Assembly: GCA_950295325.1 (NCBI GenBank) | Contig: OX485804.1 | Span: 8,926,001 to 8,990,000, forward strand | Length of the DNA stretch: 64,000 bases | From: Polytrichum commune | Taxonomy: Eukaryota; Streptophyta; Polytrichopsida; Polytrichales; Polytrichaceae | Direction: 5' to 3' | Shown: positions 1-64,000 of the stretch, piece after piece | How positions within the stretch are numbered: the stretch's first letter is position 1 | Layout of the letters: each line of letters starts with the position of its first letter | Program-made: the position numbers and the translations under genes | The notes under the pieces: model-generated | Databases searched by the model: none | Told to the model about the DNA's origin: nothing | The model's input: the letters and a program-made list of their open reading frames with translations, nothing else

Positions 1-179
1 TCATGCCTCCTGCCTAGGTACTGATGGGAGGGTCGGTGCTTGAGGCTTAAAATCTCCACTTTTAAACCATGCCACATCATTTGCCAACTAGGCTCTACAC
101 TAGATAACGTCGATGGTGTGAAGGCCGTGTTTTTAGAACCAACTTTTAGGCTTCGCTAAAGTCAAGTGGGGAGGGGGCA
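1..179 (-). mobile_element. MITE fragment, same family as 31773-32298
   Basis: The reverse complement of this stretch starts TGCCCCCTCCCCAC and stays similar over about 180 bases to the left part of the element at 31773-32298 (shared blocks include CTAAAAGTTGGTTCTAA and TCAAGCACCGACCCTCCCAT). Only the terminal part lies inside the window; the other end is beyond base 1. It abuts the downstream end of the Copia remnant, so it probably inserted at or near that element's 3' end. No coding capacity is seen. Confidence 0.75.
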
Positions 180-269
180 GAATAAGTTCAAGATTATGGG
201 AGGCTTCTAAATATTGTGCTAATGCCAAGCTTCATATTTGATTCTACTAAGAGCCTTGGTTATAATATA

Positions 270-512
270 TCAGCTAGTTGCATCGTTTGATCCTTTAAAT
301 TTAACTCTAACAGTGCCATCTTCACTTTTGTCTCTGTTGAAGTGTAGGTCAACTTCAAAGTGTTTGGTTTTGTCATGGAATACTAGAGTCTTCGAAACCT
401 TGATGGAACTCTGATTATCGCACCAGAGGGTAGTGGGTTTCCCATCACCAAACCCTAGTTCAAATACTAGTCTTCTTATCCATATGGCTTCCTTGATGGG
501 TGGACTCTTCAT
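270..512 (-). pseudogene. Copia RNase H, C-terminal part
   Basis: The minus-strand frame contains KEAIWIRRLVFELGF, then WCDNQSSIKVSKTLVFHDKT and a KHFEVDLHFNRDK motif, which is the standard end of Copia RNase H (CDNQSAI, NPVFHDRTKHIE). The upstream half of the domain lies at about 1200-1330 and is separated by an insertion. The frame is open across these 80 codons but has no start of its own and belongs to a dead element. Confidence 0.88.
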
Positions 513-1200
513 TGGAAACCTAAATGATGTGTGTGGGTCACTATAAAATGAAACCCCCTATAAACAACAAGTTTATAACGAAAAACAAATAAATATGTAC
601 TAACGGTAGCCTAGAAAATGGATTCATGGATTTTTACTAAGCTTCTTAATTCAATATGATAAATGCCTTCACTATACATGAAAAATACATCAGAGGTTAA
701 AGAAGCCCTTATTACATATAAAATCCATTGTCACTTTTCTATGAGAAAATCATGGAATATTTTTTCATCCATTGCATGCAACCCAACGATTGCATCACAC
801 AAACAAAGACAAGAGCACTATAACTTAGTCACGACCTAGAGAGCAAAACTCAAAGGAACCCACGAATGCTCCAAGAGCCTCTAGTTGTAAAAACCTAGAA
901 CTTAAATGCAAACCCTAACAAGGATGGATATGGTAATCATTACTTAATGACAAATACGGATGAAAAGGTGATATGGATGAAACTCATACATATAGTATTG
1001 TCAAATTATTCTGTAAACCTTAGGGCCCCCATTTGTACATCTACCTTTCCTTCAAGATTCTTAATAGCCTTTCTTAAATGTACACACTAGTAAAAAAAAA
1101 TAGTACCTTTCCCTTGTGTATACTATGTACACTAACACATCAAATAATACCTCTTCTTACACTTAAGTTTGTTCATACGTGGTATGAAGAGTCCACTCCT
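495..1200. mobile_element. TIR element inserted in the Copia RNase H
   Basis: The two halves of RNase H are held apart by this ~700-bp block. Its ends read GGGTGGACTCTTCAT (about 496-510) and the reverse complement of GAGTGGACTCTTCAT (about 1184-1198), so it looks like a DNA element with ~15-base inverted termini. The right ~180 bases (1020-1200, with AAATGTACACA and TATACTATGTACACTAA) recur at about 32570-32720 and 46890-47030, which makes it a dispersed family. No ORF of note. Target duplication was not resolved. Confidence 0.55.
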
Positions 1201-1330
1201 TGGGATGGTTACACATGTAGCTGGTGCAAAAGCACGGTACTCGGATTCACAATAAGAGCAGGAGACAAAGTTTTGGTTCTTGTTACACCAAGAAATGGGG
1301 TAACTCCCCATTACAAAGTGGTAGGCTTAA
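1200..1330 (-). pseudogene. Copia RNase H, N-terminal part
   Basis: The minus strand reads about PISWCNKNQNFVSCSYCESE followed by YRAF, matching the Copia consensus ISWSSKKQ..VALSS.EAEYRA. The frame then breaks at the inserted element and resumes at 512 with KEAIWIRRL. Plainly part of the same decayed element. Confidence 0.75.
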
Positions 1331-1334
1331 GTTG

Positions 1335-2420
1335 ACGTGCGATCGTCGAAGTTGCCATCATATTCCATCTTGGAGTATCTAGCCGGTGTAGTATCCTTCC
1401 CCTTTGAGAATTAAAGACCAATGGATGGATGTTTCCACAAGCAATGAAGCACAAAGAGGGCGGCATCAAAATGAAGTTGTTGAAGGTGATGCATAAATCG
1501 GCTGAGAATAGAAATGGCATAGCCAATTTCCTAATGGGATTTGGTAAGATAGTTATGCTCCCTAACTAAGTGTTGTTATTTCTAGGGGTCAAAGAGAGGC
1601 GTGCCGGTACCCTTGCTAAGTTTGATAGGGTCAAAAAGGGGTTCATGGGCAAGTTTAACGTCAAGCAACTGATATTCAATTAGAAGAGAGAGAGAGGACG
1701 TATGCATTTTGATGGACGAGAATGCATGAAGTTGTCTAAAGAAATTGGACACCCAAGAATTTTTGGAGTGGATCAAAGTCCATCATTTTAATATCGAATA
1801 TGAAGTTGGGTCTTGAGGTTGCAAAAACCGTGAATAAAATACCTTGTGATATAGAGGTCACCAACATACAAAATTAAGATAATGATTTGTCCATGTTGTG
1901 TGTGAAAGTAGATGATGGAATCAACGGCTTTCTTTTTAGGCCCCATCGTAGTAAGTCCAAGCTAATGCGCTCATACTAGGTGCAGGGGCTCTGCCTAAGC
2001 CGTAGAGCGAATGGTTGAGCTTGTAGACAAGATGTTCAATGCTCATGTGAACACAACTAGGGGGTCGAAGCATGAAAAATGGCTTTGTGTACAAGCATCC
2101 ATACAAGAAAGCAGTGGCGACATCCATGTGATGTATTGGCCAACCGTGAAAAGCCGCAAGGGCAGTAATAATTTGAATGGATTCCCACCGGACAGTGGGA
2201 GCAAAAGTTTCTTGGAAGTCCACCATGTAGACATGCTAGAACCTTCTAGCAACTATTTGGGCTTTGTACCTAGGGGGCTCACCATTGAGCCCTAGCTTGA
2301 TTTTGTATACTCAATGAGCTATTTTAAGAACAATACCAAGAGGTTTGGGGACAAAAGTCCAAGTGTCATTGGCAAGAATAACATTGTATTCTATGGCCAT
2401 GGTTGATATGTTGTATTTTC
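1335..2420 (-). pseudogene. Copia reverse transcriptase, frameshifted
   Basis: From 2420 downward the minus strand gives WTFVPKPLG, then PRYKAQIVARRF, then DFQETFAPTVRWESIQI and HHMDVATAFLYG, the start of Copia RT (W.lv..P.g, YKARLVAKGF, DY.ETFAPV, LDV..AFL.G), ending with YKLNHSLYGL (consensus L.KSLYGLKQ). Below 1936 the remainder of RT is recognisable only as scattered blocks in several frames with many stops. Non-functional. Confidence 0.82.
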
Positions 2421-2655
2421 CCATTGAGAAATTTAATGGCAATGTTCTCAATGTGGTTATAGAATGACAGACTGGTGATTTTTGTGTCATTACTTGGTTG
2501 TATTGAAGAAGAACTAAAGGGTTTCTAGAGACATGATATAGGCACCTGAATCTAAGTACGAAGAAGGCGAAGACTTTGATTCTACTGCATTTACTTTAGC
2601 AAAGCATGCTTCAAGAACCTAGGAGGCTAAATTATGTTAATATGGAATTTCCCCA

Positions 2656-3360
2656 TCATGGTAGCGGCCAAGGTATTTTTTGACACTGTTGACATGGCCA
2701 TCGAGTTGGGGTCTTGTATGACAACAAGGCTTCGCTATCCTTCTTGACCTCGCCGTTTTGAACTCTCAGTGACATTTCCTCATTGAGAGAATGCATCTCA
2801 ACCTCATGATAGCTTGGAAGTTTCTCATTCAAAATCATAGATTTTATGACATCATATTCTTTGGGGAGGTTTCTAACTATAACCCATACTACTATGTCTT
2901 CTAGCAAGTAGACATTGACATCCTCTAAGACATTGGCGGTTTCCTTCATATTAATCAAGTAATCATCCATACTAACTAAAGGTAGTTTCTTATTGCCAAA
3001 GAACTTGTCAATCAAGTGTACCTTATGGGGATTGTTGTCAGCTTCATATCATGCCTTTAGGTGGGACCAACATGCATGTGGGCCATGACATTGTTTCATG
3101 ATGTGGAGTGCATTGTGCTTGGAGTTGTTGTTTAGGACACTCATAACAAAAATTTGTGTCTTCTGATCAACTTCCAACTGTGGCACTTCTGAGAGTGGTG
3201 TAAAACACCACTTGAATAAACCATTTATTTTGAGAATGTTTTGCATACAAAAAGACCATACTCCGTAGTTTGCTATGCCTACAAGGTGGTATGACCCAGG
3301 AAATTGTAGATATGTTGTTCTAGAAGGGTGTATAATACATGCAAGATCTGGAAAATGCAC
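2656..3360 (-). pseudogene. Copia gag (UBN2-type), two frames
   Basis: Two adjoining minus-strand frames make up the gag. 3360-3049 includes NYGVWSFCMQNILKINGLFK (typical NY..W...M...L...GLW) and HIMKQCHGPHACWSHLKA (A...A...W..L). 3015-2656 includes MDDYLINMKETANVL and VIVRNLPKEYD with SMILNEKLPSYHEVEMHSLN, the usual UBN2 pattern (LL.sLP.sy...v..l.......l...l...L). The zinc knuckle that should follow is absent because of the internal deletion. Confidence 0.85.
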
Positions 3361-3538
3361 ATGGTTTGTGAGGCACTCATTGTAAAGTTAGGTGGTGTTG
3401 GTGTTATTGGTGCATTAGGCACTGTGGGGGTCCTATCTTGACTTAAGAGAGTGTTGCTGCTAGTAGTTTCATAATTTGAGCATGTCATGATAGGCTAAGA
3501 AGAGATTTACCTACGAGGCTTACAGTCCGTGAGGACGA

Positions 3539-3550
3539 CCTATGATACCA
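3539..3550 (-). other. Primer-binding site of the Copia element
   Basis: On the minus strand TGGTATCATAGG directly follows the LTR end ...TTTTACA. It matches the plant retroelement primer site TGGTATCAGAGC (3' end of initiator methionine tRNA) at 10 of 12 positions. Its place between LTR and gag supports the element's orientation. Confidence 0.65.
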
Positions 3551-4314
3551 TGTAAAACTTCAAAAAAATTGAGAATATTGGTGGAATGAATGGGTTCAAT
3601 GAGCTCTTAAGCGAGCAAGTATAAATACATTGGTGATAACCAAGAACGTGCACTGCACCAAGGAGCAAATGTGTGATGTATCCGGATTAAAAGTTTTAAT
3701 GTTAGATTATGCAAGAAAGAAAGATTAACCATATCCTTGTTGTACTTAGCATGTGAGCAAATGGTGATTGGAGTCAAACAACTCCAAAGTAAGAATTGGG
3801 TTAGACAACCCAAGAGAGAATGGTGCACAAGGGCTAGACCACCCATGAAAGAATCGTGCGGTAGAGTTAGGCAAATCCCGATCAAAGATCTTTGTGTTGG
3901 AGTTAGACACCTCGCTTTGGAAGATCTTTGTGTTGGAGTTATACAATTCCAACTAGAAGATTTGAATTGGGGTTAGACAACTCCCAGCGGATGGATGTTA
4001 TTCATTAGAGTTAGACAACTTTCAATGAATAAACATAGTTGGAATTAACACAATTCGGACTAGAATAGTGGATGAATGAATTTTGTTGGAATTTGACAGT
4101 TCCAACTAGAAAAAATAAATGAATGAAATAAAAGATTTTTAATATATGAGAAATAAACAGTAAAAATCATGTTTTGACATAAAATGAAGCTCAGGGGAAG
4201 AGAGATGATCTCTTGTCTCTCTTATCGTCAGGTGGTTTGAGCTCACAACAATCACAATATTGTGATCCAGTTGTAAAATCTTTTTATAATGTACAAAGTT
4301 TGAAAGCTCTCAAC
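3551..4314 (-). repeat. Copia LTR with internal repeated hairpins
   Basis: On the minus strand this stretch begins TGTTGAGAGC, has a TATAAAAAG box about 30 bases in, and ends ...TTTTACA beside the primer-binding site, i.e. a TG...CA LTR of about 764 bp. The inner end is firm; the outer end at 4314 is chosen from the TG/CA rule and is less certain. Between about 3765 and 4110 it contains seven or eight degenerate units built on a small palindrome of the type TTGGAGTTAGACAACTCCAA. The partner LTR is not in the window. Confidence 0.55.
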
Positions 4315-4627
4315 ATTAGCATTTCATGTACATTTATGCTCATGCTATTCTTACGTAGAAGAAGGACGTGACATAATGTAAAGTTAAGCCCTAATTAGAA
4401 AGCAACGTCTACTAGTTTCTATCCTCAAGAAAACAAATTGTATGTAATCATACTGGCAACAATGGACTCATTGCAATCAAAAAACACATTGGTAGGTCAT
4501 TTCAATCAATTTGCTCAGTGGGATGGAGAAGTTTGCTACTTAGTACTTCCAAGTGCAAGTATGAACAAGTGCGCATTGACAAAAATGTCGTTGAAAAATA
4601 CTCGCAACCGCTTTTTGGCTTCTTGAG

Positions 4628-4880
4628 CATTTAGAGCAGTGAACGGGTAGAACCGACCGGTAGTTATAAATGAACCAGTTGAGTTTGAGAAATAATCGGT
4701 TGAAGTTGAAGATTGCAGGAAAATTACATATCATTTTAGAGGATTCTATGGAATATGCCTCAAATTATTGAAGGAAACATGAAAGATCACAACATGTAAC
4801 CGGTTGGACTTGGAAACACTAGGATTTTGACTTATTATGTCTAAAACACGGTCTAAAATCTCCCCGGACACTGATTTAGA
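4628..4880 (+). repeat. Dispersed repeat family C, copy 1
   Basis: This stretch matches the reverse complement of about 39775-40015 (shared blocks: CAGGAAAATTAC, TTGGAAACACTAGGAT, GACACTGA), and the central part recurs at 16195-16262 (GGACTTGGAAACACTAGGAT). About 250 bases, diverged, non-coding, with no clear termini. Probably an old transposon fragment. Flanking 4315-4627 shows nothing recognisable. Confidence 0.7.
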
Positions 4881-5784
4881 GGCATTGACATGGAATCTGC
4901 TCTTGAGTGTTCATGTCACACAACCTTGATTTATCACACAAAGAGAATTCTTGCTCGGCACGAATAGGTATATCAATGGTGTGCATGTATCGATTTTAAA
5001 TATAAAATGATTATCTCATTTAGTGCATGTGGTACTAATTTTTGAAACACACACTATTTTTATCAAATCTCAAAATTAGTGAGGGTTGGAATTTTTACCG
5101 AGCGATATTAAATTCACAAATACATGCTCATTTACCATAGATTTCAAAAAAATTACTGTGTGTTCTAAGGTGTTTGTAGATTGCATGATTTGTTTTGGTG
5201 AGCTCGAAGAGACTTCTTCTTCTTCTTCTTTTTAATCAACGCCATTCAATCCTAAGCCATATCCTAACTTTAAGAAACTAAAGAGAGCTTGCACTGAGAG
5301 TTTCCAGAACTTTGACACTTTGAGCTCCCAAAACCCTAGACTTTCTCGTAGCACTCATTTCAAATTGTAAAGAAATTTATTATCACCTTCACTAATTTAC
5401 CACACGCACTATTAGCCCATCCTCACTAAATGGGATAATCATTGTACACAAAACATACAGTTATATACCCTAAAAAGTAGTTTAAATCTACATTACTACT
5501 TAGGTTCAAGAAACTTGGGGTACAAACTACCATTCATGGACCTTGCCTAGTGGACTAAGGATTGGACCGAAACTCAAAGTTTGATATCTAAATTTGGGAG
5601 GAGTGTTTTCTTCAGTCAAGGTTGACAACAATTTGGCAAGCAAGTGGTGCCACATTAGTGCCATTACATTTTTCATACTTTGGACTCACCATAATTATGG
5701 TGTAAAATCATTGGATCCCAAATTTTGCTCTTGTTCAATTTGAGTGTTTGGTTAGAGTTTATTTGGTCTTAGATCTAAGGTAAG

Positions 5785-5832
<48 letters not shown>

Positions 5833-6414
5833 GTGCACTTCCAATTCCCATCCCATTCCCATGAACTATAATGGGCATTGGGTCGAATTGAACATAATCT
5901 TTGAGGTAGCACTCTTATGAATGACAAATTGTCATGTGGAGTTTCATTATTGAAGTTGAAATGCAAAAGTCACAAGAGGTCAAATTAATGATCCTCTTTC
6001 TTGTTTAGTGATCACACATATCCTCCCAATTGGGTTAATTGTTGGTCCTAGATACTAGAACAATGTTCATATTTTAAGCTTATAGACCTTTAGTCTCATC
6101 TTAATGCACTAGTATGGGCTTGTACAGTCCCAACCCTTTATGCCCATGCATATGACCTTTAATGTGGTCCCTTGGGGGCCTTGGGGTGCCCCCCACCTTT
6201 CTAAAATGGTAGGGGAATAGTGGGACAACGGCCTCACCATCCACCACATTGTTTGTTATATAATAAATGTCTTTTGTGATATATTTAAAATTACTACAAA
6301 CCTTGGCATTGATAAGTAAGGACCCTCATAGTTGGAATAAATCATTGGAGCAAATACAACCACTGAAATTTAGGTGTTAAATTAAGAAGAGTGACCACAT
6401 AGGCCCACAAACCC
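4881..6414. other. Intergenic, no gene seen; one microsatellite
   Basis: I see no coding pattern on either strand. The only clear structure is the (GTT)n tract at 5785-5832. A GC-richer patch at about 6150-6230 (TTGGGGTGCCCCCCACC) looks like repeat debris. Confidence 0.5.
5785..5832 (+). repeat. (GTT)n microsatellite
   Basis: Sixteen near-perfect GTT triplets in a row. The polyglutamine seen on the minus strand is a by-product of the repeat, not evidence of a gene. Confidence 0.97.
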
Positions 6415-6935
6415 TTAGGGCCACTTCACACACGAGACTGAAGTCTCTTGACCATTGCACTTCAAGCACTCTCATTGGTGGAAAAGGTGGAGCCCATTCC
6501 AAGTTCGATTCGCACTATGCTTGAGGGACCAATGGAGCAAGTGAATGCAAAATGGATGTAAATTCTACATGGATTCTTACATGGCATCAAACATATCATG
6601 TTTCATAGTCACTTGGATTATTTTCAAAAACCACGTCTTGGAGGTAGACTTAACACAAAACCGGGAGACCATATATGGCACACCGAAATCCCACAATTGT
6701 CGAATTATTATATTTTATCATGTTTGAAGACCCTGCATGAGTAGAAATTCATTTAAATAGCATTTAGTTGAGGGCCCAGTCACATGTGACTTCACACTAC
6801 ACTTGAGGGGCCGTAACCACACTACATGATTTTGGAAGTGTGTTGGGACGGCCTTTGGACACTTCTTTTGGGCTCTCACAACTTCATGGTCACGGCCTCT
6901 TGGCTCGTGCGTGTAGTGGCCGTGGACTTATTATT
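6415..6935. repeat. Dispersed repeat family D, two facing parts
   Basis: About 6415-6545 resembles 15568-15735 read forward (GGGCCACTTCA, CTTGAGGGACCA) and about 6765-6935 resembles it read in reverse (ACTTCACACTA, TTCATGGTCACGGCC, CTTGGCTC). The two parts are thus arranged as a loose inverted repeat about 350 bp apart, as in a foldback or long-TIR element. Diverged and non-coding. Confidence 0.5.
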
Positions 6936-7179
6936 AAATGTAAATTCACCCTAAATGTCCCCTCAGAAGCTTGAGTCAGGTGTGAACGGAGGTGCCACTG
7001 TGGACAGCAGAACTTTATCTTCTTCTTCTTCACCACCTCCTTCTTTTCGGACTTCAAGGGCCCTCGGATTGCCTCTCGTAGGCGTCCTTGCACTGAATGT
7101 GCATCCCGTAATGGACAACAAGAAGATTGGAGTCACCATGTTGTGAAGATTGAAAATTGAAGGCGCATTTAATTGGATT

Positions 7180-7310
7180 GGAGAGAGAGTTCGAAGAGGA
7201 GGTTGGAGGAGAGTGTGCAAATCTCGTTGGGAGGTGAGTAACAAAGGAGCTCTCGGTGGGTGAGAGAGAGTGAGAGAGAGAAAGAGAGAGAGAGAGAGAG
7301 TAGGGCGCCA
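7180..7310 (+). promoter_or_regulatory. GA-rich tract upstream of the DnaJ-type gene
   Basis: Runs of GAGAGA dominate here (7183-7194 and 7262-7302), about 630-750 bases before the start codon at 7937. GA/CT tracts are common in plant core promoters and 5' leaders, and the position fits the leader of this gene, but I see no unambiguous TATA box. Regulatory role is inferred from place and composition only. Confidence 0.4.
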
Positions 7311-7936
7311 GTGTACAAGCTCACACTATGCTTTTTACAAGAATAAGGGCATGAGAATGTGGTTCCGAAGGAGGGATTGTGGCGAATGTGTAGCTTGACC
7401 TGGCACTATTTGGTGCGTTGTTGTTATTGCAAATGTATATGTAAGGAGGTCTGTTTAGGGGTTTGAGTTTTGACAATTCTATTCATCCCGTCTGGAGATT
7501 GTAGTAACCTGAAGGTAGTGTGGGAAGCATGGCAATTGGGAGCTGTATCTTTGCGGTCTGCATTGATTTATAGAGATTCTGATAACCTCCTCTTTCCGTT
7601 GCGTTTGATTTTTAGAGTTCGTTGGTTTGAGATTACAGTGCAATTCAATGCGGTGGTGTTGCTTCATAGCATTCAAAATATTAATAGACATGTTGAAGGG
7701 CAAATTTGTATTCACATGGTAACATAGTTATATTTTCTGGAGGATGGGACCTTTCGACATCTGGTTAGGGTTTCCTGTTTGAATTGCCAAGATTCGGTGA
7801 AGAGGGAGCTGAGTGTGTGATATTTGTTGGAGTAATGACTTATCATCAAGACTGTTGTGCCTCTGAAGATTGAAGGGGGATTGAAGAGAGATTTAATTGG
7901 ACGGAGGAGGGGTTTAGGGGTTTAAGGTTGGAGAAG

Positions 7937-10900
7937 ATGAACAAGGTGGACATAGGCAGGGTGCTGGCGGTGGCGAAGCAGAGGGCAGGGGATTTTGTAG
8001 GGGCGGTGAAGGAGACAGCTCAAGAATTCACGTGGGACCTCCAAGATGCTGCTCAAGCGGGCTTCGGAGTACCAAAGCTCATTTCTTCCGCGGCTTCCCT
8101 CTCGGTTGCGGTATGGCAATGCAACCGTATTTATATTGTCGAAAATTCACATATCATCATAAGTACTACATATTAGAGTTATCCTTCAACTCAGTGGGAC
8201 TTTTTGTCCGGAGGTGGTCCCTTATGATTTTCCATTGGTTGTTTTGCACACAATAGCAATAATTTCTTTTCACTTGTGTTGCATCCTTGGAGGTAGTGTC
8301 TGAACTTGAATGAAGAGCAATCTATTTCGGTTCATTGAGGACCGAACTCATTTTAGCACCCCTTGACATGCCAAAATGAATTTGACCCTCAATGAATCAA
8401 CATAGATTGTTCTCTGTTCAATCCTCCAAACGACCCCCGAGCATGTACCAAAAATTTAACGGATATAGAAGGTGGTGTATGCAAAACAACCTAACTCCTG
8501 AGCAGAAGTCATGTTGAGTTAGAGGATTACTCTATTAGTTCCACAAGAATGAGTGAGCACTCGGAATGGGGACTAGGGCTAATGGAATGTGGGGTATTTC
8601 TTGCTAGGTAGTGGCAGCCGCAGGAACTACATCCATAATGCTAGATGGAGCTGGAAAGGTTTTCGGCAAAAGGTTGGTCCATTCTCATTATTGAGCTGGG
8701 ACTACATGAATTTTCCTTTTTAACAAGTGGAAATGTTAGAATCTAGGGAGCGGGAGTGTGCAATTCTTGATTCTGCAAAATAGTGATGTTAGTCTTGTTG
8801 GAAGAAAATGGGTGTAATTGCAATATGGTCAATGTTGATGGCTCTATCAATCCTATGAGTTGAGCACAACTGTAAAGGCATGTAGATGTTCATGAAGGAA
8901 TGAAGGCATGAAGGTGTTTTCTGAGGACTGGCTTTCTTTACTGAGTTGTCAATTATTTTTTGTCTTCGGACACAGTGGAGTGTTGATGAAGTTTGACATT
9001 GGTGCAGGGAATGCAAAGATTGCAATGGATGGGAAGGGTTGCGCTGCACCATGTGTTCAGGCAAAGGAACGGTTAAATACCTAGTGTCTGACTTTGGACT
9101 GGCAGAGTATTATTCTGTTCTGAACCTTGAGTGACATTGAAATTGTTACTAACTAGCTGGGTGATGACCTTGTAATTGTAGCATGTTAATGTGTGCAAGG
9201 GAATTTGCAGGGGCAGGAATGATTGTTATGGGTGGTTAAGATAGTGGGGTAATGTAACTGCAACTTCGAGTTTGCAACTCACCAAACTGCCCTGTGTTAT
9301 TAGAATGATCTGGTGACATTTTGAATAATGATTTTTTCCTGTGCAGGGGAGAGAATGAGACAGTTGAGAACATAGCAGCAGCAGTAGTGGCAGGAAGGGC
9401 AAAAGTTGATTATGTTCCTGCATCTGCAGGTGCTGGGATTCCTTTGCCTGCTCGGGAGTGTCCAACTTGTGAAGGCACGGTATGGTTGATAAAATTGGGC
9501 AAACCTTTTACTTCTTACTATCTACTTGTTCCAAATACATAAGAAGTCTTGAAGTTTAGGGATCATTTTCTTGTGGTCCTAATTTTGAAGGCAACGTGTT
9601 TTAGTTCTGGAGTGTATGCTCTCACAATATTGGTAAACTGGCAGGGGGTCATGAAATGCTCAAGTTGCAAAGGGGAAGCATGGAAACCCAAAATCAGTTT
9701 CGATGATGTAAACCTCTGTCCTTCATATTACCCCTTTATTTGCATGATAATGCCATAATAATGGACTGAATCTTTGAGTATGAAATTTGCGTCTATCTTT
9801 TATGCTCATCATAGGTTGGTTTGGATAGCAGGTAAAGGTATCCTTAATTCACACCGTTTTAAATGGATAAAGTATTTTGTGATTTGTATGCTGACTCCCT
9901 TTAATTACATCAAAAATACTCTTGCATCCAAATGCTGTATCTTGTATACTCATGCTTAGGTTGGTGTGGAGAGCAGGTAATGGATGTACCTTGGAAAGGA
10001 TGGCATGTGTACAGGAAAGTTAAACCACCAACTGAGGTACGAGCTCATATACACCTTTTGTGAGTTTGGATAGTTCTCCTGTAACTCTGTTCTTATTGAC
10101 AAATTCTGCTTGTCAGGTACTATTAATGGGTTGTTTTCCAGCGTTTTGTTGCTCAAGTATCCTCCAGAAACTGGCTGACACCTACACTTAAATCAAGCAA
10201 CACTGTAGAACAGTTTGCAGATACCTTGTCATTGCCATGTGTGTTAATCTTGATAGTCCATGTACAGATGGGAACTGTTCTTTGGTATAGAGGCTAATTC
10301 ATATGTTTGTTATGTATTTATATGTTCTAATTTACATTCCAGTTGGGCTCTTGACTGCTCAACTTCTCAATTTTAAACTATTACTTTTTTTTTCTGTAAT
10401 AATGGTTACTAGAGTACAGGTTCAAGCTTAGATTGGATACCATTGGTGCTGTTTTCCTCCTTTCCATGCATGTCAAGAGTGTAAATCTAAGGCAAGTGTA
10501 AAAAGCTTGGTTTAAGAGGGTCAAGCGTGGGCATCTTTTGTTGAGATAAGGTGGACACATATTTTGCAGACTCGTGATCGGATGATGGCAGATCCACAGA
10601 CGGCTAAGTGGGAGATGTTTGAACGGCCAGCACTTGAGAGTGGGATAGAGTATGATGAGGATGTGAAAGCAAAGATGTGGTGGAAATATAAGGTGTACAA
10701 TTTACCCTATCTCTCCCCTTCCTGCCCAAGCTACAGTTACAGCTTAGTTCTAGATTATTTGTAGTCTCACAAAAAACCATCTGTATGAAATCTGGCAGAT
10801 TTTTATTGTGCATCGTGGATTTTATGGATTCTGGCCTGTTGACTGACATATTTCATCTTTTAATGCAACCGTTTCCTGAGGTCAATTGTCTACTCATTAT

Positions 10901-13456
10901 GTCATTGAAAAATGTCCTAGGAGAACCATAAAAGACTTCAAGAATTTCTGCTCGAGCCATTATTTAACCAGAAGTGTGGAATTAAAACCAGCAATGGCCG
11001 TTTTTGAGTGACAGTGGCTTGAATACCTTGCTTTGGTAACTATTGCACTTGAGACATACTTCAATTTGTCTGACCATAATTTGTTTTAATTGAGGTTTTG
11101 TTATTGCTCTAATTTGATAGGATGACAGGCGCTATGATGAAGTGCGGGAGAAAGTAGAGAGGAGGCAGCCTGGTTGGGAGACCTTGCAAGAGGTATTTGT
11201 CTTTTGGATGATTAGAGATTTGGGTGCGTACTTCTTCAGTTAGGTTCGAACATCTACTTGAGGTTTGCACAAAGACACAAGTGAGAGAGGAGATGATTTC
11301 TCGACTTGAATTGAATAGCTCTTTCATTGTTTGGATGAATGGTGTGCAGGCTCTATTCAACATAGATCCAGAACGCGCAAAATACGATCCCATCATTGTG
11401 CACAATGTGCCATTTTACAAAGCCACCTTACAATTGGAAGCTGAAGTAAATCAGATGCAACCACCTCCAAGACCTGCAAATTGGGGGGTGTGTAGCCTAC
11501 ACACATTTGATTCTTTTCAGAAATGTGACTGCTTACCACCTACATGTATTTGATTCCGTACTTATTGAACACATGTACTTGCTAAATATATATGTTCTTT
11601 TCCATTATAGTTATTTCAGAAGTCGTGTGAATTTATGACCACAGAATAGCGAAATATATCACATTCTATGTGAGCCCTCAAATTACCCAGTAATGCAAGT
11701 TTTAAGAGTGACCTACTCCTTTTCACTCGTATCTAGTAAAGGTGGTCCAATCCAATATCCAGACATGGGAGTAGAGGAAAGTAGTGATGAAAATTGGTGG
11801 TACCTGTGCTCAATTGTGAAGGGCATGAAACGTCCATTATCGGAAACTGACTGGAGCAATGACGACCTCAAAAATCCGCAAAAGAAGGAAGAGATGACAG
11901 CATTATTGAGTGCTCAAGAAGAGTTTTTTGGAGCTTTGCTAGACCAAGCCTGGGAGAGGGAGTGGCGGGAGCAGCAGGTAGTGGCCAGAGACCACCTATC
12001 TCTAATGTGAAAAACATGGTCAATTTGTGCTCTAAATTCTGAGAGTTGTGGCTTGTGATTGATCTCATTCTAACCTCAGATCTGTGAGCAGCTTTTGTTT
12101 GAAAGAATTGGAGCTTGTAAAAAGTGCCATAGCATTCTTAGGCATGTGTATGGATGCTCTGTTTGCTTCTAGCTTCAAGATATATTTTCAAAAATCAAGG
12201 TCCTTGAGTACATGCATGAATGCCAAGCAAAGTCAAGCTGCGAGCTCTCATTAGTCGACGCCTCATTGTTGCCTATCTTCAGACACAAAGGCTTCTTCCA
12301 TCTACCAAGATTCTCAAATGGAATCATTCCTAGGATTACCTAAGAACTATACCATATGCATTGGTACCTAAATAGGCTACTTAAGAATGTTATGACAAGC
12401 TACACAGTCATCAGGCAAACTGGCAGGTCTTGTGACAGTTTGACACATTCAAGCATGAAGTCTTAGGTAATGAGCAATGTAATAATGCCAAATACTGTGT
12501 CAACTCTCATAAACCTGACAATTTGATGAGTGCAGATGAAAGCTATAAGCCAGGCCAAAATAGAAACATACTTGAGAGTTAAGGAGGAGGAATTTAAAAA
12601 TCCAAGACCTTCTGCAGATGCTACTCAGGAAGAAGCAAAGGGGAAATCTGCTCCTACATATGAAAGAGACAATAGAGCTGCTGCAAAGGTGTGTGCCTTT
12701 TCCCTTGCTTTTGTTGATGCAGTAGATTTATCCTCTTACTCCACATGACTTTTGGTTGTTTGTCAGGAGTTGGTTGTTATGCATACAACACATTCCATGT
12801 TTGGTAAGTTTTCGGTCCATGCTCGGTAGTATGGAGGTTTGAACAAAGAACATTTTATATTGGTTCATTGAAGGCAAACTCAATATGGCATGTGAAGTGG
12901 TGCTGAAATGAGTTTGGCCCTCAATGAATCCAAAGAGGTTCTCTTTATTCAAATTCAAACACCACCTCTGAGCATGCACCACAAATGGAGATATATTCTT
13001 GATTTTGTATGCAACACAAGCAATGAAAAATCATACGGCACCACCTCTGAGCATGCACCACAAATGGAGATATATTCTTGATTTTGTATGCAACACAAGC
13101 AATGAAAATCATACGGCACCACCTCTGAGCATGCACCACAAATGGAGATATATTCTTGATTTTGTATGCAACACAAGCAATGAAAAATCATACGGGACCA
13201 ACTCCCGACTAGAAGTCCCATTGATAATTTTATTAATTTATAGTTCCAACACTGGATTGCATCCAGCAATTAGGTGCTTGCACTAATGTTTCTACACATG
13301 TATGATAACTTGTAGACGGGTGGCAACAAGAAGCAGACAGCTGATGACAAGAAAAAGAGGGAACGACAAGAGAGGTCTGAGAGGCTGCAAAGGCAGGCCG
13401 CAGAACGTGAAGCAGCTCTTGCAAAGGCTAAAGCCGCACGGGAACGGAGAAGTTGA
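7937..13456 (+). CDS. DnaJ-type cysteine-rich zinc-finger protein, 480 aa
   Basis: Twelve exons: 7937-8110, 8608-8672, 9008-9085, 9347-9479, 9645-9707, 9977-10036, 10570-10692, 11121-11192, 11350-11489, 11737-11977, 12536-12688, 13316-13456; all GT-AG, phases agree, TGA stop. Residues ~45-75 form a hydrophobic, Ala/Ser-rich segment that could span a membrane. Four CxxC motifs (82/85, 93/96, 144/147, 155/158; CKDC, CTMC, CPTC, CSSC with G.G neighbours) form the zinc-binding core of DnaJ and BSD2-type proteins. There is no J domain. The middle is tryptophan-rich (KMWWKYK, DENWWYL) and the C-terminus is a Lys/Arg/Glu/Ala helix. It is likely one of the plant proteins annotated 'DnaJ-related', probably organellar and acting in protein folding or complex assembly; that role is inferred. 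Exon 6 and exon 9/10 edges are the least certain. Confidence 0.82.
8172..8541. mobile_element. MITE family B copy in intron 1
   Basis: Left arm GAGTTATCCTTCAACTCAGT and right arm (reverse complement) GAGTAATCCTCTAACTCAAC are inverted copies extending about 45 bases, with TATTA on both outer sides as a likely target duplication. A second inverted pair lies inside (GAATGAAGAGCAATCTAT and ATAGATTGTTCTCTGTTC). Related copies are at about 12745-13220 and 41365-41740. It sits wholly within intron 1 of the DnaJ-type gene. Confidence 0.75.
12745..13220. mobile_element. MITE family B copy in intron 11, arm triplicated
   Basis: The left arm (CACATGACTTTTGGTTGTTT, CAGGAGTTGGTTG) pairs with GGACCAACTCCCGACTAGAAG at the right. 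The body matches the copies at 8172-8541 and 41365-41740 (GTTTGGCCCTCAATGAATCC; CAAATTCAAACAC). The right half contains a 79-bp segment present three times, which lengthens the copy. Inside intron 11 (12689-13315) of the DnaJ-type gene. Confidence 0.75.
12961..13196 (+). repeat. Tandem array, three 78-79 bp units
   Basis: Units at 12961-13039, 13040-13117 and 13118-13196 each begin ACCACCTCTGAGCATGCACC and end CAATGAAAA(A)TCATACGG. They are identical except for one A in an A run. The unit corresponds to the right half of MITE family B (compare 41600-41690), so this is a local amplification of a transposon arm and must be recent. Confidence 0.95.
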
Positions 13457-14150
13457 AATTTTTGTTAATCATATAGGAGTAGTGTTATGCTTCAGACATG
13501 TTGAATCACAGATAGTCGTAAAGTAGTGAAACGTTTGTGACCACCTTGAGATTAACACCTTTTGCTTAGCAGATGTGTAATTCCTCACTGATCAGTAAAT
13601 TGGATTATGTCCAGAGTAGTCACATTTCTTTTGTTCTAGTGAGGATGTTTTCTTAGTCTATGAAAGAGATTTAACAATTTACATAAGATTATGAATAGTG
13701 TGGGAACGCAATAGAGCAACTGGTAGACTGATTTTTCCAAGGAAGTCACATCGTTCAAGACATCATGGCATAAAATTGCCATTACAATATTTTTTCAATG
13801 AAATATACTGCTTTGGGGGCTTTATATACACAACTCTTCCCACTAGGTAAGGCTCATAAGGCACACTTTTCAGCATCTATATGATGTATTGATTCTTGAG
13901 AAGCAAGTCTGCCCTCTATGTGCCTAGATCATATCATAGCCCATGAGACATACCATATCTTCCAAGCCCTATCTCTTAAACTTGCTCCCACATGTTTCAT
14001 CAAATAATGTGGGACATCTAGAACTCAAGAATTTGAGTGCCATTTTTTTTGGGGGGGGTCTACCAACTGAAATGTTTGGAATATGGGGGCTTGTAATATA
14101 CTGGTGGAAAGGTCTTGAAAATACCTTTCCAACAATATATCAAACGTCCC
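13457..14150. other. 3' flank of the DnaJ-type gene, no gene seen
   Basis: Contains the likely 3' untranslated region (AT-rich, several AATAAA-like stretches such as CAATGAAAT) and otherwise unremarkable intergenic sequence. A GGGGGGGG run lies at about 14049. No coding pattern found. Confidence 0.5.
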
Positions 14151-14281
14151 AAAAATTTTAAAAATTATTGTTACAAAAATGAAAAAGAAAAATCTATAGT
14201 CGTTTAGTGGCTGTAGATCAGGATGGTCAAAAGAACCGCAATGGGAAAACGATTGTGGTTCTTTTCACATAGTTTTCTACT

Positions 14282-14400
14282 ACACTAAATAAGATATTTA
14301 GTGTTTGATACACTAAATGCGAATGCATACACTAAATATCAATAACCCTATGAAAGTAAGTAACATTAAATGTAAATTGAAACACTAAATATCAACAAGA
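14282..14400. repeat. Cluster of ACACTAAAT palindrome units
   Basis: 14282-14304 is a near-perfect palindrome (arms ACACTAAATA and TATTTAGTGT). Three more half-units ACACTAAAT(A) follow at about 14310, 14329 and 14382. The upstream ~90 bases (14160-14250, TGGTCAAAAGAACCGCAA) recur at 57435-57495. This looks like a rearranged copy of the palindrome-ended MITE family (see 14885-15101). Confidence 0.7.
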
Positions 14401-14884
14401 AGTTGACAAGTTCGGAGAAGTTATAATTGTGTGTGTTTCTTTTGGATTTTATGGATTCACTTCCATCCTTTCCAAACCCCAACTTACTTAAGTTAGCAAT
14501 CGTCGCCACCTTCCAACATAAGTGTTCGTCCACATTATTATTGTGATCATTGGCCATGACATTTGACAAACCTCAAGATCGAGACAAAATACTCCTCACT
14601 TTAGCCTTTGGAAATTTGAGGTGTCCCCACTCATAACTTACTTATTATATGTATGTAAGCTCCCACTGTCCCACAACCAACGCCAGTCAACACAAAGTCC
14701 ACCAAAGTGCCTTTACAAATGCGGGCCACCACACTCGGACTCCCTCCACAAACAATTCAACATAATCTAAAAATATATATGCTGCCAAAGTGTTGAAATC
14801 TGCATAGGCCGGATTTCCAATACATATTCTCTGTACGGCCATTTTTGTGATTTCTTAGATAGGCCTCACATGTCCGAAAATGCT

Positions 14885-15101
14885 ACACAAAATATGATAT
14901 TTAGTGTGACTTGTTATTTGGAATTACGCAATGCTATAACTGTCTACTGTGGATCTCATTTTGACCAACCATAGTCGAATTGGTTGTTTGGACACTCTAG
15001 AACATTAACACATTTACTTGGTAAAAAAAACATTAATAGTAGAAATATATAAGAACATGTAACTCCAAACAGTTTGTCACACTAAATATCGTATTTTGTG
15101 T
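14885..15101. mobile_element. Palindrome-ended MITE, ~217 bp, copy 1
   Basis: Both ends carry the ~23-bp palindrome with arms ACACTAAATAT / ATATTTAGTGT (diverged at 14885-14907 and 15079-15101), and inside these are longer inverted repeats (left GTGTGAC...TTTGGAATTAC; right GTAACTCCAAA...GTCACAC). It matches 34508-34728 along its whole length (GGTTGTTTGGACACT, ACTTG.TAAAAAAAACATT). Non-autonomous; superfamily not determined. Confidence 0.85.
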
Positions 15102-15127
15102 AGTTTCCAAAACGGAGTAAATTGGTA

Positions 15128-15560
15128 AGGGAAGGTAAAAGAATTTTGGCCTTGACATGTGCCTCGCTATGAGGAGGTTGGTTTCAAGGTTTGTGCCTCT
15201 TTTTCTATTTAAAAGCTTCCATCCTTAACTTCAATTGGAAACATAGGTTTTTAGCCTTGCAAAACCACTGTCTTAGATCGGAGTGGAAAAGGGACGTTTA
15301 AGGTCGAGGCATCCATTGTCGACCATGTCCATGTAACGGCTCACTAGTGTCATGTAATGCCAACATGGATGAAGGGGGGGGGGGGGGGGGGCCACACACA
15401 TTCGAAAATGCCGGTTTCGAAACGGAGGTTGGTAGGCCAAGGTGAAAGAAGGTCAAGCCTTGATATGTGCATAGCTTCGAGGAGCTGGGTTTCAAGGTTG
15501 GTCTCTCTTTTATTGGTTCAAAGCATCTAATTTCAACTCCGATAAAAAATGGACGATTTA
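15128..15560. repeat. Diverged direct duplication around a poly-G run
   Basis: 15128-15275 and 15416-15560 are two diverged copies in the same direction (shared: GGTAAAAGAA/GGTGAAAGAA, CCTTGACATGTGC/CCTTGATATGTGC, TTTCAAGGTT). Between them is an unbroken run of 18 G (15374-15391). The C-rich minus-strand frame across this block is not a believable protein. Confidence 0.65.
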
Positions 15561-15567
15561 AGGGCCA

Positions 15568-15735
15568 CTTCATATATGAGCCAAGGGCCATGACCATGAA
15601 ATGGTGAGGGCCCTTGATTATCATCCAAAGGCTGTACCATGGATGTTGGGAAAGCCATTTTGTGTAGTGATGGGACCTCAAACATAGTGTGAAGTGAGGA
15701 TGGACTATCTTGAGGGACCATTGCATATTTTATTG
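15568..15735. repeat. Dispersed repeat family D, copy 2
   Basis: Similar to 6415-6545 in the same direction and to 6765-6935 in reverse (GGGCCACTTCA at the left; TGGACTATCTTGAGGGACCA at the right). Non-coding. Confidence 0.5.
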
Positions 15736-18509
15736 GTGGGAAAGAGGGAGCAACCCGACCTCACTAGTTACATATCTTCATTCTCACTTTAAAAAAAAAT
15801 TAGGCATAATAAAATTTTATTATTTTAATTTTAGTTTTTGATTTTTTGATTTTTTAGTTTTACATTGGTGAGGAAGGAAATGAGAGCATGATAGATCATC
15901 TTGAGAAAAGAGGTAGGATTCTTGTTGCATTGGCTTTATATAGGTGTTTGCACATGATTGTGCAACATGTGCTTGATAAGCAAACATTGGCACTCAATGG
16001 AGCTTTGATTTTGATTTTGAGCACTATCATTGAAAATACTGACACTATTCATACCAACACTATTCATTATTCATTATATGTACTAGAGTGAATTTCTTCT
16101 TATTTTCTAAGTTTCTTCCCATGGAGGTAAGATAGCGGAGTCCCATGTCAAATGCTAAATATAGAATGGAACACAACCATGCAGCTCAAGAATGTTATGT
16201 AACCACTTGGACTTGGAAACACTAGGATATTGCTCAATTATGCCCAAAATCCTCCTTGGACACTAATCATATGGCCACATATATACCCCGGGGGGTGCAC
16301 CTTTCATCAAAAACCAAGAATCACGTGTGTTCACAACATACTCTAAAAACCCCTATATACAATTTGATTTTTTTAATCATATCAAGCAATACATGTGCAA
16401 TTTCAATGATAAAAATACAAGTGACAATATTTGTACCTAAAATACTTTATAACATATATAGTCATTAACATAAGCATACAAATATGCTTTTGAATAACAA
16501 TGAACTCTATCATATGTATAACATAGAACCATAGCATTCATTAATAAAGATGTTGAAGACTTTTTCATTCCCCAGATGTAACTCATGAGCATCTAAGTCT
16601 ACAATATATGTCACAGAAGCTAATGCCACTATTGTTTCTAAATGTACTATCAAATGTTCCGTAAAATTGTAAGTTCACTTATTGTTTGTCCCTTTTTGAT
16701 ACCAACATAAATCAGTCTCCATGTATCTAATGGACGGTTCATCAAGTCAAATTGGATCCCTAATATACTCCACCAAACGACTTCCAAATTTTCTACGCAT
16801 CCTATAAACCCTCCCAACAAACCAAACTATAATTGAAGCAATTTTTTTGGTCTACCACACTTTTTTTTTTTCTTCTTTTATATATATATATATATATATT
16901 TTGACACTTCTAGCTTCATGTGTGTTCAAAATACACACTCCACAATCACAACCAAGATTTAACATAGTATCATGATTTGCGTCGGTTTAGGGTTTAGATT
17001 GAGAGGGCATTTCAACATTTTCATGTGCATCAATTAGAATATCCAAGGCATGTCAAAGCTCATTTTACAACTCCACACATTCATGTAAATCGTTTTCAAC
17101 CTGTGATTGCATCAATTCCGTCTCTATGACAAACATCCTTGCACATGTTTGAATTATCTCTCCAACACTATAATTTTCCTTGTCACCACCTTGTGCACTA
17201 GAATCATCTATCAATTTGTGATCGTAATCACACTCCTCATCATCCTCCATACTTCCAAATAATTGAGCCTCAATAAGTGACCCTACTATACAAGTACAAA
17301 TGTTATATATTTTCTAGATGTCCTCCATACATGTACATAACTATGAGTTATAATTTGTGTAGCATATGTATATGTAATATGGAAAACTTCAAATTACATA
17401 TACTAATACGTATTATAAAAAGTGCAACCCACTGGATATATACCTTATTACATCTCATGAAATGCATTTGGCTTGTAGTTAAGAATGGACAGTTGAAAAA
17501 AAAGAAATAAAAGAAGAAGAAGAAAGTTGCAATGAGAATCAAGATTGGGCGTCCACACAAAAATCTAAGCACCATTCCAGGTTTAATAATGAATAGGACG
17601 GTCAGGAGATGAGCCAATGTGACTGTATAAAGAGAACAAAGAGAATCTTCACATTTGGAATCTCATGTCCTGCAATCTTATCTTTCAATTTCACCTTTGG
17701 AACTTGAAATCACCATTTGCATGATTCATCATTACCTGAAGCCCTGTCGGTTCCTGTTTTGGGTTTTCATTGTGGTGGTGAATCTGGTGATATTTTGTTT
17801 TGAATTTGTTCAATTTCTACCCAAAAGGACAGAGAGGAACGTGCCTTGACCCAATGAGGCAAATCTCGTGACGATCGCCAATAACTTGGAGCCACATACA
17901 TACACGTTAATCGACATCCTGAAATAGATCACCTCAACTCCTTGGAAACTAGAGGCTTGGGAGTAATGTTGAGTGATGAAAGAGGCTCATGAAACGCTCC
18001 TGAATTTGGGTCTCGGGGAAAACGAATACAAATGTAGACATGTGGTATTGGCAGTGACGACATGTGGTGTTGTTAGTTGACCTTTGACCTGTGATACTAC
18101 TAATAAGTTAGGCTGATGACTAGATAGAAGTCCCTTTATTTATTGACACAGGTTTCAAGACAACAGAGCCTAAAAACGGCAACTTTCGGAAGGAAGGAGG
18201 GAGGAAAGAAAGGAAACTCAAGTTAGTCAGTGCTTAGAGCTAGAGTTAAGCAGGGTGGCATATGATCCACCGAGAGAGTTTTAGGCCGCGCATCGCTGAA
18301 GCACTTTGGTTGGGAGGTTTCGGGCGTCTTTGTCGTGCTTCTAAATTATACATAATTGCTTGGAGGAGGCGCCTCAGCTTCTCGAAGCCGGAAGTATGAA
18401 TTATCTAACTTAAGTTGAGTTCGATCAGTCACAGACCCGTTTTCTTAATTTCGAGGAGCGCTAAAATTCCCACCTTGCTGGTGAAATCTGTGTTGAGCTG
18501 CATCTTGTC
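15736..18509. other. Intergenic, no gene supported
   Basis: Holds a short piece of repeat family C (16195-16262), a (TA)n tract at about 16880-16900 after a T-rich run, and otherwise AT-rich sequence. The minus strand at 17065-17250 has a short acidic frame (MEDDEECDYDHKLID...) and the sequence at 16660-16840 has an open stretch, possibly remains of one transposon ORF, but I could match neither to a family. Confidence 0.45.
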
Positions 18510-19260
18510 CGAGGGCGAAGAAACTCTTCCTTCATGCTTGCTCCAATAGAAACTAACCCGACGTTTCTAAGTATCTATCTATCTATCCATCCATCTATTT
18601 GTCTATTTGCTGATTCAAGGCGTGTGTGCACTCCTCTGACCTACGGACACCTTGAGTTTGTGACTTGCAATTGGAAGGTTTCACAAAGCTAGTCTAGTTA
18701 ATGATAGCTGGGGTGAGAGGGTGGTGGGCACGTCGACGTCAAGCCCAGTGTTCATATATCCACTACACTTGATGAGTACCAATTTGCCCACCTTGCTTGC
18801 TGCTCAAATCAGTGTTGCTCCAGCTTGCCTGAGGGCGATGAGCGCCTTCTCATTCGTGCTTGCTTCAATAGGACCCGGCGTTTGTATCTATCTATCTAGT
18901 CTGAGGGACAAAGATGCTTTTCTATCATGCTTGCTTCAGTAGGAACTAATCTATCTATCTAGTCTAGTATGAGGGATATATAAGAATCTGTTCATTAATA
19001 CAAGCTTGCTTGCATAGGATCGATCTATCTATCTAGTCTGATCAGAGATAAAGAAGCTTTTCATTCATGCTTGCTTCAACAGTATCTATCTAGCCAGCCT
19101 AGTCTAGTCTTAGGAATAAGAAGCTATTCCATCATGCTTGCTTCAATAGGAACTAGTGTATCTATCTATCAATCTATCCTGTTTGCGGGATAAGGAGCTT
19201 ATCATTCATGCTTGTTTCATTAGGAACTAGCGTATCTGTCTGTATATCTATCTAGTTGTC
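18510..19260 (+). repeat. Degenerate TATC-containing tandem array
   Basis: About eight units of roughly 75-100 bases each contain CATTCATGCTTGCTTCAATAGG (with variation) followed by a CTATCTATCTAGTCT block and GAGGGATAAAGAAGCTTTT. Units are diverged and unequal in length. The array ends about 60 bases before the receptor-kinase start codon, so it lies in that gene's promoter or 5' leader. Confidence 0.85.
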
Positions 19261-19321
19261 CAGCTGCTGCAGCTTGTGCGTAATTCTGCGGCCTACGTAC
19301 AAATTTAGTTGTGGCTTGGAG

Positions 19322-29872
<10,551 letters not shown>

Positions 29873-31772
29873 TTTGAGTGAGATCATAATGGGAAGGTGC
29901 AATCTTCTTGTCTCTCGAGGTGTATAAAAGGGTGTTTAATGAGATTTTAATTCACAAAATATACAAATGTGATGGATAGTGTTCCACTTATTTTTGTAAA
30001 AATAATTAAGTGTCCCTTAAGTTCTCTCACAAGAGGAGTTTGTTTCATCCAATTAGGACAGTCAAGAAGGCACGCCGTGATTTTGTAAAGCCTCTAACCA
30101 CAAAGAAATGGTACACATGGAGGGTCTAGGGGATGCCAAGTGGTTACATTGTAAGGACCCAATCAATATTATGGACCGACCTTCTCATATGGAGATAGGT
30201 CTTTGTTGGTATCAAAAATCCAAGGGCTCGATGGGGACATATGATTGTATACACCATGTGACCATGTGATGGTAGAGTTCAATATCATCATTGCCTTGGC
30301 ATTCAATAAGGTATATAACAGAGACAAATGTGTATGAGCTTAATCCAATGGATGAAACTATCTTCAACAACTTTTTCAAAAGTGATTTATGAGCACTGCC
30401 ATGATCACAAAGGAAGTCCTATATTTTCACCAAACACATATATTTTGTATGTACATAATTGAGGAGAGAAGGAAAAGTTCTAAGAGATTGCATTAAATTT
30501 TCTCCTCTTTGTGTTAATATAATTTGAGCTCACAGTCCAATCTCATCATTATACACTTCTTTTGGTGTCTCATCTTAACTACAAACCTTGCCATATACCA
30601 CTCAAATACAGGTGTCCAATTGCAAAGAATGACCACATAAGGCTCACATAAGGCTCACATAAGTGCCTTAAGCCAGAAAATTATCCATCCAAGGATGCAC
30701 ACAATTCTCGGGTGACACTGGGAGGTCTCACTCTTTTCAGTGATGCTTCCCTCCAAAACAGCGACGTGGCCGCCTCAGAGGGCGGCATTTCGGGAAAGGC
30801 CTATAGGCCCTCCTCCTCAACTATGGTAAAATGTGGAAGTAACATGTTTTGATTTAGTGTTAGTAAGGATATGAAAAGAAAACAACAATGATAAAAGGAG
30901 AATTCCAACATATCTTCTAGCATATTTTCTAACACTAATTATCAAAGAATTGAAAATTCATGTTGAGCAAGGGTACAGTGGTAACAACATTAAGTTATAA
31001 TCAAACACTAAATATCCTATTTAGTGTAGTGACAACACAAGGTACATGTCACATGTAAATTACATTGAACATGTACAAATTAAATTGCTCAATTTTTTTT
31101 TGTAAACATTGTTGTGAGAAGATTTGCAAGCCACATCTTCGACACATTTAACAAAGAAGTGAAGACAAGTGAAGAAGCCCAAGAGAAAAACAAGAGAATG
31201 GTCAAACTTGAATTTTTTTCAAAACTGCCCTTTTTGGGCATGTATTTAAAAAAATCAGCACATCCACTTTTTGGTGCATGGTCATTCTTCTTGATTCACA
31301 TTTGGTTTACACCTAGTGAGGGGCCCAAGGCTCTCAAAACTAATATTTAAGAAGTCGGACCATGGAAGTTGGACCATGAACTTGGACCATTGAAAAAGGC
31401 CCTCTTCCATGGTCCGACTTCATGGTCCACATTGTAAACCGGGCCTTAGTTGTGACTTGCCCAACTCGGGGTTCTTGAAAGCCGGTCCAGTTACCTCCTG
31501 CTTTCAAGTAATCCAAGTTGTGACTCTTTAAGAGTGGGATTTTAAGGTTTAAGAGTGGGATTATCTTTTTGTTTGTTTGTTTCATGAAGGTTTCACTCTA
31601 GCTACCGTTGGTGTCTTACATGCATGAAGTTCTCTTAACTTAACTGGGCCTCTTGTGAACATGAACACAGAAGCTGAAGTTGAAGCCCTTGCAAAAGTGA
31701 GAAACATGAATCTCAGTCAAGTTGCAGGCGAAGCAAAAGTGGGTCGAAGCCAAAGTATTATTCAGAGGATAA
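29873..31772. other. Intergenic with small repeats, no gene seen
   Basis: Starts with the receptor-kinase 3' flank. Contains a family palindrome at 31005-31027 (arms ACACTAAATAT / ATTTAGTGT), a GC-rich patch at about 30730-30820, and a hairpin at 31353-31430 whose 17-base stems (AAGTCGGACCATGGAAG and inverse) are exact. The open frame at 31114-31350 has no recognisable domain. Confidence 0.5.
31353..31428. repeat. Hairpin with exact 17-bp stem
   Basis: AAGTCGGACCATGGAAG (from about 31353) and CTTCCATGGTCCGACTT (ending about 31421) are perfect inverse copies about 35 bases apart, with several GGACCAT repeats in the loop. GGTTTACA and TGTAAACC outside suggest a longer, decayed inverted-repeat element. 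Confidence 0.7.
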
Positions 31773-32298
31773 TGCCCCCTTCCCACCTCACTTTAGCTAA
31801 GACTAAAAGTTGGTTCTAACAACATGGTCTTCACACCATCGACATTATCTAGTGCTGAGCCTAGTTGGCAAATGATGTGGCATGGCTTAAAAGCGGAGGA
31901 TTTAAACCTCAAGCACCGACCCTCCCATTGGTACCTAAACATGAGGCAAGAATATAGGACCTTTAAAAGTGTCGCCTCCTGCCCTTGTGATTGGTTGCTT
32001 TTTAGTCTTAGCTATGAGGGCACGAGGAGCTTCATTTACAAATACTGATGGTAAGAGAAGTTAGGTGAGTAGTAAGACATTTGGGGATGGGACAAAAACT
32101 ACCCAACATTCATTGCTTGGTAGATAAAACAATGAACATGTGTGAAAGCTACTTAACTAAAACCTACTTGAAAATCTCCGGAGCAAGTTCTTGTAAGTTC
32201 ATTGGGATAGCCGGATACCTCCGCTATAACCGAGGGAGCTTTACCTGGTTTTTAGGAAATACTTATAGTCGTAGCTAAAGTCAGGTGGGAAGGGGGCA
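31773..32298. mobile_element. PIF/Harbinger-like MITE, 526 bp
   Basis: The 26-base termini (31773-31798, 32273-32298) begin TGCCCCCTTCCCACCT and are inverse copies with one mismatch. TAA lies directly outside both ends, the 3-base target duplication usual for PIF/Harbinger elements. The left ~180 bases are shared with 1-179. No ORF of transposase type. Confidence 0.88.
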
Positions 32299-32569
32299 TA
32301 AGAAGAGGCGGTGGATTTAGCCAACAATACTCATATGCCAAATGATATCAAATGTTGCAAACATCTGAGAGGAACTTTTGAATTTTTCATGCGTTGCAGG
32401 TCTAGGATTATGAAGGTGCTTGAAGTTAGAACATGTCATCAAGTACAAAGATCTACCATGCAGTAAGATCATTAAGAACCAAACTATGATATGTTGAGCT
32501 TGTTTGGGGGTGAACTAGAAGGTAGAAATTCGCCCCTTTTGTACGTCTATGTATAAAGATTTTTTTTAT

Positions 32570-32720
32570 TGTACATCTTTGAGTTTCCCAATAGTCATTT
32601 TATTTGTACATGCTAGAGAAAAAGAATGCCTCCTATATGTATATTATGTACACTAATGCTTCAAATAATAGCCCCTTTTACACTTACATTAATCTGTACG
32701 TGATATGGAGAGTGCAACCC
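32570..32720 (+). repeat. Copy of the repeat found at 1020-1200
   Basis: TGTACAT..., TATTATGTACACTAATG, TCAAATAATA.CCCCTTTTACACTTA and TACGTGATATGGAGAGTGCA align in order with 1020-1200. It ends at the same place as the terminus of the element in the Copia RNase H. A third copy is at about 46890-47030. Confidence 0.75.
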
Positions 32721-32849
32721 CATGGCTATTTCCATGTCATCTCTTGCTTGTTCATTCATTTTTAATTATGATTTATCTACATCTCTATACCTAAACAATG
32801 TAATTCTTATGTCACTCCAAACCACATTGAAGGACTCCTCAAAATGGTC

Positions 32850-34330
32850 GCCAACTGGTAGTGTCGCGCACCTCTCCATGAGGAGTGCCCAAAACATCAT
32901 GGGCACAAGGGGAACCCCAGAGTGACACCCGGGACTTGTGGCACCGTTGGTGAGAGGGCCCAAGTGATTCTAGTGTGGGTGAGGGCCCCGGGCGTTGGGA
33001 ACGCTACCCACCCATAGAGAGTATACGCGGAGGTCACTCCATTGTCAAGTTGAAAACCACGTGCGAACAAAGTTTGCTACCCCTATATTATATGCCATAG
33101 ATAATTTTTAAAATTATGATATTTTTCTATATATAAATATCCATTGATAATATCTTTTGGAAATTTTATTGGAAATTTTATTGGAAATTTTATTCATCTC
33201 CATTTTTCTAGTAATTTTTTTAGTTCAATTCTGCATCATTCTAGTTAGAAAAGGTATTTTTCTAGAAAAAACAAATTATCAAATTTGGTTATCATTTTTT
33301 ACTATGTAATAGATACCATGTATATGTACTCATAAATTTTTTTTGATAAAAGTTTGACCCATTTTGTTGATGCAACTTAGAAAAAGTAGATTTTTTTTGT
33401 TCGCACGTGGTTTTCAACTTGACAATGGAGTGACCTCCCTGTGGGGAGTAGGAGGCATAAGGGTAAGGCCATCAGCTGTGAGTAGCTCATGGTGTGTGGA
33501 TTCTAGATTGCTCTAGAACACCTCAATTGGAGGTTTGAGCTAGGAGATATGGCAATTTGAGTGGGGCCCTGTCCCGGGACAGCGCCTTGGTACAGCAGTG
33601 GCCTCGGAGTGGCTCCCGAGACTGCCAAGGTTTGAACATGCATAACTTCCTCAATACCTGCCCAAATGAGGCAAGTGTGGAGTCCATCGGCATCTACGTG
33701 AAGCGTAGATGAAGATGGGGTGGTTGTTTGTTAACATTAGATATCAAATAAGGAAGTTACGATGGTCTGAAGCTGGTGGGGGCTTCTAGGCCCAACGGCT
33801 AATGGATAATGTCTACTTGGCCTCAACTCGTGATAGAGAGACAAAAGGTTTCTTGACGGTGGTGTAGGGGCCCTGCCAAAAGTCCTAGAGGCTTATATGG
33901 GTGAGGTGGTGTGGCCTCACCCACCTGAGGCCGAACATCACGGCCTCCATGGGCATTGGCCCAATGTGAGGGCATAGTTGCCTAGTATGGTTCAGGTTGT
34001 TGTAGTGTTGCTCCGGCAACGCGATGATCAACATAAGTTTGGACTTCCATGAATGGAAGTCCACATCTAAGAATTGATTGCCGATTAAGGGGTGAGTCCT
34101 AAAAGCAAAGTAGGAGGGTTAGTTCCCCTCCTATGAACTATAAGGTCCGGGGTAGGAGGAGCTAACCATTAGCATGGCGGAATGCGAAGGGTTAGCGCTC
34201 GTGACCCTTGTTAGAAATGAAAATGGTAAATATAGTTAAGGAAAACTAGCAAGGGTTGCGACAGGTAGAGCGCGCCTAGGGGAGGTCACTGTGATTGCAA
34301 ATTACATACCCATCAATGCTAGAACATAGG
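32850..34330. other. GC-rich non-coding block split by a TIR element
   Basis: Clearly richer in G+C than its surroundings (GGCCCCGGGCG, GGGCCCTGTCCCGGGACAG) with no credible reading frame. It contains a hairpin GGTTAGTTCCCCTCCTA (34118-34134) / TAGGAGGAGCTAACC (34153-34167). It resembles LTR or retroelement leader sequence but I could not identify paired LTRs. The AT-rich element at 33029-33438 interrupts it. Confidence 0.45.
33029..33438. mobile_element. 410-bp element with perfect 43-bp TIRs
   Basis: 33029-33071 and 33396-33438 are exact inverse copies, beginning GGAGGTCACTCCATTGTC and ending inward at CACGTGCGAACAAA. The interior is very AT-rich and non-coding. Perfect arms imply a recent insertion or repair; a target duplication is not obvious. 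Superfamily unknown. Confidence 0.9.
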
Positions 34331-34507
34331 GTCCTTGAATTTGTTGGGATAAGTAACATATGATAATAGCTATCATTTTAGCACTCCCTTCTTGTAGTGA
34401 ATGAGCAATTATGAGATTTCATATCAACTTTTAGTTTACTATGCTAAGTCTACACATCTAAGCATGTGGGTTGTTGGATTTTGTAAAAACACCTTTGCAA
34501 AACAACT

Positions 34508-34728
34508 ACACTAATGGTATTTAGTGTCACTTACTGTTTGGAATTATGCAATGCTACAATTATTTATTGTGCATCTCACTTTTTTATCAAAAAAAATATC
34601 AAATTGGTTGTTTGGACACTATAGAATATCAACATCTCTACTTGATTAAAAAAAATACATTGATAGTATAAAGATATAGTAATGTGTAACTCCATAGAGT
34701 AAGTGATACTAAATATCATATTTAATGT
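34508..34728. mobile_element. Palindrome-ended MITE, ~221 bp, copy 2
   Basis: Full-length relative of 14885-15101: left end ACACTAATGGTATTTAGTGT, right end ATACTAAATATCATATTTAATGT split around 34706-34728, and a shared body (TTTGGAATTATGCAATGCTA, AAATTGGTTGTTTGGACACT). Divergence from copy 1 is moderate. Confidence 0.85.
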
Positions 34729-35672
34729 ACTTTCATGCTCAATCCATGAATATTGACATTGAATCCACAAAGTACATTCATGTAAATAGGTTAACTCCTT
34801 AAGGGTGCCCACAAAATCACAATCCAAATTGAACATCATGTACACTTTCAAGGCCACTCACCTTCAAGAATAAAAATTGAACACCAATATCATTCATTGA
34901 CCTCAAAATGGCATCCAAAAGACAACATCAACTTGCTCTCTCAATCTAAAAGGAACCTCTATTATGTTCAAAAGTCCACTCACCTTCAAAAATTAAATAC
35001 ACCAAGCAATGATATCACCTATTGACCTCAAAATGGCATCTAAATGACAAGATCCATGTGCTCTCAAGCCTAAAACACCCATCTTACACTCATACAAGCC
35101 CTCAAAGCTACAAGATTCTAAACCCAACACCAAAAGCACTTATACATTCTAACACCCAACATTGAAAGCCCCAAAACATACATGCAGTGAAGAGGGTGTA
35201 CCTATTGGGGGCAACAACGCTCTTGGAGTCACAAAGGAGAAGCATTAAAGTGGAAGAGAGAACATGTCATAAAGGTAGGAAATGAGGACCCCATGAGTCA
35301 CCGCTTCCACCTAGTTTTCCTCCCCATACCCTTTCAATACCTAATCCATATTCGCCCCCAACACTAAACACCCACCAACCCTCATCCACAAATATCATCT
35401 ACAAATATCATCTACCTCATACCATTATTAACACCCATGTTGGCAATCCCCCCCCCCCCCTCCCCAAATCTCCCACCCCACCACCCCACCACCACATATA
35501 GTGTATTTATATGTTGCACAAGTCTTCGTTATCTTCACAATTTGGTACTTGATGCATGATCAAAGTGATCATGCTTTCATATTGAAAGATATGTGTGTGT
35601 GTGTGTGTGTTCATCATTTGATATTGTATTGCATTGTATTATATCTATCAACCCACAATTATTCATGTTATG
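34729..35672. other. Intergenic, C-rich and low-complexity
   Basis: No gene recognised. Includes CCCCCCCCCCC at about 35450 followed by CCACC repeats, and a (TG)n tract at 35592-35609. The strand is A/C-rich throughout 34880-35490. Confidence 0.5.
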
Positions 35673-35900
35673 TACATGTACGAACAAAATTGAGTATACT
35701 TTGAACAAACTCATCTTCAACAGACAATCGCGAACAATTTACATGTGTTTTTTAGATTTGAAAATTGGATATGATACTGCACAGGCTTGTGCACATGTAT
35801 GTAAAATTTCACATTACATTGATAGTAAGAAAGGATGATGCAAAGCCAAATGAGGAATTATATTTATGTACCCAATTTGTTCAAGTTGCCTACAAAATCC

Positions 35901-36950
35901 TTAGTAATTGGTCCTACTCTTCAACACAACGTCAATTCTTTGTGGTATGCTTTCATAAAGCACCATGCAAACTTGTTCACTAAAAATGGGATACATTGAA
36001 CACACACGCTCCCACAATTTTTGGATATCTCTTGGAGGTGTTGTAAAATCGTTCAAGTGTCGTTTGAGAAGTGCCCAGAAGAGTTCAACGGGATTCAAAT
36101 CCGGAGATTGTGCAGGTCATTGAAGGAGTTGAAATGGTTATGATGCCAACCATTTTCATACTATCTTGCTCGTGTGCTTGGGATCATTATCATGTTGAAA
36201 GACCAACATACTTAGATCCAAATTATAATTTTGTAGAGTGGACCAAAAGAAAATTTCTATAATAATTTTTAAACAAATGCTTATCCATCTTACCTTCAAT
36301 TTGTGCCATCCTCCTGGCCCAAACACCATCATGCATCCCTAAATCATCACCGACCCACCACCATGCTTCACAGTTTGATGGACATGTTGAGGTCCAACAC
36401 GTACTCCATCTCCAGTCCAACATCATGACCTACCATTTGAGTTAAACCTATTTATTTTTGTCTTATCACTTAAAATCACGCATTTTCAATCATCAATGGT
36501 CCAATTCTCATACCTTTGAGTAAACCCTAAACCCTAGACCCTAAATCCTAAACCTTAAGCGTGCGAGAACATGTTTACAACTCAGAATTGACATCTTTTG
36601 TTGCACTTGTGCACCCAATCCAACCTCTCTCAAAGCACGCCTCATAGTGATGTCAAACAACAATTTACATGTTTCAGTTCAAAATTGTTTTGTGGTCATA
36701 GATGCAGTTCCAAGTCGATCTTTAGTAGCAAGAGTAACACAATGCCTCTTCTCTTGATCTGCAAAAAGCTTTAGATGGGCTCCTCTTTGTCTCTCAATCT
36801 CGCCCCCCCCCCCCCCCCCCCTACATCTTTTCTCAGATGCGCTACAACATATTAGCTCATGCCCACTAAAGCGGCAACTTTGCAAGTAGAAACACCGCTT
36901 CTAAGTTGCACCAAAGTTTGGTGCTTTTGTTCTTGAGACGATGGAGGCAT
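35901..36950 (-). pseudogene. Tc1-type transposase pseudogene
   Basis: From the ATG at 36950 the minus strand shows a helix-turn-helix start (MPPSSQEQKHQTLVQLRSG), a second DNA-binding part (RHCVTLATKDRLGTAS; MRRALREVGLGAQVQQK), then the DDE core: ILSDKTKINRF (first D; usual SDE is SDK), VKHGGGSVMI, FQHDNDPKHTS (second D), and SPDLNPVELFWALLKR (E). Exactly 34 residues separate second D and E. The end, LYESIPQRIDVVLKSRTNY, is also typical. Breaks: a 28-base telomere-like insertion (36522-36549), a 19-C run (36803-36821), other frameshifts and several stops. About 345 residues, the normal length for the family. Confidence 0.92.
36522..36549. repeat. Four telomere-like heptamers inside the transposase
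   Basis: Twenty-eight bases made of four CCCTAAA-type units (two exact, two one-base variants) interrupt the transposase between the DNA-binding and catalytic parts. The coding frame resumes with the expected TQRYENWTIDD directly after it, so the units were added rather than substituted. Confidence 0.85.
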
Positions 36951-37429
36951 ATGACTTCAAACGATTCTCAAAATTTGCACCTCATGTATTTTGGAACCAA
37001 GGCTACACAATGCACAAAAAATCTCTCAACATTCTCAACTACACAATGCACACAAAGATGTCGATGTTGGATGAGTGGCGGCAAACAAAATCAAGTATTG
37101 TAACCCTAACCACTTCAACATTTTCTATTTATAAAACCCTAAACCCTTTTCACACTTTGGCTTTTCATTTATATAATCGATTACTTGGACTCTTGCTTTG
37201 ACCACTTTATCACTTTGTTTTTTGATTTGAATCGGCTAACAATAGGAGCTGAAGTTCAGTTTGTGTACAGCGCACTCAGTTTTGTTCGTAACTGTAAAAG
37301 TCATTAAATCCGTATTCTTACTTTTGAACATATCCTATTGTGGCTTTAAAATGGCATGGGTCCCAATAAGTTAATGATGTGGTTAGTGAAATTATAGTGG
37401 GCCACAATAGTACGTGTGGGTTTACATAT

Positions 37430-37540
37430 TTTGTCTAATTAGTGTAGATTACTAGTTGGAGTTACACACTACTATAACATTTTACTGAGTATCATCTTTT
37501 ACTGAAATAACCTAAGCACACTAAATATGATATTTAGTGT
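37430..37540. repeat. Decayed palindrome-ended MITE, copy 3
   Basis: 37518-37540 is an exact palindrome apart from its centre (arms ACACTAAATAT / ATATTTAGTGT). About 75-90 bases before it, TTAGTGTAGATTACTAGTTGGAGTTAC matches the inner left end of copies 1 and 2. The body is shortened. A weaker palindrome lies at about 37791-37813. Confidence 0.7.
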
Positions 37541-38774
37541 CAATACTAAATGTTAATCCAACAATATTTTGTCACTCATTGTAATTTGATGTGGGATTAT
37601 AGGTTTACAGTGTTGCAATTACTGTCACTTACCAAGTGTTTTTTCATCCAAATTTCAATCGTCCATAACAATACATCACAAGTTGCTGACGAGAGAAGGT
37701 AGGGTTTCGTCCATCATCTACGACAATATTTGTGTACTCATTCATAAGTGTCATCCGAAAAGTAGCCATGGTAACATAAAATACCACATGACATTAAATA
37801 CTATATTTAGTTTAGTTAGTATGCACACTGAAGAATCTGATATAACTTGGTTGGGAAAAATGTTAGAGGAATGGTAGACTCCAAATGGTAACCTTCACTG
37901 ACTACACAAAAAAGTGTAGTGAAGCCCAAATGCTTGTGTGGATTGTGGCAAATTTTATCTCTAGGATCTTATGTGAAAACCTTAATGTAAGTTCCACAGA
38001 TGCAACTAACCTTTGAAATTAGTTCCATTTATATTCGTCACAAGAAATGGTCCAACATAGGGTGCACTTTCCATATCAGAATCTTGATGCATTTTGTTGG
38101 TTGACAATAGAGTTTTACATTCGATCATTGTTAAAAGAACTATTACAAGAGTGAAGTTACTTCTAAAGTTGCAACCAATTAAAAACACAATGGTGCCTGG
38201 TGATGCAACTTGTAAATTGAACTAAAAATGTTCCACAGTGAAAATTGCAGTCGTCGTTCAGGACCTGCGATTCCCACGATCCACTTATGAAACTGGAGAT
38301 AATCTGCATAGAGTTGAGATTATGCCTGGCCCTCTCAGGAGATACAACCAAGTCTGATGCACATATAACTATCATGCACAGATGAATATCATGCCCACCT
38401 GTATTGATATGTTTTCAGTGCACAGATACAGAAGTACCAACAAAAAAGTACTACGATGCAAAGTGATCGAGCAACAAGCAACATTTGCTAGCCATCATAA
38501 CCAGCAGCTTGCAATGAAGATGTTCATTCAATATGTCTCGGATTTAAATCTGTGCAAATATCTATCTAGTGTTGATTATCAGCCTACTCAAGACATTCTG
38601 TAGACAGTTTCTATAAAAACAACTTACTTCCTACAAAACTTTGTGGGATCACAAAATTTTCTACATCCGACCATTTAAATCGAAGGACATCATTGGCCAT
38701 ACTACACTTACATCGTGTCTTCAAAGGCCGTCTTCAGGGATGTTAACACTTTGTTTAAAGCTTGATGATCATTG
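37541..38774. other. 3' flank of the CBS/DUF21 gene, no other gene seen
   Basis: No coding pattern on either strand. The part nearest 38774 is presumably the 3' untranslated region of the minus-strand gene that ends at 38775; no unambiguous poly(A) signal was chosen. Confidence 0.5.
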
Positions 38775-41700
38775 TCATGATTTCCCACTCAACAACGGCT
38801 CCGAGAGATTGTTGCTTGTTCCATAGGTACCTAAATGATCAAGTCTGGCCTCCTTTTCAGCTTGCCGGTATCTATGGACTGCATGTTGTCCTTGTTTTGA
38901 TAATTGCTGCAAGGTTGTGAACAAACAGTTAACACAGATGCAATAAACTAATTCATAACCCCACCTAATTAAACATTGGATGTTCAGTATTTAGCCCAGT
39001 TCAGTGGACATGGTTAGACAGGAAGCCCAACAGTATACTTACAAAGCTTAATGATTCCAAGCTATTTAATAATACTTTTTGATTATGTAAAATTTCTGTT
39101 CAACTACGCAACTAACTATTTTCTGTTGGTTCTCACATTGACGTCTTTGTCAGCACTGGTTTCATCTTTGTTCTCAAAGAGAAATTCCTGGCCATAACAA
39201 GCCCCCAAAAACCAGACACAAGGAGTATTCATTCTGCTACTCCTAAACGGATGAACATCTGACACCCTGTCATATCAAAATTTCTGATCCTTAATGTACA
39301 ACAATCTGAAGTACAAAGCTAGTCATCTTTAGCCTCAAGAAGACACCTTTTTCCATCACATCAATACCTCGTGGCAAAGTGGGACAAATAATGAGAATCT
39401 GCTAGATGATGAAATTATATATTCATCAAAGTATCAAATCTAAAGATAGATAGATATTTTTGCATGTATACAGGAATTTAGAAAATTTGGTATTTACAGT
39501 TTCCATTCTCCATAAGTTACTGTGCTAATATATAGGTGGCCCAATAAGTGTGTTAAAACCAAGAATAATATTCTTGAAGTACATTACCTGATTCCGTAGA
39601 GAGCCAACCCGACGAACCAGTGAACCACCTCTCATCATTTGTGCTGCTGCAGCTGCCACTCGTACCCTGAACTCAAACGAAACAATCAGCTTACATGATC
39701 AACCAATACATGGAGGTGACTTCAAGCCATAAAAAATTAATTGCTGAATAGGAAGAGAGATCTACACTATTACACGTGTAACATATAGTTGGTCAGTGTC
39801 CAGGGAGGTTTTTGGGCATAATTGGTCAAGATCCTAGTGTTTCCAAGACCAACTGATGGCATACTGACATCTTTCGGGTTTTCTTTATTGAATTGAGGAA
39901 TATTCTGTCCATTCCTCTAAATAGAACAGTAATTTTCCTGAACTCCTGGATTTGACCAGTTATTTTACAATCTCAACCGGTTCATCTGTAACTAGCAGTC
40001 GGTCTCCCTGTTCATTGTAATTGGTGCATTTCCCATCAGGAATTCCACCAGTGCATGAAGATTTTTGATACAGCAGATTAAATATATTTGATGCACTTAG
40101 GAATTCCGGATATTGCATCTATGACTTTTTTTTCTCTTTTAGACATTAACATGTCTAAGATGTATAAGCATCCATATAGGGAAAGTCCAAAAATTGCAAG
40201 AGTACTCTGAACTTACTTGTTATGTACATCAATGTATTCATCTGTCTCATCCACGATCTCCTCCTGTAAAAAAGATAAAAGAGGAACACATCAATTGGCA
40301 GCGAGTTCACAAACCAAATAACACAAAATCCTGGTCACCACCAATGTTGGTCTGGTATATAGGTGAATGCATGGTATTGATAATGAATACCAATAATGAT
40401 ATTAAAACACCTACCCAAGGGTATCAAATTGTAATACTAGCCAAATATTAGTATTTGGTGAGTATGTCAAGATGAAAAAATCTTTGTATACCCAAGTTAT
40501 TATTTGGGTCAATAACATTCTAAATCATGTTGATACTAGGGTGCTTTTGCCTAGGTATCAAGATTCTTGCATGGTATATAGACCTGAATGGTATCAAAAA
40601 CAAAATTACCATCAAATACCCATACCTTACTGGTATCAAAAAATGTAAAAAATCCTCATTGTAGATACCCGAATGGTATTGGACAAAGATGATACCAGAC
40701 CAACATTGATCAGCACCATACCCCTATATCATTTGCATCATTGCAATGCAAATAAGCCCCAATATTGCCTACATTCTACAAGTTGCCTTCAAGATGCTAT
40801 CGAATGAGGTAAGAAAAGAATGTGCCAACAACATACACACCATCTCACAAGTATTAGAAAACCAAAATACAATAAAAGACTTGAGAAAACTCTTTTTAGC
40901 TCACTTGCAGAAGCTCCTCCATTACATCTTCCAAAGTAATAATCCCAATAACTTCTCCTTCTTCAAGATCATTTTCTTCCACCAATTCCTCCTTTTTGAT
41001 CCTCATCTCTGCTTGTTCATCACCATTTTCGTCGCCATTGGATTCACCCCTCTCCAAATCCGCTTCATCGTGAACCTCCGATACTTCAGGCAAGCCATTT
41101 GAGTTTTCAGATTGAGGAGGATCACTTTGTTTCTTTGCATTCTTTACTTTTGTAACTGCTGCCATGTGACTCCCACCCTTCTGGAACTCATTCAGTATGT
41201 CATATAATGGCATGTCACTAGGCACTCTGAATCACCAGAAACACCAAACCATTGATATAATCAGAAATTTTGTATCTTTCAGCCTTTACCATAACCTTCA
41301 TCGATCCACCATCATAACTATAACCCAACTTTGGAACAAAACCATCGAAACAGGGAAATACTAGATAGGGTAATGAAGTTCTCCTTTAACTCAACATGAC
41401 TTTTGGTCAGGAGTTGGTTGACCTGCATACATACCTTCCATTTCAGGTAAGTTTGTGGTGCACGCTTGGAGATAGTGTGGAGGTTTGAGCAAAGACCATT
41501 CAATATCAGTTCAGTGAGGATCAAACTCATTTGGCATGCCAAGAGGTGCTAAAAGGAGTTTGGCCTTTGATGAACCAAAATAGGTGGCTCTTCATTCAAA
41601 TTCAAACACTACCTACACGCATGCACCACAAAAGACAAGAAACTATTGATATTTTATGCAAAATACCAATGAACATCATAGGGGATCAACTCCTGACGAA

Positions 41701-44664
41701 GAGTTCCATTGAATTGAAGGATAACTCCATGGGATGCTTCAAATTTCTCAGTATCCACATGACATGTATAAGTGGATGGAATCCCCTCTCCTGAAAACCT
41801 CATTTACAATGTACCCAAATTGATTAGCAAGCCTATGAAATGCTCTACACACTGGTAAGATATAGCAGCAGGTACTAACTAACCTTGGTATTCTTCTTAT
41901 AGAAACAGCACTAACAGGGGTCTCAGCCTCAGCACGGACTGTGAGCAAACTTTTCACCTGCATATAATTGTAAAATACTAGTGAGACGAAGTATCCATGT
42001 TGTAACTGACTATCACAAATAGCCAAGATAGAAGATATAAATGTGTATGAATCTATAAACAATACATATGTAACCTATCATTCCAACTCCTAAATAATCA
42101 TAAATTACCAGTAAGACGCCAATGAGGTTGCGGGGGTTTCCGTCATAAACAGGAACGCGACTATGTCCACGGGCCATTATTTTCCCCAATGCCTCCCTGC
42201 ACAAACACAAGAAATACTTAATACATATATAAAATAATGCAGTGCAAAAATTCATGAACATAAAAGGTGGAGTAAAGATATAAAAAGGTTATTATTCATG
42301 ATTAGCATTTAAGCATGACAAAACGTCCTCCCATCCTTGTGAATGAGAAGGAGACTGCCCAATGTACTTGCAAGGTACAGCAAAAAGGTAAAACTGCAAA
42401 GGCTTTTAAATAATGAGCAAAATACCAGTCCAGCTTGGAATTGACATCCAGTGAAAAAGTTGACTCAATTGGTGTCATGGAATCCAACGCAGTCTGAAAT
42501 AGTTAATAGTAACAAGAGCATCAGTAAGGATTGTTTGTTGTTTTCACCTTGGACGCCCATATCAATGTAGTTTAATATGTAGCATTACCACATGTCCTAA
42601 TTTTGATATTGATGAATATGAGAAATACAAAGAGGACCAATTTTACCTTCTCAGTGAGGTCTAATGCCCCTTGAATAATTGTTGTCTCGTCATGTGTTAG
42701 TTCCCCACCCTTGCCGGCCTACGATGAACACAACACAAAGATTACCACTGATTTAAGCATGAAATTTGACAACAAGTAAACACAAAACTGCTAATTTTTT
42801 TTAAATTCTTTCACAATTTTCATGAGGTCTATCTTCCTGTGATACCTCTTTCCCATGAATTGAAACTAGCGCCTTTAGTTGTGCCCGCCTGAACAGTGCC
42901 GAGTCGTTGTGCCCCAATAAATGGTCCAGTATCTGCAATTTACAAAAATGATGATACAAAGTTCAAACATATAGACTCAAAGTTCTCACTTCTTTCTTCA
43001 AGAACATTTGCTGCAAAATTTTCATTGAACTGTTTGACATGTAACAACTGCCTTCAAAGGGTAAAGGTAAAAGAAGAGCACCTTTCCAACAGGATAGGAG
43101 ACTGGCCAGCATATCACCATAAGGATTTTTACCAACCATATCAAATTAGCACCAATAGCCAACCCATGTCTTGAGCAAACAGCTTGAGGAATAACCTGCA
43201 TTCAAAGGAGCTGCACCTGCTCAAACTTCACCATGCCCACAAAAATCTGATGCTAAAGCTGGTTGAGAACTCAAAAAAGATCTAATGACATTTTTCTCAT
43301 CTACTCACATTACTGTTCTTAACATCTATGTAAGCATATGCAATAAAGAAGTAGAACCATACCTCCCCGAAAGCGAGTACGAAAGTGACTGATAAAAGCA
43401 CAGCCACTACTTCATTGAACATGTCATCTAAAAATATTGGCAGGGCCTGCAAAAATGACAAATTCACAGAATACAGTAATTTGGAATAGGCTCATAAAAG
43501 ACATGCTTACTGAAATCGGAAATCCCGTAGACCCTAAAAGACATCATAGGCAGGACCAGAAATCAAAAGGCCTACTTACACTGAATTCATTAGGCACTGT
43601 GAAGCTAACCATTTCAGCATTCTAGGTAATCAGAGCAATATTTGCCACATATGTTCATTTCATCTGTTATTATTTTTCCAACTGACACCGGATGGTTATA
43701 TTAAGCACTTTCTCCTTCCCAGTTTTCTGGGTATTGGCACAAGGATTTCCTTAAGGGCAGAAAATTTGAGGACTCTTAAGTTAGAAGTGATGCCTACTTA
43801 CCTCCATTGCCGCTGCATTGCAAAGAAGCAATGTGACAAGGAGCTGATGTTGTTTTTGTACAACGGGTAAAATCTTACCTGCAAAAGAAATGCACAAAGG
43901 AATCAAGACACCTAAAATAAGAATTCTCTTTTGCAGACTCCCAGTGGTAGAATTCATCCATAACGTACTAAGCTTCACATCCACATGTAATAATCCTCTT
44001 TTACAGTATAATTTGAATCATGATAACAATATGGGCCACTTCATGCCAAATACCTTCGACTAAAGTTGTCGTTTAGCGTAGTGTCTTAGAAGAAATATCA
44101 GATATTGTGACATAAGATAGCCACGGTAGTTTTCAAAGACGACATATATACTGTCAGCATAGCTGCAAAATTGTTGGAACAACTTATGTACGTTACTTGG
44201 TCGATATTGTGTCAATATTCTACAACTCTTTTGTAGTTTCAGTTAATTCAATCCCATGCTCGCTTACAAAACTAGAGATCAGGGAGCCTCCTTAATAACC
44301 AACCTTACAAGCTCACATGAACGCATTCAATGTAAGTCGACAAGCTACAAGATCAAGAGCAAGGAGAGACGGAGAGACAGAAAGACAGATCAATGGAATT
44401 AAAAAATTAAAAAATTAAAAAACACATACTGGCTTGTTTCTTTTCCTCTTCGGAGCCACTTTGCTGAAGGACATCCAAATCCACCAATCCCAGCGACATG
44501 AGACCCAGGGTAAGGCCCGACATGATCCCCGCGAACAGAACCAAAAAGACAGAAATTCCAGCCGATATCCACCACCATGGCTGCCTGTAGTCGCTGGGAT
44601 CGCCTACTACAACATTCGATCGGACGGAGACCAGACCAATTCCCATAAGACTCCGAAGAAGCAT
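38775..44664 (-). CDS. DUF21 and CBS-pair membrane protein (CNNM-like), 492 aa
   Basis: Thirteen exons, given high to low: 44664-44430, 43878-43802, 43446-43363, 43195-43082, 42932-42846, 42718-42647, 42493-42426, 42196-42109, 41957-41884, 41226-40905, 40263-40217, 39666-39588, 38906-38775; all GT-AG, in phase, TGA stop. Residues ~30-200 are the four-helix DUF21/CNNM membrane domain ([44 protein letters not shown]). CBS1 is ~228-283 ([32 protein letters not shown]); CBS2 is ~300-407 and is split by a ~60-residue acidic insert (327-388). Length and order match Arabidopsis DUF21/CBSDUF proteins such as At4g14240. The family is related to CNNM/CorC proteins implicated in Mg2+ or other divalent-cation transport, with CBS domains as nucleotide sensors; substrate here is inferred. 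The in-frame start is the only ATG before the membrane domain. Confidence 0.95.
39775..40015 (-). repeat. Dispersed repeat family C in intron 11
   Basis: Reverse complement of the family copy at 4628-4880 (AACCGGTTGAGATTG, CAGGAAAATTAC, TTGGAAACACTAGGAT). It lies in intron 11 (39667-40216) of the CBS/DUF21 gene. Confidence 0.7.
40343..40708. mobile_element. ~366-bp TIR element in intron 10
   Basis: Left end AATGTTGGTCTGGTAT and right end ATACCAGACCAACATT are exact inverse copies. The interior repeats the word GGTATCAA/TTGATACC many times in both directions (e.g. AATGGTATC, GGTATCAAGATT), so it would fold extensively. It sits within intron 10 (40264-40904) of the CBS/DUF21 gene. Confidence 0.85.
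41365..41745. mobile_element. MITE family B copy in intron 9
   Basis: Left arm GTTCTCCTTTAACTCAACAT and the inverse of GAATTGAAGGATAACTCC at the right pair over about 45 bases. It aligns with the copies at 8172-8541 and 12745-13220 (GGTCAGGAGTTGGTTG, CATTCAAATTCAAACACTACC). Inside intron 9 (41227-41883) of the CBS/DUF21 gene. This copy has a single version of the arm that is triplicated at 12961-13196. Confidence 0.8.
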
Positions 44665-45430
44665 TTCCAACTATTTTTCGGTGTAGGCAATTTGTTGCAA
44701 GGTTTCTTCCCAAAACCCTGGCGAAGAATTCCCGAGTCCGAACCTGGAATTTCAAAATTCTTCAAATTTTGGCAGAGGCTACGATTAGTTCGTCGAAACC
44801 ACAAGATCAGAAGATTCGTCTCAATTCCTGTCTGTGTCGAAGTAGGAGATTACTCGATTCTTCAAAACACTCATCACCAGAGCGATGCCATCATCATCTC
44901 ACCTCAATGTTTCGCCCACATCCTCTAGTCTGCGATGGATGACATAGAAATACGAAGAGATTGTGGAATCCTTGTTTTTGCAACTCGAATTCTAGAAACA
45001 GAGTTGCTATCCCCATGTCAACATATCAAACGCAAATTCCTCAAATTCGAGCAACCCAAGGCAGAAGACCTCTTCCCTAAGTTCACGACGGAATGGCCGT
45101 CCCATGCTCTTCAAGATTCGGGTTCAATCATTAAACAGAAGTCCCAGAGGTGACAAATGCTTCTCCGACGTGAGGAGGAATCGAAATGGGTCCCGAAACT
45201 TTGTTCCTCAAAAAATATGTTAGTGAACTCGATCGAGCCAAGTCTAAAGACAACCTGCGATGAGAAAGACGCCAAAGGCCCTCCCTCCCGCACTGACCGG
45301 AGGATGGTGTCGTCGTTCCTCCCGCGACCGGTGGTCGCCAAACCACGTGGCTCTCATGCGCACTCAGCAGTAGAATTGCATCCCACCTGTACATGCCACC
45401 TACTTAACCCTCGCCTTGATTAGTTCTTTT
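44665..45430 (-). promoter_or_regulatory. 5' leader and promoter region of the CBS/DUF21 gene
   Basis: Sequence just upstream of the start codon is richer in G+C and CpG than the surrounding intergenic DNA (notably 45160-45410), as expected for a 5' leader or promoter of a broadly expressed gene. Overlapping frames on both strands here show no domain and are treated as chance. No specific box is claimed. Confidence 0.4.
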
Positions 45431-46389
45431 CATCTAAACTACTCTCCTTGAGCAATGAATAAAGAAATTCATTAGCTTTGGTGCATGAATTGTACAAAGA
45501 CTAAGTTAATCTTAGGGTAGATGGCTCTTAAGTGGCTCGTTTTCTTATTCGGACCCTTAGATTTGATTGCTTCGTTGAGGATCAAAGTGCAGGCATCATA
45601 AAGACACATGTTTAAAAGAGATTGGATTATGATAATTACTCTACACTTGATAGTGTATACAACTGGGAGGACCTATGTATGCAGTTGAGATATCACCAAA
45701 TATGTAATTTCAATAATCATAACTTAATCAAGGAAGGTTCAATTTTCAATCTAACTTTTGCAAATGATGCATTGTACATTTGCTAATGCAACATGAGTTT
45801 TGTTGTGTAAATCTAATTGGTACAAGTTGGAAAAATGAAAAACAAACCGAATAACACCTACATACTTGAGGTTGGACCCAACATTCTGTCCCGGCTTGTT
45901 GCACCCATGGATATGAATAAATGTGTTGTGTTGTTTGTTGGATTTGGCATTATTAAACCAGGTATGCCATCCAACCCATTGTAACTACTGAATTGCATCA
46001 ATGTGCATGCGTCCTTGCCATTCCCAAGTTTCAAAATGTATCTCTAGTAGATATTAAGCCCAAAGGATGTAACTCACAAAGAAAGAAAGGAAAGGTGACT
46101 CCAATGTTGCCACAAGCGTAAAACATGGTGTTGCTTTGTTTTCGAGTTGGTCTAGATCTATATGTACTCCTGGAATGAGCAATATGAGAAATAGAGGGGC
46201 TCCAACAAGTACGCTAGACATGATATTCAATGTCATATGGTATTCTATGTCACTATAGTAACTTTTCGGATGACACTTCTTATGAATAAGTGAACAAACG
46301 ATGTCATGGATGATTGAAATTAGGATGAAAAATCACTTGGTAAGTGACAGTAATGGCGGCACTGTAAATCTATAATCCCCAAAAACTTT
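45431..46389. other. Intergenic, no gene seen
   Basis: AT-rich sequence without coding pattern, repeats of note or RNA genes that I can recognise. Confidence 0.45.
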
Positions 46390-46404
46390 TACAAGGATGA
46401 CAAA

Positions 46405-46505
46405 TAACGTTGGGTTAACATTTAGTGTTGGTGACACTACACCGTAGTTTACAATTAGTATTGAGCAAGACAATTAGAATTGGTGACACTAGATATCAAA
46501 TTTAG
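46405..46505. repeat. Degenerate palindrome-ended MITE, copy 4
   Basis: ATTTAGTGTTGGTGACACT at the left and GTGACACTAGATATCAAATTTAGTAC (46480-46505, split here for length) resemble the termini of the 217-221 bp family, heavily diverged and about 100 bp apart. Confidence 0.45.
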
Positions 46506-46678
46506 TACACTACCTCCAAGGTGGCATAGTGTGGACAAGCCGGCGCCACCTATCTCCCCCAAGGGCAAGCCCCTGGGTTTCGCACAAGGCTGGTTGAAAA
46601 TTTTTGGTTCATCCAAATACCCCCTTTGATTGGTTGGACCGTAGGTGGTAGGGTACACCCAAAATCAAGTGTTAGGAA

Positions 46679-46745
46679 GGTCACCTATCTAAGTACTATT
46701 CCGAACTTAAGTGGATTATCCTCAAAGTTTACATAGGATCCAAGT
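46679..46745 (-). ncRNA. 5S-rRNA-like fragment, minus strand
   Basis: On the minus strand GGATCCTATG, then CTTAAGTTCGG, then AATAGTACTTAGATAGGTGACC follow the order of 5S rRNA GGATCCCATC, GTTAAGC, AGTAGTACTAGGATGGGTGACC (the region holding the internal control region of 5S genes). Spacing is altered, so it is not a working 5S gene. Likely from a 5S-derived SINE or a Cassandra-type TRIM LTR. Confidence 0.45.
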
Positions 46746-46889
46746 TAAGGCCTTGGATATAACTCATAATAACGTGGCCCTAAACCATGCCATTGAAGTG
46801 AAGGCAATAAATAACAATAGATGAAAACATGAATTGGATGAAACTAGCACATTTTGTTCACAAGTTTTTCTCTAAATCCTAGGCGCTCT

Positions 46890-47035
46890 TCAATACATCT
46901 ACCATTTACTTTGGAATTCTACACAACCTTTTTAAATGTACACAGTAGAGAAGGAAAAAAGGAAAAAGAAAACATCTCTACCTTATGTATACTATGTATG
47001 TTAATGCCACAAATTGTCCCCCCCCCCTACCTACG
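46890..47035 (+). repeat. Third copy of the repeat at 1020-1200
   Basis: TACATCTACC, TTTTTAAATGTACACAGTAGAG and CTTATGTATACTATGTA align in order with 1035-1125 and 32570-32660. Ends in a run of C (about 47019-47026). Confidence 0.65.
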
Positions 47036-47640
47036 CTAACCTAATGCCTCCAAGAAATGACCTTTTATATCTTATAATCATCCAAATACATCACATTCAT
47101 CCAAAATTCTTCATCCATATAACCCACGCTAAGTTCATCCTAAGTCCATCATTTCATTCATCATAAAGTCGATTTTTGTCCAACCTTATTCATCTTAACT
47201 TCGTCTTAAGTTCATCATCATACCTAGTACATTCATGCAATACACCATCTAAGAATAACTAAACTTTACACCTCATCATCGTTCAATTATCAACTAATGG
47301 GGTTAAATTCAAGGAATTTACTACGACCTCCAATCTTTTCAATTATAAATTCATATCTCCCTTGTTATTAATCCAAGTTGGACGTGTGATATGTCATTGG
47401 ATAGCTATTAACAAATGCTACTCAAAAAGATTACAAAAGAAGTAATTCCAAAATCTTGGAAAAATCATATCAAGGTTGGACTACGGTTAAACATTGTTAC
47501 AATGACAATTTTTAAGCAAACCTTAAGAAATTCCTAACTAATGTATTCTAGCTTGAAATTAGGCATGTAAGGTGTCGTTAGTAAGCTATTGAAGTGGGTT
47601 ACCTAATTAAATTACCAACACTAGTAAAACCATTAAAAAA
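47036..47640. other. Intergenic, no gene seen
   Basis: Rich in TTCATC/CATCCTAAGTTCATC words over 47080-47290, a weak degenerate tandem pattern. No coding region. Confidence 0.45.
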
Positions 47641-47744
47641 TATGTGGCAAACTTGCTACTGCAAAGGGGGGTTAGGCTCTAAGAACCTAACTTCTACCAA
47701 TCTCTACACTGGCCACCCTCGAATGGGTGGCCAAGTGGTGAAAT

Positions 47745-47795
47745 AATTGGAATTTAAGCCTCACTCAAAGAATAGTACTTGGATGGGTGATCTTT
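47745..47795 (+). ncRNA. 5S-rRNA-like fragment, plus strand
   Basis: GGAATTTAAGCC...CAAAGAATAGTACTT followed by GGATGGGTGATC parallels 5S rRNA CGAAGTTAAGC...GAGAGTAGTACTAGGATGGGTGACC. Only this part of the 5S gene is recognisable. Opposite in direction to the fragment at 46679-46745. Confidence 0.45.
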
Positions 47796-49640
47796 ACCCA
47801 CCCTCCAAACCAACATTCCAACTTTCCAATCAAGGCTAAAACTGACTAGCAACTTACAACTAACTTTATCTCTACTTCATGCCTCTAAGCCTCAACCACA
47901 ACCATCAAACAACCATCAAAACCTAAAAATGAGCAAACGACCGTGACCTTCGATTCCAATAGCCCAGACCCACGCAATAGATTTCCAACAAGATTTTTAA
48001 AATATTTTAATCAACATTAACAATGTTTATAAATCCTTTTAATTAACAATAACTTCAATCATTTCAATCTACAAAGGCAAGAAAGCGCCTGCAAGGAATG
48101 ATGCCACTTGCATCGTGGGTAGGAAAGAGATAGAGATTCATAACTGAGAGACAGAGACATGAGAATAAGCTAGGGCTAATCTTCGTGGACCACCCCCTTC
48201 CAACCACAAGGCCTACCAGCCGTAAATTTGGCCAAACCTAGATATGATAGACAACATCTAAAGTTGACTCCACACTACATATTCTTCTTCTACACCCTTA
48301 AATTATAAGGTTTTCATTCGCCACCACCTTGATATAACGGCCCTCGCCTTCGTCCGCACAATGCCTTCATCTGCGCGACGCTTTCATTATACCATCTCTA
48401 TAAGCAATATTTTTTAATATACTTTCCATTTGTCCTTCAACATGCTGTATCGGGTTTTTGAAAATTATCTAATCATGCAACAATGCTAACTAATTGATAT
48501 TAATTTAAGTACTCCTAACATTCAACTCCCTTTCCTTACTAGGAAGTGAGCCTTAACTCAAACCGTGAGCGGTTTGGGTGGCTCACAACTCCCGTATGCG
48601 AGCCACGTAATATACTTGTTGTATTGTATGCTTTGGCTATATGCCCTAAGTATTGACCACCTATACCATATGCATGTTGCATAACATCCAACCTAGGTAT
48701 ACCCATATGTAGACATGTCCTACAATCCAACTTCACATGATTATGAATTTGGCTTTAAAGCTTCAATGAGAAGTAGAGGGTGTCATTCACTGATGGAGTG
48801 GGTGATTTTTTGCACATGGAGTGTACACAAATTGCAATAAATATGTCTATGTTAGGATTTAGGTTATTGTAGTCTAAAATGAGTGTTCTAAATGTGTATA
48901 GAGTGCATAATTAGTGAAGCAATTGACTGTAATACCAATTACATGTATGATTTAATGCCATACTCATTTAATTAATAGTATTGGAACGAGAATGAGTGAT
49001 TTTATTTATTTATTTTTGCGTCGGTGATAATAACAAATGATATGGCACCATATATGCAATCAAATTGAGGTGGGAAGGGATCAAGTATTCCATCGGTTGA
49101 AGAGTTAGTTGCGAAATCCCTTGTAGAGGATACCTCAAAGCTAGAGGCCACATCAAACAAGAAGGTTTTCTCACCATTGCCTTTGGCGAGCATGACAATG
49201 GATGGAGAAGATGTCATTGGTTTAGTGAGCGGTCCCGAATGTGCCAAGGAGGAATTGCCCGAAAAACTTCCAAAGTTTTGTTGTGCAAATACAATGTTGG
49301 GTGCATTCACCATTTGATGGGATGATGGATACGTGCTATGGGAAGAAGGGAGTGATTTTATGCCTTAGTAGTGCATGCCATTCTACGTCTAAGAGGAAAA
49401 GGCCATGATCGATCAGCTAGACAAGGTCGTTGTTGTGAAACTTTGTAGAATCATGGTAGTGAGGGGTATGTATATCATTTCAATCTTTGTGTTTTCCACA
49501 ATTGCATGTGTGTCCGGTGTAATCAATTTGTGTGTGATGTTATTAAGACTTGGGTTTTATAAAATTACACAACCTTTCCTATATATGATGTTCTTATTTT
49601 CCAACATTGTTTTGCACAATGCACATAGTAAATTTTAGGC
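47796..49640. other. Intergenic with one dispersed repeat
   Basis: 48604-48735 matches the reverse complement of 52885-53003 (GTATACCTAGGTTGGAT, GATTGTAG.ACA.GTC). The minus-strand frame at 49002-49313 is open for 103 codons but has no recognisable domain. Nothing else is supported. Confidence 0.45.
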
Positions 49641-49819
49641 TTTGTGTAATGGAGTCGTTTCTCGCAAGGTGCAAGGAGGGCCGAATGGGGATGAACCCAT
49701 ATATAAATTCAATATGATGCAAAACATAGATATACGTCTGAGTTTTTTGTTTTTTTTTTGTTGAAAATGAGTAAGAGGCGCTAGCAATTGAGGCATATTA
49801 TAGTGCACAATTTGCCAAA

Positions 49820-52130
49820 AATGTTCGAGCATGGGAAGGATCCATTCTAATGTGTGTATTGCAAAATGCAATTCAAGGACAAAAACAACCTTAGGTATCA
49901 TTGCCTACAAAACGAATGAACACGTGTTGTGGGTATCGTTACCTACACTTGATTTATGTATACACGTGCAAGAATCCCCTGTTTTAATTGGGGGGGGGGG
50001 TATTTACCTTCCTTCGTTGAATATTTTCCAGCCCATAAGTAGCTAAATTTCTACTAGATGGTATTTTCTAACACCCTATCATAATATATAAATTTGAAAG
50101 TGACATAATTATAATCACCCTATATTATCTATAAGTAATAGAAAATTTGTGTGAACAATATGTACATGCATTACGCATATAATAACTATGCATGCATTAC
50201 ACTGCGCAAAAATTACTCTACACATTACACGCATTCAACCATCATGCTATAAATTTTAGCATATTGCATATGGTTCTTGAACCCCCCCCCCCAAAAAAAA
50301 ACCCTAAATAAGCCAACCAACCCTTCTATTGTTGGATGACGGTATTTTTCATCCAAAGGCGACTGTTTTAACAAATCCATCCACATATCCACATACGTTT
50401 TGCTCATTTTTCATCCAATGTCACTAATGGCATATGATTTATGTTGAACCCATTAATAAAAAAAATCTAAACTTAATTATATTTATGCTACTTTATATCT
50501 AAATAAAAAGTACTACAACTTAAACCACGCTATACATTATATATAATTCCAAAATTCACATTTAGAGGACGTTATTGTATATCTAAGAAAAATATAAAAA
50601 TTATGTGTCTTGAATAAAATCCACCCTACATTTTCTCGCACGTGGTTTACTACATTTTTGCCAATGCCCCCCCCCCCCCCCACCGTGGCCTTGGACTCCT
50701 CAAGATGTACCTAGTGCGATAGCCCAATGATAACTCCAAATTAAAGCAAATTGCAGCCAAACATGGTAAGGAGCTGCCTAACAAAAAACCCTTGATGCAA
50801 AAACCAACAACATTGAAAGTGGGTTGCATTTTGAGGCCTACATATGATGAAAGGAAAGTAAAAATAACCATTCTAAGTATGGATGTTGAGTGTGATAGTT
50901 TAAAGTATGAGAGTTTGTCCAAAATGTCCAAGGGTGCAAAAATAACAAGGCAAACGTAAAATAAACCATACTTGTCACTAAAGCGCGGTCACCACTTACA
51001 AGAAGCAAAGCTATGAAAACTACTCCCCCAAGAACTCCAATATCTAAGATAGTACATGAAATGGAGTATGTCCCTCTACCCTACTTCAAAGCATCCACTA
51101 CGCAACATCAAGTGTTGGTCATAGTGTAAGTCTTGTCAAGGAGGGGGCAAAATCTATGGACCAACACATTAAAATCATGTAGAGTGTACACACATGAAAG
51201 GTGTAGAGGGCACAAAGAATACATGTGCAAATTGAACATAATGGTAGAGCAGACGCAAAACCAAGCAAAGAACAAACAAGAAAGGAATGATAAGTTATGG
51301 CAATCCGGGACTCCTTAAAACTTTCATTGCCTGATGATGAAAAATTGGGTGCCCCCCCCCCCTTTATCATGTTTTGTTCCAAGGTTTCTTTGTGTTGGTA
51401 ATAGATGTTGTCACTTGGTTACCACATGGGATTCTCGATGACCCCAACTCATGCATAAGGCACCTATCCAAGCTCCAAGAGGACGGTGAGTTTTTTGCAC
51501 AACTTTGCAATACATTGTTGATTGTGCTCTTCGATCCCCCCAAGTGAGTACTCTTAACCTTGACCTCAATTACATATTAAAGTAAATGCATTATTGTGCA
51601 AGTTGGTAGGTGGTAAATATCTTAAGCTTAATGCATTCCATTTGCAATATGTTATGCACTAGACAATCAACTCTGCATTGAAGCTATGAATTTGTATCCA
51701 CAAATCAAAAGCCATGTAGATCACTTCAAGCTCAATGGTAACATAGTGAAAATTTACAAAGTTCTAAAAGCTTGAAGGAATACCTTGTGTACACATTACA
51801 TGAAAGAAAATCTGAAGAGAAGAAGTCTTTTATGTAGTCAAGATTACAGTGCATTTGGGATTTGGCCATTCAAGAAGTAGCAACAAGAAGCCATTGAGAG
51901 AGAGGCTTGGGGATGGTTACATGTTTTCAACATTCTTTGTTTGAACCAATTCCAGGCACCTTTGCAAGACCATGGGAACACAACTAGATTGGGCAACTAT
52001 GCAAAATACTCTATTGGAATGGTTTGCAATAGAGCCTCTAAAAATGTATGGAGAGTGTCCTCATATCATAAGTGCCTTCAAGATGTTTTTCAAATTAACT
52101 CATGGATTCAAAACGAATTGATTTTCTAAT
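49820..52130 (+). other. Possible remains of a BED-finger (hAT-like) transposon
   Basis: At about 49830-49915 the plus strand reads GKDPF, stop, CVYCKMQFKDKNNLRYHC, which recalls the BED zinc finger of hAT/DUF659 proteins (C..C......H....H/C). Short open pieces follow at about 50740-50960 and 51890-52125 without a clear transposase motif. C and G runs (49991, 50282, 50667, 51352) and stops break it up. Offered only as a weak lead. Confidence 0.25.
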
Positions 52131-52884
52131 AAAGATATGTTTGAGTTTCTCCCTTGTTGCTATGCTACATATCATCTCAATGCTACAATCTCACTATTAG
52201 AAGTATGCCAATAACATATTGACTTGTGTGGGGTCCTTGCAAGGAGTTGGGATGATTCACTCGTACGATTTCTCTATTGAAATGGCAAGGGAAAAAATTG
52301 TTGTTTTCCTTGCCTGCAACAAACTCCTCCAATCTATCCCACATTATGACAATAACTAGATGCTCTTTATACCTCCCTTTGCCACATGTTGTGTAATCAT
52401 GCCGCTTGAGATCCCCAAACCTTATTAATGATGGTGGTGGAAACTGGCAACTCTCCTTCAACTAACTACCATGTATTTCTACTTCAGATTGTCAGTTACT
52501 CCTTACCATAATTGTATCTCTAGATCCTCTTGCGTTTGGGCGACTTGTTGAGCAATGTAGTGCAAAATAATCCTTGCCATAATGAAGAAAACCTAAACAT
52601 CCAAAGAGGTTCCAACTATTGCAATACACTATATGTAACTACAATGAATAACACCAATTTGTCATTAATGATTTGAATCTTCTTGAAAACTTGATATTTT
52701 CCTTCTGCACATCTGTGCATTTATCACCTCAAGCAATATCTACACTTATCATTCATTGTTTTCATAGATCATGCATGCATATAAATCTCTCAACCATTCT
52801 TTGTAGAGCACGCACTTGTGGGTAACACAATGTTGGACCGTTTGTCTTTCCCTGTCATCTTGAAGCTTCAAAGCCAAATCCAAT

Positions 52885-53003
52885 AGTCGGATTGTAGAAC
52901 ACGTCCGCATATGAGTATACCTAGGTTGGATATGAGCTCCTTGCATACAATGCAGGTGGTTGATACTTCAGGCATATGATACAACAAATATGTTAACGTG
53001 GTT
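52885..53003 (+). repeat. Dispersed repeat, partner of 48604-48735
   Basis: CGGATTGTAGAACACGTC, GTATACCTAGGTTGGAT and ATACTTCAGGCATATGATACAAC match the inverse of 48604-48735. About 120 bases; class unknown. Confidence 0.7.
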
Positions 53004-55689
53004 TATGTACATGAATATGGGTGAACATAGTGGGTGATGGGATAGTAGACAAGCGTTGACCCAAGATGTGAGTGATGTCAGACAATGATTGACATGTGGG
53101 GTCTTAGCGGCCAACTTTAGCTTCTAGATTGAGCTCATAAGGGGATAGTTGACATCCCCTGGCCACAAGCACTACTAGGCCTAGAGCATAAGCTTACCCC
53201 TCATTTACAAATGTCGAGTCCAAACCATGTGTCCTAGTAGTGAAATACGCAACATCAACTCAAGTTCCAAGAAGAATCTCCCTTCGACTTGCATAAATAT
53301 CAGTATATGGTCCAATGGTTAATCTAGAGATAGAGCCGACATTACAAAGAACCTTGGAGGCTATATAGAAGTAGATCATATTGAGGAGGTTGGTTGAAGA
53401 AGGTCCACTCTAGAAGGATATGGTAGCACCTTAAGTTAACCCTTAACTTCCCAAGCCCTTGAAAAGGTTGTTTTGAGTGCATTTCACTTTATGTTGGTTG
53501 TGGAATTTTCCTGGACAAGTTTTGAGGTTAAAATGGGATTTCTCCAAAGGATCTTGAAAAATGGGTGATGAGCTATAATTAGGGGGAAAATGGGCACAAA
53601 TAACCCTTGGGGTTTTAGATTATAATAATTGAAGGAAGCGATGCACAATAATTGTCATAATTTTATCCTTGAAAAAGACCTTTGATCAATCAAATTCACT
53701 TGGAAAACAAGTGGAAGGCTTGTGTGATCCACTAGATGGGAACATCTCAATAGTTGAGCATCTCCACAAATTCTCATGCTGAAATGTGCAAATCACAATA
53801 CGCTAGCCACCTTGCATTTGGAGTATGTAATTTATCCCATATTTCTAACCACATATATATGCAAAGAACCCCTAATAATTTTTAGAGAGTTGAAATGTTA
53901 AACTCAACGGTCCATGTGAGCACAAAAGCCATTTCTACATGAACATTAAAAAAAATCACATTTACCAAAATAAATATCTTTGATGTTCATGCAAAGTTTG
54001 CATTGAAGTGGCAATTATTGATTGGAGTCAACACCCTCACATGAGCTCCCAACACAACAACAACATGACCACTTCCCACTCTGACATTTTTTACACATTC
54101 TAAACATCATCAAGTTGCATGGTTCATGAGTTTATGGGTAGATATCTATGTTGGCTTGATTTTTGTAGTTCTTGTGATTGCAAATGAATGAGTTGGTATT
54201 GTAGGGAAGAAATCATGCATCAACCATGATTATATTGCTTGGGAAGTAAAGGGTTAATCACTAGCCAAATAAAAAATGACGCTAAAATAAAAGTTGACTT
54301 AAATTACAATGCATGTATTTATTTATTAGTTACCTTTCTATCTCTAATTACAACTAGATCTACTATATGTAAGACTAGAGGACTCCACCTTGGGAGATCT
54401 AATATTCCTAAAAGGTAAAGGAGAATTACCCACTAGTCGGGACTATGGTGTTACACAATCTTCTTACCTTGTAAGTAACAACCATTAGTTAAGAGCACTT
54501 AATTCACCCCAAAAGCATGGAAGGAGAGCCGGTTAACTATATGCTCGAGGACTAGTTGAGGGGAGCTTCAACTCTTACTTTGTACAAGTATATCTGGCTC
54601 AAGGTTGGGTGGATCGATCATGCTTGTTATTTTATTTTTATTTTTAGGAGAGACTTCACATTGGTAGCAAAGCTCCAAAATTATGTACCTTGGGTTTAGA
54701 TATTGTTACTCTTTCGATGCGTAACATTTGTGTAACAAGTTGGAGCTACCAATTATAGTTATTTTATGAAGGAAGGAAATGAGCTTGTTGCATTCTAAAG
54801 TATATGGAGTAGAGTATTATTTTATTTTATTTCAAGAGAGACTAGAGGAGCACTTAAGGTAGGCTTGGTAGAACTTTTGCTACAAATTTTGGTGGTCGGA
54901 CTAGAAGGACATCTACAAGTTTTGGTTTTCTGCAAATATTTGTCAAGGTTTTCTAGGAGATTCAAGTGCTTCATTTTGAGATTTTTCTTTTTTCTTGAAT
55001 ATATAGGACTTGTTGAGCTTTTGAATTAAGTCCTAAAACTCTTTGGTTTTAGAGTATTGTTGCCATACGTGGTGTGGGACACCATGGCAATGGAAATGGA
55101 AATGGATATCTTTGCCCTAACAATGAGGCCTCTCCTTCCACGCTTAACCCCGTTCCTACCTTTCCAACAACTAAGACAACTAAGGAAATTGTGGACATAT
55201 TGCTCACCCAAAAGATACGGGGATACTATGAAGGTGAGTTGATCAATGCCCACGATTAATTTGCAAGTTCAAAATTAAATTATGAGAAGCTCAAACTTTC
55301 ACAAAAAAACTTGGGGATGGCTAGATTTCCAAAGGCTCAAAATCATTTCTTGAAAACAATGCAAGAAGCTGAGAATGATAAATTTGTTAACACCTCGGTG
55401 AGAAAAATTCAAAGAGTGCTCTAAAATGACAATTTTGGTTTGGGTGATCCACATATCAAAAGTTCCTTGTAGTTTATGTTTTTTCTATCACTTAAATCAA
55501 CCCAAAGGAAACAATCGAGGGACTTATGTCTCAAGGACAACTGAGCTAGTGTTTATAAGGATTTATTACGTTGGATTAAGGATTCTAATAACAATCTAAG
55601 TTCTTTCACTCCTTCATCCCTTCTTAAGCTTAATCTCCACTCTTAGAAAGCTTTCTCAATCACGTGTGATTTTATCCTATGTGGGGGGA
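53004..55689. other. Intergenic, no gene supported
   Basis: AT-rich sequence. A short plus-strand stretch at 55074-55390 could be coding debris (TKEIVDILLTQKIRGYYEGE, then NYEKLKLSQKNLG after a stop) but matches no family I know. Confidence 0.4.
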
Positions 55690-57290
55690 TTCCTGTCACT
55701 CTAAATTCCATCATTTTAATCAATCATGAAGCTCAAGAGCTTGGCAAATTGTAAATGGCCAATAATCATGACAAAGTATGGGGTAATGTCTTTTGAGTTA
55801 CCGCATGATCTTGAATTGTCATGCATCATGCTTGCGATAATCTCAAATTATGTTCACTTAATCAATTTACAATCATCACGCAACTCTTCAAAACTTTATC
55901 ACCACCTTCATTATTGGTGGACTTGGCAACTTATCTCAAGATTCAATCACATAGGTTCATTTAACATCAACACATCATGAATATAGGCCACATCCTTTGT
56001 TTGTACACTCTTAGTCTATCTCATGTACACAAATAATCTTTATCATTTGACCACTAACTTTGGTAAGGTAAAGTATTTTTCCTTGAAGGTAATGTCTTTG
56101 GCAACTTATTGCCTGCCCAAAGTAACCTCATGCTTTGTCATCATTGCATGTAGCATTTGGCTTAACCCAACAAGGTGCAGTAGACTCAACTCGGCTATAC
56201 TCTCTCATTACATGGTAATGTCTTTTCTCTATGTTGAATCGCAAACCCTAACATGACTATGGCCTTTCAATTATGATGATAACTTTGCCCATCACATGCC
56301 TCTCTTGGCTGCTACCTTCTTTCTTTGGAGATACTTGCCTAAATCTTAGCCTAGGGCTTGACTATGACCTTCATCTTTCACTCATGTTAATTGCCTCATT
56401 TGAACTTTGTCAACTCGTATACTTCGGCTACTCAACCTATTCGCTTCTAGTCATACAAACTATTGCCCTTCTTAAGGTTTTCAATCATCTTCTTCTTCTT
56501 CTTCTTCTTCTTTTTTTTTTTTTTTTTGCTTCACTTAGCCATTTGTCTTTTACCCCCATGTGGGTATCACTTGTTTCTTGACCTCTTACTGGTCATGTCC
56601 TTATTCAAATTTCATAAAGTTATTGCCTTTATTTTGGCAATTAGTCTTCACCTCCTCTCACATGCTGGGTAAATTAACTTACATGCTTATGGCCGATTGA
56701 CTCTCTCATGTCATGCATCCAAACTCTCATTCTCTCTCTACTTCAACGATATATGGCTCTTTAATTTGTCAGGGGACACTCTCTCATCCTTTTTTTAGAT
56801 TATTGCTCGTCACTCTAGCAAATCGCCCTTACTTCTTCTCACACGTCAAGTGATTAGCTTTATATTTATTGCCTCTTACATTCTTCTACATTAGGCCTCA
56901 ACATACATTGCTTCTTCTACCTCATCTTCAATCTTTCTCTTGTTAAGCCTATCGCAAATAACTTGTTCACTTAGGCTCAACTATGATTCTAACAATCTTT
57001 CTTCGATTCATTATTTAATGTATCTCTGCCATCACTCACAAATTAATTGCTCTTAGGCCATAGTTTTCATGACCTTTCTCTCGGTCATAATCTCATCAAA
57101 TTTACCCTCTCCCTCGGCGATCATCTTCTCACAAGGATATTACCATAATTTACTTAATCACATTCACTCCAACTTTAACTGCTTACAAATGTTTCACTTG
57201 CTCACTCTAGCAATTTACTTGCTTGAGTCCATACTCTTCTTATTGCCCTCTCTCACCTACACTTCAGATTAGGAATAGATAGATAGAAAA
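55690..57290 (+). repeat. Pyrimidine-rich block with degenerate repeats
   Basis: The plus strand is strongly T+C-rich for about 1.6 kb, with recurring words (TTAGGC, TTGCC, TCTCTC, CTTCTTCTT) and a (CTT)n then T run at about 56489-56527. Open frames over it are by-products of composition. It may be a decayed satellite or the 3' part of a retroelement. Confidence 0.4.
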
Positions 57291-57434
57291 TCTAAACGAC
57301 CGTAGAGTTATTTATTTTATTATTATTACTTATTTGGTTTAGTGATTCAAATTTTAGGAAAGATCTTGAAAATCAAATTTCAATGGTATATTACACACCC
57401 TTAAATTTAAAAATTGAAGTTGCAAAGTGAAAAT

Positions 57435-57500
57435 GAAAAAATTGTAGTTGTTTAGCAATTGGAGATCATGTTGGTCAAAAGAACCGCAACCGATCATGCT
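57435..57500 (+). repeat. Repeat partner of 14160-14250
   Basis: TGTAGTTGTTTAGCAATTGG and TGGTCAAAAGAACCGCAA match 14190-14240. Preceded in both places by an A-rich AAAATTGAA/AAAAATTATTG stretch. Class unknown. Confidence 0.6.
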
Positions 57501-57845
57501 AGTGAGAAGATGGTTACATGCCATAACCGAATTGATGTGGCAATAGCCTTCTTATCCCACCGAGGATGAGATTTTAAATACCATTTGTTGGTTGAGAAAG
57601 CATATAAACTTGAAAATTGTCCTTGTAGCTAGGCTATGGCCAAAAAACTTAGTCTACATTCCTTATTGCAAGTCACATTTTGTGGGATAATTGATTCAAC
57701 ACAAACTTTGTTTATTTCAAGACTTATGTGGGCCAACATTGAGACATGTTGGCAAAAGAGCTATAATCTGATGGGAAGGACCCAAACTGGATTGACAACA
57801 TTTCAATAAAGCTCTTATATGTTCTTATAGGAGTGTTTATCAGAG

Positions 57846-58070
57846 ATGGTTGCATGTAACAAACTCCGCCTTCTTTCTTGGAAAGGGTTTGTGAAAGAGT
57901 TTGCCAATGAGTATCAACATTTGTGCTCTTGCAATAGTAAATTTCCTATCTCCACTAGTGATAAGGTGGAAAGGTTTCTTGTGGGGCCCAAAAAAGGTGC
58001 TAGAAACAAAGTCATGGTGGATTTGAAAGGAGAATGTGGTCCTTGGGAGGACATCAAGTGTCTCGAGTGA
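57846..58070 (+). pseudogene. Possible retroelement gag fragment
   Basis: The frame FVKEFANEYQHLCS...ISTSDKVERFLVGPKKGARN...GPWEDIK has the rhythm of a gag helix region (F...F......L, e..k...f..GL.....r..v........W.d....) in LTR elements. No zinc knuckle or pol follows. Weak call. Confidence 0.3.
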
Positions 58071-58711
58071 TGTTTTGGATTAAGAAATCATTTTGCCGAC
58101 TCCATTACTCTCACTAAAGGCTATTTCCAATGAAAGGTCTAACGTATTTAGGACTTGCTCTTTAATTATTCCCTCATGTGAGGATTTGCAAAGCTTATTA
58201 AGGGCCTATTTGCATGGTAAAAGGAAGGTACCCTATGATACCCATGCATGTCTTCTTGTTGAAAAGCGTTAGGCAAAGTATCTTAAAAGAACTTTGACAA
58301 GGTTTAAAATGCTACATCAATTTGTATTTAATTCAAAACTATGGCAAGTATATATGGATGAGGCCAGGCCACATGTATTCAAGAAGCTCACTTTGTCATC
58401 TCAAGTAATGATGAACTTCTCAGGGCAAGTAGCAAGAAGAAGAAAAACTTCGGTCTCCGGAGGAGACCGACGTGAATGAAGTGTCTGTTCGATCCTCCTC
58501 CAATCTGATGCCCACAGGACAAAGGTATGGAGGTAAAGATCTACTCCTCCCTTTCGAGAGTAGACACTATAGTCACCAGTTACTAGTAACAAGAACCAAA
58601 TGGTTAGTTTTTAGGGGGGGATTGTTAGTATGGTTTGGGTCCCCAAGTCTCTAGTGCATTTGTTGGTGGATGGAGTAGAGTGGCTTAGTTACCAAAGTTT
58701 TATGGCTTTGT

Positions 58712-59740
58712 CTATGGGGGGTCTAGTGTTTGGGGCAAGGGTTGGTGGTTTTCTATTCTTCTTTTGTGTAGGAGGATAGACATAGCATATTTAATAGCGA
58801 TAGTATTGATGTTTTTAAAAGTATTTTTAATGATAGGCATAGGTATTTTAAATTTATTTTCAAGTGATTTCATTGAAGGGATGTGTGTAGTGGCTCTAGC
58901 GCCTGCGGTGATTATAATAAGGGGGTCAACTTTCCATCCTTTAGCAGCAATACTATCGATTAATGGTTTATATTTGTTATTTTTTGCTTCGAGTGTTTCT
59001 GGAGAGAATCTATCATTACAGTATGTGAATTCGATGAATTGTATGGTGAGGTTGGGGTCCATGGTTGTGGGGGGGTCATTTTGGTACGGTAATCCTCTAA
59101 CACAGAGGATGTTAGGTCTAAATCTGGAGTTACAATGGCATCTTTGTGTACCGCATGTGCAAGGGAGTAGCCAATTGGGAACGGTGTTTTCCTGGGATGT
59201 ATTATTGAAGGTGCCTGCGTTCATGAGAATATAACATCTAGATTTTTCAGATGAGATGAGTAATTTCCTAATTTCCCATACAACTTTGTTGTGTCTTTTG
59301 ACGTGAAGTGAATGTATATGTTGTTGTTTACACGTAAGTAGTACATGAAACCACGTGTCCGGTTCGTATGAATTGCAAATGGGGCATGTGATAGAGGGAT
59401 ATGATTGTCTACCGAAGAACAATTGTTTTCGAGCATTGTCCATGTAGGTTCCTGTTCGGAATTTGATGAGGCATGATTTTTGTTTATCCGTGATTTCCGG
59501 GCTTTCCCATAATTCATTAGAAAGTTCTTTGTCTATATCTGCATTTCCTGTCCATTTGTAAGTGTTGGGGGTTTGTGTGGCCATGTTTTCGAAGTTGTTT
59601 TCCCTGTCGTATTTACTAATTTGTTTTTCTAGGGATCTAACAGGGCCTTTATCAGGAACGTCCATCATTGAGGCCCAGACGTTCTTTTGGTAGTAGTATG
59701 GGGTGACATGGGCATGTTCATATGGGTGAATAGCAATTCT
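58712..59740 (-). pseudogene. Restriction-like endonuclease (R2-type) region of the LINE
   Basis: After RNase H the frame gives CPICNSYEPDTWFHVLLTC (CCHC finger), then VKRHNKVV (the RHN motif), then RFRPNILCVRG (position of the K/RPD motif, with N for D), then FIEFTYCNDRF and EAKNNKYKPLID (position of the D/E and K catalytic residues), then GWKVDPLIIITAGARA. This order of CCHC, RHN, RPD and E...K is that of the C-terminal restriction-like nuclease of R2-group elements, which cuts target DNA for priming. The PD to PN change and an unusually long gap (about 25 residues) to the E may mean reduced activity or mutation. The frame is open for 416 codons from 59962. Confidence 0.72.
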
Positions 59741-60160
59741 GTGCTCTAGTTCTAGCCCTTCTTTTGCCAATTTGTCTGCTTGTTCGTTGCCGTTAATGTT
59801 GACGTGTGCTCTGACTTTGTATAGTGTGGTTGGTTGTGTACGGTTTTGAAGTAGTTGTGCCATGGTGGCGAGGGTGACTATTGTGAAGTGTGGGGTGTTT
59901 AATTTGTGTGTTGAGTAGGTATAATACATTGAGACTGTCGGTAAATATGTAGGCGGGTTCATTAGGATATAGTGTATTAATGATTGTTAGTGTTTCATGT
60001 ATGGCTATCATTTCTGCTCGTAGTATGTTTTGGAGTCCATGTAGTCTTTTGGAGATGTTAAGGCCTTTTGGGCTATAGATTCCATAGCCAGCCCTTTCTC
60101 TTCTCCATACTCCAGGGTTAATTTATTTGGGTTTCATAAAAGAACTGTCTGTATAGTAGC
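59740..60160 (-). pseudogene. RNase H domain of the LINE
   Basis: The four acidic positions are visible: FSYYTDSS (D), ILRAEMIAIHE (E), YIFTDSLNVLYLL (D), and VRAHVNINGNEQADKLAKEG (H and D). One TAA (60123-60125) follows the first motif and a one-base frameshift lies near 59890 between the third and fourth. Placed after the RT and PCIF1-like parts. Confidence 0.88.
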
Positions 60161-60439
60161 TGAATTGTGGATGGAATTTTAATGGTAAGTTGGTTTGGTA
60201 ATTAGGGAATTGTGGAATAAGTATGTTATTATTATTGGGGGTGTTTGGATAGTTAGATTTAGCCCATTTTTTGCTAGGGTTAACGGCGGTATTTAAGGGG
60301 GTGGGTGGTGCAATTTGTGTGTGAATTTGTAATATTTGGAGATTATTTGCTATGTTGACGAGTTGATTCATTTGTTCGTAGGTACCGATGTGATTGTTTT
60401 GGTGGTGGATACAGAATATTCGCAGTGTTGATAATTATT

Positions 60440-61180
60440 TTCTCGTGGTATTGAGTTCGGGGGGAATTATCGGTTCTTCGTATATGATGGTGTCTGCTGC
60501 AAAGTGGGCAATGATGTGTGTATCCAAGAATGGGCCAGTGTATGGGTTAAAGTTATGGTACCAATCCATATCTTTTGAGATAAGTATAGTGATTGTATTT
60601 GGGTCATTTTTGGCCGCAATGCGAGCCCAATGGATGGCTTGTTGTACGTCTGTTGCGTTATGGGGGTGGGCGTAACCAATTCCCTTCCATTTTTGGTCAA
60701 ATGTTTTTCCTAGGGATCCAAATATTCTATCCCTAGAGAATGGTGAGTGGAATTGGGTGAATTGTGTGGGGCAAGTAACTGGAACACCATATTCGTTATT
60801 TTGGGAGATTTCCAGTCTCCCAATTTGATGACAGTTTAGGTGGAGTTGACCTAAACTGTATTTTCCCAAAATCATGGAATTTTCCCATTATGATGAATAT
60901 GGTGTTCTGGGGATGAGAAGTATGAATGGTTGATATTAAATGACTTTATTAGGAAATCTAGTATTGGAGTTGGTATAGTATATTGGGCGCGTTTAAGTGG
61001 GTCATTTTTTGGAATACGGTATTTATACCTTTGGTATAGCCACACGATTTCAGTTTCAAATGATTGGGTAGGTGGTTCTAGACTATGTGGGGTATCTTTA
61101 GCTTGATGGTATTGTTTCCATAGCCACAATAATCTAGTTTTTGGGATGGTAATGAGGTGCCGGCCGTTGTCTTCATATAT
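60440..61180 (-). pseudogene. PCIF1-methyltransferase-like region of the LINE
   Basis: The frame reads EIVWLYQRYKYRIP, TIPTPILDFLIKSFNINHSY and FSSP, then after the MITE VTCPTQFTQFHSPFSRDRI, FGSLGKTFDQKWKGIGYAHP and ITILISKDMDW. This follows the PCIF1 pattern: L...FGV....FASPLNC, then FPD.D..FGS.G..F, then G.FEANPPF, then a strand with P.W. PCIF1 is the cap-adenosine N6 methyltransferase. The catalytic NPPF is replaced by HPHN, so methyl transfer is doubtful here. Assigned by motif order alone. Confidence 0.55.
60783..60906. mobile_element. 124-bp foldback MITE inside the LINE
   Basis: Ends AACACCATATTC and GAATATGGTGTT are exact inverse copies; the two ~60-base arms pair imperfectly around ACAGTTTAGGT/ACCTAAACTGT. 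CTGG lies directly outside both ends (60779-60782, 60907-60910). Leaving out the element and one CTGG makes the LINE frame continuous between the motifs SSP and VTCP, which confirms the boundaries. Confidence 0.92.
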
Positions 61181-61199
61181 GTGAGCGACGTCAAATTGT

Positions 61200-62155
61200 G
61201 TTTGGATAGTGTTAGTATTTGTTTCGATGTCACTCTTTGGGTTGCATTCATTTATGGAGATATGTGCCAATGGGATTATTGTGGCAGGGGTAACGTATCT
61301 GGTATCTCTTAGTTGTTCCGTGGAGAAGTATGCGTTGACGATATTTGTGAAGTATTTGTGTTGCCTTTTCGTATAATATTGGATAAGTAGTTCGGTGTTG
61401 TGGCAACTAGTATAGGCATCACAGTAGGGAAATAACTCTCTTTGGGTGCGCCATTTGTTGTATCTAGTATTATTTGTTGTAGTCCATTGGCAAAGGTATG
61501 ATGTGTCATTTCTTTTAATCCCGTTAGAATCTATGAGTTGTCTTTGTTTGTGGTCTAGTATTGTGTGTATAGGAAATTGACGGGGGTTGTTAAGCATATT
61601 GTTGGGAGGCGGGGGTAGGTGGGGGATAAGGGGGTTTGGGGGGTATATAGGGGGGGGGGTTGGGTGTTGAGGGAGGATGGTATGATTTATTATTGTGTAA
61701 TCATTCTTTAAGGTTCGTGGGGGGTAATGGTGTGGGCATGGTAGGTAGCATTCTTGGTGGCAGGAAGGGTGGCAAAATAATTGATTCGCGATGTTTAATG
61801 CATTTTTGATGAGTTTTGTAGGATTGGAGTGGTATATTTTAAAGTCGTCTGGGTTCATTAAGGTTATGCCATTGGGCATGATTATTTGTTCTAATTTTAT
61901 TATATTGTGCGATAGAAGTTTTTGTAATAATTTAAGTGAAGTGTTGGGGTTTAGGCCTTGTAGGTTTTGAGCTTCTTTCAACCATGCAGTTTCAAGTGTG
62001 GATGGGTTTAATAAGAAACAATTTATTGTACTTTTTAGGTGAACTCCTGCTTCATATTTAAGTAGGAATAGCGTTCTAGTGATAGGTGATCTAACACAAT
62101 GATGGTATTTAATGCGGGTTATTTCTCTGGAACCTCCAAATTTTGCAAGTATAAA
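61200..62155 (-). pseudogene. LINE linker with Cys/His cluster and chromo-like stretch
   Basis: Continuous with the RT frame apart from the TAA at 62156. It contains a Cys/His-dense piece (CHPSCHQECYLPCPHHYPP) that could bind zinc, a proline-rich stretch (about 61680-61590), and SYLCQWTTTNNTRYNKW, which faintly resembles a chromo-type fold (YLV.W.......W). Functions are not assignable from motifs alone. Confidence 0.6.
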
Positions 62156-63560
62156 TTATGTTAAGCCATGATAAATTTTTCCAAGTCTACCTTTGTCATT
62201 GAGGGAATTTTGTAGTTGTTCTCCGATACACCGCAAGTAGGCATTCTGTAGAGAGAATGCTTCAATTCCGAATAGATCATGTGGGAGTTGTGTAGCGATA
62301 TTAGATGTGTTTTTTGGTAATCCGCATATTGTTTTATGAAGTGCTATAATCTTCTTATCGAGTTTTTTGATAGCCGGAATAGAGTATGGTACTGCGTAAA
62401 AGCTGTGTGCTATATCAGCACGTATGACTGTGTCTGCCATGTTGATTTTTTGTTTCATGTTGGCTGGGCATGCTACAAGGGCTTGGCATTGTTTAATAAC
62501 TTTAGCTGTAGTGGTATTAATTTGTACTTTCCATTTAAGAGATGGTGCGAGATTGATTCCCAAGTATGTGTATGGTTCGTGTTGATCTAAGACTGGTAAT
62601 GGTTGGTTTCTATAGTTTATATTAGTGGATTGAATCAGGGCTTTGAATGTAATGGGGTTCATTTTGGATTTATTAGGGCATCCAGTCACTGTACACTTGG
62701 GTATTCCAAGGTCCATTCCCGCCCATTCGCAGAATTTGCCTAATTTATTTAGTTGTGTTTGTAATGATTTTAATTTATTGGCAATCGCTGCTAGATCATC
62801 GGCATATGCTGCGGATGTGATTTTAATTTTGGAGGTTCCAAAGGTATATCTGTTGTCACCTTGTTGTAACCATCTAAAGAGGGGTTCTAAGAATATTAAG
62901 AATAAGTAAGGGCTGAGAGTGTCTCCTTGTATTGTACCTCTTTGAATGAGGATGGGTAGGGTTTTGCCGAAGTATTCTCCAAGATATATAGTAGTGGATT
63001 GTGAGTATATATTACCGATGAGGTTTATTGCATCTATTGGGTATCCAAGGTCTTTCATTATGGCTAAGAGTCTTGCATGATCAATGGAACCGAAAGCGTT
63101 CTTGAAATCAATGTAGAGGATATATATATCTTGGTTCGTAAATCTTGCGTCTTCTAATACTGCAATGAGGAGTTGAAGTTGTCTAGATGTTCCTCTTTCT
63201 GCTCTGAATCCTTCTTGGCTATCATATAGTACTTGGTATCTTTCACCATAAGCTGAGAGAATAGATGTTAATGTGCTTGTGTATAGTTTGTATATGGTAT
63301 TAGCTAGTGCAATGGGTCTATAGTTAGTAAGTAGTGATGGATCACATTTTTGTATAGTAAAACCGTTAGACTAGTTTTCCAAGATGCAGGGATTTGTTTT
63401 TGTTTGTAGCAGTGTTTAAAGAATAGAAAGAATAGCTTGTGAAAACGTGGAGGCATATTCTTTAGGATTGAATTAGGAATTTTGTCTGGTCCTGGGGCTT
63501 TATTATTTCCTAGGTTTTTGAGGCAGAGGTCGTATGTTTCTTGGTCAAAGTATGTGTGGA
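62156..63560 (-). pseudogene. Reverse transcriptase of the LINE
   Basis: RT motifs appear in order: NNKAPGPDKIPNSIL, NYRPIALANTIYKLYTS, DSQEGFRAERGTS, LYIDFKNAFGSIDH (motif A, D), QGDTLSPYLFLIFLEP (motif B) and SAAYADDLAAI (motif C, YADD), followed by the thumb region. One frameshift near 63355 separates the first from the second motif. Catalytic aspartates are intact. Confidence 0.95.
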
Positions 63561-63621
63561 GGGGGGTTTGGGGTTCTCCCCGCTGTTCAATCGTGAATCC
63601 TTCTAAGTCGTGCCATGAATA

Positions 63622-63999
63622 TTACCTAACGCCACATGTGTAGTGTGGTGGGTGAATGTTATGATAGTAGCATGTGGGTATTGTTGGACGATTACTGATG
63701 GATTGTTGAATGTGTATTTCTTTTGCTATATCTTCAGGATTGGTTAGTATGTTATTTTGTCTATCCGTGATGGAGTCGAGGGGTGAGGTTTCGGAGTGCT
63801 TAAAGACTTTCCTATTTATATTTTTGGGACTTTTTTCATACATTTGGCGGTATTTTGATACGGCTTTAAGAATACAGTGTTTGGTGTATTTTGTGGTGAT
63901 TACTCTGGCTTCTTTATTGGAGGTTTTCGCGATAGCGGCTATGGTGTCAATCCATTCATTTGGGGAAGTGCTTGTTGTAGGTGGATGTGGAATTTGCAC
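63622..63999 (-). pseudogene. Pre-RT segment of the LINE
   Basis: An open frame of 125 codons that runs to the window edge, basic and without a recognised domain (AITKYTKHCILKAV-like pattern; NRKVFKHSE; PEDIAKEIH). The last part (ITDRQNNILTNPEDIAKEIH) is the helix that usually precedes the RT palm in LINEs. A frameshift joins it to the RT frame near 63620. Confidence 0.75.
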
Positions 64000-64000
64000 A

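Follow-up and report, generated by a model that had tools for sequence, protein, structure and literature searches.

A probable Dualen/RandI-like dual-nuclease retrotransposon in the moss Polytrichum commune, with chromodomain-like and PCIF1-like modules

Dualen/RandI elements, found in Chlamydomonas and its relatives, are the non-LTR retrotransposons closest to the one considered here. In the accessible text of the sources, the joint presence of an APE and an RLE nuclease defines Dualen, Dualen/RandI elements are reported to carry RNase H (PMC4640811, PMC3636483), and all eight RandI families end in 3' repeats other than poly(A); L1, the common LINE of flowering plants, has poly(A) tails in 224 of 233 families (PMC3747384). 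The R2 group (R2, Utopia, NeSL, HERO) carries an RLE with a CCHC motif, RHN and PD-E-K as its only endonuclease, and is mostly site-specific. The 3' UTR of R2 is structured, and some plant L1 LINEs carry RNase H. Chromodomains occur in chromoviruses and the oomycete Chronos, all LTR elements, where they adjoin the integrase. PCIF1/CAPAM is a cap-adenosine methyltransferase with the catalytic motif NPPF. Retrotransposons bearing a methylase are exemplified by the Symbiodinium LINEs with a DNMT, on which purifying selection is reported in the accessible part of PMC5890265.

The window analysed here is a 64,000-nucleotide stretch of P. commune DNA, at the end of which lies the 3' half of a non-LTR element (Table 1). 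Like Dualen/RandI, this element combines APE, RLE, RT, RNase H and 3' repeat tails that are not poly(A); it differs in its land-plant host, a 2A-like peptide, the lack of any protease family match in the ORFs scanned, and the chromodomain-like and PCIF1-like modules situated between RT and RNase H. The R2 group has a similar RT and RLE, and R2 itself, like the moss element, a structured 3' end, but the moss element adds an APE and the copies compared by eye have differing 3' flanks. With plant L1 it shares APE, RT, a land-plant host and, for some L1 elements, RNase H, and differs in RT placement, in having an RLE and in its tails. The domain of SymbioLINE-Dnmt, likewise a LINE with a methyltransferase-family domain, is a cytosine DNMT of an unrelated family tied to ORF1, whereas the moss domain resembles PCIF1, lies in ORF2 and has lost NPPF. 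Although PCIF1/CAPAM shares the helical/methyltransferase sequence of PF12237, the moss module has no WW match either and is embedded in a retrotransposon polyprotein. The chromodomain-like module follows the RT of what is a LINE, in contrast to the LTR elements cited above. In the open-licence literature we found no description of chromodomain-like or PCIF1-like modules in LINEs.

We consider it probable that the window holds one decayed copy of an autonomous Dualen/RandI-like dual-nuclease element that is abundant and has been active recently, working as proposed below; the assignment to Dualen/RandI is made by architecture, our RT tree covering R2 and moss and human L1. Dual-nuclease LINEs, described from green algae in the accessible text of the sources, would thus gain a land-plant host, in which they occur in large numbers and have moved recently.

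Table 1. Features of the element in the window (bounds of RLE, RNase H, PCIF1-like module and RT are projected from the relative L003)
Feature	Position	Strand	Remark
3' half of frame-broken, probable dual-nuclease non-LTR element	58434..64000	-	runs on to at least C2:8995114
3' UTR with conserved structured tail and (CTT)n-type repeat	58434..58711	-	approximate end
C-x2-C...H...C zinc motif and RLE (RHN, RPN for RPD, E, K)	58715..59371	-	
RNase H domain, split over two frames near 59.9 kb	59717..60170	-	
PCIF1-like module, HPHN for NPPF, interrupted by insertion	60351..61108	-	
124-bp insertion with 13-bp inverted ends, foreign to element	60783..60906	-	inside PCIF1-like module
Putative chromodomain-like module (YLCQW...Y.KW..QREL)	61331..61597	-	
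RT core with YADD	62549..63346	-	
APE-RT linker and RT start (NNKAPGPDKIPN)	63349..63993	-	

The initial annotation had described one minus-strand element with an RT (YADD), a PCIF1-like region, RNase H and a CCHC-RHN-RPN-E/K end, all of which we found again. It placed the 3' end at 58712, which is a stop codon; the actual end is near 58434, an approximate figure since it was set where the match to the copy L002 stops. The element also extends about 5.1 kb beyond the window end, and the suggestion to look there for an APE proved fruitful: most of an APE-like frame, read by eye against relatives, is found in the same copy just outside the window, at C2:8990575-8991639, and the 2A motif lies at C2:8991847-8991876. 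This motif and the chromodomain-like module were missing from the annotation's list. The RT is readily recognised (62156-63370, minus strand; RVT_1 E 2.7e-28), and the zinc motif, RHN, RPN, E and K are read within 58715-59986 (minus strand), RPN corresponding to RPD or KPD in five aligned ORF2s. Other module matches are weak in this copy alone because of frameshifts, stops and the 124-bp insertion: RNase H, spread over two frames with E values of 2.7e-5 and 8.6e-5, stays slightly under the Pfam cut-off, and PF12237, in two broken frames (E 0.008 and 0.07), is also under cut-off.

In relatives from the same 408-Mb genome, ORF2 is a single frame of 2372-2924 amino acids, stop to stop, in the order 2A-like peptide, APE, RT, chromodomain-like, PCIF1-like, RNase H, zinc motif and RLE. 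This full order is present in single long frames of L003, L004, L006, L007, L008 and L065, with RT (RVT_1 E 2.3e-29), PCIF1-like module and RNase H (E 5e-13) of L003 within one frame of 2625 amino acids. Since two clades with 61-62% RT identity carry the same order, a one-off fusion is ruled out. The motif residues of APE, RT and RLE are invariant in all five aligned ORF2s. The Pfam APE family is above cut-off in L065 (Exo_endo_phos_2, E 9.7e-8) and below it in L003 (E 8.8e-4); L007 gives no match at E up to 0.5, though its APE motifs align. The RLE profile matches a single PDB entry, R2Bm (E 0.53). Together, the APE-like frame beyond the window and the invariant APE motifs make this a dual-nuclease element, in agreement with the earlier proposal of an RLE-bearing or dual-nuclease land-plant lineage. 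That proposal was to be doubted should copies lack the RHN/RPD module or RNase H; RHN, PD, E and K are kept in five of five ORF2s, and RNase H exceeds its cut-off in all four scanned (L003, L065, L007, L064). Between L003 and L007 (Nei-Gojobori, this one pair), dN/dS is 0.069 for APE, 0.059 for RT, 0.044 for the chromodomain-like module, 0.121 for the PCIF1-like module, 0.049 for RNase H and 0.098 for RLE, against 0.51 for the region before 2A.

Searches of IMG/VR with RT, RLE and PCIF1-like profiles gave 98, 48 and 116 pattern-matching stretches, and of GTDB contigs with the RT profile 148, none confirmed; these collections being viral or prokaryotic, they are uninformative on other plants. 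A moss host is also suggested by light-harvesting genes and by the PDB matches 8htu and 7xqp, both moss entries, ranked second and third after 9vfj.

The 2A/StopGo core has the consensus D(V/I)ExNPGP (PMC12846837), which the element's motif fits. GDIExNPGP plus ATG has 207 exact matches, counted genome-wide rather than per element, against none in a reversed control. The core is altered in two of five aligned ORF2s (E to K in L007, E to H in L065). An ORF1-ORF2 frameshift fusion was considered but not adopted: the two frames overlap in L003, L006 and L007, but in L065 a gap of some 700 bases separates the end of ORF1 from the opening of the ORF2 frame. At the other end, five copies belonging to one clade have in common an RNA structure supported by covariation, both partners having changed in 10 of its 40 pairs, against 0 of 500 shuffles; short (CTAT)n and (CTT)n-type repeats follow it. 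Rfam gave no match at gathering level in the window, L003 or L066. One traced copy measures 12.0 kb and is flanked by a 12-bp target duplication, TCCATTCTTAAC; no duplication was found around L004, the second copy tried.

Could this simply be an ordinary member of Dualen/RandI, a clade that would have carried both extra modules, PCIF1-like and chromodomain-like, all along without their being annotated? The defining nuclease pair, the RNase H and the 3' repeats, as far as the sources' accessible text describes them, are what one would expect of it, and we regard this as a real, though minority, possibility. Dualen encodes a cysteine protease, whereas Pfam scans of the ORF2s of L003, L065 and L007 and of three ORF1s (one partial) matched no protease family, a negative that does not by itself establish absence.

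The identity of the chromodomain-like module rests on profile comparison with controls. Profile-profile similarity to the chromodomain exceeds controls, none of 200 column shuffles reaches the real score, and the four best-scoring of 96 sliding ORF2 windows, themselves mutually overlapping, each overlap the module (best E 1.2e-4). Among 20 loci compared over this region, 19 matched and 17 span the YLC(Q/R/E)W core (L029 gave no match, L032 and L045 partial ones). Alignment A2 comprised nine fetched loci plus L003 and L006, after L043 and every row that had stops or matched partially or with gaps were dropped; A3 comprised six fetched loci plus L003, L006, L007, L064 and L065. Pfam Chromo remained under its curated cut-off, with two of 11 rows matched (best E 0.021; L065 E 0.12, 12.8 versus 25.1 bits), and a search of PDB with the A2 profile yielded no chain up to E 10. 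A single-sequence AF2 model of the window stretch has three strands then a helix (mean pLDDT 53); a Foldseek search with this low-confidence model gave no chromodomain among the 50 matches listed of 744, none of the 744 reaching E <=0.001. Chromodomains bind methyl-lysine through an aromatic cage, which is incomplete here: the W of YLCQW is kept, and the third cage position is non-aromatic in L003. Between L003 and L006 this is the least conserved module after 2A (dN/dS 0.49 at 38% identity, with synonymous sites close to saturated).

The next module resembles PCIF1. PCIF1_WW (PF12237) matches L003 above cut-off (E 5.3e-8, 33.1 versus 31.1 bits) and L065 below it (27.4 of 31.1), and exceeds it in 150 of 150 genome matches scored among 698 candidates, a genome-wide count, not one per element, that is a lower bound, only the best candidates having been scored. 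All 14 segments of alignment A1 match as well (drawn from 18 stop-free segments over 200 amino acids in 28 matching loci, omitting the near-duplicates L004, L008, L018 and L019), and two PCIF1 structures head the three PDB matches of its profile (E 0.011 and 0.072). A region homologous to the PCIF1 helical/methyltransferase sequence is thus present; the WW family was not matched in Pfam scans of the L003, L065 and L007 ORF2s. The initial annotation's methyltransferase-like fold is borne out in so far as the profiles suggest one, but status as a methyltransferase is improbable, because NPPF is missing from all 29 distinct copies read (31 rows, in which the window, L001 and L005 share one locus), its replacement varying from HPHN to FPTD. 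The module is therefore most likely a pseudo-methyltransferase, judging from its sequence.

If the altered motif (HPxN/FPTD) still belonged to a functional adenine methyltransferase that marks the element's RNA or cDNA, this would account for the module's presence in both clades and for a constraint near that of the other enzymatic parts (0.121 against 0.049-0.098), and would have a precedent in the Symbiodinium LINEs, at least in the accessible text on them. The variable replacement of NPPF is unlike the invariant residues of APE, RT and RLE, and makes this reading improbable. A PCIF1-like pseudo-enzyme under purifying selection, the reading preferred above, would instead suggest another purpose that such domains may serve.

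How might a Dualen/RandI-like element with these parts work? We infer the functions of all modules. ORF1 would supply an RNA-binding protein, and the conserved 2A-like motif would free an N-terminal leader from the ORF2 enzyme. The APE would nick the target and so prime the copying of the element RNA by the RT, with recognition of that RNA by the RT perhaps lying in the conserved 3' structure and repeat tail; the RNA would then be removed by RNase H. The RLE could cut the second strand or resolve an integration intermediate, leaving a short duplication such as the 12 bp of the traced copy. Holding the complex on chromatin is probably the role of the chromodomain-like module. Having lost NPPF, the PCIF1-like module is probably a nucleic-acid-binding scaffold rather than a methyltransferase, perhaps for the cap or 5'-end adenosine. 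More speculatively, and with low confidence, a PCIF1-type cap methyltransferase may have become, in this land-plant LINE lineage, a non-catalytic reader of the element RNA's capped 5' end. A 2A-released protein would unite it with the two nucleases and a chromodomain-like reader, so that one polypeptide would check template completeness, chromatin site and both cuts. Why two nucleases are kept, and whether a cap-methyltransferase fold can read RNA 5' ends during retrotransposition, become testable questions with this element.

That the two module matches arose by chance, from the A/C-rich compositional bias of the protein, deserves mention, as the coding strand is poor in G and T, which can produce long chance frames, and several matches are individually weak. 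For the PCIF1-like match it is largely contradicted by the PF12237 scores; with the chromodomain shuffles, the sliding windows and the purifying selection, chance for both modules becomes very improbable.

The RT bears on the last alternative. In a small unrooted tree it groups with R2, apart from moss and human L1 (99/99), and not in plant L1, the placement named earlier as contrary evidence. Against PDB, L003 ORF2 matches R2 (E 2.7e-30), without any L1 match up to E 1; the L1-like control L055 from the same genome prefers L1 (2.5e-48) over R2 (2.5e-20). An RT profile search was less sharp (R2 6.7e-41 and 3.3e-35; L1, 5.2e-26, above R2Bm, 3.2e-24). Hence a plant L1 with unrelated end regions, however common L1 is in flowering plants (PMC3747384, accessible part), has a negligible chance of being right. 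Membership of the R2 group itself was also rejected, an APE being present here. L1-like elements do occur in the same moss genome.

The minus-strand stretch at the end of the window represents the genuine coding remains of one non-LTR retrotransposon. In separate frames, Pfam recognises pieces of a reverse transcriptase (RT, carrying YADD), of a PCIF1-like region and of RNase H, only the RT above the curated cut-off, and the element's C-terminal piece carries zinc, RHN, RPN and E/K motifs, all as the initial annotation had read them. Several frame changes, stops and a 124-bp insertion disrupt this copy; the insertion, a small MITE-like element, sits within the PCIF1-like region and is missing from the sister copy L002. 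The strand of the element was rightly called, but the proposed span (58712-64000) was too short at both ends, and the suggested search past base 64000 for an APE nuclease did find an APE-like frame (see table). Ahead of its 2A motif, the element's own 5' part contains degenerate tandem repeats (locus L005, 7910-8304). Elsewhere in the window, we noticed by eye Copia-type retrotransposon fragments (273-3387), a plant receptor-kinase-like ORF (28720-29869) and minus-strand ORFs resembling a CBS/DUF21 protein (40899-42288).

Features of the window copy and of its relative L003 (ORF2 positions in amino acids)
Feature	Location	Strand or size	Remarks
Window copy, 3' end	near 58434	minus	set by where the match to sister copy L002 ceases
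Window copy, insertion	window 60783-60906	124 bp	13-bp inverted ends GAACACCATATTC / GAATATGGTGTTC, ~4 duplicated bases
Window copy, APE-like frame	C2:8990575-8991639		beyond 64000; last part out of frame
Window copy, 2A motif	C2:8991847-8991876		beyond 64000
Window copy, ORF1 pieces	reach at least C2:8995114		beyond 64000
L003, full copy	C2:42781490-42793454	12.0 kb	exact 12-bp repeat TCCATTCTTAAC on both flanks
2A motif	L003 ORF2 277-285
APE	L003 ORF2 ~504-760
RT	L003 ORF2 ~1060-1400
Cysteine cluster	L003 ORF2 ~1646-1657		clade A only
Chromodomain-like	L003 ORF2 1703-1792
PCIF1-like	L003 ORF2 ~1866-2075
RNase H	L003 ORF2 2139-2279
Zinc motif and RLE	L003 ORF2 2401-2625

The domain order is unchanged in a second clade (L064 and L065; RT identity 61-62%). 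With APE and RLE both in ORF2 and two clades sharing one order, the main idea of the initial annotation, an RLE-bearing or dual-nuclease element in a land plant, holds. In L065, Pfam finds RVT_1 (E 1.4e-32), RNase_H (1.3e-14), Exo_endo_phos_2 (9.7e-8), PCIF1_WW (3e-6; 27.4 bits, under the 31.1 cut-off) and, at the expected place, Chromo (0.12); its chromodomain-like plus PCIF1-like segment was recovered in 113 of 113 scored genome matches, some partial (best of 2828 candidates). The APE family is matched under the cut-off in L003 (E 8.8e-4) and not at E 0.5 in L007; APE motifs align in five of five ORF2s, these two included. As a whole, the window element is probably a decayed copy of an abundant, recently active, autonomous Dualen/RandI-like dual-nuclease element, a reading of good rather than full confidence, lowered slightly by the weakness of the APE profile match in L003 and L007.

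Is the RT closer to R2 or to L1? A phmmer search with L003 ORF2 hit R2 at 2.7e-30 without any L1 up to E 1, while a control L1-like RT of the same genome (L055) placed L1 (2.5e-48) ahead of R2 (2.5e-20). The RT profile search gave R2 at 6.7e-41 and 3.3e-35, L1 at 5.2e-26 and R2Bm at 3.2e-24; the RT is therefore closer to R2, yet not distant from L1, a position that would suit an intermediate lineage. In a 13-row tree (unrooted, without Dualen, Utopia or RTE), the element and R2 split from moss and human L1 (99/99).

As a sequence, the PCIF1 identity of the module is well supported. PF12237 (PCIF1_WW) was above the cut-off in 150 of 150 scored genome matches (best of 698 candidates; top score 55.6 bits), and a 14-copy profile had three PDB matches, the top two being PCIF1, weakly (E 0.011 and 0.072). 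In the second of these alignments, AHPHN lies opposite ANPPF. PCIF1 catalysis requires NPPF, which occurs in none of 29 distinct copies: the position reads HPHN (17), HPHT (6), HPPN (2), HPYN (2), HPKD (1) or FPTD (1), the second clade contributing only the last two. Of the methyltransferase-like fold initially proposed, the family similarity stands and the active-site motif does not; a domain constrained yet with this motif lost and varying would fit a binding or scaffolding role.

The module preceding it, initially spotted by eye (YLCQW...W..), is likely chromodomain-like, judging from profile comparisons. Pfam Chromo matched more rows of its alignment than any other family, yet only 2 of 11, under the cut-off, and a PDB search with this profile found no chain. 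Against ten typed chromodomains, hhalign gave E 0.0019 (probability 14%). When 100-column windows were slid over the five-copy ORF2 alignment as a control, the best four of 96 scored, mutually overlapping, fell on this module, at best with E 1.2e-4 (probability 55%). In 200 column shuffles of the module's own alignment A3, the highest score was 17.3, short of the real 20.6. Built from the sequence of the window's copy alone, an AF2 model shows, with low confidence, three strands and then a helix; no chromodomain is among the 50 Foldseek matches listed. Conservation of the methyl-lysine cage is absent.

Pairwise Nei-Gojobori dN/dS between L003 and L007, each figure from a single pair, is 0.04-0.12 across the APE, RT, chromodomain-like, PCIF1-like, RNase H and RLE modules, and 0.51 upstream of 2A. 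Against the more distant L006, synonymous sites are close to saturation; of the modules after 2A, the chromodomain-like one has the lowest identity (38%), and the PCIF1-like one reaches 63%.

The coding sequence of GDIExNPGP with its immediate ATG has 207 exact genome matches (reversed control, 0); L007 and L065 differ at the E. In L064 (1-900), the 2A-like motif and leader region are in tandem duplicate, with two NPGP motifs, upstream of APE. Pfam scans of the ORF1s gave no family above the cut-off. In ORF2, L007 and L003 are 86.5% identical, and the ORF1 of L007 has 50% identity with that of L065 and 31% with that of L004, the near-twin of L003; ORF1 thus appears to have been exchanged between lineages, one clade's ORF2 accompanying an ORF1 closest to the other's. 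This apparent swap was read from L067 and L007 compared with L065/L070 and L071. At the 3' end, five clade A copies, including the close relatives L003 and L004, share a terminal structure with 40 pairs, in which 97.5% of cells are paired and 10 pairs have changed at both partners (reached by 0 of 500 shuffles; 4 of 500 for further pair types). Shifting partners along abolishes the signal. Repeats of (CTAT)n or (CTT)n type follow.

Among the matches listed in openly licensed literature, including the parts drawn on of PMC4640811, PMC3636483, PMC3747384, PMC6338049, PMC5348765, PMC12846837, PMC4981915, PMC8226300, PMC5890265 and PMC11550742, none describes this combination of modules. The combination, initially called new or little described, is likely novel but not proven so, because the search was confined to that literature. 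What is most novel in this LINE would likely be the probable pseudo-methyltransferase together with the chromodomain-like module.

The genome (408 Mb; 64 contigs, seven of them chromosome-sized) holds many relatives. The RNase H-RLE part was found in 99 of 99 scored matches, a lower bound because these were scored among 6189 first-look candidates. Gathering copies, as had been advised, yielded six in which ORF2 is one unbroken frame of 2372-2924 aa (stop to stop). Protein identity reaches 99.2% between L003 and L004 and 99.4% between L007 and L008, and one more second-clade copy is listed at 100% identity with L065 across 360 aa; the family therefore moved recently. The flank test applied to L003 gave no target repeat in L004. 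On another contig (C5:1751760-1846160), 14 light-harvesting chlorophyll-binding genes form an array with identical profile scores.
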